Shown piece after piece: positions 1 to 64,000 of a DNA stretch of 64,000 nt. The stretch comes from Nitrosomonas communis. GTDB lineage: Bacteria > Pseudomonadota > Gammaproteobacteria > Burkholderiales > Nitrosomonadaceae. The stretch is taken from positions 372,001-436,000 of the forward strand of contig NZ_CP011451.1 in NCBI RefSeq assembly GCF_001007935.1, in the 5' to 3' direction. Both the position numbers and the translations under genes were made by a program. Each line of letters starts with the position of its first letter. Within the stretch, counting starts at the first letter, position 1. Under the pieces are notes generated by a model. That model was not told the origin of the DNA. It saw only the letters and a list, made by a program, of their open reading frames with translations, and did no database searches.

Positions 1-1020
1 AAATGCAGTCACGTCACCTGCTTGCGTTTCAATTATTGGTAACGCTGTTAACGATCCTGTTTTTCCCTTAACCGCTCCCTTTGTATATTTTTCGACATAA
101 TCAGCACTTACCCTTGCTGCACGTTCCAACAAGCGAGAATGTAGATAAAACACGTCTCCTGGATAAGCTTCCCGACCGGGAGGTCGACGGAGCAATAACG
201 ATATTTGACGATATGCCCAAGCCTGTTTAGTCAAATCATCATATACGATAAGCGCATCTTGCCCTCTATCTCTAAAATATTCGCCCATCGTGCAACCTGA
301 ATAGGGTGCTATAAATTGCATCGCGGCGGATTCAGAAGCTGATGCTACAACGACAATGGTATATTCCATTGCGCCATGCTCCTCAAGTTTACGCACAACG
401 TTCGCAATTGATGAAGCTTTTTGCCCAATTGCCACATAGATACAGATCATATTCTCACCTTTCTGATTAATGATTGCATCTATTGCTACAGCCGTTTTCC
501 CGGTCTGGCGATCCCCAATGATCAATTCGCGCTGGCCTCGGCCAACTGGCACCATGGAGTCAACAGCCTTAAGCCCAGTTTGAACTGGTTGATCAACAGA
601 TTGTCGCCAAATAACGCCTGGTGCAATTTTCTCTATAGGCTCTGTTCCCTTAGCTGCGATAGGTCCTTTTCCATCTATGGGTTGTCCTAATGCGTTAACT
701 ACCCGTCCTAACAAACCTTCACCAACTGGTACTTCTAATATCCGTCCTGTACATTTGACAGTATCGCCTTCAGTGAGGTGTTCATAAGCACCCAGAATAA
801 CCGCACCGACTGAATCTCTTTCTAAATTCAATGCCAAACCAAAGGTATTGCCGGGAAACTCAAGCATTTCCCCTTGCATCACATCTGAAAGTCCGTGAAT
901 TCGAACAATGCCATCAGTTAATGATACGATGGTGCCTTGAGTACGAACCTCAGTCGATATAGAAAGTCCTTCAATCCTACTTTTAATCAGCTCACTAATT
1001 TCTGATGGGTTTAACTGCAT
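1..1020 (-). CDS. atpA: ATP synthase F1 subunit alpha (partial, N-terminal part)
   Basis: This is the regulatory, nucleotide-binding alpha subunit of the F1 head of the proton ATP synthase, acting on the cytoplasmic face of the inner membrane. About 340 N-terminal residues are visible before the gene leaves the window. They begin [13 protein letters not shown] and include the Walker A motif GDRQTGKT and the FIAPYSG region typical of alpha. The start ATG lies 11 bp after the atpH stop, which fits cotranscription as the last visible gene of atpIBEFHA. The visible frame is intact. The C-terminal half, atpG, atpD and atpC would lie beyond the left edge. Confidence 0.97.
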
Positions 1021-1031
1021 TTTAATAACTC

Positions 1032-1568
1032 CTAGCTTTTGAGGGCAACAGACATGGTCTCGAGTTTACCGCGTACGGAGCTATCAATAACTTCATCGCC
1101 AATTACTATCTTTACTCCGCCTATTAACTCTGGATCTATGTTTACTTTTGCTTTAATTTTACATTTAAATTTATTTTCAAGCACCGACACTAATTTCTCT
1201 AGTTGGCTATCTGAAATAGCGTACGCAGAAATAATATTTGCCTCCAGTATTTCTTCAAACTGAGCTTTTAATTGTTCATACAGAGCACTCAATTGAGGGA
1301 GCACATCTAATCGATTATTTTCAATCAATAAATTAACTAAATTTCTTCCATCACTATCGAGCTTATTTTCACAAACCTCCAAAATTATTTCAGCTAACTT
1401 GTTGGCTGGTACGCCTGGATCTGAAATAAGAGTTCGTATTTGCTCTATCGTTGTCACCTCTGTAAGCGCATTGAGCATATCCGACCAAGACGATAATGCA
1501 TTCTTTTCCTTTGCTAATTTAAATACGGCCTCAGCATAAGGTCTAGCAATTGTTATTTCCTCAGCCAT
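1032..1568 (-). CDS. atpH: ATP synthase subunit delta
   Basis: Delta (OSCP-like) subunit that joins the top of F1 to the peripheral stalk. The 178-residue product has the usual family length. It begins [19 protein letters not shown], the conserved N-terminal helical start, and carries the C-terminal [16 protein letters not shown] segment that marks the family. Its start codon shares one base with the end of atpF (an ATGA-like junction), so translation is probably coupled. It lies between atpF and atpA in the canonical order. I see no disruption. Confidence 0.97.
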
Positions 1569-2041
1569 TACTTTAACTCTTCTTGAATTGATGCAAGCAG
1601 ATCAGCATGGACTTTGGCATTCACCTCACGCCGCAATATTTTCGTTGCCCCTGCTAATGCTAAATTGGCAATTTGCTGGCGTAAAGCTTCTTTTGCTCCA
1701 AATATTTCATGCTCAATTTCAGCTTTAGCGGCTGTCAATATCCGCTCTCCTTCGATCCTTGCATTATCCTTGGCTTCTTCAACAATCTCCGCTGCTCGCT
1801 TCTCAGCTTGTGTAATAATTTCTGTGGCGCGCTGCTTAGCTTCTTTTAACGCTTCCGAAGATCTTTGACTTGCAAGCTCCAGCTCTTTTTTACCACGCTC
1901 GCCAGCAGCTAAACCATCGGCAATTTGCTTTTGACGCTCTTCAATTGCACGCAACAAAGGTGGCCAGACAAATTTGACCGTAAACCATACGAATATCGAA
2001 AAGGCTACTGCTTGAGAGATGAGAGTGAAATTAATATTCAT
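1568..2041 (-). CDS. atpF: ATP synthase F0 subunit b
   Basis: Peripheral-stalk subunit b. The 157-residue protein has one N-terminal membrane helix (roughly residues 5-27, ending FVWPPLL) followed by a long charged helix rich in Ala, Glu and Lys. That helix would dimerise and bind delta. Length and architecture match the bacterial b subunit. It is preceded by atpE with a short 39-bp gap and overlaps atpH by one base, consistent with one operon. Confidence 0.97.
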
Positions 2042-2080
2042 AGCCAGCTTCGTGTAAGTTTTATTAATTACAAATAAATA

Positions 2081-2383
<303 letters not shown>

Positions 2384-2404
2384 TTAAGAAACTTATATTT
2401 ATAT

Positions 2405-3214
2405 TTAATGTGACTCATGCGCCATTGATAAATAAACCACAGCGAGCATCATAAAAATGAATGCTTGGAGTGTTACTATCAGAATATGAAAAATTAACCA
2501 TCCCACGCCCAGAATCACGCTAAAAAAGGAGCCTGTAACGCCAGTAGCTGCCCACATCCCCAGAAGGAGGAAAATGATCTCTCCTGCGTAGATATTCCCA
2601 AAGAGCCGCAGAGAATGAGACAGTGGCTTTGATACATACTCAATCATGTTGAACAATAAATTCAGCGGCCAAAGTATTGGATTTTTTCCAAATGGCGTAC
2701 AAAACAGCTCATACGTCCATCCCCCTACTCCCTTGACTTGAACGTTAAAGAATATCATTAAGAACCATATGGAGAGCGCCAATGCAAACGTGGTATTCAC
2801 ATCGGTAGTTGGAACAGTGCGCCAATTATGCAGCCCAAATACATGCTCATAAACCCATGCCATAATATCAATCGGCAACAAATCCATTGTATTAAGCAAC
2901 AATACCCATACGAAAATAGTCAAGGCTGCTGGCGCGACAAATTTATGCCTGTCACCATGAAATGTATTTTTTACTTGTGTATCGATAAATTCCACAAGTA
3001 GCTCTACAAAAGCCTGCCGTTTAGTAGGTACACCAGGTGTAGCTCTACGGACGATTAGCCACAAAAAACCCATTCCCAGGATGCCGAGAATGATAGACAT
3101 CAGCAATGTATCCACATGCAGTGTCCAAAACGGCTCTTCTCCCAGAGATACAGTTAAGTTAGTAAGATGATGGTTTATGTATGAGGTTGGAGTAAGCTCA
3201 AGATCTGATGCCAT
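2405..3214 (-). CDS. atpB: ATP synthase F0 subunit a
   Basis: Subunit a provides the proton half-channels against the c ring in the inner membrane. The 269-residue product is strongly hydrophobic. It carries the family core [15 protein letters not shown] with the essential arginine, and the C-terminal helix ending [13 protein letters not shown]. Length is normal. It follows atpI by 27 bp and precedes atpE by 51 bp. Confidence 0.97.
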
Positions 3215-3241
3215 TATTAATTTATCTGCTATTTAATTTTG

Positions 3242-3625
3242 TTATTTACTATTTTTAGTATTATCAGGCACAAATAAAGCCATACTGAAGATGATGACTG
3301 TTATGATAAATACCCCGATAAATGCACTAGCATTAACTTCTTTATACACTGCAAACACTGTCCAAAGCAGAACTATTATAACGATTATTTTTATTGCTTC
3401 TGCTCTGAGAGCAGTACGTATTGCCCCGCCAGCTGTATAACCCTTATGATGAGAAATTATGAATGCATAAACTGTAGAAGAAACCACATTGACCATTCCA
3501 CCAAGAAATCCTGAAATAGCCCCATGTAACCCCAATACTCCCCAAAATACTAGCGCAATAAATACTGTAAATAATACTTGCCAGCGTATCACCACGTGCA
3601 GTGGCTTATTCCGTATCCAAGGCAT
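3242..3625 (-). CDS. atpI: ATP synthase assembly protein I
   Basis: Small membrane protein of the AtpI family, which assists assembly of the c ring. The 127 residues give about four hydrophobic helices, with GFLGGMVNVVSS in the middle. It is the first gene of the atp operon. The 212-bp gap upstream (3626-3837) separates it from gyrB and presumably holds the atp promoter, although I could not define -35/-10 boxes with confidence. The adjacency of atpI to gyrB is notable, because many bacteria keep atp and dnaA-gyrB apart. Confidence 0.93.
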   Translation of the reverse strand: MPWIRNKPLHVVIRWQVLFTVFIALVFWGVLGLHGAISGFLGGMVNVVSSTVYAFIISHHKGYTAGGAIRTALRAEAIKIIVIIVLLWTVFAVYKEVNASAFIGVFIITVIIFSMALFVPDNTKNSK

Positions 3626-3837
3626 AATTGTTCTCGCTTAGAACCGAAAACTTCCAGCTACACGCATATATAAAAGTACGAGATTTTAACTCGCTTAGAC
3701 CTATCAGTCAACGCAGACTGATCCAAAAATTATAAAAAATGCAGGCATCATAGGATGATTACAAATTGATTTGTGAAAGAGATCATGTGTTTTATTTTAT
3801 AAAGACTGAAGAAGTATGCTTGGGAAACAAAATTCTT

Positions 3838-6327
<2,490 letters not shown>

Positions 6328-7449
6328 TTACAATCGCATCGGCATCACAACATATTTAAAATGATCATTCTTTGGAATAGTTATTAAAGTACTACTATTA
6401 GCATTTTCAAAAGCACATTGAACGCTATCACTATTGAGATTATTTAATACATCTAATAAGTAATTAATATTAAAGCTGATATCGATAGTATCTTGCTGAT
6501 AGTCAATTTCAAGATCTTCTTGGGCTTCCTCTTGCTCACTATTTTTACAAACAATACTTAACATGCCATTCGAAATCACTAGCCTTACGCCGCGAAACTT
6601 CTCATTCGCATTGGATAGAATGGCAACTCGCTGCAATCCTTGCAAAAAACTTTGACGATTTATACTAAATTGCTTGGTATTGTTCACGGGAATCGCACGA
6701 TTGAAGTCTGGAAATTTTCCTTCGATGACTTTGGAAGTTAATACAATATCTGAAAAAGCAAAGCGTATTTTTTTTGGAAAGACTTCTATAATAACGGGTT
6801 CTTCAGTTTCATTAAGTAATTTTGAAAGTTCCTGCACAGTTTTCCGGGGAATGATAGTTTCTTTTCTTTCCCATTCATCTTCCAATTCAATTGAAGCATA
6901 GCTGAGACGATGACTATCCGTAGCTATAAACTTTAGATGTTTGCCTTCGATTAAAAGCAATAATCCATTCAGATAATAGCGAATGTCCTGCTGTGCCACA
7001 GCATATTGTACTAAGTGAAGAAGATCCTTTAAATTTTGTTGCGAGAGCGTAAGCGTGCTCTCTGGCATTTCTTCCTTTGGCATTCTCGGAAAATCATCTG
7101 CAGGAAGTATTTGCAAGCTGAAACGGCTTTTAATCGCGTTAATTTGTAGTCGATTATCAACTTTTGCTAGGGTAACTTCTGTATCGGAAGAAAAAGTACG
7201 CAATATCTCCAGCATCTTTTTTGATGAAACGGTAAGAGCAGAAAATTCCTTTGAGATTACTGTCTCAGAAGTTTGCAAATACGTTTCAATTTCTATTTCA
7301 AGATCAGTGGTTACAAAAACGATTTTCCCGTTCTCTTGCTTAATAAAGACGTTGGAAAGTATTGGTAGAGTATGACGCCGCTCAACAATGCCATTAACAA
7401 TTTGCAAAGGCTTAAGTAAAAAATCCCGGCTAGCTTTTATTAAATTCAT
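6328..7449 (-). CDS. dnaN: DNA polymerase III sliding clamp (beta)
   Basis: Beta clamp, the processivity ring of DNA polymerase III. The 373 residues match the usual length of about 366-375 and three-domain fold. It starts MNLIKASRDFLLKPLQ and ends with the typical YVVMPMRL, whose terminal hydrophobic residues belong to the clamp-binding pocket region. It lies downstream of dnaA across the putative origin and 75 bp upstream of gyrB. The order dnaA-dnaN-gyrB without recF is seen in several betaproteobacteria. Confidence 0.98.
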   Translation of the reverse strand: MNLIKASRDFLLKPLQIVNGIVERRHTLPILSNVFIKQENGKIVFVTTDLEIEIETYLQTSETVISKEFSALTVSSKKMLEILRTFSSDTEVTLAKVDNRLQINAIKSRFSLQILPADDFPRMPKEEMPESTLTLSQQNLKDLLHLVQYAVAQQDIRYYLNGLLLLIEGKHLKFIATDSHRLSYASIELEDEWERKETIIPRKTVQELSKLLNETEEPVIIEVFPKKIRFAFSDIVLTSKVIEGKFPDFNRAIPVNNTKQFSINRQSFLQGLQRVAILSNANEKFRGVRLVISNGMLSIVCKNSEQEEAQEDLEIDYQQDTIDISFNINYLLDVLNNLNSDSVQCAFENANSSTLITIPKNDHFKYVVMPMRL

Positions 7450-7578
7450 ATTATTTAAACTTTAATAAGAGTATATAAATATAATTCAATTCCGGTATAT
7501 CTATTAAAATATAATAAATATCAAATCCTTAAATAGAATTTCAGGCTTGTATAAAATAAAAGTTTTAATTGGATAATT

Positions 7579-7587
7579 TGTGGATAA
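7579..7587 (-). promoter_or_regulatory. DnaA box
   Basis: TGTGGATAA, the exact reverse complement of the TTATCCACA consensus. It sits inside a 26-base core (about 7562-7587) that is almost unchanged in the two oriC-like repeats elsewhere in the window. Confidence 0.8.
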
Positions 7588-7646
7588 ATTTGAGAAATTA
7601 ATTTTCTATCAAATTATCCTCAAACTATTCAGATTTTATATACAAA

Positions 7647-7655
7647 TTATCCACA
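7647..7655 (+). promoter_or_regulatory. DnaA box
   Basis: TTATCCACA, exact consensus, immediately adjoining the dnaA stop codon. Together with the box at 7579 it forms an outward-facing pair 68 bp apart (start to start). Confidence 0.8.
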
Positions 7656-9029
7656 TCAACCCCGTAGAATATGTAATAAAGCATTATAATCCCGGCTTAC
7701 GATGGGATCAGATGAGCGTAATTCTGCAATTTTTCGGTGAGCATGCAAGACAGTTGTGTGATCTCGTCCCCCAAATGCTTCCCCAATATCAGGTAAGCTT
7801 AATTGCGTGAGTTCTTTGGCAATGGCCATAGCAACCTGCCTGGGTCTTGCCACGATGCGCGTACGTTTTTTAGAGTACATCTCAGCTACTTTAATTTTGT
7901 AGTAATCAGCGACAGTTTTTTGAATATTTTCGATGGAGATTTGCCGGTTCTGGACAGCTAACAAATCTTTCAACGCTTCTTTTGCTAACTCCAAGGAAAG
8001 GGGATGGCCTGTAAAACGAGAATAAGCCAGCATCCGCTTCAGAGCGCCTTCCAATTCACGAACATTGGAGCGGATATGCTTCGCAACAAAAAAAGCAACA
8101 TTCTCATCTAGAACGATTTTTTCTATCAATGCCTTTTTCAGGAGAATAGCGACCCGCATTTCTAGCTCTGGTGGCTCAACCGCAACTGTTAATCCCCAAC
8201 CAAATCTTGATACCAGACGCTCTTCTAAGCCCGATATTTCTTTGGGATAACTATCGCAAGTAATAATGACTTGTTTATGCGCTTCAACAAGGGTATTGAA
8301 AGCATAGAAAAATTCTTCTTGAGTACGATTCTTGCCTCCAAAAAACTGAACATCATCAACAAGTAACACATCTAGTGAATGATAATACAATTTGAATTTA
8401 TCAAATGACTTGTGTTGATAAGCACTGACTACATCAGAAACATATTTTTCAGCATGAACATAGCGTATTTTGGCTTCATGATTATTTTCAAAAATATAAT
8501 TACCAATAGCTTGAATTAGATGCGTTTTGCCTAAACCAACTCCACCATAAATGAATAAAGGGTTGTAAGCGATCCCGGGACGTTCGGCAACTTGAATTGC
8601 ACCAGCCCGAGCGAGTTGATTGGCTTTTCCAGTAACGAAGCTATCAAAAGTAAAATTGGGATTTAGATGACTAGCGTTTCTTTTTTTGGGTACAGGTTTA
8701 GTAATTAATGATTGAACAGGAGAATTGTTGTTTACATGGTGTGAGCTTTCATCATTAGAAATTTTTGTATCAAATGTATTTCCAAGTATTAATTGAAAGT
8801 GAATTTTCTTAGAAAAATGTTGTTGAGCCATTACCTCAATATGAGGTATAAAATTGTCTTTAACCCATTGTAAGACGAACCGATTCGGTGCAATCAATAC
8901 AGGTTGATCATTACAATTTTCAGAAATATCTAATTGTAATGGTTTAATCCAGGTATTAAATTGTTGGGCATTTAGCTCTTTCTTGAAATGCTTAAGACAA
9001 GAGTACCAGAAAGTTTCTATTGCCTGCAT
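7656..9029 (-). CDS. dnaA: Chromosomal replication initiator DnaA
   Basis: AAA+ initiator that binds DnaA boxes and opens oriC. The 457-residue protein has an N-terminal helicase/DiaA-contact domain (to about residue 80) and a poorly conserved Ser/Asn-rich linker (about 85-125). The AAA+ core carries Walker [10 protein letters not shown] at about 162-170 and Walker [10 protein letters not shown]. Domain IV ends with the box-recognition helix [15 protein letters not shown]. Length is typical for betaproteobacteria. It is transcribed away from the glycan cluster and towards dnaN. No DnaA box was recognised in its own upstream region. Confidence 0.98.
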
Positions 9030-9395
9030 AAGTGGAGATTCTAGTTAATCTGAAATTTATCTTAAACTGCTATTTTTACATAGTGTATTCTACACTGATG
9101 TTTGAATATGCGTGGAAATCTCATTTCCAAAAACTCTAAAAGTGCTTGATCATTAGAACAAAGTTTGCACTTTTAAAGAGGAGAATTGATACCAAATTTT
9201 GAGAGGTCGTCGTTTTGTAGTCGACAATAGTATAATAGATAGCTTTCGATTTAATATTTTTCTTGAAGAAATAAGTTTACTTTTTCTATGTTGGCGCCGT
9301 GTTTATCAAACTGAAACTACTTCTCAATCGTTGCTGCAAGTGTTTATAGCGGATGCACAAAATTCTTAATAAAAAAAACATATAAGGAATTGTGG
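9030..9395. other. Divergent intergenic region between dnaA and the glycan cluster
   Basis: 366 bp without a supported gene. It must hold the dnaA promoter (minus strand) and probably the promoter of the glycan cluster (plus strand). I could not assign convincing -35/-10 pairs. A Shine-Dalgarno AAGGA at 9384-9388 serves the next gene. Confidence 0.6.
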
Positions 9396-10673
9396 ATGAA
9401 TTTGGATATCAGCCAAATATCAGCGTCCCTACAGCCCGCCGTCTATACACATGATCTTGGTAAATGTTATCAGCTTTACGCACAACCTAAAGATCGTCTA
9501 AAACAGTTTTTATGGCGTGGTAGACGCCGATATTACCGGGAATTATGGGCCTTACAGAAAATCAATCTAGAAATAATGCCTGGTGAAGTGATAGGAATTA
9601 TTGGGCGCAACGGCTCAGGTAAGTCAACCTTATTACAACTCATTTGTGGCACATTGACGCCCACCTGTGGCAAAGTAGAGGTAAATGGCCATTTGGCAGC
9701 CTTACTGGAGTTAGGAGCTGGATTTAATCCAGATTTTACTGGGCGTGAAAATATCTGGTTAAATGCTGCCATTCTGGGTCTAACTCAAGAAGAAATCGCA
9801 GATCGAATTGAGTACATTATTGATTTTTCAGAAATTCGGGATTTTATTGATCAGCCAGTCAAAACTTATTCAAGTGGAATGTATGTACGGCTGGCATTCT
9901 CGGTAGCAATAAGCATTGATCCTGATATTCTGATTATTGATGAAGCATTATCAGTAGGCGATGGTTCATTTGCACGAAAATCTTTTAATCGCATCATGCA
10001 ATTAAAGGAAAGGGGCAAGACTATCTTATTTTGTTCTCATTCTCTTTTCCAAATCGAGTCAATGTGTTCACGAGCGCTTTGGATCAATCAGGGTCAGTTG
10101 ATGGCAGAAGGGGATGTAAAGCACGTGGTATCTGCTTATCAGACGTTTTTAGACAGAAGTGTACTAGCTACATCTGAGCAAGCTACTGCACCTTGTGAGG
10201 ATGTCATGCCGGCGGATACGCCTTCTGCTGGCGGGTATGTAAGTGGACATGCGCGTTTAGATAAAGTAGATGTGGAGATCGAGGGGAAAAGTTCTCGTGA
10301 CGCTATTGTCAAAAGTGGTCAATCCACGGTTAGAGTGAAAGTATCATTTGTTTCTGATCCTGCGATTCCCTGTCCGACTGTTGCGGTTACACTGCATGCC
10401 ATGGATGGACGTATGCTTACAAGCGCAGCTACCTGGGAAGATCAGGTTACACTGGAGCGTACTCCCAATGGGGCCGGGCAGATTAGTGCTGTTTTTGAGT
10501 GTTTGCCCTTACTCAAAGGGGAGTATTTGATCAGTGTTTATCTACTTTGCGAGCAGGGCATACACCTGTATGATTCAGCAAGCGGGGTATCTACACTGCG
10601 CGTGCAGCAGGAAGGAAGGTTGCAAGGTTATTTTGCTGTGCCGCATATCTGGAGAATTGATGATGGAAAATAG
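9396..10673 (+). CDS. Polysaccharide ABC transporter ATP-binding protein (Wzt-like)
   Basis: Predicted ATPase of an O-antigen/teichoic-acid type ABC exporter. Walker A GRNGSGKST begins near residue 69. A signature YSSGMYVRLAFSVA and Walker B ILIIDEALSVGD follow, an arrangement typical of Wzt/TagH ATPases. Residues after about 270 form a separate C-terminal domain of the kind that recognises the glycan terminus in Wzt proteins. The frame opens at TTG 9390, but ATG 9396 sits 7 bp after AAGGA and is preferred. No partner permease (Wzm) is visible in the window, which is odd because the two are usually adjacent. It overlaps the next gene by 14 bp. Confidence 0.85.
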   Translation: MNLDISQISASLQPAVYTHDLGKCYQLYAQPKDRLKQFLWRGRRRYYRELWALQKINLEIMPGEVIGIIGRNGSGKSTLLQLICGTLTPTCGKVEVNGHLAALLELGAGFNPDFTGRENIWLNAAILGLTQEEIADRIEYIIDFSEIRDFIDQPVKTYSSGMYVRLAFSVAISIDPDILIIDEALSVGDGSFARKSFNRIMQLKERGKTILFCSHSLFQIESMCSRALWINQGQLMAEGDVKHVVSAYQTFLDRSVLATSEQATAPCEDVMPADTPSAGGYVSGHARLDKVDVEIEGKSSRDAIVKSGQSTVRVKVSFVSDPAIPCPTVAVTLHAMDGRMLTSAATWEDQVTLERTPNGAGQISAVFECLPLLKGEYLISVYLLCEQGIHLYDSASGVSTLRVQQEGRLQGYFAVPHIWRIDDGK

Positions 10674-12507
10674 AGTGTTCCAGCTTGATCAATTGTCCCG
10701 TTTCGATCCAAACAGAACCCTTCCTTTTTCTCACCATGATAATGATGGCCGTATAAACTCTAATACGGCTTCTTCCTATAAGAATCTAGCTTTTCCACTT
10801 AATGTGTATGCGCATGCTTTGTTCCTCCAAGAGGGTCGAGTAAATTATTTACATTACGGGTTGTTTCAGAAAAATCAAACTGATCTTGAAGCAGCACAGC
10901 AATATTCAACTGATCTGCTTTTGAATCGCTTACCTGCTGCGCCCTGCCGTATTCTGGAAGTGGGGATAGGTCTCGGAACAACATTTTCTGTACTCATTCA
11001 GAAGGGATACCAGGTCTACGGTATCACGCCGGATGCCCAACAAATCGCGTTGATACACAAACGCTTAGGCTCCCAAGTTATGGTGGCTTGCCAACGTTTG
11101 GAGGACTTTGAAGCGGCACAAGATAGTTTTGATGTTATCCTGTTTCAGGAGTCTGCTCAATATATCGAGCCATTGGTCATTTTTAACAAAGGATTGGATC
11201 TAATAACTGAAGGTGGAAGCTTGCTTATAGTTGACGAATTTGCTTTGCGTCGAGACGAGGTTGGTGAAGAAGGTCTGCATTTGCTGAGTGATATGCTGGC
11301 ATTAGCCAATCGCTTGGGGTTTGAATTGGTTGAACAGCTGGATTTGTCGACTATGGCTGCACCTACACTGGATTATTTGCTCCAAGTGACGACGCGCCAG
11401 CGGCAGCGGTTGATGAATGACCTTTCCATGAATGCTGAGTGTCTTGAGCTACTGGAAGAATCCAACCGGCTATATCAAGAAAAATATGCGTGTGGACGAT
11501 TTGGTTATGCATTACTGCATTTCAGAAAAAAACAGCCGCCGCGGTGGCGGTTACGTTTGCTCGAAAAAAATCAGGCCCCTGATATGCTAGCCTTATTCAA
11601 GCAAACTTTTGGTCATAGTATGACGCCTTCTATGTGGCAGTGGAAATATGGTGCAGGGCGAGGCCGTGCAATCGGGGTATGGCATGGGGATCAATTGATT
11701 GCTCATTATGGCGGTATGGGACGCAATATTTTGTATTTTGGTCAGCCGCAAGCAGCTGTACAGATTGGTGATGTTATGGTCGATTCAGCAGAACGCGGTA
11801 TTTTGACAAAAAAAGGGCCCTTTTTCCTGATGGCAGCAACGTTTCTGGAACGCTATATAGGCTATGGTAAGCCTTATTTGCTAGGATTTGGCTTTCCCAA
11901 CGAGCGGGCCATGAAAGTAGCCGAGCGACAAGGATTGTATGCTGAAACGGCGCATATGAGCGAGATCGAGTGGCAGCCACTAGCCAGAACACCGCAGTGG
12001 TTAACGCGATTACATGTTGTGGATAGTTCAAATATCAATGACGTCTGGATTGCTACGGCGATTGCTCAATGTTGGCGAAGTATGGCTGCGGATTTGGAGG
12101 AAGCATTAGTCGGCGTGCGCGATTGGACGTACTTACGCGATCGCTATCTCAGTCATCCTCACCAGCATTATCAGGTTGTATTGGTAATCAATCGATTTGG
12201 CAGGAAAGTACGCGGAGTGTTAGTGTTGCGACATACTGCAGAAGGTTGTGAAATCACCGATCTTGTTTCACCATTAAAGGAGATTCCGTTACTAATAACA
12301 CATGCAAGAAGGATAGCGGGGATGAGCGGTCATCATCGGTTAAGTTGCCAAATTACCGAAAATTTTGCTTCGTATTTTGTTGCGACAGGCGGCACTAAGC
12401 AAGCATTACCTATCTGTATTCCAGCCAATGCTTGGAGTGCCGGTCCAATGGTAGAGACACTACGTAATCGCTGGTGGCTGATGAGCGGGGATATGGACTT
12501 CAGGTAA
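10660..12507 (+). CDS. Methyltransferase-GNAT acyltransferase fusion protein
   Basis: A 615-residue two-domain protein, probably modifying a glycan or sugar nucleotide. The N-terminal half has the class I SAM-binding motif RILEVGIGLGTTFSVL near residue 98, followed by a DVILFQESAQY motif-IV-like region. The C-terminal half (about 300-450) resembles a GNAT acyltransferase: QIGDVMVDSAERG followed by GFGFPNERAMKVAERQGL. I chose ATG 10660, preceded by GGAG and overlapping the ABC ATPase by 14 bp, over the longer frame opening at 10534, which would overlap that gene by 140 bp. The pairing of both activities in one chain suggests sequential decoration steps. The substrate is unknown. Confidence 0.75.
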   Translation: MMENRVFQLDQLSRFDPNRTLPFSHHDNDGRINSNTASSYKNLAFPLNVYAHALFLQEGRVNYLHYGLFQKNQTDLEAAQQYSTDLLLNRLPAAPCRILEVGIGLGTTFSVLIQKGYQVYGITPDAQQIALIHKRLGSQVMVACQRLEDFEAAQDSFDVILFQESAQYIEPLVIFNKGLDLITEGGSLLIVDEFALRRDEVGEEGLHLLSDMLALANRLGFELVEQLDLSTMAAPTLDYLLQVTTRQRQRLMNDLSMNAECLELLEESNRLYQEKYACGRFGYALLHFRKKQPPRWRLRLLEKNQAPDMLALFKQTFGHSMTPSMWQWKYGAGRGRAIGVWHGDQLIAHYGGMGRNILYFGQPQAAVQIGDVMVDSAERGILTKKGPFFLMAATFLERYIGYGKPYLLGFGFPNERAMKVAERQGLYAETAHMSEIEWQPLARTPQWLTRLHVVDSSNINDVWIATAIAQCWRSMAADLEEALVGVRDWTYLRDRYLSHPHQHYQVVLVINRFGRKVRGVLVLRHTAEGCEITDLVSPLKEIPLLITHARRIAGMSGHHRLSCQITENFASYFVATGGTKQALPICIPANAWSAGPMVETLRNRWWLMSGDMDFR

Positions 12508-12566
12508 AAGCAGTTTGGCTGTTTTTCATCATTTTGAGTATTTATTCATTGAGCGAGAAGAAGTAA

Positions 12567-15500
12567 TTGGAAAATTTGCTTATTCCCTATCAAGCGACGA
12601 CCTGCATTTCCTCTAAAAGCGCGTTAGTATTGGCGCCCCATCCTGATGATGAAGTTTTTGGCTGCGGCGGTGCCATTATGCGCCATGTTGCGCACCATGA
12701 ACCTGTTCATGTCATCATCGTAACGGATGGCGCCCACGGCGTCAGTCAAAATGAAAGATCTGCCTATATCCAGCTCCGGCAAAACGAAAGCATTGCCGCC
12801 GCCGCTATCCTAAAGTATGGAAAGCCTGTTTTCTGGCAGTATCCTGACCGCGAACTATTCTATGGCGAAAAACTGATCTCAGATATTTCTTCAGCGATTC
12901 GCGATACTGAAGCCGATCTTATATATGCTCCCTCGGTCTACGAAGTACACCCTGATCATCGGACACTTGGCATGGCAGCGCTGGAAGCTGTTCGCCGAAG
13001 CGGCCATCCGATACAACTGGCGCTATATGAAATCGGTCAACCGATACAGCCCAATCTGCTGCTCGATATCAGCGATTTGGCTGCACGCAAGATGGAAGCA
13101 ATGCACTGTTTTATCTCACAAAATGTCAAACAGCGCTATGACCTGCATATTGCCGCACTCAACCACTATCGCACTTACACTTTACCTGCCGAAGTTACCG
13201 CAGCTGAGGCCTATATTCTGACCAGCACAGAAGAATTGGCAGGCGATCCCTTAAAGCTTTACCAGTCCGAACATACACGTCAGCAAAAAGCAGGGTTGGT
13301 TCTGGACACAAACGATATACCTCTGGTCAGCGTCATTATCCGCAGTATGGATCGCGACACCTTATCTGATACCTTGGATTCGGTCGCGTTGCAGACTTAT
13401 CCCAATATCGAGGTTGTTTTAGTCAATGCGAAAGGAGACGGACATCGCGCGTTAGATAAATGGTGCGGGCGTTTTCCGCTGTGCTTTTCAAATAATACCG
13501 AATCGCTTCACCGCAGTCAGGCCGCAAACCTGGGATTGGAAATCGCAAAAGGAAAATATCTGATCTTTTTGGATGATGATGATTTATTTTATCCGGAACA
13601 TATCGCGGATCTGGTAGCTGCTCTGCGAGCGCACAACACTTTTCGCTGCGCATACGCCGGCGTACGCGTCGAATATTATGTTAACGGACAGTTTGAAACA
13701 TCGGGTGTATTCAGTGCGCCGTTTGACCAGCGCAGACTCTGGGGTAGAAATTTTATTCCGATACATGCCATGCTGTTTGAGCGCGCATTGGTTGCCGAAG
13801 GCTGCAGGTTTGACGAACAGCTCGAATTCTTTGAAGACTGGGATTTCTGGCTGCAGCTGGCGCAACATACATCGTTATTGCACGTCGATAAAATTGGCGC
13901 GGTTTACAGGAATTTCGGTCATTCCGGCTTAGGACTCGAGCAGGACAAAAATACTATAAGAGCATTGAGAGGAAAATGTTTCGAGAAATGGATGACTCGG
14001 TTCAGCGGAGAGCAACTGGATGATTTGATTGAATACCGGGAGGAAGTCATCACCGGCCTGCACAATGATTTAGCCGGAATGCACGGTCAACTCACCGAAG
14101 CTCAGGACAGACTGGCCTCCAGCGAGCGCCAGAGCGAGCGCCAGATCAATGCGCTGGAGTGTCAGATCAATGCGCTGGAGCGTGAGATTACTGCGCTGTT
14201 AAAACAACAAAACGACCTGGAGCAGGAAGCGCTGAAAGGCCATGCACGTGAAGCTGCTTTGCACAAAACGGTTAACGATCTGACCCAGTCGACTTCGTGG
14301 AAAATTACCGCACCCCTGCGTTTTCTCTCCCGCATCATCTGCGGACAACATCATGAAGCGCTGGACGGCCTGCGCCGCCGCCTGATGCCTTGCCTGAGAG
14401 CGGTTTACTGGCGGCTTCCGGCTTCATGGCGTAACACAGCATTAACCCTGGCATATCGGACCGCAGGCCCTTTTTTTGCGAATACAAATCATTATGAAGC
14501 TTGGCGTTTAAATTCAAAATATCATTTTCATTACCTTCCCACCACTGCCACAGGTTTTCTGGCAAGCATGGTGAATTTACCCGATTTTGCGCCATTGGTA
14601 ACTCAACCTGCCGGACGCATCGCCATTCATGCGCATATTTTTTATCCCGACCTGGCTGCTGAATTTGCAAAATTTTTCCGCAATATGCCGTTTTCATATG
14701 ATCTGTTTGTCTCCACGACCAACGAAATCGCCAGCAATATATGCAAACAGCACTTTACCGGTTTACCACGCATGGAACAGCTGACTGTCTCAATGGTTCC
14801 CAACCGGGGGCGCGATATCGCGCCGATGTTCTGCACATTCGGTGATTCCTTGAAAGCTTATGACTTTATCGCGCATATTCACAGCAAGAAATCACTATAC
14901 AATAATGGTGCCACCAACGGGTGGCGGGAATATCTGTTAACAAATCTATTCGGCAGCGAGCAGCAGATCGCCAGAATCTTCACACTGCTTGACGGCGAAC
15001 ACAAAACCGGACTGGTTTATCCACAAAATTTCGCAGGACTGCCCTATTCTGCATACACCTGGTTATCCAATCAGCCCATGGGTCGCGTTTGGTGTAATAA
15101 GCTCGGCATCACTACATTTCCCACGGGTTATTTTGATTTTCCTGCCGGGTCAATGTTCTGGGCTCGAACAGAAGCGCTGCGGCCATTATTCGAAGCAGGC
15201 ATCACAATTCAAGATTTCCCTGAAGAAACGGGGCAGACTGATGCAACCCTGGCTCACTGTCTGGAACGATTGCTGGTCCTGGTCACCCGGAAATTAGGGT
15301 TTAATGCCGTCGTTCTCAGGGACATCCCATCAAACAGCTGGTCCCGCTGGCGTTTTGAACAGTACCTCGCGCGCAATTCGGAAAATCTGCAGGCCATGCT
15401 GGCAGATGCTTCTGTGCAGGTGGTCGTTTTTGATATTTTTGACACCCTGCTGACCCGGCCGCTGCTCTACCCTGAAAAAATCAAATCTATTATTGCACAG

Positions 15501-17216
15501 CGTGCCGGTGGAGAAGCGGGAAAACGCTATCTCGAATTACGCGCAGAAGCAGAGTCCCGGGCACGCCAGAAAGCCGGAAAAGACATCGGTCTGGACGCGA
15601 TTTTCGACGAATTATCAGTTTTGTCCGGTTTACCGGCCGACAGTATCACCAGGCTGCGCCAGCTGGAAGAATCGATTGAAACGGAGACTGTGGCGCCCAG
15701 ACCGGAAGTGGTCGCGTTACTGCAACTGGCTATTACTCTGCACAAACGCGTGGTACTAGCCAGCGACATGTATCTACCCAAAGCAACTATCGAGGCTATT
15801 CTCAGGAAAAACGGCATAACCGGCTGGCATCGGCTGTATGTGTCTTCCGATCTCGGTCTACGAAAAGATACGGGGGAATTGTACCGCCATTTGCTGTCTG
15901 AAGAACAGGTCACTCCGGATGCAGTCATGGTCGTTGGCGATAATGAACATTCTGATATACAAATTCCCGGCAACATGAAAATGAAATTACTTCATGTGCT
16001 GCGACCTGTCGAATTGGCACGAGCAACCCCCCGCCTCGGTCCTCTGGTTGAAAAATCTATTTACCAGGATGATCTGAACGTACAGCTCACACTGGGATCC
16101 CTGGTTCAGGAAAACTTTCAATCCCTGTCTTTTCCGTATTTCGATCCATCGGATCTTGTTCCGGCATCACCCTGGTCCATAGGATATTCCGTGGCTGGAC
16201 CGCTGATTCTGTCCTTTGTCCAGTGGCTCAAAGAAAAAGCAGCAGCAGATGGCATTCAGCATTTATTTTTTCTGTCACGCGAAGGCCAGATTTTAAAAAC
16301 GGTTTACGACCGGTGGGTATCCCATGATGCCTATGCCATACCGTCCGATTATTTGGTGCTATCCCGCCGCACAGTCGCGGTCCCGATGATTTCGAATCTT
16401 GACGATATTTTCGAAATAGCACGCGTTCAGTTTTCGCCCAATCTGCTTTCCATCTTTATGCAAGAGCGCTTTGGCATCACTTTATCACCAGAGGTGTACG
16501 ATGAATTTGCATATCGCAAGTTATGGCCGAAAAACAAATTGGTATCTGTGGAGGATCGGAATATTGATCATCTGATCCCGCTTCTTCAGGCGCTTGAAGA
16601 AAGAATTCTTGCCCAGGCGCAGGAAGAACGTCCTGGACTGCTGGCCTATCTGGATAAACTGGGATTCAATACGATCGATTCACCAGCAATCATTGATATC
16701 GGTTATGCCGCCACAATTCAGGGTCGCCTGAATCGCCTCATGAATAAAGTAATTCATGGTTACTATATGATCACCGAAGAACGCGCACAGAAAGTAGCCG
16801 CACAACACGACGCCATTACGCAGGGCTGTTTTGGCCATTTTGTCAATGCCTTCAATGACCCGCCGCTGATCTTCAAAAACAGCTTTTCCATGGAAAAATT
16901 ACTCAGCTCGGATGATGCACAAATTGTTCGCTATCGCCTCGAAAACACGGGTAACGCTCTTCCCGAATTTCGAGAATTGACTGAAGCGGAACACCGAACC
17001 AGGGCAACACGCGCTGAAATTCAACGCGGCATTCTGGATTTTGTAGATTGCAGCATAGCAGTCCGGGATAAGTTAATCAGTGATTTTATTGTGCCGCCTG
17101 GTACTGCAAAAAGCTTGTTCGAAGCATTTGTCGAACACCCTTCCGAATCTGAGCTGAAAATTCTCGGAAAACTGACGCTGGACGACTATTATTGTGGCCG
17201 GGGTCTGGTCAGTTAG
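12567..17216 (+). CDS. Giant fusion: PIG-L deacetylase, GT2, RgpF-like and HAD domains
   Basis: A 1,549-residue multidomain glycan-synthesis protein starting at TTG after a GAGAAGAAG ribosome site. Residues about 20-215 are PIG-L/LmbE-type (APHPDDEVFGCGG, later EVHPDHR), zinc-dependent sugar N-deacetylases. Residues about 250-440 are a GT2 glycosyltransferase (VSVIIRSMD, FLDDDDLFYPEH). Residues about 510-560 form a short coiled coil of repeated QINALE units. Residues about 680-890 match RgpF-type rhamnan synthesis proteins (VPNRGRDIAPMF, HIHSKKS). From about 950 there is a HAD-like region (VVFDIFDTLLTR, ASDMYLPK, VVGDNEHSD) with its long C-terminal extension. All frames are intact. The cytoplasmic enzyme probably assembles and edits one oligosaccharide. 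Confidence 0.8.
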   Translation: MENLLIPYQATTCISSKSALVLAPHPDDEVFGCGGAIMRHVAHHEPVHVIIVTDGAHGVSQNERSAYIQLRQNESIAAAAILKYGKPVFWQYPDRELFYGEKLISDISSAIRDTEADLIYAPSVYEVHPDHRTLGMAALEAVRRSGHPIQLALYEIGQPIQPNLLLDISDLAARKMEAMHCFISQNVKQRYDLHIAALNHYRTYTLPAEVTAAEAYILTSTEELAGDPLKLYQSEHTRQQKAGLVLDTNDIPLVSVIIRSMDRDTLSDTLDSVALQTYPNIEVVLVNAKGDGHRALDKWCGRFPLCFSNNTESLHRSQAANLGLEIAKGKYLIFLDDDDLFYPEHIADLVAALRAHNTFRCAYAGVRVEYYVNGQFETSGVFSAPFDQRRLWGRNFIPIHAMLFERALVAEGCRFDEQLEFFEDWDFWLQLAQHTSLLHVDKIGAVYRNFGHSGLGLEQDKNTIRALRGKCFEKWMTRFSGEQLDDLIEYREEVITGLHNDLAGMHGQLTEAQDRLASSERQSERQINALECQINALEREITALLKQQNDLEQEALKGHAREAALHKTVNDLTQSTSWKITAPLRFLSRIICGQHHEALDGLRRRLMPCLRAVYWRLPASWRNTALTLAYRTAGPFFANTNHYEAWRLNSKYHFHYLPTTATGFLASMVNLPDFAPLVTQPAGRIAIHAHIFYPDLAAEFAKFFRNMPFSYDLFVSTTNEIASNICKQHFTGLPRMEQLTVSMVPNRGRDIAPMFCTFGDSLKAYDFIAHIHSKKSLYNNGATNGWREYLLTNLFGSEQQIARIFTLLDGEHKTGLVYPQNFAGLPYSAYTWLSNQPMGRVWCNKLGITTFPTGYFDFPAGSMFWARTEALRPLFEAGITIQDFPEETGQTDATLAHCLERLLVLVTRKLGFNAVVLRDIPSNSWSRWRFEQYLARNSENLQAMLADASVQVVVFDIFDTLLTRPLLYPEKIKSIIAQRAGGEAGKRYLELRAEAESRARQKAGKDIGLDAIFDELSVLSGLPADSITRLRQLEESIETETVAPRPEVVALLQLAITLHKRVVLASDMYLPKATIEAILRKNGITGWHRLYVSSDLGLRKDTGELYRHLLSEEQVTPDAVMVVGDNEHSDIQIPGNMKMKLLHVLRPVELARATPRLGPLVEKSIYQDDLNVQLTLGSLVQENFQSLSFPYFDPSDLVPASPWSIGYSVAGPLILSFVQWLKEKAAADGIQHLFFLSREGQILKTVYDRWVSHDAYAIPSDYLVLSRRTVAVPMISNLDDIFEIARVQFSPNLLSIFMQERFGITLSPEVYDEFAYRKLWPKNKLVSVEDRNIDHLIPLLQALEERILAQAQEERPGLLAYLDKLGFNTIDSPAIIDIGYAATIQGRLNRLMNKVIHGYYMITEERAQKVAAQHDAITQGCFGHFVNAFNDPPLIFKNSFSMEKLLSSDDAQIVRYRLENTGNALPEFRELTEAEHRTRATRAEIQRGILDFVDCSIAVRDKLISDFIVPPGTAKSLFEAFVEHPSESELKILGKLTLDDYYCGRGLVS

Positions 17217-17255
17217 TTTATGATTAGTAAATAATCTATTCCATAAAGTACATAG

Positions 17256-18221
17256 ATGGTCAAACCTCTCATATCCATTATCGTCGTCAACTATAATTCC
17301 GGTGAAATGCTCTCTAAAGTCATGGACGCCTTATCAGAGCAGACTTACCAGAATTTTGAGGCCATTGTGATCGATAACCACAGCACAGATAGCTCCTGGC
17401 TGGCGGCTAAGGATACCACTTTCCCATGCCATCTTATCCGCCTTGATAAAAATATTGGCTTTGCAGCTGCTAATAATCTGGCTGCAACAAGTTATATTCA
17501 AGGCAATTGGTTATTTCTGCTGAATCCTGACGCCTATCCTGAACCGGATTGCCTGGAAATAATCACAAAAAATATTACTGCAACACCTGAGATTGACTGC
17601 TTTGCATGCACCCTGATCAAGGCAGAACAGCCGTCACTGCTTGACGGCATAGGTGATACCTATCATATATCAGGGTTGCACTGGCGCAGCGGGCATAATG
17701 CACCTTGTACAATCACACCCGTAAAACCAGTGGAGGTTTTTTCAGCATGCGCTGCCGCCGCCGTTTATCGCACCAAAACTTTCCTTCAACTTGGAGGTTT
17801 TGATGAATCATATTTTGCTTACTCAGAAGATGTTGATCTTGGTTTTCGATTACGTCTTTCGGGCGGGACATGTATTTTATTGCCCGATGCCAAAGTAAAT
17901 CATGTGGGTTCGGGAATAACCGGTCGATCAAGCGCTTTTTCAATATATTATGGACACCGTAATCTTACCTGGACTTTTATTAAAAACATGCCCATAGCTT
18001 TGATGGTTCTATTTTTACCGGTTCATCTGATCATGACGCTCTATGTTGGTTTTGTATTCGCGCTATCCGGCCGCTTCCATCCCTATGTACGCGCCAAATG
18101 GGATGCATTTAGCCAACTAGCTCCTCACTTGATTAAACGGAGAAAAATTCAGCATCAGCGTGTCTGTTCGTCACTCGAGCTATTGCGCCTGATGTGCTGG
18201 CTATCCCGCGACCGTTATTAA
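17256..18221 (+). CDS. Glycosyltransferase family 2
   Basis: A 321-residue GT2 enzyme that would transfer a sugar from a nucleotide donor. The N-terminus ISIIVVNYNSGEML and the acidic motif LLNPDAYPEPD (the DXD equivalent) are typical of rhamnosyltransferase-like GT2 proteins. FDESYFAYSEDVDLGFRLR is the conserved acceptor-side motif. A hydrophobic stretch near residues 245-270 could anchor it to the membrane. It follows the giant fusion by 39 bp and precedes a second GT2 by 3 bp, so the group is likely one transcript. Confidence 0.85.
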   Translation: MVKPLISIIVVNYNSGEMLSKVMDALSEQTYQNFEAIVIDNHSTDSSWLAAKDTTFPCHLIRLDKNIGFAAANNLAATSYIQGNWLFLLNPDAYPEPDCLEIITKNITATPEIDCFACTLIKAEQPSLLDGIGDTYHISGLHWRSGHNAPCTITPVKPVEVFSACAAAAVYRTKTFLQLGGFDESYFAYSEDVDLGFRLRLSGGTCILLPDAKVNHVGSGITGRSSAFSIYYGHRNLTWTFIKNMPIALMVLFLPVHLIMTLYVGFVFALSGRFHPYVRAKWDAFSQLAPHLIKRRKIQHQRVCSSLELLRLMCWLSRDRY

Positions 18222-18224
18222 TAC

Positions 18225-19166
18225 ATGATCACGCTGCAAAAGGACTCTTCCAATCAATGCGATGATGCGAGGCTGCCAGTTTCGGTCATTATTGTGAATT
18301 ATAATGCGGGTTCGTTTCTCACAGCCTGCGTTTCAGCCATTGCAGGAGAAGTTGAAGAAATAGTAATTGTTGATAATGCATCAACCGATGCCAGCATTAC
18401 AACATTAGCGTCAAGATTTCCAGCACAGTCACGTATTAAACTGATACAAAATACTGCTAATCTGGGATTTGCTGCTGCCTGCAATATTGGCTTTAGGGCC
18501 TCAACAGCACCTTACATCCTGTTTCTCAATCCGGATTGCGAACCTCAAAAGCAGTCGCTGCAACACATGCTTTCCGTACTTGAATCAGACCCTGGCTTTG
18601 GTATGGTTGGTGGCCAGCTTATCAATCCAGATGGTACGGAACAAGGTGGCGCACGCCGTGATATCCCCACCCCCTGGCGCGCTTTTGTACGCGTTTCCGG
18701 CTTGTATCGCCTGGAAAAATTCTGGCCGAAATTATTTCCCGACTTTCATCTGCACAAAAAACCGCTGCCTGACAAACTGGTGGAAGTGGAGGCCACATCA
18801 GGTGCGATGATGCTTGTTAGACGCGAGGCACTGGAAGCTGTCGACGGATGGGACGAAGGTTACTTTCTGCATTGCGAAGATCTCGACTTATGCATGCGTT
18901 TCCGGCAAAAAGGCTGGAAGATCCTGTTTGTTCCCGATGTACAGGTATTGCACTATAAGGGCGTATGCAGCCAGCCCCGCCCGATTTTTGTTGCTTGGCA
19001 TAAACACAGAGGGATGATGCTTTTTTACCGAAAATTTTTTCATGATCAATATCCCAGAATTTTAATGTGGCTGATTTTTGGAGGTGTATGGATGCGTTTT
19101 GCAGCAGTCGTAACCTTTCACTCGATCAGCTATCTTGGTAGTTTAGCGAGATTGCGTCGTGGCTGA
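18225..19166 (+). CDS. Glycosyltransferase family 2 (rhamnosyltransferase-like)
   Basis: A 313-residue GT2 protein. It has VSVIIVNYNAGSFL, FLNPDCEPQ (DXD position) and YFLHCEDLDLCMRFRQKGW, the ED-D acceptor motif of WbbL-like rhamnosyltransferases. It is clearly paralogous in layout to the preceding gene and starts 3 bp after it. The last codons overlap the start of the next gene by 8 bp. The donor sugar cannot be read from sequence; rhamnose is a family-level guess. Confidence 0.85.
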   Translation: MITLQKDSSNQCDDARLPVSVIIVNYNAGSFLTACVSAIAGEVEEIVIVDNASTDASITTLASRFPAQSRIKLIQNTANLGFAAACNIGFRASTAPYILFLNPDCEPQKQSLQHMLSVLESDPGFGMVGGQLINPDGTEQGGARRDIPTPWRAFVRVSGLYRLEKFWPKLFPDFHLHKKPLPDKLVEVEATSGAMMLVRREALEAVDGWDEGYFLHCEDLDLCMRFRQKGWKILFVPDVQVLHYKGVCSQPRPIFVAWHKHRGMMLFYRKFFHDQYPRILMWLIFGGVWMRFAAVVTFHSISYLGSLARLRRG

Positions 19167-20058
19167 TCAATACATGGGGGTATTTGGCGCGACCAGCTCT
19201 GTTGGGCAGTGCGTATTATCGTTGTTAAAGCAATATGGCTGGCAGACAGCGGCGTTTTCCCGCCACCAGGTTGAAGCTGAAATTATGCAACAAAATCCGA
19301 CGGTAACTTGGTGCCAGCTTAATCATGAGTCCATAATAAAAAAGATGGGACAATCTGGGTCAAAAGGTAAAAAGATTACTTCGTGGTTGTATCTGGCACC
19401 GATCTGGACATTGCCGACTTATTTTGATTTTCTGATAGCATATGGGGTACGAAGAATTGTGGTATTGTCTTCAACAAGTCTCTTTACCAAAGATGATTCT
19501 TCTGATAAAAGAGAAAAGGAAATTGCACAACATCTCGCTGAAGGAGAAACAAATTTACGTGCATGGGCTGAAAAGTATGGGATAGAATGGATTATTCTGC
19601 GTCCGACACTTATTTACGGACAAGGTCGCGATAAAAATGTCTCCGAAATAGCCCGATTTATTCGCCGCTTTAAATTCTTCCCGTTACTTGGCGATGCATA
19701 TGGTTTGCGCCAGCCGGTTCATGTAGAAGATGTTGCTGCTGCCTGCTTAGCCGCTTTTTTAGCAAGTAAAGTGGTCAATCGAGCCTATAATATCAGCGGG
19801 GGAGAGAAACTTACTTATCGTGAAATGATCAAACGAGTTTTCGCAGCTTTGGACCAGCCTCCTTATTTACTAACGATACCTCACTGGATTTATCGAGTAG
19901 CAGTAAGTATTTTGCAAAAATTACCGCGTTATCGTCATTGGACAGTAGCAATGGCTGAGCGAATGAATCGTGATTTGGTTTTTGAGTGTGTAGAAGCAGC
20001 ACGTGATTTTGGCTATACTCCTCGGCCGTTCATGCTGGCGAAAGAGGATTTACCTTAA
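19159..20058 (+). CDS. Atypical SDR / NAD(P)-dependent epimerase-like protein
   Basis: A 299-residue Rossmann-fold protein with the nucleotide-binding motif GVFGATSSVGQ near the N-terminus and RPTLIYGQGRDKNVSEIARF. The latter is typical of extended/atypical SDRs acting on nucleotide sugars. The usual YxxxK catalytic pair is not evident after LSSTSLF, so it may be a binding-only or atypical member. The GTG at 19159 overlaps the upstream stop by 8 bp; ATG 19174 is an alternative start. It closes the glycan cluster. The following 204 bp before the secretion operon are AT-rich with no gene. Confidence 0.75.
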   Translation: MADQYMGVFGATSSVGQCVLSLLKQYGWQTAAFSRHQVEAEIMQQNPTVTWCQLNHESIIKKMGQSGSKGKKITSWLYLAPIWTLPTYFDFLIAYGVRRIVVLSSTSLFTKDDSSDKREKEIAQHLAEGETNLRAWAEKYGIEWIILRPTLIYGQGRDKNVSEIARFIRRFKFFPLLGDAYGLRQPVHVEDVAAACLAAFLASKVVNRAYNISGGEKLTYREMIKRVFAALDQPPYLLTIPHWIYRVAVSILQKLPRYRHWTVAMAERMNRDLVFECVEAARDFGYTPRPFMLAKEDLP

Positions 20059-20262
20059 TGGCTGATATAAAAAACATTCTTTTACGAGAGAGAAACATCG
20101 TCAATTACCCTATCATTGCTCTGCTAAAAAATAATAGTAAATTTGCTTTTTAGTCAAGCTAAGAAATATTCCAAAATGTATTCCTTTTTTCATAACAGAG
20201 CAGCTGATTTTTCTGGCATATTGTTAGTCCTGGAAATTTTGGCACTCATTGGCCTATTTTAG

Positions 20263-22017
20263 ATGAAAGCAAAAAATACTCCTTATAGCGAACTTGCTGA
20301 GGTTTTAATCAGTTTTAAGCGCACATTTCGTACCGTTGGTGTTTTCAGTGCAGTAATTAATTTGCTGATGCTGATGCAGCCTTTATATATGCTGCAACTT
20401 TATGACAGTGTATTGACAAGCCACAACGAAATGACATTGTTGATGCTAACATTGATCATGCTGGGCGCTTTTATATTCATGGGTGCGTTGGAGTATATTC
20501 GCAGCTTGGTTCTGATACGAGTGGGGGCACAGTTTGATATGAAATTGAACAAACGTGTCTATACCGCAGCTTTTGAGCAAAGTTTACGCCAAGGGAATAG
20601 TAATGCGGGTCAGTCCTTACAGGATTTAACCAATTTACGCCAATTTCTGACAGGCCAGGCCTTATTTGCTTTTTTTGATGCGCCCTGGTTTCCAATCTAT
20701 CTGCTGGTCATTTTTCTGTTTCACCCCTGGTTGGGTGTGCTTGCTCTGTTCGGCACGGCTGTGTTAGTGTTGCTCGCCTATATTAACGAGCAGGTATCAC
20801 GAAAACCCCTTTCGGAAGCCAGCACCATGGCAGTAGCATCGACCTCATTGGCCACCAATAATTTGCGTAATGCAGAGGTAATTGAAGCCATGGGCATGCT
20901 GCCCAACTTGCAGGCGCGCTGGTACAAACTGCATGGTAAATTTCTGAACTTACAGGCAGAAGCAAGTGAAAAGTCAGGTTTAGTCAGTGCCTTAACTAAA
21001 ACGGCTTCGGTTACATTACAATCACTGATGCTGGGAGCAGGTGCGCTGTTGGTCCTGGATAACAGCATTTCTCCCGGCATGATGATTGCTGGCTCGATTT
21101 TAATGGGAAAGGCAATTGCTCCGGTACAGCAACTGATCGGTGTCTGGCGGCAATTCGGGAGTACGCGTAATGCCTATGAACGGCTGACAAAATTACTCGA
21201 AGAGAATCCTCTCCGTCAGCCTGGTATGTCATTGCCCCAACCAACTGGTGTAGTTTCAGTTGAAAATGTCATGGCGGCTCCGCCAGGATCGAAAGTGGCA
21301 GTTATCAAGGGATTAGCATTTAGTATTGCCGCTGGAGAGGTATTGGGTGTTATTGGTCCAAGCGGCTCAGGTAAATCAACTCTTGCGCGATTGCTGGTGG
21401 GGGTATGGCCTGCTGCAGCAGGTAAAGTGCGACTCGATGGCGCAGATGTATATCAGTGGAATAAGGATGAACTGGGGCCCCATATTGGTTATTTGCCGCA
21501 GGATATAGAGTTATTTGCTGGCACCATTAGTGAAAATATTGCACGTTTCGGTGAGGTCGACTCTGAAAAAGTGATCCTGGCAGCTAAGCGAGCAGGAGTT
21601 CATGAAATGATCCTGAGCATGCCTAAGGGATATGACACCTTGCTGGGCGATGGTGGAAGTGGCCTTTCAGGTGGACAGAAGCAGCGTATTGGCTTGGCGC
21701 GCTCGATGTATGGTGATCCCTCACTGATTGTGCTGGATGAACCTAATTCAAATCTGGATGATGTCGGTGAGCAAGCATTATTGGCAGCGATTGTCGACTT
21801 ACGTAAACGTGGTAAAACAATCATTCTAATTACTCATCGGACGAGTATTATTGCTGCCACTACCAAGCTACTGTTATTACGCGATGGTGTGCGCCAGATG
21901 TTTGGGCCAACTGACCAGATTCTGGCCGAATTGAGCAAACAGCAACAGGCACAAAAAGCACTGTTAGCGCAACGACAGGCTAAGGAGCAAGGTAGTCAAA
22001 GTGCTCAGATTGCTTGA
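20263..22017 (+). CDS. Type I secretion ABC transporter (PrtD/HasD-like)
   Basis: Inner-membrane ABC exporter of a type I secretion system. The 584 residues begin with six predicted membrane helices (about 25-300). The nucleotide-binding domain follows, with Walker A GPSGSGKST near residue 365, signature LSGGQKQRIGLARSMY and Walker B LIVLDEPNSNLD. There is no N-terminal C39 peptidase-like domain, so it matches the PrtD/HasD group, which exports proteins with uncleaved C-terminal signals. The HlyD adaptor and TolC-like channel follow. No RTX-type substrate is visible nearby. Confidence 0.92.
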   Translation: MKAKNTPYSELAEVLISFKRTFRTVGVFSAVINLLMLMQPLYMLQLYDSVLTSHNEMTLLMLTLIMLGAFIFMGALEYIRSLVLIRVGAQFDMKLNKRVYTAAFEQSLRQGNSNAGQSLQDLTNLRQFLTGQALFAFFDAPWFPIYLLVIFLFHPWLGVLALFGTAVLVLLAYINEQVSRKPLSEASTMAVASTSLATNNLRNAEVIEAMGMLPNLQARWYKLHGKFLNLQAEASEKSGLVSALTKTASVTLQSLMLGAGALLVLDNSISPGMMIAGSILMGKAIAPVQQLIGVWRQFGSTRNAYERLTKLLEENPLRQPGMSLPQPTGVVSVENVMAAPPGSKVAVIKGLAFSIAAGEVLGVIGPSGSGKSTLARLLVGVWPAAAGKVRLDGADVYQWNKDELGPHIGYLPQDIELFAGTISENIARFGEVDSEKVILAAKRAGVHEMILSMPKGYDTLLGDGGSGLSGGQKQRIGLARSMYGDPSLIVLDEPNSNLDDVGEQALLAAIVDLRKRGKTIILITHRTSIIAATTKLLLLRDGVRQMFGPTDQILAELSKQQQAQKALLAQRQAKEQGSQSAQIA

Positions 22018-22157
22018 TAAAGAGTAAATGCATGAGCGATGAGTCTGGTTTTAGTTTGATCATAATCATACATGACTGGTAAGCAGCGAAATAATAAACC
22101 CTCACGAAAGTTTGAACACTTTCTCAAATGACGTGACTGTGCAGGAAATAGAGAGAT

Positions 22158-23510
22158 ATGAAGCTCATTAGTCAGAAAGATAAAGCAGTGACTGACTCTG
22201 CGGTAATAGATATGGCAAACCCAGTCAAGACGGATGAAACAAGCCATGCTCGTTTTGGTTGGTGGATCGTACTGGTTGGGGTGGGCGGCTTTTTTCTTTG
22301 GGCAACATTTGCGCCTTTAGATAAAGGGGTGCCGCTATCCGGTTCGGTAATGGTAGCCACGAATCGTAAAGCAGTTCAACATCAGACTGGCGGTATCGTG
22401 GATGATATTCTGGTAAAAGAAGGCGATGTCGTCAAGGCTGGACAGATACTCGTGAAAATGAATGAAGTGCAAGTTAAAGCACAGGCAGAAATAACACGCG
22501 CCCAGCTCATCACCGCCAGAGCAGTGGAAGCACGACTAATTGCCGAGCGGGATAATAAAGCTGAGATCGATTTCCCCCCCTCTCTGCTTTCAGCAGCTGA
22601 TGACACTCGTGTAAGCAGTAATATCGCTTTGCAGAAGCAGTTGTTTAGTTCGAGACAATCTGCACTGAAGCATGAACTGGCCGCACTGGATGAAAATATC
22701 GCGGGCTTGAGCGTCCAGTTGCGCAATCTGGAATCTTCGCGCGCAAGTAAACAACAACAGCTGAAGTTTTTGAAAGAGCAGCTCGAGAATATGCGAGAAC
22801 TAGCGCAGGATGGCTATGTCCCACGCAATCGTGTACTTGAACTAGAGGGTACACATGCACAATTAATGAGTGATATTTTTGCTGATACTGGTAATATCGG
22901 TCGCACTCAGCGTCAAATTTCAGAATTCAATCTCCGTCGAATCCAGCGTCTGGAGGAGTACCAAAAAGAAGTTCGGCAGCAGTTGACGGATATTCAACAA
23001 GAGGCCGAATCACTTAATAGCCGACTCTCGGCGCAAGATTTTGAATTGGCGAATGTGTTAGTGAAAGCCCCAGTAGATGGGGTTGTTGTTGGAATCAATA
23101 TATTCACGCGTGGAGGTGTTATCGCCCCAGGATTTAATATGATGGATATTGTTCCGACAGAAGATTTGCTAGTCATCGAAGGGCAAGTACCCGTTCATCT
23201 TATTGATAGGGTGCATGCAGGTCTTGACGTAGATTTCATATTTACTGCTTTTAATCAAAATAAAATTCCACGCATACCTGGGTTTGTGACGCATGTATCG
23301 GCAGATCGTTTAACCGAAGAAAAAACGGGTAATCCTTATTATCAATTAAAAGCCAAGGTCAAACCGGAAGGAATGAAACTGCTTGCTGAGTTTCAAATAC
23401 GGGCCGGGATGCCTGTAGAAATTTTTGTAAAAACCGGGGAACGTTCGCTGATGAATTACATGTTGAAACCTTTTCTCGATCGACTTCATAAAACGCTTGT
23501 GGAAGATTAG
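22158..23510 (+). CDS. HlyD-family type I secretion periplasmic adaptor
   Basis: Membrane fusion protein linking the ABC exporter to the outer-membrane channel. The 450-residue protein has a short cytoplasmic N-terminus and one membrane helix (about 35-55, WWIVLVGVGGFFLWATF). A lipoyl/barrel half-motif follows (GGIVDDILVKEGDVVKAGQIL), then a long coiled coil (about 100-290) and a second barrel half (VLVKAPVDGVVVG). This is the PrtE/HasE architecture. It starts 140 bp after the ABC gene and ends 2 bp before the channel gene. Confidence 0.92.
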   Translation: MKLISQKDKAVTDSAVIDMANPVKTDETSHARFGWWIVLVGVGGFFLWATFAPLDKGVPLSGSVMVATNRKAVQHQTGGIVDDILVKEGDVVKAGQILVKMNEVQVKAQAEITRAQLITARAVEARLIAERDNKAEIDFPPSLLSAADDTRVSSNIALQKQLFSSRQSALKHELAALDENIAGLSVQLRNLESSRASKQQQLKFLKEQLENMRELAQDGYVPRNRVLELEGTHAQLMSDIFADTGNIGRTQRQISEFNLRRIQRLEEYQKEVRQQLTDIQQEAESLNSRLSAQDFELANVLVKAPVDGVVVGINIFTRGGVIAPGFNMMDIVPTEDLLVIEGQVPVHLIDRVHAGLDVDFIFTAFNQNKIPRIPGFVTHVSADRLTEEKTGNPYYQLKAKVKPEGMKLLAEFQIRAGMPVEIFVKTGERSLMNYMLKPFLDRLHKTLVED

Positions 23511-23512
23511 CC

Positions 23513-24853
23513 GTGCCGCCGCGTGTGTTTAAGCCATCCTTATTATCAATTGTTGCGCTTACCTTAGCGTGGCAGGCAGGGAGCGTTCAGGCAATGGGTT
23601 TATTAGAGGCTTATGAGGCAGCATTGATGAATGACCCGACCTTTCGTTCAGCAATTCACGAAAATGAAGCTGGTCAGCAATCAATCGCGCTTGGACGGTC
23701 TGGGTTGTTGCCGACCTTGTCTATTTCTCATTTACAGTCATGGAGTCGGGGATCGCAAAGCACAGGTAATGCACCTACATCTTCTCTGAATTTTGATAGT
23801 CAGGTCACTACACTAACGTTGCGGCAACCGCTTTTTAATATGGAAGCAGTAGCTGGTTACGATCAAGGTTATGCACGTGCAAATTCAAGCGAGGCTAAAT
23901 TAATCAGTCAGAGCCATCAACTTATCGTACGATTAGTCGAAGCCTATGCCAATACGCTGCTTGCTCAAGATCGACTGAATCTAGCCAAAGCAGAGCATAA
24001 TGCATTAGAAGAGTTAAAACATGTCAATGAAAATATGTTGAGGCGAGGCGAAGGTACTCAGACAGACTTAATTGAAACGAAATCCAGACATGCTTTATCA
24101 CAGGCCAGAATGATTGAAGCACAAGATGAACTGGAAGTTGCGCGACTTGCTTTGGAAGCAATAATAGGCAAACAAGCGGCGCAGCTTGATTCATTAGCAG
24201 GTGATTTTAAAGTACAGCCTATTTACCCGGCTGATTTTGAGAGTTGGCGTGAGATAGCTATGGAGCGAAATGCTGAGTTAGTTAGCCAGCGGCATCTCGT
24301 GACATCCAATCAACTTGAGGTAAAGAAAAGTCGTGCTGGCCATGCACCTCGTGTTGACTTGGTTGCAAGCTTGAACAGGCAGAATTCTGCTTCATTTCTT
24401 TTCCCTAATCGGGATGCGGAATTTGGGACGGTAGGTGTGGAAGTCAATTTACCGTTGTATGCAGGTGGGCGAGTGGTGGCGACCACTAATCAGGCACAAG
24501 CAAACAAAGCGCGTGCAGAGGCTGATCTGGATGCATTGAGTGATAGGGTTCTTGTGGAATTGCGTAGACAATATCAGTTACTGCAAAGTAGTATTCGGCG
24601 AATAGAATCATTGGATTTAGCCGTTGATTCAGCGCTTTTATTGGTTCAAGCCACTGAGAAAAGCATCAAGGGAGGAATACGCATCAATCTTGATTTGTTG
24701 AATGCGCAAAGCCAGCTTTTTTCCGCACAGATAGATTTGGCAGAAGCACGGTATAATTATCTGCTTGCCTATCTAAGATTGCGTCTAGCGGCAGGTACGC
24801 TGGTTCTGGAAGATATAGAAAAGATTGCTACCTATTTTGTTGCAAAAAATTGA
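23513..24853 (+). CDS. TolC-family outer membrane channel protein
   Basis: Outer-membrane efflux/secretion duct of the type I system. The 446-residue product starts at GTG directly behind the adaptor gene. Its signal peptide ends near SVQA and is followed by MGLLEAYEAALMNDPTFRSA, the TolC-family start. Two repeated coiled-coil halves follow, with VEVNLPLYAGGRV in the second. Length is normal. It is an operon-specific PrtF/HasF homologue rather than necessarily the general TolC. The reading frame is intact. Confidence 0.92.
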   Translation: MPPRVFKPSLLSIVALTLAWQAGSVQAMGLLEAYEAALMNDPTFRSAIHENEAGQQSIALGRSGLLPTLSISHLQSWSRGSQSTGNAPTSSLNFDSQVTTLTLRQPLFNMEAVAGYDQGYARANSSEAKLISQSHQLIVRLVEAYANTLLAQDRLNLAKAEHNALEELKHVNENMLRRGEGTQTDLIETKSRHALSQARMIEAQDELEVARLALEAIIGKQAAQLDSLAGDFKVQPIYPADFESWREIAMERNAELVSQRHLVTSNQLEVKKSRAGHAPRVDLVASLNRQNSASFLFPNRDAEFGTVGVEVNLPLYAGGRVVATTNQAQANKARAEADLDALSDRVLVELRRQYQLLQSSIRRIESLDLAVDSALLLVQATEKSIKGGIRINLDLLNAQSQLFSAQIDLAEARYNYLLAYLRLRLAAGTLVLEDIEKIATYFVAKN

Positions 24854-24897
24854 TCATTATCATTTTGCTTGCCTCAAAAATTCAGGATGAGCTGTTA

Positions 24898-25284
24898 CTA
24901 ACTGCTACTGATTGTCAGTAGCGCTACTTCGTAACCGATTAGCGTGAGGTAACCGAACAATATCAAGTAGAGCAAATGCCTGACTTGGAGTTTCGCAATC
25001 AGCTGGTGGTTATGATGAATAATAAGAAAAATCAGCGCCAATGAAGTAAGTGCGAGCTTGAAGTGAACAAATTTTTCTGTGCTGTCTTCCATCAATATTG
25101 CCATGAAGATATTAAGCTCTGTCCCTCCCCTAGCTAGAATATTAAGCGTTAATAAGGCATCCATCGCACTTAGTAAAACAATTGCAATTGTACATAACAC
25201 AAGATGGGGCGCATATGAATCAACATAAGCGGCCCCTGCACCTGAGCGTCGCTTATTAATACGCCGTCCTTTCTTGATCCCCAC
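24898..25284 (-). CDS. DUF5658-like membrane protein
   Basis: A 128-residue protein with a basic N-terminus (KKGRRINKRRSG) and three predicted membrane helices: around HLVLCTIAIVLLSAMDALLT, KLALTSLALIFLIIHH and LLYLILFGYLTLIGYEVALL. The ALLTLNILARGGTELN segment after helix 1 resembles DUF5658 proteins. Function is unknown. It is convergent with the TolC-like gene (45 bp apart) and on the opposite strand from rpmH, so it is its own unit. Confidence 0.6.
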   Translation of the reverse strand: MGIKKGRRINKRRSGAGAAYVDSYAPHLVLCTIAIVLLSAMDALLTLNILARGGTELNIFMAILMEDSTEKFVHFKLALTSLALIFLIIHHNHQLIAKLQVRHLLYLILFGYLTLIGYEVALLTISSS

Positions 25285-25494
25285 ATGATAAAGGCAAAAA
25301 AAAGGGATACTACCTCGACGATCCCGCGACCGCTGATCAATTATTATCTTATGTTAATCAAAAAGTATGCACTCTCAACAACAAGCACAAAATTATGCTC
25401 CGCTGCAAATGGCTAAAATGGTAGCAAAATGATCATGAATGGAGATTATTTGTGTAATGTTGAGCCAGTTCAAGTGTACTGATGTACAGGTATT

Positions 25495-25597
25495 ATTCCA
25501 TTTCTAAATCAAAACTGACTTTGTCGGTTTCTCCTTGCCGTATTATTTATACTGTCTGCGGTTCACCTTCGTGTCATTTTTGATTTAGAAATGGAAT
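25495..25597. repeat. MITE-like palindromic repeat, copy 1
   Basis: A 103-bp element with perfect 20-bp terminal inverted repeats, ATTCCATTTCTAAATCAAAA at both ends, around a central TCCTTGCCGTATTATTTATACTG-type core. Two diverged copies lie at 58685-58787 and 59715-59826 in the opposite orientation. The transcript would form one long hairpin. It sits in the 454-bp gap between the DUF5658 gene and rpmH, which otherwise shows only the rpmH promoter. Confidence 0.75.
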
Positions 25598-25653
25598 TAC
25601 AAAAAGTTAGCATTATCAGTCAAGTCTTTATGGTGTTTATCATGAAAATAAAG

Positions 25654-25685
25654 TTGACATCAATGCCCATAACAGGTTGTAATAT
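25654..25685 (+). promoter_or_regulatory. Probable sigma-70 promoter of rpmH
   Basis: TTGACA at 25654-25659 and TGTAAT/TAATAT at 25678-25685 with 18-20 bp spacing, about 54 bp before the rpmH ATG. It would drive the rpmH-rnpA-yidD block. Confidence 0.5.
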
Positions 25686-25738
25686 GCGGTTCTATTGAGT
25701 AAGTAATTATCAAATTAATTAATAACCTATAAAACATA

Positions 25739-25873
25739 ATGAAACGTACATACCAACCATCTGTTATTCGCAGGAAACGTACACACGGTTTCCTTGTGCG
25801 CATGAGAACCCGCGGTGGCGCAGCGGTCATTCGTGCGCGTAGAGCCAAAGGCCGAGCTCGTTTGAGTGTCTAG
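25739..25873 (+). CDS. rpmH: 50S ribosomal protein L34
   Basis: A 44-residue, very basic ribosomal protein, [20 protein letters not shown] and onward to ARLSV. It is full length and canonical for L34. It is the first gene of the conserved rpmH-rnpA-yidD-yidC-mnmE cluster commonly found near the origin. rnpA follows after 45 bp. Confidence 0.97.
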
Positions 25874-25918
25874 AAGACAATTCATAAAAAGATGCGCACA
25901 CCTTTATCGAATGGATAG

Positions 25919-26278
25919 GTGAGGAATTATTCTTTCTCTAAGAAACGGCGGTTGCATAAAGCGACGGAGTTTCAGGCTGTTATTCGTTTTAGGTGCACGG
26001 TTAGTGGTGAATTTCTCCAGTTCTGTGTAAAACCGAACAATTTGGCTCATCCCCGACTAGGACTGATCGTTGCAAAGAAGCTGGAGCGACATGCAATCAA
26101 GCGGAATCGTATAAAACGATTGCTTCGAGAGGTATTTCGTAGAAACCAGCAAGAATTGGACAAAATGGACTGTGTTTTTCGGCTACAGCGCTCATTAACT
26201 CAGATTGACTCTGTTCGCATCTGGCAGGAAGCTGAAATGCTAATACATAAACTTAGGACGAAACAATGTTACGATTGA
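25919..26278 (+). CDS. rnpA: Ribonuclease P protein component
   Basis: Protein subunit of RNase P, which assists the catalytic RNA in maturing tRNA 5' ends. The 119-residue product has the family signature [18 protein letters not shown] (the RNR motif). The start is GTG 25919, because an in-frame stop lies directly upstream and no better ATG exists. AGGTGAGG around the start offers a weak ribosome site. It overlaps yidD by 13 bp. Confidence 0.96.
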
Positions 26279-26475
26279 TGATAGGTCTTATCAAGCTATA
26301 TCAATATTGCATTAGTCCTTTTTTTCCACCTTCCTGTCGCTTTAGCCCAACTTGTTCAAATTATGCAAGCGAGGCACTGACAAAATATGGGCTTATCAAA
26401 GGAATGAGATTGAGCATAGGTCGTATTTTACGTTGTCATCCGTGGAATCATGGTGGTTATGATCCTATTCCCTAA
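26266..26475 (+). CDS. yidD: Membrane protein insertion efficiency factor YidD
   Basis: A 69-residue YidD-family protein that supports membrane protein insertion alongside YidC. It has the family core [20 protein letters not shown] with conserved cysteines and the C-terminal [17 protein letters not shown]. It overlaps rnpA by 13 bp, a conserved arrangement, and precedes yidC by 46 bp. Confidence 0.96.
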
Positions 26476-26521
26476 AAACTTTAAAAAAGATTATCGCTAT
26501 AACTAGTTTGACTAGATTAAG

Positions 26522-28261
26522 ATGGAAACAAAAAAAATTGTATTGATCATCATTTTTAGCACATCGTTGCTATTTCTTTGGGATGCATGGGTAAAGGAGC
26601 GGGAGAGACTAGATCAATTGGCAGCTGGCCCAGCAGCCAGTACAGTCACCACTGAGAATGCACAGTCTCAGCAGAGCCATGATGCGTTACCTGTTCCGGG
26701 TGATACACTCACTTCTTCTCAATCAGATACTGCACAGGTACCAGGAGCTGAAGAGGCACCATCAACTGTGACACCACGTTTATTGGCAACAGGCGAGCAA
26801 GTTAAAGTCGTTACTGATATGGTGATAGCAGAGATTGATACCGTTGGAGGAGATCTTCGCCGTCTGGAATTACTCAAGCACCCATCCCGTGAAAATAAAG
26901 AAATCCCTTATGCATTGCTGCAAAGTCAAGGCTCCCGCATTAGCGTGGCACAATCAGGCCTGATTGGAGATGGTCTGCCCAATCATAAGACGGAATACAA
27001 GCTAGCTTCAGATACGCATAATTACAGCTTGGCAGCTGATCAAGACAAGGTAGTCATTCGTCTTATTGCTCAAGAAGTAAACGGCGTACAAGTTGCTAAA
27101 ATCTATACTTTTCATCGTGGTAGCTATGTCATCGATGTTCAATTTGAAGTGAAAAATCTGGGAGAGGCAACCATCTGGCCATTTGCTTATTTCCAGATAT
27201 TGCGGGATAACGTACCACCTGCAGGCGAGACAATGATGATTCCTACTTATCTAGGTGCTGCTATTTATACCGAGGATGAGAAGTTTCAAAAAATTCAGTT
27301 TTCTGATTTAGATAAAAATAAAGCAGATTACCCACAAAATGCAGATAATGGCTGGATCGCTATGCTGGAGCACTATTTCGTTTCAGCCTGGCTACCAGAA
27401 CAAACAATCCCTCGAGAGTATTTTGCAAAACGGATAAGTGATAACTTATACACCGCTGGTGTGATCGCACCGGTTGGTGCCATTGCGCCCGGTCAAACAA
27501 CAAGCATAACGATGCCACTGTATGAAGGGCCGCAGGAGCAGGACAAACTGGCAGAATTGGCACCTGGTTTGGAGCTGACAGTGGATTATGGTTGGCTTAC
27601 GGTGATTGCTGTTCCATTATTCTGGCTACTTTCGTTTTACCATGAATGGGTTGGTAACTGGGGGGTTGCTATCATCCTTCTGACGATGACGGTCAAGTTT
27701 TTATTTTTCCCGTTGTCAGCGGCAGGTTATCGGTCCATGGCTAAATTGCGTTTAGTGACACCGAAGCTACAACGTATCCAGGAACAATACAAAGGCGATC
27801 GCCAACAAATGCACCAGGCAATGATGCAGCTTTACAAAGAAGAAAAAATTAATCCGATGGGCGGGTGCCTTCCTATTCTAGTGCAAATTCCTGTGTTTAT
27901 TGCTCTGTTCTGGACGCTGCTTGCTGCTGTTGAGCTACGCTATGCACCGTTCGCATTGTGGATTACGGATTTGTCTTCACCTGATCCTTACTACGTATTG
28001 CCTGTGTTAATGGGGATTTCAATGTTCGTTCAATTTAAATTGAACCCCAAGCCGACTGATCCAATACAGGCTAAAGTCATGCAGATCATGCCACTCATGT
28101 TTAGTATATTTTTCTTCTTCTTCCCGGCTGGTCTGGTATTGTATTCATTAGTGAACAATGTGCTATCAATTGCCCAACAGTGGCAGATAACACGAATGTA
28201 TGGACAACCTGCTGCACCAGTAGCAGACAAAAAGAAAGTAAGAGAAAAAAGAAAATCTTAA
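26522..28261 (+). CDS. yidC: Membrane protein insertase YidC
   Basis: Inner-membrane insertase and Sec-associated chaperone. The 579-residue protein has the Gram-negative form. An N-terminal membrane helix (IVLIIIFSTSLLFLWDAW) leads into a large periplasmic domain (about 60-350). The five-helix insertase core follows, including MGGCLPILVQIPVFIALFW, and the C-terminus is basic. Frames are intact. mnmE follows after a 152-bp gap. Confidence 0.97.
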   Translation: METKKIVLIIIFSTSLLFLWDAWVKERERLDQLAAGPAASTVTTENAQSQQSHDALPVPGDTLTSSQSDTAQVPGAEEAPSTVTPRLLATGEQVKVVTDMVIAEIDTVGGDLRRLELLKHPSRENKEIPYALLQSQGSRISVAQSGLIGDGLPNHKTEYKLASDTHNYSLAADQDKVVIRLIAQEVNGVQVAKIYTFHRGSYVIDVQFEVKNLGEATIWPFAYFQILRDNVPPAGETMMIPTYLGAAIYTEDEKFQKIQFSDLDKNKADYPQNADNGWIAMLEHYFVSAWLPEQTIPREYFAKRISDNLYTAGVIAPVGAIAPGQTTSITMPLYEGPQEQDKLAELAPGLELTVDYGWLTVIAVPLFWLLSFYHEWVGNWGVAIILLTMTVKFLFFPLSAAGYRSMAKLRLVTPKLQRIQEQYKGDRQQMHQAMMQLYKEEKINPMGGCLPILVQIPVFIALFWTLLAAVELRYAPFALWITDLSSPDPYYVLPVLMGISMFVQFKLNPKPTDPIQAKVMQIMPLMFSIFFFFFPAGLVLYSLVNNVLSIAQQWQITRMYGQPAAPVADKKKVREKRKS

Positions 28262-28277
28262 AAAGTTGTTCTATAGA

Positions 28278-28316
28278 AGTGAGCGTATTATGTATTATGT
28301 TGCATAAGCGCTCACT
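28278..28316 (+). terminator. Possible hairpin between yidC and mnmE
   Basis: AGTGAGCG at 28278-28285 pairs with CGCTCACT at 28309-28316, with a 23-base loop that can pair further (TTATG/CATAA). No strong T tract follows, so it may be an attenuator or mRNA-end hairpin rather than an intrinsic terminator. Confidence 0.35.
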
Positions 28317-28413
28317 CTATCTTTAGAAAAGCTTCGTTATTACAAACATTAAGTATCAAGTCACATTTATTTCCTTAAACAGTAAAGTTTAAAGCCTTAC
28401 CTAGAAGAATCAT

Positions 28414-29769
28414 ATGCTTAGCAATGACATCATTGCTGCCATTGCCACTCCGCCTGGAAGAGGAGGTATTGGTGTAATACGTATTTCCGGTAGAAATTTG
28501 CAATCTCTTGCTAAAGCCATTCTCGATTCAATTCCTCATCCCCGTAATGCGCATTTAAGTTATTTTCTTGATGAGAATGGCCATACGATCGACCAAGGTA
28601 TCGCCATTTATTATCCATCTCCGCATTCTTATACCGGTGAAGATGTACTTGAATTACAAGGTCATGGTGGTCCGGCTGTTATCAACTTACTCTTGTCGCG
28701 TTGCCTTCAATTGGGTGCCAGATTAGCTGAACCAGGCGAATTTACACTACGTGCCTTTCTTAACAATAAGCTTGATCTAGTCCAAGCTGAAAGCATAGGG
28801 GATCTAATTGACGCGACTACGGCAGATGCCGCACGCTGCGCCATGCGCTCCTTGCAAGGAGAGTTTTCTGCCACTATTCAAACATTGGTGCGAGCATTAA
28901 TCGATTTGCGCATGCTGGTCGAAGCCACGCTCGATTTTCCAGAAGAAGAGATCGATTTCCTGAAATCGGTCCATGCAGCAACGCGATTGCAGGATATTCG
29001 TGGAAAACTGGAACGCGTTCTAGTTTCATCCCGCCAGGGCAGTCTGCTACAAGAAGGAGTAAAGGTCGTGCTGGTTGGGCAGCCTAATGTCGGTAAATCT
29101 AGTCTGATGAATCGGTTGTCCGGGGATGAAGTGGCCATTGTGACAGAAATACCTGGCACAACGCGCGATACCATTCAACAATTGATTCAGATTGAAGGCA
29201 TACCGGTGCACATTATCGATACCGCTGGATTGAGAGAAACTACCGATATAGTTGAGAAAAGTGGCATCGCTCGCACTCATGCTGCGATCAAGAAAGCAGA
29301 CCTGACACTATTGCTGATCGATAGCCGCTATGGCCTGACAGATGCAGATCAGCAAATATTGCAAAGCTTACCGGCTGACTTGCCGCTACTCACGGTCTTT
29401 AATAAAATCGATTTATTAAGTGAAAGTGCTCGAATCGAGAAGGAGCCAGGCAAACCTATTGTTCATCTCTCAGCTAAAACAGGCGCTGGCCTAGAATCAT
29501 TGCGCATGAAAATGCTTGAGATAATCGGTTGGCAATCCAATATCGCAGGTGAAGGCATATTCCTGGCACGACAACGGCATCTGCAAGCGCTGAACAAAGC
29601 TAAAACACATCTTGATAATGCAATCCCATGGGTGGAAAACGGAAGACAATTAGAGTTATTGGCGGAAGAATTACGGTTGGCACAAACCGCATTGTCATCA
29701 ATTACAGGAGAATTTACTGCTGATGATTTATTGGGTGAGATTTTTTCACGATTTTGCATTGGAAAATAA
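28414..29769 (+). CDS. mnmE: tRNA modification GTPase MnmE
   Basis: GTPase that, with MnmG, adds (carboxymethyl)aminomethyl groups to the wobble uridine of several tRNAs. The 451 residues include the N-terminal folate-binding domain ([20 protein letters not shown]), the G domain with [14 protein letters not shown] near residue 222, DTAGLRET and NKID, and the C-terminal FCIGK catalytic cysteine motif. It is complete and intact, and the last gene of the conserved block. Confidence 0.98.
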
Positions 29770-29877
29770 TTACTCTTCCGATCGATTCTAACTTATTCCA
29801 CAAAACTACTGATATATCATCCTATAGTTAGTGTCAGCCCGAAACCCTCTTCTCCGATAAGAAACATGGGGTTGCGC

Positions 29878-30318
29878 CTAATTTAAGAAATGAAGATTTC
29901 TGAGGAATTGAGTTAAAGTGACGTTATTAGGTGGTTTTGGCGCATTTTCAAGCAAAACAATTCCAAATTTCGATAGTGGATTCAAATCAGCGAAAATATT
30001 GTCCTCAAAGACAAACAGTTCATGATTTTCATTTTCTTGCTCATCCTGTTTAGATGTGAATGACGAAAATAGCGTCATCCATATTGATCGCGTTTTCTGC
30101 CGTAGATAGTAACCACGAATGGTCTTCTACAGAATACGCTGAAGCAACGGTAGCAATTCCTCAGGTGATTTGTCTGCATATTTCTCGGTCAGTTTCATCA
30201 TTGAATCCTGCACAATGTCCAACGCCGCATGTTCGTCCTGTACAGCAAACAACGCCTGCTTATACGCACGCAGTTCAACCTTGCTCAAAAAATCAGAAAA
30301 CTCTCGTCGAGTAGCCAG
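29878..30318 (-). pseudogene. Decayed ECF-type RNA polymerase sigma factor
   Basis: The minus-strand translation reads ATRREFSDFLSKVELRAYKQ..., then FAVQDEHAALDIVQDSMMKL, a sigma-70 region-2 core, in one frame. The frame is broken by an in-frame TAG at 30127-30129. The expected start codon reads CTG, and the protein diverges after FEDNIFADLNPLSK, so region 4 is missing. An intact homologue would be about 180-200 residues with a C-terminal helix-turn-helix. The regulon and any anti-sigma partner are not visible. It cannot make a working sigma factor as written. Confidence 0.7.
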
Positions 30319-30640
30319 AATGGTTTATCTTAATGAAGAATTCGAACCATTTCCTGGAGGACACGAAAAGCTGCAAAAATTTCTGATTCTATTGAGAAGT
30401 GAAGAGGCAAGCCCAGGACAGGCCTAAATTGACAAAAGTGAGAGAATAACTTGCATGCTCACTTTAACTTTAATGTTGATGGCTCTGTAAAATACCGGTA
30501 TGAAAAAATAAGCTGATTTCATTTGCTAGTTCCTAGCTACCAAAAATTACTCCAATAAAACTGTAGCCATTCTTATTCTACGCACCGAACATCTCAAAGC
30601 ATGCTGTTTTTTCAAGAACGCTGCTGCATGACCTACTTCA
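30319..30640. other. Gene-free stretch between two pseudogenes
   Basis: 322 bp with no supported coding region on either strand. The short plus-strand frame reaching 30427 lies largely over the sigma-factor remnant and has no ribosome site I trust. Confidence 0.5.
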
Positions 30641-30667
30641 AATGGGATCAGATTGTCTGATCCCATT
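30641..30667. repeat. Perfect 12-bp inverted repeat (hairpin)
   Basis: AATGGGATCAGA (30641-30652), loop TTG, then TCTGATCCCATT (30656-30667). The arms pair perfectly. It lies just 3' of the groEL remnant on the minus strand. It could be an old terminator or an insertion scar. No T run follows on the minus strand. Confidence 0.6.
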
Positions 30668-30710
30668 GTAGGGTTTGGTATTTTAAGGTTATGTTCCATT
30701 CTTTGTCCAA

Positions 30711-30873
30711 TCATCGATTATTAGGCACCAGCGATGGCCCATAGGCACGCTCCACAATGACATTGTGCCCCTCTTGGTGCCAATGTAACTTTGACCGTAT
30801 TGGCCAGTATATTCATCCATGCGATAATTTTAGCGCTTACCGCTTGCCGGAACAGAATCTGTTTTGCGGGCAA
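30711..30873 (-). pseudogene. groEL (chaperonin) N-terminal fragment
   Basis: The minus-strand translation gives LPAKQILFRQAVSAKIIAWM, then NILANTVKVTLAPRG, and after a one-base shift near 30768-30771 (a CCCC run) HNVIVERAYGPSLVPNN. This follows the GroEL N-terminus pattern (NILANAVKVTLGPKG, RNVVLERSFG). An AGGAGG ribosome site survives upstream. Only about 55 residues of roughly 540 remain, so this is a scar of a duplicated or rearranged groEL. Confidence 0.6.
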
Positions 30874-31227
30874 TGTTGCCTCCTGAGTGAATGTCAAGTG
30901 ATATTGCCTGGGTTACCTTACTCCATCATGCCAAAGATTATCGACTAGCCTGCAAGCAGGCCATTTATATTAGATTATCAATAAGAGGACTAAATAAGTA
31001 AAAATCCTTAGTTTTTCATGAAGAAAACTACGGCTACTTTACGTCATTTCTTATCCGCCTATCCTGCAATCAGGCGTTGGCAGCTTGACAACAAAAGGAC
31101 GACCATGCATATGAACACGATCAGAGATCTTGCGACATAACCAGGATACCAATAACATAAGCGAATCCATATGTTTATTGTGCTCTCGATTTTGTAGTCT
31201 GGACATCACTTTTTAACATTCCTAATC
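30874..31227. other. Gene-free stretch upstream of the YeiH-like gene
   Basis: 354 bp without a supported coding region. The promoter of the downstream exporter should be here but I could not define it. Confidence 0.5.
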
Positions 31228-32904
31228 ATGAGTAAACATCATCAACAACCTTTTTTTAGAACAGAAGATTTCTGGGCTATAATCCTCGGCAGCTTTTTAC
31301 TACTTGCGGGACTCGCTTTTTATTTCAGCCTTCTTTCTGCAGATCTGACACAAAAAATGGCTGAAACAACGGCAATCCTGGAAAATGAAGCAGCCAAACC
31401 GATCAAAACCGTAGCTTGGCACGAAGCCAGCAGCAAGCTGGCGAAACTGAAACTGTCCGATCAGCCGTTGGGTCAATTCCTGAAAAGCTTGAGCACACTG
31501 CCTAACAAATGGATCGACAATCCTGCTCAAGCGATCTACAAACCTGCCACTGAAGCCGATCTGACTGCTGAAAACCAGGCAATTGATCTTGCCCGCCAAC
31601 AGGCCATAGCACTTGAACTGGCAGCGCAAGCGGTAGATTTTAAGGTAGAAAATCTCAATCTGTCAGCGCAAGCTGCGATTGAGGAGTGGCAACAACTCGT
31701 GCAAGAAACGGACAAGAAAAAAGCCAAGCTGAAAGCAGGTGCTTTTTCCCTGCCCCATAGCCTCTTGCTGGGCGTCTTGCTGGCAGTGTTATTTGGCGTG
31801 GGGGCCAAAGTACAGGGGATTGCATTCCTACCCTTTGTCAAAGGCTTTGCTTTTATCTTTTTGTTGGCATTGATTTCATTACTGCTGGCGGCACAAAATG
31901 ACTTGAAGGATTTGGGTATCGAATACGCTATCTGGGCCATTATGCTGGGTATCCTCATCAGCAACACCATCGGGACGCCAGCATGGATAACGCCCGCCTT
32001 GCAAACGGAATTTTTCATTAAAACCGGGCTGGTACTGATGGGGGCAGAGCTGCTGATCGGCAAGATCCTCGCAATCGGCCTGCCGGGTATTTTTGTCGCC
32101 TGGGTAGTTACGCCCATCGTCCTGGTGGCAACCTACTGGTTTGGTCAAACTGTGCTGAAAATAGCCTCCAAATCACTCAATATCACCATCAGTGCCGATA
32201 TGAGCGTATGCGGTGTCTCCGCTGCCATCGCCACAGCTGCCGCCAGTAAAGCCAGTCGCGAGGAACTCACCGTGGCCATCGGACTGAGTATGGTGTTCAC
32301 CGCCATCATGATGGTCGTGATGCCGATTTTCATCAAATTTGTCGGCATGCCGGAAATACTGGGGGGTGCCTGGATCGGCGGGACCATCGACAGCTCGGGC
32401 GCAGTCGTGGCTGCGGGCGCAGTGCTGGGTGATAAAGCCATGTATGTGGCCGCCACTATCAAGATGATTCAGAACATGCTGATCGGTATCATCGCCTTTG
32501 CGGTAGCTGTTTATTTTGCCACCAGGGTTGAACGGGATGCCCAGGCGCGCCAGATCACTATCGGTGAAATCTGGCATCGCTTTCCCAAGTTCATTCTCGG
32601 CTTCATCGGTGCGAGCATGCTGTTTTCTCTTCTTCATTCCTCACTGGATAAACACAGTGCGGATCTGGTGCTGGAAAACGGGATGTTGAATGATTTCACC
32701 AAGAATCTGCGTACCTATTTCTTTTGCCTGGCATTTGCAAGTATCGGGTTATCTACCAATTTCAAGACCCTCAAACATCATTTTGTTGGGGGCAAACCCT
32801 TGATCCTGTATCTCTGTGGGCAGTCGCTGAATCTGATACTAACCCTGAGTGCCGCTTATGTCATGTTCTACAAGGTATTTCCTGAAATCACTGCAACGAT
32901 ATGA
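31228..32904 (+). CDS. YeiH-family putative sulfate exporter
   Basis: A 558-residue inner-membrane protein of the UPF0324/YeiH family, proposed sulfate or sulfonate-related exporters. After one N-terminal helix there is a soluble, Ala/Lys-rich region (about 45-175, with coiled-coil character). About ten membrane helices follow, including SADMSVCGVSAAIATAAASKA and GGTIDSSGAVVAAGAVLGDK, both conserved family segments. The N-terminal soluble extension makes it longer than the roughly 350-residue E. coli protein. A rhodanese pseudogene follows by 25 bp, which supports a sulfur-related role. The exporter frame is intact. Confidence 0.8.
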   Translation: MSKHHQQPFFRTEDFWAIILGSFLLLAGLAFYFSLLSADLTQKMAETTAILENEAAKPIKTVAWHEASSKLAKLKLSDQPLGQFLKSLSTLPNKWIDNPAQAIYKPATEADLTAENQAIDLARQQAIALELAAQAVDFKVENLNLSAQAAIEEWQQLVQETDKKKAKLKAGAFSLPHSLLLGVLLAVLFGVGAKVQGIAFLPFVKGFAFIFLLALISLLLAAQNDLKDLGIEYAIWAIMLGILISNTIGTPAWITPALQTEFFIKTGLVLMGAELLIGKILAIGLPGIFVAWVVTPIVLVATYWFGQTVLKIASKSLNITISADMSVCGVSAAIATAAASKASREELTVAIGLSMVFTAIMMVVMPIFIKFVGMPEILGGAWIGGTIDSSGAVVAAGAVLGDKAMYVAATIKMIQNMLIGIIAFAVAVYFATRVERDAQARQITIGEIWHRFPKFILGFIGASMLFSLLHSSLDKHSADLVLENGMLNDFTKNLRTYFFCLAFASIGLSTNFKTLKHHFVGGKPLILYLCGQSLNLILTLSAAYVMFYKVFPEITATI

Positions 32905-32929
32905 TCTTTGCTCATTCGGGAGAATAAAT

Positions 32930-33356
32930 ATGAAAAACAATCTTGATGGTGTTGCTGCTCTCATGGCAGCTGACTGCGCATGCCAGCACCCCGGCAGAGA
33001 TGGCACCTGAACAGGTAACGGGGACCATCACGATCAATACTGAAACTACCAAGCTGCTATTTGACAAAGGCTATCTGTTTGTCGATGTGCGCAAATTGGA
33101 AAATTTCAATCAAGGTCATATCCCGGCAGCCCAGCATCTGGCTGTCAGAAGTGCGCTTTTCATAGCCAGCAATCTGGCTGTGCTGGCTAACAAAGATCAG
33201 ATGGGAGTGTTTTATTGCAATGGCATTCATTGACTTGGCAGTTCCAAAGCCAGTAAGCGGGCTGCAGAATCGGGATGGCGCAAGATTTTTTATTACCGCA
33301 AAGAATTCCCGAAATGGAAAGAAGCGGACTATGGGGTTGAACAATTTGAATTGTGA
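32930..33356 (+). pseudogene. Secreted rhodanese-like protein, frameshifted and with in-frame TGA
   Basis: ATG 32930 has a fair ribosome site (GGGAGAA), but its frame ends early. One base out of frame the sequence reads MVLLLSWQLTAHAS (a signal peptide) and FVDVRKLENFNQGHIPAAQHL (a rhodanese CH2A-type motif). It then reaches the active-site loop FYCNGIH, followed by TGA at 33231-33233. The same frame continues with LGSSKASKRAAESGWRKIFY to a TGA at 33354. So one frameshift near the start and one stop, where relatives usually have a cysteine, break an otherwise complete periplasmic sulfurtransferase. Sequencing error or recoding cannot be excluded. Confidence 0.7.
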
Positions 33357-33667
33357 TCAACTCACCGCCTCTTTTCCCCAGCGAATAAATCATTTCTTTA
33401 CCAGTGCGTAGCTTGCCTAGGCGATGGCTTGAGCCCGCTACTTAGTGCTTGTCCGAAAACTCATAAATTAAATAAAGAACAGAAGGTTATTTTAATTTTA
33501 GAAATGAAGTTTTCCATGACATTGGAAAAAACCGACCTTATTGGCTAATTTTTACACATTTTTAGGCAAGATAACCTCAAACTTCAACAGAGATCAGAGA
33601 GAATATCATTCTCAGAATATAAACTTCGTAAAGTGGAGCACAAATGCGCGTCGTATAAAATGTACAG
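33357..33667. other. Gene-free AT-rich stretch before the IS graveyard
   Basis: 311 bp with no supported gene; probably IS flank. Confidence 0.45.
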
Positions 33668-34430
33668 ATGGAATTAGGTGAAATTGATGTCTCTCAAATC
33701 AAATTTTCGATTTGAGGTCACGAGATGACATACCGAAGATACTGCGCGGCTTACAGTACCTGTACCTGGACGAGGCATTGCACCACAAAGTTTTTGCGTT
33801 ACTGGAAAGGGAAATTGCCCCCAAGGTGAATAAGCACAATGGCCGACCTGGCATGATCCTGTGGAGTATTCTGATATGTGGCGTATTACGGTTGGACTTG
33901 AATGCTGATTATGACCGTCTGCACGAATTGGTTAACCAGCACAGGACGTTGCGCGCAATGTTGGAGCATAATCTGTACGATGAAGACAGAAAATATGCTT
34001 ATCAAACCTTGGTGGATAATGTCAGTTTGCTTACGCCGGAGCTACTGAACCAATTAACCAGATCATTGTTGAGGGAGGGCATGTTCTCGTAAAAAAGGGC
34101 GAAAGCACCCGCGTGGGCGGTGCGACTCCTTTGTGGTTGAAACCGATGTGCATTTTCCAACTGACATCAACTTATTGGGGATACTCTGCGCAAAGCGATA
34201 CCGCTGACGGCGCGCTTGTGCGAAACTCATCAATTAAGCGACTGGCGGCAATATCGCTACAACCTGCGTCAATTAAAGAGACTCATGTATCATGTACACA
34301 ACAAAAAGCGCCGCAAAGCCGCAGACCAACAAAGCAACACAAAAAGGTTCAAGCGTATCAAGCCTATATTAAGCAAACCCAGTATTACCTAAACAAAATT
34401 CAAACTACCTTAACCCAGTTATCTGGTTAA
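33668..34430 (+). pseudogene. ISNCY-family transposase remnant
   Basis: In alternating frames this reads MELGEIDVSQIKF, then DDIPKILRGLQYLYLDEALH, NGRPGMILWSILICGVLRLD, YQTLVDNVSLLTPE, and (shifted) RGRCDSFVVETDVHFPTDIN. The end is AYIKQTQYYLNKIQ. This is the order seen in ISNCY transposases. At least three frameshifts and an internal deletion of the catalytic centre make it non-functional. It is the first of a run of decayed elements. Confidence 0.75.
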
Positions 34431-34439
34431 GGTAATCTA

Positions 34440-35201
34440 AAAGCGTAGTCTGCAGAAACATGATCGATTCCCAAAATTAGCAAAAGTTAAACGTATCGCG
34501 ATTGATGAGATATATCAAGGCAAGAAGCCGGGCTATTTAAGCATTGTTCTGGATCTTCAACGTGGTGCGGTAGTTTTTGTTGGCAATGGGAAAGGCGCAG
34601 ATGCGTTGCTGTGCGTGCATTCTGGAAGCATTTGAAACGATCTGGCGCACGGATTGAGGCGGTCGCAACTGATATGGGTCCAGCTTATATCAGTGCAGTA
34701 TAGAGTACTATCCCCGAGGCCACGCAGGTATTCGACCACTCTCATATCATCAGGTTGTTCAATGAAAAACTGACCAGACTGCGCCGTGAATGCAACGAGA
34801 GATAGAATATGGGCCGGGTAAACCCGTTTTGAAAGGCATTTGTTGGTTGCTGCTCAAGCATCCTGACAATCTGGATGACGCGCGCAATGAGCGTCAACGT
34901 CTGGAGCAAGCACTTAAGCTCAATGAACCCTTGGCAAGGACTTATTACATGAAAGAAAAATTACGCAATATTTGGCATCAACCGAATAAAACCTCAGCGC
35001 AAAATACGCTTGACGAGTGGGTAAAAAAGCAGCTGCTTCTGATATCAACATGCTCAAGCAATTCTCTAAAACCATGGCTGTTCATCGCTCAGGCATCCTT
35101 GCCTGTTTTGACTTCAATAGCTTATGGCTTTAGAGAGGTTGAATTCTTTAAACTAAAAATTATGGCGTTGCATGAAACCAATTATGTTCTGGCCGTCGGT
35201 T
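34440..35201 (+). pseudogene. ISL3-family (IS204/IS1001-like) transposase remnant
   Basis: Readable pieces are LAKVKRIAIDEIYQGKKPGY, LSIVLDLQRGAVVFVGNGKG, (shifted) EATQVFDHSHIIRLFNEKLT, PVLKGICWLLLKHPDNLDDA and the C-terminal AYGFREVEFFKLKIMALHET. These are ISL3 DDE transposase segments. Several frameshifts are present. The conserved stretch before AYGFR is deleted, and the N-terminal zinc-finger/HTH part is absent. No terminal repeats could be assigned. Confidence 0.75.
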
Positions 35202-35382
35202 GAATTCATAGTACTACGCATTTACCGGATGAATCATTTGCTTCAACCTCTGCACGTAATGTCCCACCAAACAATCCAAAAAAGAAACATTTACCACCTT
35301 TTGGCCCTCAATTTGAGCAGCACTATCACCGAAGATGGTCCCAGGTATATTGCAGTAATTGAACGATATAAGTTTATTACTT

Positions 35383-35560
35383 TTCCAGCTTTTTGCTTTT
35401 ATCCGTATCTGTTAATCCAGCAGCAATTTCGAACTCAGATATGTTGAGGTATTTATTGACTGTGTTACGGGATATGCCTAATTGTCTGGCTATCTTGCGC
35501 TCTGAAAAGCCAGCACCTTTTTGTATAACGCTTTGATTTGATGTATCACTAACTACTCCT
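35383..35560 (-). pseudogene. IS21-like IstA N-terminal remnant
   Basis: The minus strand encodes GAGFSERKIARQLGISRNTV then NKYLNISEFE, the helix-turn-helix near the N-terminus of IstA-type transposases. The frame is shifted relative to the likely start (GTG ATA CAT CAA) and stops shortly after (KSKKLEK). No DDE domain or istB partner remains. Confidence 0.5.
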
Positions 35561-35689
35561 TCATGGCAGCTTTAGAAAAATTCAGAAACTGTTACAGATC
35601 TATTCAATAAAATGAAATCCTGAAAAAGCGGCTCAAAATAGTTGTCCGTTTCTGGTTCAGTTTAATTGGCAATTAGCCTCTGGAAACAG

Positions 35690-35860
35690 ATTAAACACGT
35701 TTTAAGAAAATATAATGGCATTTCTAAAGCATCATTTCCATTATCTTTTTAAGCAATGTGAATGCAGTTTCAATTATGGAATACCTAAACAACAAGCAAA
35801 ATACTGAAATACTGGACTCAAATTTAAATTGATCTATTAGAGTCCCAAGAATCTAGTCGA
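35690..35860 (+). pseudogene. IS1595/IS1016-like transposase C-terminal remnant
   Basis: Pieces KHVLRKYNGISKASF and, after a one-base shift, LFKQCECSFNYG resemble the C-terminal FNG(I/V)xKxxFxLHLKECExRFN(Y/N) block of IS1595-family transposases. Stops interrupt both frames. This is a short, low-information match. Confidence 0.4.
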
Positions 35861-35956
35861 AATTATTACATCAAAATGAAAATGTTTTATTGTTGCAAAT
35901 AATTCTACAAATATGTTCCTATAAAGCACTTGATTTGTGAAGTTTTTGTGAATATT

Positions 35957-35997
35957 ATGAATGCAAATCCATATAATTAATATGGTTTTGCATTCAT
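35957..35997. repeat. 18-bp inverted repeat upstream of a small ORF
   Basis: Left arm ATGAATGCAAATCCATAT (35957-35974), loop AATTA, right arm ATATGGTTTTGCATTCAT (35980-35997); 17 of 18 positions pair. It lies 18 bp before the start of a 44-codon ORF with a good ribosome site, so it may be an operator or leader hairpin. Confidence 0.6.
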
Positions 35998-36014
35998 ATA
36001 TCAAGGTGAAATTC

Positions 36015-36149
36015 ATGAAAGAACTAACAACAACTTATTATATTATTATGATTATTCTTACAATGTTGTGCATGTTTGATTTAGTAGAGACTAATAAAAT
36101 AAACCGTCGTGTCAGGGAGTGTCCAACGAGTGAGAGCTGCGTTGACTGA
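36015..36149 (+). CDS. Possible small membrane protein, unknown function
   Basis: A 44-codon frame, MKELTTTYYIIMIILTMLCM followed by FDLVETNKINRR, with one predicted membrane helix and a basic/polar tail. AAGGTG lies 6-11 bp before the ATG. I do not recognise a family. The 18-bp inverted repeat directly upstream argues for a real transcription unit. The location amid decayed IS elements argues against it. It could be a type I toxin-like peptide, but nothing proves that. Confidence 0.3.
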   Translation: MKELTTTYYIIMIILTMLCMFDLVETNKINRRVRECPTSESCVD

Positions 36150-36303
36150 CAAACCATAGCAGGAAGTGGTATCCTATCATTCATCAAGCACAGATGTTTA
36201 GCCGTGGAGGATTCAAGTTTGAAGTGCAACTTTTATAAGATTAACAAGAGGTAAGCTGCAATAATATGCAAGCTTCTTGAACGATCAGATAAATGTTGCA
36301 CAG

Positions 36304-36800
36304 ATGAAGCACTATCAGCAGCTTACCCCAGAGCAACGCTATCAAATTTACTGGTAGTGAAAAGCAGGTTTTAAGCAAAGAGAGTAGCGAATGAAGCTGC
36401 TGACGCCCGAAGTATAGACGCAGGAATTACGAGATAAACGTGTAAGGCAGAAAGCCCAAGCCAGGCAAGTTGGTTGGAAAGACCGGAATAAGATGGACAG
36501 GATAATTCGGCAAAATAGGTGTCCTGAATAGGTATCAGCTCGACTTGAACTGGAAGGGAATTATTCATAAGCCATGAAACCGTTTGTACAGTCAGTACCT
36601 TATGCAGACAAACTGGCAGGAAGGTGATTTTGATGGCACACTATGCGCTGTTAGAAACTGTGACGTAAGCGCTATACAAGGGGCAGGAATGGCGTAGCAC
36701 AGTTCTCAGCCGAGTCAGCATCGATGATCGACTCAAGATTGTTGACCAGAGCGAGTGTATAGGTGATTGGAAACGCGATACCATGATCAGCACGTACCAT
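36304..36800 (+). pseudogene. IS30-family transposase remnant
   Basis: It begins MKHYQQLTPEQRYQIYW, the typical IS30 N-terminus, and immediately hits TAG-TGA. Later pieces GISSTC...ISHETV and RVSIDDRLKIVDQSECIGDW keep the IS30 order. Many stops and frameshifts are present, so the element is long dead. Confidence 0.65.
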
Positions 36801-37484
36801 TATGACATAGTCAACTCATTCCGAACACCCTAGTTAAGCGATTTTTATGATTTTTATTGCCTCTACTTCATATTGATTTGGTTTTTTATACCAGAGGTAA
36901 AAGTCCAGCCGGTGGTTATTATAAAACACAGCAATATATTGCAATACGTTTTACTGTACTGCATAGCTCAGTTTGGTATTATCACCAACTGACACTGTTC
37001 CTGCTTAAAGCTTCCAGAGAAACTGTCAGCAATCGTATTATCCCAACAACCTCCCAAGCAGCTCATGCTGTCAATAAAAATAAAACCTTAAGATTTTATT
37101 ATCCTTTGATGTTCTACTAGCGTATTCTAATCCACAATCCGAATGGACAATTAATCCTGCTTATGGTCGGCGTTGTCAGGCAGCCATTCTCAACACTATC
37201 ACAAATCAACCTTACTCTTATCCTCGAACTCTTGCTCCAGCTAATAGTCTTTCTGGAAAACAAATCAATAATAACCGCCAGATACAACCAATCTTCTTGT
37301 GTCTAGATGTATATGATGTCGCAGACATAGGCTTAATTTAGGCTTGTGACATTAAACTGCCGCTTCAATATATTCTCGAATACTGGTTGTTTGTGGTTGT
37401 TATTCGTTGTCACTTTGTACTTCTTCCGGTATCTCACTTAGGCGCCTGTTTTCCTCATCAAACTTCCGGCTTTCCGGCGACTAA

Positions 37485-38809
37485 GGAACGAAGATTCAAT
37501 AACTCCAGAGCTTTGAGTTGTAAATTAAGTTGCCGCGGATAGAGTATTTCGGTTATGTTTTGAAAATGAAGATAACCACATACACCCCTGAAGTCGAAGC
37601 ACAAATGCGCAATTTTTATCACAGCTTATCGGAAAAAGACCGCCGCCGCTATGCTGCCGTTGAGGCGGCAAAGCTGGGTCACGGAGGGATCACCTACCTT
37701 TGTCAGGTATTACACTGCGATGAAGGCACCGTTAGCCGTGGCCTGAAAGAGTTAAAGATGCCGTTGCTTGAAAAGGAGAAACGTATTCGACAAGCAGGGG
37801 GTGGGCGAAAGTCAGTTGTGGAGACGATGGCAGGGCTGGATGAAGCTTTTTTAGAGATGTTAAAAAATCATACTGCCGGTTCACCAATGGATGAATCCGT
37901 AAAGTGGTCAAATTTGAGCCGCAACGAAATGGCTGAGAAGCTAAAACAGTGCGGATTTAGCGTGAGTGTGACCGTTGTTGATCAATTGCTCGACAAACAT
38001 CATTTTCGCCGCCGTCAAGCCTTCAAGGTTGAAGCCGGGAAAAAGAACCTGCCGCATCGGGACGAGCAGTTCAAAAATATCGAGCGCCTCAAAGAAGAGT
38101 ACCGGGTCCAGGGTAATCCGGTGATGAGTATGGACGTTAAAAAAAAGAATTGATCGGTAATTTTTATCGCCCCGGAAAGCTCTATACCACTGAGGTCGTG
38201 CGGATCAATGATCATGATTTTGCATCCCTGGCAGACAGTAAAATTGTGCCTCATGGGCTGTATGACATCCATCGCAAAAGCGGCTATATCGTATTAGGCA
38301 CGAGCCATGATACCTCTGAATTTGCTTGCGCCTGTATCCGGCATGGGTGGTTGAACTATGGTCAACTGGACTATCCAAAGGCGACGAGTATTTTATTGCT
38401 CTGCGACTGTGGAGGCAGCAATAATGCACGCCACGCTATCTTTAAAGAGGATTTACAGAAATTGGCAGATGAATTGGCTATTGAGATTCGTATCGCTCAC
38501 TATCCCCCGTACACGTCAAAATATAATCCCATAGAGCATCGATTATTTCCTCATATCACCAAAGCTTGTAGTGGAGTTATTTTTACCAGTGTCGAGCGGG
38601 TCAAAGCAGTCATGAGTAAAGCAAAAACTTCTCAGGGACTAAAGGTCTTTATCTCAATTATGGATAGGGTATTTGAAACTGGGCGCAAAGTGGCGGATGG
38701 CTTTAAAGAAAATATCACCATTGAGTTTGACCCGTTTTTACCGAAATGGAATTATGTTGCTATTCCATCTGCCAGCATAATTTCTGGGGTTATTAAATCC
38801 TGATTCCTA
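37485..38809 (+). mobile_element. ISAzo13-like insertion sequence, apparently intact
   Basis: About 1,325 bp. The left end reads GGAACGAAGATTCAATAACT. The right end, reverse-complemented after its outermost TA, reads GGAATCAGGATTTAATAACC. I count 15 of 20 matches, so these are plausible imperfect terminal repeats. ACTAA occurs at both flanks (37480-37484 and 38810-38814), a candidate 5-bp target duplication. The element splits an older IS3 orfB, so it arrived later. Confidence 0.65.
37566..38803 (+). CDS. ISAzo13-family transposase, made by -1 frameshift
   Basis: Two frames, 37566-38153 and 38147-38803, combine into one protein of about 412 residues if the ribosome slips -1 on A_AAA_AAG at 38141-38147. 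The junction then reads SMDVKKKELIGNFYRPG, the conserved first-Asp region of this family. Later LLCDCGGSNNARH and KYNPIEHRLF provide the other catalytic acids of a DDE nuclease. The N-terminus holds a helix-turn-helix-like region (TYLCQVLHCDEGTVSRGL). Without slippage the product stops at KKN. The rest of both frames is open, unlike neighbouring remnants. A one-base indel in an A8 run is the alternative explanation. Confidence 0.7.
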
Positions 38810-39345
38810 ACTAAATAACCCAGCGTATTCAGCACTTTTCTTATTCTGCGGCTACCATGAGTATAATTACTGGCTTTTGCTATATCTCAAACTCTCTCAA
38901 CCATTTCCTCATGAAAAGGTGCAGCAAACTGATTACCAATGCATCGCATATAATCATAATAGGTACTAACACACCCAATAGCTGGCACATCAAGCCAACT
39001 GAGCAGGTCTTTTTTTGGTGAGGAACGAATATTTTATTTAGTTTCTTTCACGAAAAAAATCGTTGTCTCTTTTAAGATCTATTTCTCCAGCTTCAGTTAT
39101 CTGAGCTGTACCTTCAAGCTTCGAATTTCTTCCTGGTTTGGTGTCAGTTTCCCATTGCCTCGGAACACATGTCCCTCTTCATCTGCCTCATATTCTTTGA
39201 CCCATCGTCTGAACATACCGGTATTAATTTCCAGAATTTCCGCCGTTTCCGTTATCGTATAGCTCTGATCCAGAGAGGCTGATTGCATCTAATTTAAATT
39301 CCTTTGCTTTTTTATTACCATTTTTTCCTCCAGCTAAGTCTATTC

Positions 39346-39693
39346 AGAATCTTTTCTCTTAACTGAAATATCATGGGATATTGAACCACATCATTACACG
39401 CTATTCTTACATCAACCCGATAAAACTTCAGCTCAGAAAGTGCCTGGCGAATTGGTAAAGAAGGCAGCCGCTCCTGATTCTAAACTTACCCTCCTTTTAC
39501 TTCGCATCTAATTTGAGCAAAAGGGGAATGCTAACTTTTTCCTTAAATCTATGCTCTTGTTAGTAAGGTTAGACTTCCAGTTTGTTGCTGTCTTCATTAA
39601 TTTTTGATTAAGAGGTTGAGTAAGAAATGTAGCATAGAGTAATCCTGCCAAAGAACAAGATTTTTTTCTCATCGAATATTTTCTCAGGGGCTA
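39346..39693. other. Gene-free stretch between IS3 remnant and oriC-like repeat
   Basis: 348 bp, AT-rich, no supported coding region on either strand. Confidence 0.45.
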
Positions 39694-39960
39694 TAAGTTA
39701 CTATTATTAACTTCTATTAAATTAAAGATTAGGAATAATAATAATTAGAAGTCAATTTCTGTATAGTTATGGAAAAGTATTAAATATCAATAATCTGGTT
39801 GAAAATTTTAATCTGTATAAAGTGGGAACTTTAACTGGATAATTTGTGGATAAAATTAAAAGATTAACTTTTTTCCTTGTTATGCAAAAACTATACAGAG
39901 TTTATTCACAGAGTTTCAGCATTAACCCTAAAAAAGAATTAGTTATTATCGTTTTTTGCT
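39694..39960 (+). repeat. oriC-like inverted repeat, copy A
   Basis: About 267 bp, roughly 90% identical to the reverse complement of 42141-42413 (14 mismatches counted in about 160 aligned bases). It contains TGTGGATAA at 39845-39853 and TTATTCACA at 39902-39910, both fitting TTATNCACA. Aligned without gaps to oriC (7495-7604 against 39761-39870), I count 74 of 110 matches. The core around GGATAATTTGTGGATAAA is unchanged. It carries no supported gene. Confidence 0.75.
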
Positions 39961-40173
39961 ATATTTATCGAGACAAAAGCAACGACTTAATGGATATGAT
40001 GTTGGTGGCAATAACCGGTCAAGTTAATTTTTAAGTTGATTAATAGCAGAGAGCTATTTGAGTTATTGACAGAAAGAAATCGAACTTTATATACAGGTGT
40101 CTGATAAGAGATGCAGCATGCTTGCGCGGCAAAGTTGGGTTCACCACCACTTTCCCCCTTTTATACACTAGGA

Positions 40174-40947
40174 TTAGTTTGTTACGGGTATCATCTCGAT
40201 TTCTAAATCTCCATATGGCGGAAGGCTGTCGTAAGGATTAGGAAGCTTGTCATCTGTAATGTACAGATTTCCAACGAGGTTTTTGTCAGTTTCACTGAAC
40301 GCCTGTTTCATTTGCAGCCGGGTTGCATTAAATACAATGTGGATAAACCAATCCTTCGGGTAATTATGCTGCCATGCTTCAGGTTGAAAATTTATGTAAC
40401 TTCTTATGTGACCTTCAAATACTACTAAATTATCGACGACTGGTTTGCTTAAATAAATTTCGTCAGGCACCACGCCAGGGTTCCCCGTTACCGAATAATG
40501 GCTGCTTTTATTTTTGATGTAGTTATATATTGTCTCGTAGTACCTGATGTCTTCATCTGTGTCGTCTGCGGTCATCTGATCGATATAAAAGCCATCAATC
40601 ATATAGAAGGCAAGATAATTATCAATATCGCTTGCAACATCACTCAGCGGGCGGTCTCCATGATTCGTATGTATGTAGGCAATTACCTTTCCTCCAGAGC
40701 CACGAACTTGATCAATAGCCGTAACATAGCTAGGGTCAACATTTGATCCAGGCCCGTTGTTTGGGTTAAGAATGACGGTAGTAGGTACTATTTGGGCTGC
40801 TGCAGCTAAGCTACTCCAGTGATTTGGAGTCTGGGGATCTGATGGATGAAAATATGCTGGAATGAAAAGACTGGTCGCATGAACGAGCGTATTGAATGCT
40901 ATTGACAAATAAACTATTAAAAGCAAAACAAAGCGTGTTATGCTCAT
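40174..40947 (-). CDS. Secreted spherulin-4 / spherulation-specific family 4 protein
   Basis: A 257-residue protein with an N-terminal signal peptide (RFVLLLIVYLSIAFNTLVHA). The TIM-barrel-like domain follows: LFIPAYFHPSD, ILNPNNGPG, GKVIAYIHTNHGDRPL and DGFYIDQMTADD, motifs of the spherulation-specific family 4. These proteins are related to glycoside hydrolases (endo-galactosaminidase-like) and act outside the cell. ATG 40947 with AGGAG ten bases upstream is preferred over a longer frame to 41001. It is the only intact gene between the two oriC-like inverted repeats and looks like cargo. The enzymatic activity is not proven. Confidence 0.75.
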   Translation of the reverse strand: MSITRFVLLLIVYLSIAFNTLVHATSLFIPAYFHPSDPQTPNHWSSLAAAAQIVPTTVILNPNNGPGSNVDPSYVTAIDQVRGSGGKVIAYIHTNHGDRPLSDVASDIDNYLAFYMIDGFYIDQMTADDTDEDIRYYETIYNYIKNKSSHYSVTGNPGVVPDEIYLSKPVVDNLVVFEGHIRSYINFQPEAWQHNYPKDWFIHIVFNATRLQMKQAFSETDKNLVGNLYITDDKLPNPYDSLPPYGDLEIEMIPVTN

Positions 40948-41379
40948 GCCGCATATCTCCTGTAAAGAGGGATAGAAAAAATAAAGAAAAAAAGCACCCA
41001 TTTGCTCAAATGAGCGTTTTCATATTATGTACCGATGCTAAGGTATAACTAATAGCCTAGCAATAATGCAAAGGTATACAGTGTTTATTCGCTATTTGAT
41101 TGTTCAGTTCAGGTCGACGTTGAATAGTGTGTGTTTAAGGTATTCATATACGTTATGCCAAAGGGTAGCTGTTTTAAACAGCTGCGCAGCGGTTTTTAGC
41201 CCAAGCTTAAAGCTGTGCAGAAAATTGCATTAACAACTCTGTTTTTGCCTTCTTGAAATATGTATGTAAACCAGTTAGCGTCAAAGTACATAGCCTTCGT
41301 GCCGCGCTTCAGCTAGGCGGGCGAGCATATCTTGATTGCTGCCCCAGTATTACAAGCAAGCTCAAAATACTCATTTAAA
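40948..41379. other. Gene-free stretch upstream of the spherulin-like gene
   Basis: 432 bp. Holds the likely promoter of the minus-strand gene and a small palindrome (AGCTGTTT-T-AAACAGCT, about 41167-41183). Part of it may be the lost N-terminal half of the IS630 remnant that follows. Confidence 0.4.
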
Positions 41380-41745
41380 GGATTGGCATGCAAGAGTCCG
41401 AACCAATGTCATTGGGGCTCTGATCGAAAAGGCGCACCTGACCGTGAGCCTGTTCACAGCCAATATCAACGCTGATATCTTCATGCATGGGTTACGCAGG
41501 ATTTTTTGTCCAAAATCCCGCGTGCTTACATAATCGTCTGGGACAACGCGACGTTTCACAAACGGGCAGACATCAAAACCACGTTCACCAATGTGGGGAC
41601 ACGCTTGAATACCTGCCGTCTTATTCTCCTGACTTTAATCACATTGAACCAATATGGGCTCAGGCCAAAGCCATCAGAAGAAGGGAAGGTTGTTCCGTCG
41701 AGCAGCTCTTTGCCGGTTATGAAATTTGATTCATTTTATATGGGA
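41380..41745 (+). pseudogene. IS630-family transposase C-terminal remnant
   Basis: Across shifted frames it reads RVRTNVIGALIEKAHLTVSL, FTANINADIFMHG, QDFLSKIPRAYIIVWDNATF (DDE Asp), HKRADIKTTFTNVG and EYLPSYSPDFNHIEPIWAQA (DDE Glu), then KAIRRREGCSVEQLFAGYE. This is the IS630 catalytic half. The N-terminal HTH part is lost and at least two frameshifts are present. Confidence 0.75.
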
Positions 41746-42140
41746 TCTGCTATACCACTTCGCTAGCAACAATACCGCAGAATTTCGTATTGCGCTTACC
41801 ATCGCAATTAGATGTAGTGATGAGTAATTACTTCATCCCCAAAGAAGTTTAGTTTATGAATATTTTTTCCTGCTGATTCATCTCTATTACAAGAGGAGAA
41901 GAGAAAAAGTAAAAGGAATTGATGGTTTACTTGCTGTTGCTGAATAACAACCAACCTATCCTGTCATATAAAAAAATGTAGATGAAAAACGGACTTGATG
42001 AAATTGGCATTATCAGGCGTATTACTTCAGCAACGCTAACAAAACCATTCTTTAATTTACAAACAAGATAAAGAATAGGCCAAAATCTTCGCTTCAACCT
42101 ACAAAGCTGTTGATTTTATTATCGGTAAGTCAATGAAGGT
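41746..42140. other. Gene-free AT-rich stretch
   Basis: 395 bp with no supported gene, between the IS630 remnant and oriC-like copy B. Confidence 0.45.
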
Positions 42141-42413
42141 AATAAAAAAAACGACAATGATTAGTCCTTCTCATTATGGTTAATGCTGAAACTTTGTGAA
42201 TAAACTCTGTATAATTTTTGCATAACAAGGAAAAAAGTTAATCTTTAAATTTTATCCACAAACTATCCAGTTAACATTCCTACTTTATACAGATAAAAAT
42301 TTTCAATCAGGCTATTGATATTTAATATCTTTCTATAACTATACAGAAATTGGCTTTTAATTATTATCATTCCTAATCTCTAATTTAATAATCTTTGATC
42401 ATAGTAATTAGTT
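42141..42413 (-). repeat. oriC-like inverted repeat, copy B
   Basis: Reverse-complement partner of 39694-39960. It holds TTATCCACA at 42252-42260 and TGTGAATAA at 42195-42203, so the two-box arrangement of copy A is kept in mirror image. Similarity runs from AAAAAACGAC on the left to about TAATTAG on the right, well beyond the boxes. Confidence 0.75.
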
Positions 42414-42766
42414 TCTAACCAGTACCAGTCAAAATTTATAACCAGCCAAATACGGCCTTAAACGCTTAGCCAAGATCGTACAGACCATTTTAGTAATAAA
42501 CTACTTTCTTAGCTGCTGCTAACCATAAGTCCCAGATATATGCACGAATAAGTGCATTATCGATAATGCACTGATATTATTTGCTACAACGCAATATCAC
42601 TCTCTTTTACTTTTTACTATAAATCTTCCTAACAAGCGGAAAGTAAGCTGCGGCTAGGTTAAAATACCGTCTGTAATTTTTTGCTTGCTGCTGATATTGC
42701 GCCTGCAGAAAAATAAATTTTTGGTACCAGACTACTCAGCAAATAAATAAAGGAATATTGATAGTT
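42414..42766. other. Intergenic region upstream of the DAHP synthase gene
   Basis: 353 bp without a gene. AAGGAA at 42750-42755 is the ribosome site for the next gene. No leader peptide or clear operator was recognised. Confidence 0.5.
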
Positions 42767-43843
42767 ATGAAATTTCAGACCGATGATTTACGCATTATCG
42801 GCATGCATGAACTTACCCCGCCGGTGGAATTGCACCGTGAGTATCCTATTACGGAAACAGCAACTGAGATGGTTCACTTAGCGCGCCAAGCCATTCACCG
42901 GATTTTGCATGGTGAAGAGGATCGCTTGCTAGTAGTGACAGGACCCTGCTCCATTCATGATGTAGATGCGGCGCTGGAATATGGTGCTCGCTTGAAACAT
43001 TTACGCGAAGTGTTCAAGGACCAACTACATATCGTTATGCGGGTATACTTCGAAAAACCACGGACCACTATCGGCTGGAAAGGATTAATCAACGACCCTG
43101 ACCTGGATAACAGCTTTCACATCAATAAGGGTTTGCGCATAGCGCGTAAACTACTGCTGGATTTAAATAACCTGGGGATGCCTGCGGCTACGGAATATCT
43201 TGATTTGATCAGTCCCCAGTATCTGTCAGATTTGATTAGCTGGGCCGCGATTGGGGCTCGCACCACTGAGAGCCAGGCGCACCGCGAATTGGCATCTGGT
43301 GTCTCCTGTCCTATTGGCTTCAAGAATGGCACCTATGGGAATCTAAACATTGCCATCGATGCGATTGGCGCCGCATCTCGGCCGCATCATTTTCTTTCGG
43401 TTACTAAAGAGGGCCGTACCGCCATTTTTGCTACGAAGGGGAATGAAGATTGCCACATCATCCTGCGCGGCGGACGCAAGACTAACTACGATAGCACCAG
43501 CGTAGCTGTGGCCATTGAAGATTTAACCAAAGCCAAGCTGCCACCTTACCTGATGATTGATTTCAGTCATGCCAACAGCCATAAAGACTACCGACGCCAG
43601 CCGGAGGTAAGCGCCAGTGTGGCAGAGCAGATTGCGAGTGGAAGTGATGCCATCTGCGGCGTGATGATCGAAAGTCATCTGGTTGAAGGCAATCAAAAAG
43701 CAGATGGCAAGAAACGTGAAGAATTAGTCTATGGACAAAGCATTACCGATGGCTGCATCAGCTTCGAGGCAACCGAACAGGTTTTATCTCAATTAGCGGA
43801 AGCCGTGGAGAAACGCAGAAAAGGATTAAAAAAGGCCTCATAA
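42767..43843 (+). CDS. aroG: 3-deoxy-7-phosphoheptulonate synthase (class I, AroF/G/H type)
   Basis: Condenses phosphoenolpyruvate and erythrose 4-phosphate, the first step of the shikimate pathway. The 358-residue protein carries VTGPCSIHD, YFEKPRTTIGWKGLINDPDL, GARTTESQAHRELASGVSCP and IDFSHANSHKD, all diagnostic of the metal-dependent class I enzymes. ATG 42767 is 11 bp after AAGGAA. The TTG at 42758 is too close to it. Which aromatic amino acid inhibits it cannot be told from sequence here. It stands alone between the IS graveyard and an IS982 element. Confidence 0.93.
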   Translation: MKFQTDDLRIIGMHELTPPVELHREYPITETATEMVHLARQAIHRILHGEEDRLLVVTGPCSIHDVDAALEYGARLKHLREVFKDQLHIVMRVYFEKPRTTIGWKGLINDPDLDNSFHINKGLRIARKLLLDLNNLGMPAATEYLDLISPQYLSDLISWAAIGARTTESQAHRELASGVSCPIGFKNGTYGNLNIAIDAIGAASRPHHFLSVTKEGRTAIFATKGNEDCHIILRGGRKTNYDSTSVAVAIEDLTKAKLPPYLMIDFSHANSHKDYRRQPEVSASVAEQIASGSDAICGVMIESHLVEGNQKADGKKREELVYGQSITDGCISFEATEQVLSQLAEAVEKRRKGLKKAS

Positions 43844-43870
43844 GCGAACCGCCGTACTCCATTTCCTAAC

Positions 43871-44877
43871 ATAACGTGAGTTCGACATAAGAATCATCAA
43901 ATCACGACTGGAAGAGCTTGAGGGAGCCTGATATTAAGTGAGGGTTTCTTCTCGCGAAAGGTGTAAGCCACCAATCCGGCTATCAGATTAACAAAAAAGT
44001 TAACTGGGCTGCGATGGCGGGAGTGCTCGATTTGCGAGATATTCTTCAATGGGTCATTGACGCTCTCAATGATCGAACGTTTACGTAGCAGCAGCTTGTC
44101 AAACAACGGCAACAGCTTGTTTTTCATGTTCTTGCGTACTTTGGTGATGAGCTGCACGCCTTGCTCGCGGAGTTGCTCAAAGAGTGATTGCGAAATGTAG
44201 CCCCGGTCACCGAAGAGTTTGCCAAACAAGGAGCGCGTCACCTCTGGTACCGGGTCACGGTCATCCACATTGCCCGCCGTTATTTTTACCCCTGGCAATT
44301 CTCCCTGGTCATTAATGACCAGGTGCAGCTTGAATCCATAAAACCAACCCATGCTGGTCTTTCCCCGGGCAGCAAACCCTGCCATTACTTGATGAGACCC
44401 AATACGGCGATTATGGCACACACTAATCTTAGTCGAATCAATGAAACTGATCCCACTACATTGCCCAAAGCGACTGGTCAGAAAACAGCACAAAGGCACC
44501 AGGCTACCTTGCAACAGCTCCACAAAGCGGTGGTAACTCACCAACCCTGGAAAATAATCGCGCTGATACCTCAACACGTAATTCAGGTAATAGTGTTTAA
44601 ACGTCCGGTACCCGGATAGATGAAACCCGACCATGATGGTCATGATTTCGCTTAGACACAGCGCTCCTTGCCGCCGACGCTGTTTCAGCGATGACTCTAA
44701 TAAGTGCTGCTCCCATTGCGGCTCAAACTCTTTACAAAATTCGTCACTCTCACAAAAAATCGTTGTAGTATCCATGGAAATCTGACTCCTCTCATGATGA
44801 AATTCTTTTGCAAAACCATTTCATCATAAGGAATTCAGGTTTCTTTTACAGCTTTTCTTATGTCGAACTCACGTTAT
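43871..44877 (-). mobile_element. IS982-family insertion sequence, intact
   Basis: About 1,007 bp bounded by a perfect 23-bp inverted repeat, whose inner 20 bases read ACGTGAGTTCGACATAAGAA at the left (43874-43893) and its complement at the right (44855-44874). It encloses one full-length transposase. The target duplication is not evident. The element lies 27 bp after the aroG stop and could affect downstream transcription. Confidence 0.85.
43897..44775 (-). CDS. IS982-family transposase
   Basis: A 292-residue DDE transposase without frameshifts. The N-terminus has LCLSEIMTIMVGFHLSGYRT. The catalytic part carries SFIDSTKISVCHNRR (first Asp), FGDRGYISQSLFEQL (second Asp) and RKRSIIESVNDPLKN (Glu), followed by the C-terminal FFVNLIAGLVAY. 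This is the IS982 order and size. It is flanked by intact terminal repeats, so the element may still move. Confidence 0.88.
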   Translation of the reverse strand: MDTTTIFCESDEFCKEFEPQWEQHLLESSLKQRRRQGALCLSEIMTIMVGFHLSGYRTFKHYYLNYVLRYQRDYFPGLVSYHRFVELLQGSLVPLCCFLTSRFGQCSGISFIDSTKISVCHNRRIGSHQVMAGFAARGKTSMGWFYGFKLHLVINDQGELPGVKITAGNVDDRDPVPEVTRSLFGKLFGDRGYISQSLFEQLREQGVQLITKVRKNMKNKLLPLFDKLLLRKRSIIESVNDPLKNISQIEHSRHRSPVNFFVNLIAGLVAYTFREKKPSLNIRLPQALPVVI

Positions 44878-45094
44878 ATTATGGTAAAAAGTGTTTTTGT
44901 TCCAGGAAACTTGCCTCAAACCTGTTTTCATGACTAACTAACGGATCATCCCAGTAAAGCCTTTACCGCTCACGGTGAACTCATCAATCTGCCAGGCAAT
45001 TGGCATTGGCCTTGGACGAGCTCAGATTGAACGGCATTTTTCTTAATGTTATGTTGGAACAGTTTTCTAGAGATGACTTTTTATCAGAGGATGG

Positions 45095-45469
45095 ATGATG
45101 AGTGAGCAAAAGAAAGAAATCACTGTCTATTACGACGGTTCCTGCCCAGCTTGTATCAAGGACCGGCAAAACTATGAAAAACTGGCAGGAAAAGAGGGGG
45201 AAGATATCTGCTGGTTCGATATCACCGGCCAGGATGATCATTTACGTGAAATCGGTATCGATCCACGCAAAGCCTTGAGTGAACTGCATGTGCGCGATGA
45301 AAATCAACGGGTCGTTTCTGAACTGGATGCCTATATTTTGCTGATGTCACGCGTGCCGTTACTCAAACCGCTCGCCTGGTTGATCGGCTTGCCCGTGATT
45401 CGTCCCTGGCTGTCCTCGCTCTACCACCGCATGGTCCAGCGCCGCTTAGAAAAAACAGGACGGCTGTAG
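45095..45469 (+). CDS. DCC-family (DUF393) thiol-disulfide oxidoreductase-like protein
   Basis: A 124-residue member of the DUF393 family, named after its N-terminal DxxCxxC motif, here YYDGSCPACIKDR. It continues with the conserved WFDITG and VRDENQRVVSELDAYILLMSR. A short hydrophobic C-terminal half follows (PLLKPLAWLIGLPVIRPWL). It is predicted redox-active, but the substrate is unknown. The stop codon abuts the ATG of the next gene, so the two are coupled and probably work together. The GC content is above that of the preceding IS region. Confidence 0.8.
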   Translation: MMSEQKKEITVYYDGSCPACIKDRQNYEKLAGKEGEDICWFDITGQDDHLREIGIDPRKALSELHVRDENQRVVSELDAYILLMSRVPLLKPLAWLIGLPVIRPWLSSLYHRMVQRRLEKTGRL

Positions 45470-46348
45470 ATGGACGAAAAATTACATTTCCAAGGTAAAG
45501 ACGGTACCAAACTCACCTACTGCCGATGGACGCCGACGCAAAACTTGCAAAGTAATCCCCCTGTCACACCACTGGTGTTGCTGCATGGCGCTGCGAGCAA
45601 CTCCACTCGCTGGTGGTATTTCACCCAGCACAGCCGCCTGGCTGCTGATCATTTGTTGTTGCGCCCGGATTTGCGAGGACACGGCGAATCGATGTGGCGC
45701 GGGCCAGCACGACTCGATGATTGGAGCCAGGACATCGCTACCCTTCTACAGCATGAACATCAGCCACGTGCTATCCTCGTCGGTCATTGTCTCGGCGCCA
45801 ATATTGCCCTCAACTTTGCCGCGCGCTATCCCGACATGTGCGCTGGCCTGGTACTGATTGAACCCTTGGCGCGTGAAGCGGTTACTGGCATTCTGGCTCG
45901 ATTGCGGCCATTCATACCACTGCTGCGAGTCGCCGTGTCACTGATTAAACTACTCAACCGACTTGGTCTCTATCGACGCCAACTCGGCACATTGGATCTG
46001 CAGGTACTGGATCGCCGCGTACATGAAGCAAGTCCTTCCGAGCTGCAAACCATGCTGATAGACTATGGCAGCCCCAAGCATGATCTCAAAGTCATCCCGA
46101 CAGCGCAGTACCTCAATAACCTGATTGAGATTATGCGTCCCTTGCCCATTGATGAGGTGCGCTGCCCTGCCCTCGTCATCCAGTCAAGTGGACGCAGTAT
46201 TACTGATCCGGAACAAACCCAAACCCTTTTGCAGCAATTACCGCAAGTAGAATTCGCCACGGTTAACTCCGAACACTGGTTACCGGCCACTCATCCTGAT
46301 GAGCTATGCGAGTTGATTGATAACTGGGTGTTGAAAAATCATAATTGA
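45470..46348 (+). CDS. Alpha/beta hydrolase
   Basis: A 292-residue alpha/beta-fold hydrolase. It has the oxyanion-hole region LVLLHGAASNSTRWWYF and LLRPDLRGHGESMWRG. The nucleophile elbow should be GHCLGA (LVGHCLGANIALNFAARY), which puts Cys where Ser is usual, and the late His lies in VNSEHWLPATHP. A Cys nucleophile, as in dienelactone hydrolase-like relatives, is possible. It starts immediately after the DCC protein gene. The substrate cannot be predicted. Confidence 0.82.
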   Translation: MDEKLHFQGKDGTKLTYCRWTPTQNLQSNPPVTPLVLLHGAASNSTRWWYFTQHSRLAADHLLLRPDLRGHGESMWRGPARLDDWSQDIATLLQHEHQPRAILVGHCLGANIALNFAARYPDMCAGLVLIEPLAREAVTGILARLRPFIPLLRVAVSLIKLLNRLGLYRRQLGTLDLQVLDRRVHEASPSELQTMLIDYGSPKHDLKVIPTAQYLNNLIEIMRPLPIDEVRCPALVIQSSGRSITDPEQTQTLLQQLPQVEFATVNSEHWLPATHPDELCELIDNWVLKNHN

Positions 46349-46452
46349 ATATTCGAATTGAATATTCGCCTTGAATACAACTCGTTTGACTGATACGCTT
46401 GCAGGTGCTCAAATCGGCACTCTCTAATGGACATACTCCTGCAGTAACCCTT

Positions 46453-48138
46453 ATGAATCTTGAAGAACAGCAATTTCTCAACGAACTTGATAGGAGCCTA
46501 TGGACCATGGCCAACAAGCTGCTGCCGATGCTCGATGCCGCGGTGTACAAGCATGTGGTGCTTGGTCTCATTTTCCTCAAATACGTGTCAGGTGCGTTCA
46601 AGGAACGGCGTGATGAGCTTGAACTTGCCTTCCGCGACCCGAACCATGACTATTACCTGGGCGACGACAGCACCGAGCTGATCGAACAGGAGCTCGAAGC
46701 GCGCGACTACTACACCGAAAAGAACGTATTCTGGGTGCCGGCGCTGGCACGCTGGGATTTCCTGCAGGCCAATGCCAAGGTCGCCGTCGGCACCGTGCTG
46801 CAGGTTAAGAATGGTAAGACTACCGAATACAAATTCAACGGCATCGGCCGCCTGCTGGACGATGCGCTCGAGGCAGTCGAGAAGGAAAACCCCAAACTCA
46901 AAGGCGTGCTGGAAAAAGACTACGCGCGCAAGCAGATCGACGCCGCACTGCCGGGTCTGATCGACCTTATCGCTGAAATTCCGTTCAAGCATGGCACGCT
47001 CAAGGCCAAAGACATCCTCGGCCATGTATATGAATACTTCCTTGGCGAATTCGCCATGGCTGAGGGCAAAAAGGGCGGGCAGTATTACACGCCCAAGAGC
47101 ATCGTCACCCTCATCGTCGAAATGCTGGAGCCCTACCAGGGCCGCGTGTACGACCCCTGCTGCGGCTCCGGCGGCTTCTTTGTGCAATCGGAAAAATTTG
47201 TCGAAGAGCACGGCGGCCGCATCGGCCAGATTTCGGTTTATGGGCAGGAATCCAACCCTACCACCTGGCGGTTGGCCTCGATGAACATGGCCATCCGCGG
47301 CATGGACTTCGACTTCGGCAAAGAACCCGCCAGCACCCACACCCGCGACCAGCACCTTGACTTGCGCGCCGACTTCATTATGGCCAATCCATCATTCAAC
47401 ATGAAAGAATGGAACAGCGGCGTGAAAGACGACGACCCGCGCTGGCAATACGGCATTCCGCCCGCCAGCAATGCCAACTTCGCCTGGATGCAACACATGA
47501 TCCACCATCTGGCGCCGCACGGCAGCATGGCGCTGCTGCTCGCCAACGGCTCCATGAGCAGCAATACCAACAACGAATGCGACATTCGCAAGGCGCTGAT
47601 CGAGGCAGACCTGATCGAATGCATGGTCGCGCTACCCAGCCAGCTTTTCACCAACACCCAGATCCCCGCCTGCATCTGGTTCCTCACCAAGAACAAACAA
47701 GCTGGCCGTCATTCCAGCGAAAGCGGGAATCCAGAGTTCAGAAACCGCAAGGGCGAAACCCTGTTCATTGACGCGCGCAACCTCGGCTACATGAAAGACC
47801 GCGTGCTGCGCGACTTCGCGCCCGAAGACATCCGCAAGATCGCTGACACCTTCCACACCTGGAGGCAATCCATTCGCCCTGAGCCTATCGAAAAGCAACT
47901 CATTTATCAAAATATCCCCGGTTTCTGCAAATCTGTCACGCTGGCTGAAATTAAAAAACACGATTACGTGCTCACCCCAGGCCGCTACGTCGGTGCGGCG
48001 GAGCAGGAAGCCGACGGCGAACTGTTTGAGAACAAGATGGCGCGGCTTACGGCGCAACTGAACAAGCAATTTGGCGAAAGCGCGCGGCTGGAAGCGGTGA
48101 TACGCGAGAATTTGGCGAGGTTGGGTTATGGCGGGTGA
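46453..48138 (+). CDS. hsdM: Type I restriction-modification methyltransferase HsdM
   Basis: Modification subunit of a type I RM system; it would methylate adenine N6 at the HsdS-defined site. ATG 46453 (MNLEEQQFLNELDRSLW) gives 561 residues; the frame is open back to 46399. HsdM N-terminal helices precede the SAM motif VYDPCCGSGGFFVQSEKF. The catalytic motif reads NPSF (about residue 312) rather than the usual NPPF/NPPY. Near residues 418-430 a 28-bp dispersed repeat is inserted in frame (GRHSSESGNPEF). The local GC content is clearly higher than the flanks, suggesting horizontal origin. It overlaps hsdS by 11 bp. Confidence 0.92.
   Translation: MNLEEQQFLNELDRSLWTMANKLLPMLDAAVYKHVVLGLIFLKYVSGAFKERRDELELAFRDPNHDYYLGDDSTELIEQELEARDYYTEKNVFWVPALARWDFLQANAKVAVGTVLQVKNGKTTEYKFNGIGRLLDDALEAVEKENPKLKGVLEKDYARKQIDAALPGLIDLIAEIPFKHGTLKAKDILGHVYEYFLGEFAMAEGKKGGQYYTPKSIVTLIVEMLEPYQGRVYDPCCGSGGFFVQSEKFVEEHGGRIGQISVYGQESNPTTWRLASMNMAIRGMDFDFGKEPASTHTRDQHLDLRADFIMANPSFNMKEWNSGVKDDDPRWQYGIPPASNANFAWMQHMIHHLAPHGSMALLLANGSMSSNTNNECDIRKALIEADLIECMVALPSQLFTNTQIPACIWFLTKNKQAGRHSSESGNPEFRNRKGETLFIDARNLGYMKDRVLRDFAPEDIRKIADTFHTWRQSIRPEPIEKQLIYQNIPGFCKSVTLAEIKKHDYVLTPGRYVGAAEQEADGELFENKMARLTAQLNKQFGESARLEAVIRENLARLGYGG
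47707..47734. repeat. Short dispersed repeat (dRS3-like) inside hsdM
   Basis: CGTCATTCCAGCGAAAGCGG followed by GAATCCAG; ATTCC pairs with GGAAT around a central GCGAAAGC. This is the pattern of the ATTCC-N-GGAAT repeats scattered in Neisseria and other proteobacterial genomes, there usually intergenic. Here it adds codons in frame between the KNKQ and RKGETLFIDARN segments of HsdM. Confidence 0.55.
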
Positions 48139-49387
48139 GTGGCAGATGCATACGCTCGGTGATTTGACCGTAAACCACGACAGCAAACGAAAGCCTGTCA
48201 AAGAGGCAGATCGTAAACCGGGGCCATATCCATATTACGGTGCCTCCGGTATTGTCGATTACGTGGACGATTACTTGATCGATGGGAACTACCTATTGAT
48301 TGCTGAGGACGGCGAAAACTTGCGTACGCGCCAGACTCCCATTACTTTCATGGCCAGGGGAAAATCCTGGGTCAATAATCATGCACATATCGTTACAGGT
48401 AACGAGAAGACAGATACGCTCTTTTTGATGTACGCCCTACAGGCAACAGATATAAGCGGTTATCTAACTGGCGCCGTGATGCCTAAGCTTACACAAGGCA
48501 ATCTTAATAAAATTCAAATCTCGTGCCCGTCGTTAGATGAACAACGCGCCATCGCCCACATCCTCGGCACCCTCGACGACAAGATCGAACTGAACCGCCG
48601 CATGAACGAAACGCAGGAGGCCATAGCGCGGGCGATCTTCAAGTCCTGGTTCGTTGACTTCGACCCCGTCCGCGCCAAAGCCAGTGGCGAACCATCTGAA
48701 TCCATCTGCCGCCGCCTCGGCCTCACCCCTGACCTCCTCGCCCTGTTCCCTGACCGCTTCCAGGATTCCGAACTTGGCGAGATTCCGGAGAGGTGGCAGA
48801 TTGGCACTTTCGGTGATGTCGCCGAACATCCGCGGCGCGGTATTCAACCGACTGAGATTGCACCAACTACGCCCTACATTGCTCTCGAACACATGCCGCG
48901 ACGCTGTATTGCTTTGTCTGACTGGGATATGGCCGACGGTCTGGAAAGCAACAAATTCCAATTCAAGAAAGGCGAAATCTTGTTTGGAAAACTGCGCCCA
49001 TACTTTCACAAAGTGGGAGTCGCACCAATCGACGGAGTCTGTTCTACCGATATCGTTGTCGTAGCTCCGAAGGCTGAGGGGTGGTTCGGTTTCGTACTAG
49101 GCCACATATCAAGCGATGCTTTCGTTGAACACACTAACGCCGGTTCTACCGGTACAAAAATGCCGCGTACAAACTGGAACGACATGGTACGGTTCCAAAT
49201 CGTGATTCCTTCCAACATAATATCGGATACCTTTACTAGTCTTGTACGACCCATGGTTGAGCGGATTATCGCCTTGATTTACGAAGGACGAACTCTTGCT
49301 GGTTTGCGTGATGCGCTCCTCCCCAAACTCCTCTCTGGCAAATTGCGTGTGCCGAGCGCTGAGAACCTCGCTGAGGCGACTTCATGA
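48128..49387 (+). CDS. hsdS: Type I restriction-modification specificity subunit HsdS
   Basis: A 419-residue specificity subunit that recognises a bipartite DNA site through two target-recognition domains (about 1-130 and 220-370). They are separated by conserved helices, LDEQRAIAHILGTLDDKIEL and AIARAIFKSWFVDFDPVRAK; the second spacer helix near the C-terminus is RPMVERIIALIYEGRTL...LRDALLPKLLSGKL. The complete two-domain form is present. It overlaps hsdM by 11 bp and the next gene by 4 bp. Confidence 0.92.
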   Translation: MAGEWQMHTLGDLTVNHDSKRKPVKEADRKPGPYPYYGASGIVDYVDDYLIDGNYLLIAEDGENLRTRQTPITFMARGKSWVNNHAHIVTGNEKTDTLFLMYALQATDISGYLTGAVMPKLTQGNLNKIQISCPSLDEQRAIAHILGTLDDKIELNRRMNETQEAIARAIFKSWFVDFDPVRAKASGEPSESICRRLGLTPDLLALFPDRFQDSELGEIPERWQIGTFGDVAEHPRRGIQPTEIAPTTPYIALEHMPRRCIALSDWDMADGLESNKFQFKKGEILFGKLRPYFHKVGVAPIDGVCSTDIVVVAPKAEGWFGFVLGHISSDAFVEHTNAGSTGTKMPRTNWNDMVRFQIVIPSNIISDTFTSLVRPMVERIIALIYEGRTLAGLRDALLPKLLSGKLRVPSAENLAEATS

Positions 49388-50214
49388 GCACGTTAAAAGT
49401 CCTGGAGAGGGAGTGTTTCGAAGAATTGTTTGGAATGGGCAGCGGCTATGTCATGGATTTCTCGAATAGGACGTTTAATGAGTTCTTCCAGGAAATCGCG
49501 CGTATCAACATCTATTCGGACAAATATGCCGCGAATGGAGACTCGAAAGCAAAGAGGCTTAGAGCCTTTGTCGAGCTTGAGGCTGACACTCTTGTCGGAA
49601 AAGTACTTTCAGAACTATTGGAGTACTGGCATTACAAGACTCCTCACCCTAGTACCAGGGAAACGACGCTATTAAGAAGAGCGAGACAAATTGTAGAGCG
49701 ATTACTTGGCCACCCTGCACCGCCACAAGATTCTAGCAAAGCATTTCTGAAGCAGGATTTCGGCCCTATCTCACTCCAGAAAATATCATCTGCCGGGCCA
49801 CTTGTTCCTATCCTCGAATCTAGGCTTGACGAGGCGATCCGTTGTTTTAACGCAGATTCTCCTTTGGCAGTGATTTTCCATTGCGGCAGTATTCTAGAAG
49901 GATTGTTGCTCGCACTCGCATGCGCCAATCCACAGCAGTTCAATCAAGCTCCGAATAGCCCGAAAAACAAGGCTAACAATGTGAAGCAATTCCATGAATG
50001 GACGTTAGCGCAATTTATTGATGTTGCCTGCGAGCTCGGCTATCTCAAGTTGGATATAAAAAAATTCAGTCACGCGCTACGGGATTTCAGGAATTACATT
50101 CACCCATACGAACAAATGAGCGCTCGTTTCAATCCAGACAAACACACGGCAGAAATCTGCTTGCAAGTATTAAAGGCTGCCATTGCTTCATTAAGTGGCA
50201 AGCGAGGCTCCTAG
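49384..50214 (+). CDS. HEPN/Abi-C-like protein embedded in the type I RM operon
   Basis: A 276-residue protein whose ATG overlaps the hsdS stop (ATGA), so it is translationally coupled to the RM genes. The N-terminal about 90 residues (FGMGSGYVMDFSNRTFNEFF, SKAKRLRAFVELEADTLVGK) match a domain I have seen attached to defence and NTPase proteins, though I cannot name it securely. The C-terminal half resembles abortive-infection C-terminal/HEPN domains: HCGSILEGLLLALAC, then FSHALRDFRNYIHPYE, where RDFRNYIH fits the Rx4-6H HEPN ribonuclease motif. A 256-bp gap separates it from hsdR. It may be an RNase effector or an anti-restriction/regulatory partner; neither is shown. Confidence 0.6.
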   Translation: MSTLKVLERECFEELFGMGSGYVMDFSNRTFNEFFQEIARINIYSDKYAANGDSKAKRLRAFVELEADTLVGKVLSELLEYWHYKTPHPSTRETTLLRRARQIVERLLGHPAPPQDSSKAFLKQDFGPISLQKISSAGPLVPILESRLDEAIRCFNADSPLAVIFHCGSILEGLLLALACANPQQFNQAPNSPKNKANNVKQFHEWTLAQFIDVACELGYLKLDIKKFSHALRDFRNYIHPYEQMSARFNPDKHTAEICLQVLKAAIASLSGKRGS

Positions 50215-50470
50215 TAATGACTATAGCATCTGTTTAATGCCATACGCACAATACAAAAATAGATGAAGCAGCCTCCGGAGATACTCCGGATGTTTTCCAC
50301 GAACTCTATAAGTTTATGAAGTCAAGCTCCGGAGGTTTAGAGTAAATTCGTAGAAAATTGAGACAAGAAGCTTACTTAGGCGCTAGCATAGCGCCAGCAG
50401 CCTACAATCGATTAAATAACTGAATATATAAGAATTTTTTATTTAGTTGCAAATATAGAAATGACATGAC

Positions 50471-53400
50471 ATGACCGAAGACCAACTCGAACAACTTGCC
50501 CTTTCCTGGTTCCAGGATACGGGTTGGGACTATCGTTGTGGGCCGAACATCGCTCCGGACGGCGAAAACCCTGAACGTACCGATTACCGTCGGGTGTTGC
50601 TGACTGGCCGTTTGAAAGAAGCGCTACAGCGCTTGAACGCCGGCATCCCGGCTTCGGTGTTGGATGATGTGGTGCACCAACTTACCAAACCAAGTCATCC
50701 ATCGTTGATCCGGAAAATCGCAGTTTTCACGAATTGCTCATCGATGGTGTACCTGTAGAGGTAGAGATTGATGGCCAGAAGCGTGGTGACCGCGTGCGCC
50801 TGATCGATTTTGATCATCCAGAGCAGAACCGCTTTCTGGTAGTCAATCAATACATGGTGCAGGGAGCCAAACAGCCGCGTCGACCTGATCTGGTGTGTTT
50901 CATCAACGGCTTGCCAATTGCGGTCATCGAGCTGAAGAACCCTGCTGCTGAGCAGGCGAATATCTGGTCGGCCTTCAATCAACTGGGAACCTACAAAGCA
51001 GAGATTACTGATCTGCTTATCTACAACGAGGCACTGGTAATCTCCGACGGTCTTCACGCGCGTGTTGGATCGCTCACGGCAGACCGCGAGCGCTTTCTGC
51101 CGTGGCGCACGATCCGTAATGAAAATGATCGTCCCTTACTGGAGCTTGAGTTGGAGAAGGTGGTGCGTGGTTTCTTCGCGCCTGAACTACTGCTGGATTT
51201 TCTGCGGTATTTCATTCTCTATGAGCAGACCGATGATGGTCTAATCAAGAAGATCGCGGGTTATCATCAATTTCACGCCGTGCGTGAGGCAGTGCGTGTC
51301 ACCGTCATTGCTGCCACACAACCACAGGTAGAAACAAACCAGATGAAAGAGGAACGCGCTACTTATGGCAAGCAGGTAGTGCCAGGTTCACGCAAGGGCG
51401 GCATCGTCTGGCATACCAGGGCTCGGGCAAGAGCATCTCAATGGTGTGCTTTACCGGCAAACTGATGCAACGAGCGGAAATGCAGAATCCGACGATTGTC
51501 GTGATCACCGACCGCAATGATCTGGATGGGCAACTGTTCCAGACCTTCGTTGATGCACGTTCATTGTTGAAAGAAATCCCGCAGCAAGCAGAAGATCGCG
51601 AGCAATTACGTACATTATTGGCAGGGCGACCATCCGGCGGCATCATTTTTACCACCGTACAGAAGTTTTCACCAGAGAAAGACAAAGATCAATTCCCGTG
51701 CCTGACTGAGCGCACCAATATCGTGGTGATTGCCGATGAAGCGCACCGTTCGCAATACGGCTTTCGCGCAGTGCTCGACAAGAAGTCAGGCAAATACAAG
51801 TATGGCTTCGCCAAGCATCTGCGTGATGCCCTGCCCTACGCCACCTTTGTCGGTTTTACCGGCACGCCGGTGGAAACGGATGATAAGGATACCCGTGCGG
51901 TGTTCGGCGACTATGTCAGCATCTACGACATCCAGGATGCGGTGGATGACGGTGCCACAGTACCGATCTATTATGAAAGCCGCCTGGCCAGGCTGGATAT
52001 CAATCAGGCGCAGATTGAGCAACTCAGCGAGCAGGTTGAGGAAATCTTCGAGGATGAAGAAAACATCGCGCTGCGCGAGGCAGCCAAAACCAAGTGGGCC
52101 GCACTGGAAAAGCTCGTGGGTGCGAAGCCGCGTATCAAGCAAGTGGCAGCGGATATCGTGCAGCACTTTGACGCACGCAATGCGGCTGTGGAAGGCAAAG
52201 GCATGATCGTGACCATGAGCCGTGAAATTTGCGTTCACCTCTATAACGCCATCGTCTCGCTACGGCCGCAATGGCACAGTCCTGATCCGGTTCAAGGGGC
52301 AATCAAGATAATCATGACCGGCTCGGCAGCAGATACCGAGTTGATGCGACCTCATATCTATAGCGCCGCTACCAAGAAGCAATTGGAAAAGCGTTTCAAA
52401 CATCCCAAAGATCCGCTGAAGCTGGTGATCGTGCGTGATATGTGGTTGACCGGCTTTGATGTGCCCTGCCTACATACCATGTATATTGACAAGCCGATGC
52501 GCGACCACAACCTGATGCAGGCCATCGCCCGCGTCAACCGTGTGTTCCGTGATAAGGAAGGCGGGCTGGTAGTCGACTATATCGGCATCGCCGCTGAGCT
52601 GCGCCGTGCATTGAAAATCTATACTGACAGCCGGGGCAAGGGTCAGCCCACCCTTGATACTGCGGAAGCGCTGGCCAAACTCAAGGAGCTGATGGAGATA
52701 GCGCGCAGCCTGCTGCATGGTTTTGACTATGCCGCCTATCGCATTCAGGCGACAACCTTGCTGCTGCCCGCTGCCAATTTTGTGCTGGGACTGGAAGATG
52801 GCAAGAAACGCTGGGCTGATGTGGTACTAGCGATTACCAAGGCTTTTTCACTGTGCGGTACGCTGGATGACGCCATCACACTACGGGAAGAGATTGCTTT
52901 CTTCCAGGCTATCAAGAGCGTGATCGCCAAAGCCACCGAAACCGATAAGAAATTGTCGGAGGATCACAAGCACGCAGTACTCAGGCAGATTCTGGACAAT
53001 GCGGTGGTGGCCGAAGGCGTGGAGGATGTCTTCAAGCTGGCGGGACTGGAACGGCCAGACATTGGCATCCTCTCCGATGGCCTTCTGGAAGAGGTACGCA
53101 ATTTACCGCAGCGCAACTTTGCGGTGGAACTGCTGCAGAAACTGCTCAATGATGAGATCAAATCCCGCAGCAGAGCCAACGTGATTCTAGAGAAGAAATT
53201 CAGCGATCGCCTGCAGGAGGCGTTAAATCGTTACCGCAGCCGTGCCATTGAAAGTTCCCAGGTAATTGAAGAGCTAATTCAGATGGCCAAGGAATTCCGT
53301 GAAGCGGCCAAACGCGGCGAGCATCTGGGACTGAATGAATCGGAGCTCGCTTTCTATGACGCGCTGACCGACAACGAAAGCGCAGTACGTGAGCTGGGCG

Positions 53401-53615
53401 ACGAGATCCTGAAAAAAATCGCGCACGAACTGACCGAGAAGCTGCGCCACAGCACCACGGTTGACTGGCAGAAACGCGAAAGTGTCCGTGCGCGCCTGCG
53501 TAATCTGGTGCGCATCACCCTGCGCCGCTATAAATATCCACCCGATCGACAGGAAGAAGCTATCAGGCTAGTTTTAGAACAGGCTGAACGGCTATCTGAC
53601 CAATGGACGAAATAG
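50471..53615 (+). pseudogene. hsdR: Type I restriction endonuclease HsdR, broken by two frameshifts
   Basis: Motor and nuclease subunit of the type I RM system. Three frames join into one roughly 1,050-residue protein. The first break, near 50712-50715, lies in LIRENRSFHELL (CGGAAAAT where CGGGAAAAT is needed). The second, near 51415-51420, lies inside Walker [16 protein letters not shown] (CATACCAGG where CATACCCAGG is needed). Both are one-base losses in G or C runs. Otherwise the nuclease part (RRPDLVCFINGLPIAVIELK), [20 protein letters not shown] and the C-terminal region are intact. As written the cell has modification without restriction. Sequencing indels remain possible. Confidence 0.85.
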
Positions 53616-53680
53616 GCATTGATAATGACGATAGCGCGTTAACTGGCATCACTAACTTAGAAATAGAGGAGAATGACATT

Positions 53681-53839
53681 ATGCGTACTACTTTGTATAT
53701 AAATGATGAATTGCTAAACAAAGATCAGCATATTACCGGTTTAACCGAAAAGAATACTTTAGCACGAGAAGTTACGTGTCTTGATCAAGCAAGAAAATAT
53801 CTGCGACGGTACGGCTTGAAGGCAGCGAGCCAAAGCTAA
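53681..53839 (+). pseudogene. VapB-like antitoxin remnant
   Basis: ATG 53681 follows AGGAG by nine bases and opens MRTTLYINDELLNKDQHITG then LTEKNTLAREV, the ribbon-helix-helix start of VapB (DUF2191) antitoxins. After this the frame drifts. The expected C-terminal GSEPKLKPIPQRQ is found one base out of frame, running past 53839. No vapC toxin follows, so this is an orphan remnant of a toxin-antitoxin pair at the edge of the RM island. A frame opening at 53603 inside hsdR is unlikely to be used. Confidence 0.6.
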
Positions 53840-53904
53840 AGCCAATACCGCAACGGCAATATGAAGGAGATCCTGTATTTCACGTTTACATATTGTGCTT
53901 ACAT

Positions 53905-54366
53905 TCATGTTGCGCAGGGTTGACGCAGCATCTTTTTAACTTCATCAGCATGCATCTCCTCTGCCACAATTTGACTGCGCGCATACTCCTCTACCAAGAC
54001 AGATTTACCTTGAGCCAATTCCAGCAGTTGATAATAGAGATTCAGCGACTTATCTTCATGAGCAAGGGATTCCTGCAAGATATCGCCGACCGGGACCGAA
54101 CAGGCTAGACTATTATCGTGCTCGTGTGTCTCCAGCAAAGGCCCGATGGCGAGCGAGGGATGTCCTCCTAGTAGGGTGACAAGCTCACCCGCCTTGCGCG
54201 CATGCAGCAATCCTTCTTCAGCTTGTTTATTTAACCACTCCACGATAGGTATACGGTTATAGCCGTATACCATCAAGGCGTAGTGCGTATAACGTACCAC
54301 ACCGGCCAGCTCGAGTTCCATGATTTGATTCAATAAGGCGACCGCTTTATCTTTATCTAAGCTCAT
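53905..54366 (-). CDS. Ferritin-like (bacterioferritin-family) protein
   Basis: A 153-residue four-helix ferritin-like protein. Likely di-iron ligands are the Glu in MELELAGVVRYTHYAL, the ExxH of KQAEEGLLHARK, and the Glu plus ExxH of IVAEEMHADEV. Bacterioferritin-like family members store iron or detoxify it with peroxide. No haem-ligand methionine could be assigned, so calling it Bfr itself would go too far. The minus-strand start at 54366 has GAGGAGGA upstream. The neighbouring peroxiredoxin on the same strand supports an oxidative-stress role. Confidence 0.8.
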   Translation of the reverse strand: MSLDKDKAVALLNQIMELELAGVVRYTHYALMVYGYNRIPIVEWLNKQAEEGLLHARKAGELVTLLGGHPSLAIGPLLETHEHDNSLACSVPVGDILQESLAHEDKSLNLYYQLLELAQGKSVLVEEYARSQIVAEEMHADEVKKMLRQPCAT

Positions 54367-54561
54367 GTGTTCCTCCTCTCAGCTCTGAAGTATAAGTAAC
54401 GATATTTCGCTAAAAAGTTTTAACAAAACTTTATTTTATCCATACTCATGAGACTGATTATCTGGCTTATGCGTTCCTTTTATATTGCACTTAAATTGCT
54501 TATTATAATCTCTTCCTAATCTATCTATTAAAACGCCAGCGTGAAGCAGTCGAATTCGGCC

Positions 54562-55164
54562 TTACAATTTGTCCCCGTGGTTGCTGAGGTATTCTGCTAC
54601 TCCTTCAGGACTTGCTTTCATGCCAGGTTGTCCGCTTTTCCAGCCAGCTGGGCAAACTTCACCATGCTCTTCATGGAAGCGCAGGGCGTCAACCATGCGC
54701 AACATTTCATCGACATCACGTCCGAGTGGCAGATCATTGACGACCTGATGCCGTACAATACCTTGTTTATCGATCAGGAAAGAGCCGCGTAGCGCAACAT
54801 GATTGGGATGGGCGACCCCATAGGCATTCATCACTTCGCCGCCTAAATCAGCCACCAGTGTAATATCAATTGGACCCAGTCCACCTTTGGTGATAGGGGT
54901 ATTGCGCCAGGCGTAATGCGTGAAGTGTGAATCGACAGAGACACCAATTACTTCTACATTACGTTGCTGGAAATCTTTCGCCCGATGGGAATGTGCAATG
55001 ATTTCCGAGGGGCAGACAAAAGTAAAATCCAGCGGATAGAAAAACAGAACGGCGTATTTGTTACGGATATGAGTATGAAAATTAAAATTCTCATCAAAGC
55101 TGCCATCAGGTAAGACAGCAGGTTTAGTAAAATCAGGTGCAGGACATGTGACGAGTACAGACAT
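54562..55164 (-). CDS. 2-Cys peroxiredoxin (AhpC/Prx1 type)
   Basis: Thiol peroxidase of the cytoplasm, 200 residues. The peroxidatic cysteine lies in DFTFVCPSEIIAHSHR and the resolving cysteine in HGEVCPAGWKSGQPGM near the C-terminus, the typical 2-Cys arrangement. ATG 55164 is preferred because AAGGA lies seven bases before it. The TTG at 55179 would overlap that site. It is separated by 195 bp from the ferritin-like gene. No OxyR site was identified in the 198 bp shared with the divergent amine oxidase gene. Confidence 0.92.
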   Translation of the reverse strand: MSVLVTCPAPDFTKPAVLPDGSFDENFNFHTHIRNKYAVLFFYPLDFTFVCPSEIIAHSHRAKDFQQRNVEVIGVSVDSHFTHYAWRNTPITKGGLGPIDITLVADLGGEVMNAYGVAHPNHVALRGSFLIDKQGIVRHQVVNDLPLGRDVDEMLRMVDALRFHEEHGEVCPAGWKSGQPGMKASPEGVAEYLSNHGDKL

Positions 55165-55362
55165 AATATTTCCTTTCAAGTAAGTAAATTAATTCGGTAA
55201 CAATTGACTTGTACGAGGTCAACGTTATGATTGAAGCTTTTCTCTTCTTATTTTGCTTAGTATCATATACTAGATACCCTGGACGCAAAAGTAAACAGGG
55301 GATTTTTGAAGAGCATGATGCGGTAGAAACATCATCTGAGCAGCACACGAAAAAAGGAGAGA

Positions 55363-56868
55363 ATGATGAGTGATTCGATGCAGCTGGATACCGTCATTAT
55401 CGGAGGAGGGATTACCGGCCTTTACGCGTGTTATCAATTATATAAGCAGAAAGGACCTGGGCATAGAATAGCCCTCTTCGAAAAATCTGAGCGATTTGGT
55501 GGGCGCATCGAGACCGTCGAGATGGATGGGTTCCTGGCAGAATTTGGTCCCATGCGCTTTGAGAAAAAAGGTCAACCGCTTCTTATGAGTCTTATCCAGG
55601 AATTAAAACTGGCAACCTGTTATTTTCCACCCTATACCCCAGCCACTAATCTGGAAGCACTCTTTGATCTGGAAAAAGATGAAGGCCGTATTTCTCATGG
55701 ACACCCATTTAATGCGCTTGAGCTTTTAAGTCTGGGCATATTGCGGGTTCTTGGACAAAGTGGTGGTGATTTAAACAATCCGCGAGATACACGGCACTGG
55801 GAATGGTGGGCTGACCTGGATGAAGCTTTCTATCACCGCGTCAGAAATGAGTTTACTTTTAATGGAATCTCACTTTACCAAACCGGCTTCTGGAATGTAT
55901 TAAGTGAGGTGTTGAGCCACAATGCCCTTAAGAAAATTATTGAATATGGTACATTTTACCATTTTATCCACCAAAATCCCTCTGCCGCAGAGTGGATCAA
56001 TTTCTGGCTCAGAGGATTGCATCCTGAAGATGAGCTGGTTGGCATTAGGCAGGGAACCGAAGCACTGGTCACTGAGTTAGTAAAATTATTCTCTTTGTCT
56101 CAATACCCTTCGATTCAGCTTTACAGGAATTATTGTTTGACTGCCATTTATCAAGATGAAAATAATCATCTTAGATTGACTCTGGAAACGCCCCATCACG
56201 AAAGCATCACTGTGCGCACTCGCCACCTCGTGCTGGCGATTCCGCAGAGCTCTTTAAAAAAACTCTTACCCTTTTTTCCCGATGCTATTGGGCGCATCAT
56301 TAACGGAGTTATCCCTGTTCCATTATTAAAATGTTTTTTTGTCACAAAAACACCCTGGTGGAACGCCAAAACCAAACCACAAACTCGTGCCTCGTCCATT
56401 CCAGCCCGAGAGCTCCATTATTACTACCGTGAAGAAGTCGATCAAAAACGGGGCATGGTGATGGTTTATGGCGATGCCCCTTCCATGAATTATTGGAAGC
56501 TTTTTGTTAAAAATGAACCTCATGAAAGAGCAGAAATCAATCACGACGAGCGACTTATCGAACAATACCTGCAATATTTAACCCCGCACCCTGCAAGCCT
56601 CAGCCCAAAAGAACGGAAAGAACAGGCACAGGCTATTACCTGTTTCGGCATCCGTGACTGGGGCAAAGAACCCTTCGAAGCGGGCTGCCATATCTGGAAG
56701 CCAGGGATACTCGTTGATCAGTCAATCGCTACGCTGGCAAGTTTTGGTGTAACTGATTCTATCTCCCAGAGGAATATTCATATCTGCGGCGAAGCTTATT
56801 CTGATTTCCAGGGATTCATTGAAGGAGGGCTTCGCTCAGTTCTCACTATACTCAAGCACATAAACTAA
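55363..56868 (+). CDS. FAD-dependent amine oxidase
   Basis: A 501-residue flavin amine oxidase-family enzyme. The dinucleotide-binding motif DTVIIGGGITGLYACYQLY is at the N-terminus, followed by FEKSERFGGRIETVEMDGFL. The C-terminal FAD contact is HICGEAYSDFQGFIEGGLRS. It would oxidise an amine to an aldehyde with peroxide release. AGGAGAG precedes the tandem ATGATG start. An SMR-type pump (36 bp downstream) and a PLP decarboxylase (convergent) follow, so the three may handle one biogenic amine. The substrate is not known. Confidence 0.82.
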   Translation: MMSDSMQLDTVIIGGGITGLYACYQLYKQKGPGHRIALFEKSERFGGRIETVEMDGFLAEFGPMRFEKKGQPLLMSLIQELKLATCYFPPYTPATNLEALFDLEKDEGRISHGHPFNALELLSLGILRVLGQSGGDLNNPRDTRHWEWWADLDEAFYHRVRNEFTFNGISLYQTGFWNVLSEVLSHNALKKIIEYGTFYHFIHQNPSAAEWINFWLRGLHPEDELVGIRQGTEALVTELVKLFSLSQYPSIQLYRNYCLTAIYQDENNHLRLTLETPHHESITVRTRHLVLAIPQSSLKKLLPFFPDAIGRIINGVIPVPLLKCFFVTKTPWWNAKTKPQTRASSIPARELHYYYREEVDQKRGMVMVYGDAPSMNYWKLFVKNEPHERAEINHDERLIEQYLQYLTPHPASLSPKERKEQAQAITCFGIRDWGKEPFEAGCHIWKPGILVDQSIATLASFGVTDSISQRNIHICGEAYSDFQGFIEGGLRSVLTILKHIN

Positions 56869-56904
56869 TCAATTCTTTAATCTTATCTTCATGGAATCAT
56901 ATCA

Positions 56905-57237
56905 ATGCAACAATGGATTTTTCTTTCGCTCGCTATTCTGAGCGAAGTAATTGCCACCTCATTCCTCAAGGCAACAGAAGGATTTACTCGCTTTTGTCCC
57001 TCGTTGGTCGTCGTGGTTGGATACTTGCTGGCTTTTTACCTTTTATCCCTCACACTCAAAACAATCCCGGTAGGTATCGCCTACGCTATCTGGTCAGGGG
57101 CAGGAGTGGTACTCATTGCGATTATCGGGTGGCTATTTTTAGAACAATCCCTCGATATACCAGCCATTATTGGCCTATTGCTGATCGTTGCAGGTGTCCT
57201 GATCATTAATGTCTTTTCCAAAACGGTTTCCCATTAA
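56905..57237 (+). CDS. SMR-family multidrug/quaternary ammonium efflux protein
   Basis: A 110-residue, four-helix small multidrug resistance protein (EmrE/SugE family). It has the essential membrane Glu in LAILSEVIATSFLKATEGFT and the conserved VGIAYAIWSGAGVVLIAIIG. It works as a dimeric proton antiporter in the inner membrane. The E-V-I-A-T and W-S-G-A-G motifs fit the EmrE-like group rather than the guanidinium (Gdx) group. It is 36 bp behind the amine oxidase and probably cotranscribed. Confidence 0.92.
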   Translation: MQQWIFLSLAILSEVIATSFLKATEGFTRFCPSLVVVVGYLLAFYLLSLTLKTIPVGIAYAIWSGAGVVLIAIIGWLFLEQSLDIPAIIGLLLIVAGVLIINVFSKTVSH

Positions 57238-57260
57238 TTCCTTAACAAGAAGCGGTAAGC

Positions 57261-58583
57261 TTACTCCTCCTTTTTACCCAGATCAGTTAGAAATTGATCC
57301 AGAATTTCCTTGCTGGCATGCGGCATCACGACCACATGCACATGAGGAACATGTTCCTTATCGATCTCCACTCCCATCGCCGCCAAACTATAGCGATTGA
57401 CCACGGTATCACCTGGTTTTCTGAAATAAATCGTATTGGATTGCGGGTTGGCTCTCACAGGCTGTAAATAATCGTAGTGCGCCATCATTTCCTTTAATAA
57501 ATAGGTCGTATTATCCAGCATGCTTTTGGCATCAGCAGCTTGCTTGCTAAAAGCCGCTTCCGAGCTGAAAAAATAAAACTCGGCAGCTTTCATCGCATCG
57601 CGCGAACAAGTAATCGTTCCAGGAATCTGCAGAATATATTCAGGATCATGAATCTGACCAAACTGGGTAAGGAACATCTCAAAGTTTGCTCTGGTCGTGA
57701 TAAATAAGCCTGCTGGTGCAGGGAATCCGAAGAATTTATGACATGAGACGGCAATAGAATCATAACGTTTTACTTTTCTCCCTGTTCCCTCATCTGAGAT
57801 CTCATGCAATAGCTCAGCCGCAAACTGGGTATGCGGCAGATAACCCCCAAACAACGCTGCATCCAGATGAAGATAAGCTGTGCGGCCTTTAAGCTTTGCT
57901 TGGATACCGTCTATGGAATCGACCGCACCTTTGAAAGTTGTGCCAATCGTTGCCACTACCAAAGCAGGATAATTGGCATTTGCTTTCAATTGCCTTTCCA
58001 GATCATCTATATCCATGCTGCCATCGCGATCGGTACCGACTACTACCCATTCCAGATTCAATAAATCTGTGAGAATTTGGATGGAGTAATGCGCTTCTCT
58101 CGTGAAATATATTTTAGGCATCACCCCTGTCTGGCTTCTTAGCAACGTACGGCCCATGTACAGTCCGTGCATATTGCTGTCAGTACCACTATTGCTGAGA
58201 AAACCCCAGACATTGTCTTGTGAAAAACCATACACTGTTCCGAACCGGTTTATAAGCTCTCTTTCAAACAGATGACTATTAAAAGGGATATGGCTATGAG
58301 CGTAGGGATTGCCGACGTTGTTAAAACCAAACTGATTAAGACCAGCTGAAAATAACTCTTTACGCCAGACGAAAAACTCCTCCGGCGGCGTAGCCATATT
58401 GAGTGGATACCCCAGAAGCATATTTTTTTGCTTTGGCAACTCTTTCATACTTTTTAGCAGTTCAGCAGAAGGTTGTTGCGGATGAGACAGAAGAGCATGA
58501 CCCGGCGTTATATTGGGGTAGCAAGTAGCCATCAGGGCAGTAGGGCCACTCAAACCAAGAGATTGCCGTCGATTCATCAACAT
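57261..58583 (-). CDS. PLP-dependent decarboxylase (histidine decarboxylase-like)
   Basis: A group II decarboxylase-family enzyme of about 440 residues. The PLP lysine lies in DSIAVSCHKFFGFPAPAGLF and the cofactor Asp region in AYLHLDAALFGGYLP. GFLSNSGTDSNMHGLYMGR and YFTREAHYSIQ match bacterial PLP histidine decarboxylases. The start is uncertain (58592, 58583 or 58577); 58583 has AGGA ten bases upstream. The N-terminus NRRQSLGLSGPTALMATC resembles a twin-arginine signal, unusual for this cytoplasmic family. It converges on the SMR gene. Amine production, export and oxidation may be linked. Confidence 0.82.
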   Translation of the reverse strand: MLMNRRQSLGLSGPTALMATCYPNITPGHALLSHPQQPSAELLKSMKELPKQKNMLLGYPLNMATPPEEFFVWRKELFSAGLNQFGFNNVGNPYAHSHIPFNSHLFERELINRFGTVYGFSQDNVWGFLSNSGTDSNMHGLYMGRTLLRSQTGVMPKIYFTREAHYSIQILTDLLNLEWVVVGTDRDGSMDIDDLERQLKANANYPALVVATIGTTFKGAVDSIDGIQAKLKGRTAYLHLDAALFGGYLPHTQFAAELLHEISDEGTGRKVKRYDSIAVSCHKFFGFPAPAGLFITTRANFEMFLTQFGQIHDPEYILQIPGTITCSRDAMKAAEFYFFSSEAAFSKQAADAKSMLDNTTYLLKEMMAHYDYLQPVRANPQSNTIYFRKPGDTVVNRYSLAAMGVEIDKEHVPHVHVVVMPHASKEILDQFLTDLGKKEE

Positions 58584-58684
58584 AGCGTTCATTTCCTGGA
58601 CAATTATTTTATTGAGTTATAATAAATAAAAAAGTAAAGCAAAAAAGAAACTCATTCTTTTCGTTTCTTCTTTTTAATTAGCTC

Positions 58685-58787
58685 ATTCCATTTCCAAACC
58701 AAACATGATGCAAAGTCGAGTCGTAGACCATATAACTTATATGGCAAGGCAAAGCCGACAAAATCAGGCTTGCTTTAGATATGGAAT
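58685..58787. repeat. MITE-like palindromic repeat, copy 2
   Basis: Starts ATTCCATTTCCAAACCAAAC and ends CTTTAGATATGGAAT. The core TATATGGCAAGGCAAAGCCGAC is the complement of the core in copy 1. Same 103-bp length as copy 1, more diverged ends. It lies in the 301-bp gap between the decarboxylase and DUF2780 genes. Confidence 0.7.
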
Positions 58788-58893
58788 AACGCAAGAACAG
58801 CATTATCACAGTTTGCTATGAACAAGATCAGTAATCTGCCCGCTTACTGCAGTAAATAGCGTCAGCCGGGCAGACATCCTTTCATTGAAAAGG

Positions 58894-59415
58894 CTACATG
58901 CCACTCATCAATGCAGCTTTAAGTGCGGCCGCCACGGCACTGCCGCCACTACTTTCAACATATTGCACTATGGTAGGTATAAAATTTTTGACCATTTCAG
59001 GCTTCATGCCAATTTCCAAGAAAGTAGCTGTCATACCAGCTCCTCCAAGTGGACTTGGCGGCGGTGCAACCGTCATTAAATGGGGTACTTCAGGAACTGC
59101 ATCAGTCAGCGCGGTAAAATCCTCTGCTGACATTTTGGTTTTGGCTAACTGGAACAGAGAACCCGCCCCCGCTTCAGCTTGCCGCTGATTGACGCCAAAT
59201 TGCTGCATTAATTCCTTGGTCAGTCCAGTCGCAGGAATCTCGGCTGGCACAGCCGTTTTTGCAGCCTCGCTGCCTGGCAAAACTTGTCTACCCTGCTCTA
59301 AAGTTTCACTAGCACTTGGGAGTTGCCCCAAATCGACCGCGTTGGCATGACCGGGCACCAATAGCGTAATACTCAACGAAAAAAATGCACTTATCAATCT
59401 GATTGTTTTCATCAC
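58894..59415 (-). CDS. DUF2780 (VcgC/VcgE-like) secreted protein
   Basis: A 173-residue protein with a clear signal peptide (IRLISAFFSLSITLLVPGHANA). The remaining domain, LTKELMQQFGVNQRQAEAGA, then GSLFQLAKTKMSAEDFTAL and a Gly/Pro-rich PPPSPLGGAGM, matches the DUF2780 family. It ends SSGGSAVAAALKAALMSGM. It is probably periplasmic; the function is not known. GAGGAGTG precedes the start. Palindromic repeats flank the gene on both sides. Confidence 0.78.
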   Translation of the reverse strand: MMKTIRLISAFFSLSITLLVPGHANAVDLGQLPSASETLEQGRQVLPGSEAAKTAVPAEIPATGLTKELMQQFGVNQRQAEAGAGSLFQLAKTKMSAEDFTALTDAVPEVPHLMTVAPPPSPLGGAGMTATFLEIGMKPEMVKNFIPTIVQYVESSGGSAVAAALKAALMSGM

Positions 59416-59714
59416 TCACACTCCTCTATAAAAAGACTGTTCTTGATAGGAAATCAGAATCACACCAATAATTTAGATAATGAGATAAATATTTTTCCTC
59501 TATCTGCGTAATCATAAAACTTTCTTTATGGGAATTATTAGCTTACACCGATTCTGCTGATTTTTGATAAAGAATGATGTGCGCTGGACACAGTAATAAT
59601 ACTATTTGAAGGTTAGGCGTCTGCTATTTTTATTTGATTGATATCATCAAATTTCGTTCTCACAAACCCAACAAACTCAGGAACCATCATCATGCACTTC
59701 TATTCCAATGATTG

Positions 59715-59826
59715 ATTTTATTTCTAAATCAAACATGAGATGAAGACAGACTGCACACAGTATAAATAATATGGCAAGGCAAAGCCAACAAAGTTAGCAA
59801 AGTTAGCTTTAATTTAGAAATGGAAT
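59715..59826. repeat. MITE-like palindromic repeat, copy 3
   Basis: 112 bp, begins ATTTTATTTCTAAATCAAAC and ends AATTTAGAAATGGAAT, with core TAATATGGCAAGGCAAAGCC as in copy 2. It carries a 9-bp tandem duplication (AGTTAGCAA/AGTTAGCTT) that explains the extra length. It lies in the 491-bp gap before the THUMP gene, which otherwise holds no gene. Confidence 0.7.
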
Positions 59827-59906
59827 AATTTATTGAGGCTTGGCATATTTCTCTAAAGCCCAACCATGCATACCCCCATCTTCTTATCATTCGAAGGTAA
59901 ACCATA

Positions 59907-60446
59907 ATGAAAGATTGGAACGTTGTGGTCACTATCGCAGAAAATGGCTTCAAGCAAGCTTTCTCTTTACTATCCCAGTATGATCATGTGGCAAAGACAC
60001 CTTTTCGCAACGTGCTTACCCTCAAGGTTGAGAATACCGAAACATTTCTCAAATCTTTTCTCCAGGACATGCAAAAAGATCCAGCTTATAGGCGCGTATT
60101 CTGTCGAGTCATTCCTTGTACTCACTGCTTCTTTTTTCAGACACTCTCAGCATTCGAGGAAAAGGCCAAACAGTGCATTCAGTCATTTCTGCCCCAATTG
60201 GCCCATCGCAGTTTTCATGTACGTATGCATCGGCGTGGGTTCTATGGCACAATAAAAAGCCAGGATGAAGCCGGTTTACTCGGCGACTATCTGAATGAGC
60301 AATTACGATCACAAGGAGCTGAGGGCAAAGTAACATTTGATGATCCTGACGTAATTCTGGATGTTGAAATCGTCGCACAGCAGGCAGGCTTCTCGTTATG
60401 GACCCGTGAACAACGCAACTGCTATCCGTTCTTAAAATTGGGATAA
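59907..60446 (+). CDS. THUMP-domain protein (Tan1/THUMPD1-like)
   Basis: A 179-residue protein with an N-terminal ferredoxin-like half (MKDWNVVVTIAENGFKQAFS). A THUMP domain follows (about 75-175): AHRSFHVRMHRRGFYGTI, then VTFDDPDVILDVEIVAQQAG and FSLWTREQRNCYPFLKLG. THUMP domains bind tRNA; stand-alone relatives of Tan1/THUMPD1 assist tRNA cytidine acetylation. No partner acetyltransferase is visible. A CapA-family gene follows 24 bp later and is probably cotranscribed. Confidence 0.7.
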   Translation: MKDWNVVVTIAENGFKQAFSLLSQYDHVAKTPFRNVLTLKVENTETFLKSFLQDMQKDPAYRRVFCRVIPCTHCFFFQTLSAFEEKAKQCIQSFLPQLAHRSFHVRMHRRGFYGTIKSQDEAGLLGDYLNEQLRSQGAEGKVTFDDPDVILDVEIVAQQAGFSLWTREQRNCYPFLKLG

Positions 60447-60470
60447 TTCAGCAATAACTGATGAGTTCAA

Positions 60471-61682
60471 ATGAAACGACGCGATTTTCTAATCCAATCA
60501 TCCGCAGCTCTCCTGACATTGACTACCGATATCGAGAAAGCAATGGCAATAACCGACTCTGAAGCATCCACGCAAAAAACGCCCATTACACTATTTTTAT
60601 GCGGTGATGTGATGACGGGTAGAGGAATCGATCAAATATTGCCTCACCCCAGCAAACCGCAATTATATGAACCCTATGTACAAAATGCGCAAGAGTATGT
60701 CGAACTGGCCGAAGAAATCAATGGCAAAATTCCCAGACCGGTAAGCTTCGATTATATTTGGGGCGATGCGCTGGTTGAACTGGAAAAAATAGCACCCGAT
60801 GCACGCATAATTAATCTGGAAACGAGCATTACTACCAGCGATGAGTTTTGGGTGAATAAAGGCATCCACTACCGCATGCATCCTCAAAATATGCCCTCTC
60901 TCACCGTTGCAAAGATTGATTGCTGTGTACTGGCAAATAATCATGTACTGGACTGGGGATATGCCGGTTTGACCGAAACCTTACGCATCCTGACAAATGC
61001 TCACATCAAAACTGCCGGTGCCGGTGCAAACTTGCAGGCAGCACAATCGCGGGCTATTTTAGATATTCCCTTAAAAGGAAGAATCATTATCATTTCCTGT
61101 GGCACGGAATCCAGCGGCATTGCGTATGAATGGGCAGCTTCGGCCAGGAAAGCAGGTGTTTATTTTTTAACCGATTTATCCCGCAAAACGGTTGATCAAA
61201 TTGCAACGCTCGTGCGTCAGAACAAGCACCCTGGCGATATTGTCATTGTTTCCATCCACTGGGGCGGAAATTGGGGTTACCGTATTCCCGAGGAACACAT
61301 TGATTTTGCTCACATGCTGATTGATTCTGCCGAGATAGACTTGCTGCATGGACATTCTTCCCATCACCCTATCGGACTGGAAGTGTACAAAGAAAAACTT
61401 ATTTTGTATGGATGCGGTGATTTCTTGAATGATTATGAAGGCATAGGTGGTCACGAGCATTATCGCGGCGACTTATCCCTGATGTATTTTGCCAGCATTG
61501 CACCTGCTACGGGTAAATTGGTTAGCTTGGAAATGGTGCCGTTGCAAATCAAGTATTTCCGGTTGAACCGCACTTCAGCAGAAGATGCATATTGGCTGCA
61601 GCGTATCTTGGATGAACACAGCAGCAAACTCAATTGCAGAATCGAACTCACATCAGACCAGAAACTAAAAGCTGTTTACTAG
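60471..61682 (+). CDS. CapA-family metallophosphatase-like protein (Tat-exported)
   Basis: A 403-residue protein starting MKRRDFLIQSSAALLTLTTD, a twin-arginine (RRDFL) signal. The mature part has the CapA/PgsA metallophosphatase order: LFLCGDVMTGRGID, RIINLETSITTSDEF, CCVLANNHVLDWGYAGLTET, VSIHWGGNWGY and LLHGHSSHHPIGLEVYKEKL. Relatives are tied to poly-gamma-glutamate capsule retention, but no capBC synthase genes lie here, so another envelope role is likely. The IS5-family element downstream (61741) does not touch it. Confidence 0.8.
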   Translation: MKRRDFLIQSSAALLTLTTDIEKAMAITDSEASTQKTPITLFLCGDVMTGRGIDQILPHPSKPQLYEPYVQNAQEYVELAEEINGKIPRPVSFDYIWGDALVELEKIAPDARIINLETSITTSDEFWVNKGIHYRMHPQNMPSLTVAKIDCCVLANNHVLDWGYAGLTETLRILTNAHIKTAGAGANLQAAQSRAILDIPLKGRIIIISCGTESSGIAYEWAASARKAGVYFLTDLSRKTVDQIATLVRQNKHPGDIVIVSIHWGGNWGYRIPEEHIDFAHMLIDSAEIDLLHGHSSHHPIGLEVYKEKLILYGCGDFLNDYEGIGGHEHYRGDLSLMYFASIAPATGKLVSLEMVPLQIKYFRLNRTSAEDAYWLQRILDEHSSKLNCRIELTSDQKLKAVY

Positions 61683-61740
61683 AAGGCTCGGGGGATAACG
61701 CAAGTATATTCCCTTCATGATCCTTTTATTAATCACTCAA

Positions 61741-63080
61741 GGGCACCTCTAAAAATACCTAAAAAAAGCAAATCAATTCAACCAGGAGGGCAATTTCACT
61801 TGATTCTCAAAGTTTTTCTGTCCAATAATTAAATTTTTCTAAATTCAAGGTGATTCGGGTTGTTATCTTCTCGTTTTTGCTCCCTTTAAGCCATTTCGGG
61901 CGCACTAACCCTATCGAAACTGAAATACCCTTTTCGAATCAGCGTCGCTACACGCTTGATGTTATAGACGAGGTTGAGTAAGCCTATTTGTACTTTTGCT
62001 CTCCCATAACCTATGGTACGAATCGTGATTCCGCCCAGTTCATTCGTCATCGAACCAAACACATGCTCTACTCGTGCACGCACCCGTGATTTCTCTTTGT
62101 TACTGGATTTTTGTGCTTGCGTGAGGGGATGATTGCGAGCGCCTTTTTCGTGAATCTGACTCGTGTATTTTGAGGTGACCAGACTTTCTTCCTGTGCATT
62201 GCTGCGGTATGCTGAGTCCGCATAAATATCTGCGCCTCCCACTTCAGGGGATTGCAGCACTTCTTCCAAAACCTGACTGTCATGAATTTGCGCTGAAGTA
62301 ACTTCCCATGTGGTTATCAGCTTGGTATCGCGATCCATATTGACGTGATCTTTGTAACCATAAAATGATTCGCTGTTCTTCTTCGTCCAACGCGCATCAA
62401 TGTCTTTTTGCGCCAGTTTGTGGGGATTCTGTCCCCATTCAATCGGAACGGCATCTTCTTTAATCATCTTGTTTTCTTCACGTGTATTGCGTTGTTTAGG
62501 CACACTCACAAAGGTCGCATCAATGATCTGACCTGACTTCAGTTCTACCTCCAACTCTCGTAAACATTCATCGAATCTTGCAAACAGACGATCCATCAGA
62601 TGGTTCTCTTTCAACTCTTCCCGGAACGACCACATGGTCTTTGCGTCAGGCACTACCCCTGCCAGACCAAGTCCCAAAAACCGCATGAAACTCAACCGGT
62701 CCCGGACTTGATACTCCAGCCGATCATCCGACAGATTATTCATTCTTTGTAATACCAGCATTTTGAATAGCATCACCCGATCAAAGGGTTTGCGGCCTGC
62801 TTCACTTTTCCGGGGCTTCGTCGTTGTCTCTGCAAGAAGATCAGCGAATAGATTCCAATCGATTATGCGATTCAGCTCTTCAAGCGGATCATTTAACTTA
62901 CTTAGCTGAGCATATCGATTGTCAAGGTCAAAAAAACCGAGTTGCATGGTGAGGACTCATATCGGGGAGCATAATCTCATTATTATACATTTTAAACAAC
63001 GTGTTATCCTGGACAAATCAAGAAAATACTACTTTCTCCTAACGCGCCTCATTTTATAGCTTGAATTTTTAGAGGTGCCC
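61741..63080 (-). mobile_element. IS5-family insertion sequence, intact
   Basis: 1,340 bp with 16-bp perfect terminal inverted repeats GGGCACCTCTAAAAAT and a 4-bp TCAA duplication at 61737-61740 and 63081-63084. It encloses one full-length transposase. The right duplication contains the TGA stop of rarA, so the insertion fell exactly at the end of that gene without breaking it. Confidence 0.88.
61886..62947 (-). CDS. IS5-family transposase
   Basis: A 353-residue DDE transposase without interruption. It begins MQLGFFDLDNRYAQLSKLND. It contains GQIIDATFVSVPKQRNTREE (first Asp), GADIYADSAYRSNAQEE (second Asp) and RARVEHVFGSMTNELGGITI (Glu), as in the IS5 subgroup, and ends FSFDRVSAPEMA. Full length and intact repeats suggest recent or ongoing mobility. 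Confidence 0.9.
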   Translation of the reverse strand: MQLGFFDLDNRYAQLSKLNDPLEELNRIIDWNLFADLLAETTTKPRKSEAGRKPFDRVMLFKMLVLQRMNNLSDDRLEYQVRDRLSFMRFLGLGLAGVVPDAKTMWSFREELKENHLMDRLFARFDECLRELEVELKSGQIIDATFVSVPKQRNTREENKMIKEDAVPIEWGQNPHKLAQKDIDARWTKKNSESFYGYKDHVNMDRDTKLITTWEVTSAQIHDSQVLEEVLQSPEVGGADIYADSAYRSNAQEESLVTSKYTSQIHEKGARNHPLTQAQKSSNKEKSRVRARVEHVFGSMTNELGGITIRTIGYGRAKVQIGLLNLVYNIKRVATLIRKGYFSFDRVSAPEMA

Positions 63081-64000
63081 TCAAGGTTTTGTTTGACGTT
63101 TTTTTGCCTGTTCATCCCGCTTTTTTAAGTACTGCAATTTTTCAGCAATTTTTGCCTCCAGTCCGTAAGAGGTAGGATGATAGAAATCCACTGGTGGCAT
63201 ATCATCTGGAAAATAACTTTCCCCCGCGGCATAAGCTTCCGGCTCATCATGCGCGTAACGATAATGCTGCCCGAAACCCATGTCTTTCATAAGCTTGGTA
63301 GGTGCGTTGCGTAATCGTAGCGGTATACGACGCGATTGATCGTGCTCGACATATGAGCGGGCTTTTTTGTAAGCAAGGTAGGCTGCATTGCTTTTTGGGG
63401 CACAGGCCAGGTAGAGCGTTGCCTGCACCAGCGCCAATTCACCTTCCGGGCTGCCGAGACGTTCATAAGCGTTACAGGCATCGAGTGTAAGGGTCAGTGC
63501 ACGCGGATCAGCAAGGCCGATATCCTCGGTGGCCGTACGGATGAGGCGTCGGCCGATATAGAGCGGATCGGCACCACTATCGAGCATGCGGCACATCCAG
63601 TAAAGAGCGGCGTCCGGGGAAGAACCACGGATCGATTTATGTAAGGCTGAAATCTGATCATAAAATTCGTCACCACCTTTATCAAAAAGACGCATACTGC
63701 GCGATAGTACATTGCGCACAAAGTCTGCATTTATCTCACTTATTCCTTCAGTCTCGGCAGCAATATCCGCCTGCTCAAGCAAGTTGAGCAGGCGCCGCGC
63801 ATCACCATCGGCAAAAGTGATCAGGAGATGTTTTGCTTCCTCTGAGAAATGTATTTTCTGCAGCGCTAACTGACAGGCGCGCTCAAGCAATTGCTTAAGT
63901 TCCTCCTCGGATAAAGGGCTCAGCATATACACTTGCGCGCGTGAAAGGAGTGCGCGATTGACTTCAAATGAGGGATTTTCGGTAGTAGCACCGATAAAGG
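63081..64000 (-). CDS. rarA: Replication-associated recombination protein A (partial)
   Basis: C-terminal about 305 residues of the RarA/MgsA AAA+ ATPase, which acts at stalled replication forks. The N-terminus with Walker A/B lies beyond the window. Visible are GATTENPSFEVNRALLSRAQ (sensor 1 region), ITFADGDARRLLNLLEQ, HKSIRGSSPDAALYWMCRML and GRRLIRTATEDIGLADPRAL, all typical. The stop codon TGA lies within the TCAA duplication made by the adjoining IS5-family element. The protein ends KKRQTKP and appears complete at its C-terminus. Confidence 0.95.
   Translation of the reverse strand, partial: FIGATTENPSFEVNRALLSRAQVYMLSPLSEEELKQLLERACQLALQKIHFSEEAKHLLITFADGDARRLLNLLEQADIAAETEGISEINADFVRNVLSRSMRLFDKGGDEFYDQISALHKSIRGSSPDAALYWMCRMLDSGADPLYIGRRLIRTATEDIGLADPRALTLTLDACNAYERLGSPEGELALVQATLYLACAPKSNAAYLAYKKARSYVEHDQSRRIPLRLRNAPTKLMKDMGFGQHYRYAHDEPEAYAAGESYFPDDMPPVDFYHPTSYGLEAKIAEKLQYLKKRDEQAKKRQTKP

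Follow-up and report, generated by a model that had tools for sequence, protein, structure and literature searches.

Why does the chromosome of Nitrosomonas communis carry, away from its replication origin, a pair of sequences that closely resemble that origin? We addressed this question for a stretch of 64,000 nucleotides (the window) from a genome consisting of one contig of 4,067,838 bases (G000). The canonical oriC, the parent of the copies described below, was taken as the dnaA-dnaN gap with a few codons of each gene (7434..7662, + strand); it is bordered by dnaN (6328..7449, - strand; TIGR00663, 287.9 bits) and dnaA (7656..9029, - strand; TIGR00362, 571.9 bits). Copy A occupies 39694..39960 (+ strand; model core 39724-39927) and copy B 42141..42413 (- strand; model core 42178-42381). 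In both the dnaN-side end faces outward, to the left in A and to the right, toward aroG, in B. The original prediction described them as inverted repeats of about 90% identity located some 32 kb from oriC. The distance is correct and the identity comes out at 87-89%: the inverted arms (39698-39931 and 42174-42407) are 89% complementary over 234 nt, and BLAST aligns the two copies at 87% over 262 nt. Between A and B lies a Spherulin4 family gene (PF12138; 40174..41001, - strand; Pfam 145.1 bits), and outside B stands a gene for an aroG-type DAHP synthase (42758..43843, + strand; PF00793 and TIGR00034). The pair adjoins aroG, around a Spherulin4 gene, also in the related genomes G072 and G002, so that aroG is a conserved neighbour outside B.

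The resemblance of A to oriC, which had been left to a rigorous alignment, turned out to be well beyond chance. In the genome search, A matched oriC at 71% over about 230 bp (E 2.6e-20). Its local score of 104 is 27.6 standard deviations above 2000 dinucleotide shuffles (mean 22.7, sd 2.9, maximum 42). B is 70.7% identical to oriC over 188 nt, with a local score of 93 (z 24.5 against shuffles), and the best of 109 other AT-rich tiles of the window scores 30. With scores this far above both shuffles and tiles, we rejected chance similarity between AT-rich sequences. The homology starts about 15 nt inside dnaN, stops a few codons inside dnaA and stays outside the bodies of both genes. We also looked for remnants of dnaA or dnaN beside the copies and found none better than E 0.11. 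Judged by significant homology across the whole gap, A and B are paralogues of a bacterial oriC of the dnaA-dnaN type. Their descent from oriC is indicated by the span of the homology, from the first dnaN codons to the last dnaA codons, and by the fact that the gap is general in the family whereas the copies are confined to one group.

Exact DnaA boxes were identified with the consensus TTWTNCACA. Two of them are present in A (box 1, TTATCCACA, 39845..39853, - strand; second box, TTATTCACA, 39902..39910, + strand), in B (box 1, 42252..42260, + strand; second box, 42195..42203, - strand) and in oriC (box 1, 7579..7587, - strand; second box, 7647..7655, + strand). It had been suggested that the boxes of the copies are arranged as in the dnaA-dnaN gap. 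This is true of their opposite strands, but only box 1 (TGTGGATAA) is homologously placed. The second box is found at position 178 in A and B, at about 190 in the G000 oriC and at about 157 in most other aligned origins, so that the second box of A is off the usual position. Similarly, the box with its flank (GGATAATTTGTGGATAAA), thought to be unchanged, is intact in A, whereas B differs at one position (GGATAGTTTGTGGATAAA). The total of exact boxes in the whole window (12 vs 7.5 expected) is not unusual, as 6 of 100 shuffles reach 12.

To follow the copies through related genomes we used a sequence-only model (R1) compiled from 17 copies of the communis clade; A, itself one of the source sequences, scores 132.8 bits. 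The search of G000 returned four full-length matches, namely oriC, A, B and a copy at 1,693,766-1,693,970, as well as partial antisense overlaps of oriC and A. The fourth match (the parE copy) is upstream of a topoisomerase IV gene pair, in which ParC scores above the NCBIfam cutoff and ParE has parE_Gneg as its best match, below the cutoff. R1 matches 80 of 85 genomes of the genus (E 0.01) and 108 of 125 genomes of the family (E 0.001), nearly always at one full-length place, although a model tuned to this clade could overlook extra copies of similar divergence in distant species, and drafts may lack copies. Neighbouring genes were examined within the genus Nitrosomonas: both dnaA and dnaN were found at all 21 flanked loci, and of 40 short stretches 39 contained the end of dnaA or the start of dnaN. 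In 14 genomes with a weak or no R1 match we searched for dnaA; it was found in 13, of which 12 had a readable gap. Away from the gap there are 13 full-length copies, distributed over six related Nitrosomonas genomes: G000 (A, B and the parE copy), G072 (the pair), G002 (the pair and a parE copy), G003 (a parE copy, x1 and x2), G068 (a parE copy) and G069 (a single copy, Y), the last two being drafts with one extra copy each. Two other genomes, G009 and G044, have two tandem copies between dnaA and dnaN, with a dnaA fragment between them in G044.

Several further matches were of a different kind. Weak partial matches off the gap occur in G004, G014, G066, G079 and G119; the sole match of G066 in the genus search is far from dnaA and so is not the gap. 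G057 has matches on two contigs, but this assembly has 7% contamination. Viral relatives of the copies were considered and rejected, as four viral contigs share no more than the 19-nt core, scoring 19.6 bits or less with R1.

All 13 copies outside oriC have kept box 1; each has one or two exact boxes, and nine have two. In the gaps, box 1 was scored strand-specifically as TGTGNAWAA. All 24 single-copy rows have it, as do 36 of 40 additional sequences drawn from 39 genomes (missing in G005, G007, G008 and G023) and 10 of the 12 gaps from genomes with a weak or no R1 match (missing in G006 and G024). A both-strand count gives 40 of 40 for those additional sequences, but takes in the second box too. 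With both G057 sequences set aside, 68 of the 74 genomes having one R1 copy or a readable gap have an exact box 1, and the six that miss it retain TGTGGATGA or TGTGGACAA. Among the six genomes with dispersed copies it is exact in four canonical gaps, the exceptions being G003 and G002.

A phylogenetic tree groups the copies by locus rather than by genome into three lineages: A/B/Y (support 96/94), x1/x2 (92/89) and the parE copies (93/77, below the usual mark). The tree is compatible with one common origin of all 13 copies and with several. Between G000 and G068 the parE copies are 73% alike, and element plus flank 70.7% over 406 nt. B probably arose later than A, by inverted local duplication, since A has more flank in common with Y (385 nt) than B does (279 nt). 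Upstream of aroG, the homology to the window begins at about 42606 in G069, 42611 in G003, 42654 in G013 and 42738 in G068, and no R1 copy was found there in any of these four genomes. G069 has in this region 66- and 114-nt stretches that match window positions 41815-42007, just inside B, in the opposite orientation. G013 possesses recQ and parE, and R1 finds no copy at that site either. As the aroG site in these four genomes and the recQ-parE site in G013 lack a copy, the copies appear to have been gained in the communis group or lost outside it.

The sites of the copies cluster on the map. On one contig of G068, oriC is at 26,959, aroG at 63,662, yajQ at 75,752, the HI0933-like gene at 80,402 and the parE copy at 88,845. 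The distances to oriC are 36.7 kb for aroG, 49 kb for yajQ and 62 kb for the parE copy, all on the same side. In G003, x1 and x2 form a tandem pair between the HI0933-like gene and yajQ, and Y of G069 is downstream of yajQ. In terms of the G068 gene order, the copy sites thus map 37-62 kb from oriC on one side; of the mapped sites only the parE copy itself is present in G068, and the sites of the G003 and G069 copies are placed by its gene order. The DnaA boxes of the copies are therefore, like those of datA-type loci, outside but near oriC (32 kb in the window, 37-62 kb by G068). The G000 parE copy is now 1.3 Mb from oriC. In G068, aroG runs straight into sequence that corresponds to G000 position 1,652,248, and this is best explained if the G000 parE block was moved by a rearrangement with its break just outside aroG. 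An IS is located just outside aroG in G000 (43867-44881). Skew samples along G000 are mostly below zero between 414 kb and about 1.65 Mb and above zero between 1.75 and 2.4 Mb. We considered a second origin near the parE copy as the cause and rejected it, because the rearrangement explains the sign change better.

Are the copies merely similar to oriC, or have they been kept similar? All copies were aligned to R1 together with 28 outgroup origin rows (including the four duplicates from G009 and G044; a repeat fetch of G009 was dropped), and changes were scored as letters minus one per lineage, with no fitted model. Copies average 0.34 changes per column where outgroup conservation is at least 90%, vs 1.65 where it is below 60%. 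Outgroup conservation and copy change are negatively correlated (rho -0.48), and 0 of 179 circular shifts give a value as low. Each lineage alone gives the same picture (rho -0.31 to -0.40; 0 of 179 shifts as low in each). The sparing persists with 24 outgroup rows, within columns of A, within columns of T and to the left of box 1. At 58 outgroup-conserved columns, the 13 copies have 3-10 mismatches and so do the six oriCs of the clade (3-10); for single-copy outgroup origins, leave-one-out mismatch has a median of 5.8% and a maximum of 15%. By this measure the copies are as oriC-like as the oriCs of their own clade, and both are somewhat looser than single-copy origins. The sparing of conserved columns, the melting side included, speaks for selection on a whole origin-like unit.

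An easily melted AT-rich segment, as expected of an oriC, is present in both A and B, although such a window is largely AT-richness restated. The weakest 50-bp windows have -48.2 kcal/mol in A, -51.0 in B and -46.4 in oriC, compared with -53.3 and -50.2 kcal/mol for the 95th and 99th percentiles of the window tiles (which include oriC, A and B). Among ten sequences computed, A, B, Y, x1, x2 and three parE copies range from -48.2 to -53.4 kcal/mol; the last value, from the G000 parE copy, is just short of the 95th tile percentile. The median of 24 outgroup origins is -50.4, with one cut-short row at -55.8 kcal/mol.

What, then, could such copies do? Of the three roles in the original prediction, DnaA titration and a silent origin are both viable, and the ends of a mobile unit find no support. 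The best reading, to which we assign a probability of about 0.4, is that they are dispersed oriC-derived DnaA-assembly sites near oriC that bind or regulate DnaA. The copies of the oriC gap retain the main DnaA box, most of the origin-conserved positions and an AT-rich, easily melted dnaN side. Because box 1, most conserved positions and the melting segment are retained, DnaA would be predicted still to assemble on the copies as it does on oriC. Being near oriC, they would double soon after initiation, and the doubled copies would mainly draw DnaA away or regulate it, in the manner of DnaA-box clusters or datA. A working but normally silent origin ability would be their next most likely use. 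Some observations fit the best reading less well. The sparing of the melting side appears to be more than a pure sink for DnaA needs, and the one or two exact boxes per copy are below the five given for datA in PMC5295017. In addition, the copies deviate somewhat more at conserved columns than single-copy outgroup origins, the drafts G068 and G069 have a single extra copy each, the parE copies of G000 and G068 are hardly closer to each other than element plus flank, and the G000 parE copy is 1.3 Mb away.

The main rival, because the melting side is also spared, is that the copies are standby or secondary origins that can fire, one of which in G003 may replace a decayed dnaA-dnaN origin; we regard this as possible, though on balance doubtful. 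The sparing of the whole origin architecture would suit it, as would the state of two canonical gaps. In G003 the gap has lost box 1 through several changes (TTGTGGATAA to TCTGCGAATG) while x1, x2 and the parE copy all retain it, and in G002 the box has a single change, so that box 1 is exact in 4 of 6 gaps where there are dispersed copies vs 68 of 74 elsewhere. The G003 gap is also stiffer (-55.7 kcal/mol) than the G003 copies (-51.8, -51.0 and -50.1). Origin function may thus be relaxed or lost there. However, the G003 gap still holds one TTATCCACA, six single-copy genomes likewise have an altered box 1, one of 24 outgroup origins (the row cut short) is as stiff, and single-copy origins of G042 and G052 have longer tree branches (0.47 and 0.44 vs 0.39). 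In addition, the main GC-skew minimum falls inside dnaA beside the gap in G068, G003, G069, G072 and G002, and in G013 it is 0.4 kb away from dnaA. For G003 it is at 24,921 of the origin contig, and for the window at 8545, inside dnaA, whereas near A the cumulative skew of the window reaches its maximum (38,758). A shallow dip at 89,370 in G068, about 0.3 kb from the parE copy, would favour a secondary origin, but a deeper dip at about 109 kb has no copy, and divergent genes could produce the shallow one. On short G003 contigs the minima, at 11,209 (1.4 kb from x2) and at 723 (at the edge, 0.3 kb from the parE copy), are not deep enough to be interpreted. None of these skew data demonstrates a second origin. 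The stronger proposal, that communis-group chromosomes have several origins able to fire and kept by selection, and that in G003 a copy took over from a decayed ancestral origin, is unlikely on the sequence evidence.

Three other explanations are less likely. The copies might be neutral relics of local oriC duplications that persist by chance: the tandem duplications in G009 and G044 suggest that the region duplicates repeatedly, and the overall identity of the parE copies is near that of their flank. The non-random sparing of origin-conserved columns in every lineage separately makes this improbable. They might instead be DnaA-responsive promoter or operator modules, as the dnaN-side end points toward a gene transcribed away from the copy (dnaN, recQ, aroG or the HI0933-like gene) at oriC, at recQ-parE in G068, at B-aroG and at x1. 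Yet A and x2 point at no clear gene, recQ and parE occur without a copy in G013, and in relatives that lack B aroG retains its own upstream region (from about 42606-42611 in G069 and G003), which leaves this explanation with little to recommend it. Last, A and B had been proposed to delimit a mobile unit that had picked up oriC DNA, with the Spherulin4 gene as its cargo. The inverted pair does enclose a gene, its interior differs in G002, where it is larger (about 4.6 kb, including extra pieces, vs 2.2 kb in G000), the A/B/Y lineage is found at two places, and IS remnants lie within and next to the pair. However, the search of relatives for such pairs confirmed the variable interior but not constant pairing: the parE copies and Y are single and have no such cargo, and the pair is at one site in three genomes. 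A, B, the G000 parE copy and Y have no terminal inverted repeats, 82-281 of 300 shuffles scoring as high (31 of 300 for oriC). Flank matches resembling a target-site duplication (5 nt for the pair, 5-7 nt for single copies, with copy ends placed approximately rather than to the base) are none above chance, 300 random placements giving 3-9 with a mode of 5. Phage and plasmid records gave no match to A at E 1e-5. Nearby are IS genes and a transposase-like remnant, one of them between A and B, and none was recognised as linked to the copies. Spherulin4 family matches occur in 4 of 85 genomes (five in G000, four in G072, 10 with fragments in G002 and two in G003), and most of these genes stand away from any oriC copy and its repeats. 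The Spherulin4 gene is probably a passenger, and the mobile unit is very improbable.

The reading of the copies as DnaA-assembly sites has precedents. In Bacillus subtilis, removal of all six oriC-proximal DnaA-box clusters is reported to lead to early initiation, which is partly relieved when one cluster is put back (PMC5295017, citing Okumura 2012). The Nitrosomonas copies likewise place DnaA boxes outside oriC. Unlike those clusters as described there, they are oriC paralogues with the melting side included, and are known here from sequence alone. In Escherichia coli, the non-coding loci datA and DARS bind DnaA off oriC and regulate initiation (portions of PMC5295017 and PMC4585315), and the Nitrosomonas copies would similarly be putative non-coding DnaA sites away from oriC. 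According to the same portion of PMC5295017, datA has five high-affinity DnaA boxes and requires IHF; the Nitrosomonas copies differ in carrying one or two exact boxes each. In soaking up DnaA, the copies would also resemble a motif-dense region close to the E. coli origin (PMC12371093).

Chromosomes with more than one oriC-like region are likewise on record. The putative double origins in DoriC (Gao 2015), some ascribed to duplication, involve duplicated dnaA regions and hemE- or parB-linked origins (PMC4403523). Nitrosomonas, unlike these cases, disperses the dnaA-dnaN gap alone, in up to three extra copies and in several species. M. bovis BCG Pasteur is a natural case in which the dnaA gene cluster and oriC are both present twice on the chromosome (PMC4403523), and an excerpt of PMC2448323 gives two duplications of about 30 and 36 kb; as far as that excerpt goes, BCG Pasteur represents large tandem duplication, whereas Nitrosomonas has 230-bp dispersed copies. 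Among the matches listed for open-licence PMC literature, no title concerns dispersed oriC-derived copies in Nitrosomonas. Whether bacteria naturally use more than one oriC per chromosome is described as an open question (PMC4403523).

The communis group is cultivable, has up to three extra oriC copies in several species under visible constraint, and has relatives seemingly without any. Such a group makes it possible to distinguish between titration, standby origins and relics. The copies may help decide when, or even where, chromosome replication starts in these bacteria. G003 is a candidate for an origin on the move and, if this were true, would be a natural case of a bacterium that duplicated its origin and later switched to a copy.

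Beside aroG, the gene that adjoins copy B on its outer side, an insertion sequence with 27-bp inverted ends (window 43867-44881) lies at a large rearrangement break; the sequence to the right of aroG in G068, a relative with one oriC copy outside its origin, corresponds to 1.652 Mb in the N. communis genome. Between copies A and B there is a transposase-like remnant (window 41506-41766), which presumably resembles IS630 and had no NCBIfam match. The stretch just inside B (window 41815-42007) is matched, in inverted orientation, by two short stretches upstream of aroG (L077:3464-3873) in G069, a genome with one oriC copy outside its origin.

The Spherulin4 family gene (window 40174-41001) recurs at four further places in the N. 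communis genome. Matches to this family were found in only 4 of the 85 Nitrosomonas genomes, with many in each; among the matches as listed, several contain an apparent internal stop. The parE-type gene (L005:10171-14540) is patchy across the genus, being present in 18/85 genomes at E 1e-200 or better, and at this cut none was found in G069 or in G072, a relative with an A/B pair.

The 19-nt origin core is found on two viral contigs, each with a second occurrence at a distance of 221 bp from the first (L221:6542-6781; L223:10161-10400). On L223, the doubled core directly adjoins an ORF that, judged by eye, may encode an integrase.

The conserved DnaA box 1 is gone from the canonical origin of G003, its dnaA-dnaN gap (L096:2828-3026), although the three oriC copies elsewhere in that genome retain it. 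Tandem oriC duplications occur between dnaA and dnaN in G009 (L093:3242-4098) and G044 (L094:3211-4190), the two copies in the latter being separated by a dnaA fragment (residues 230-369).
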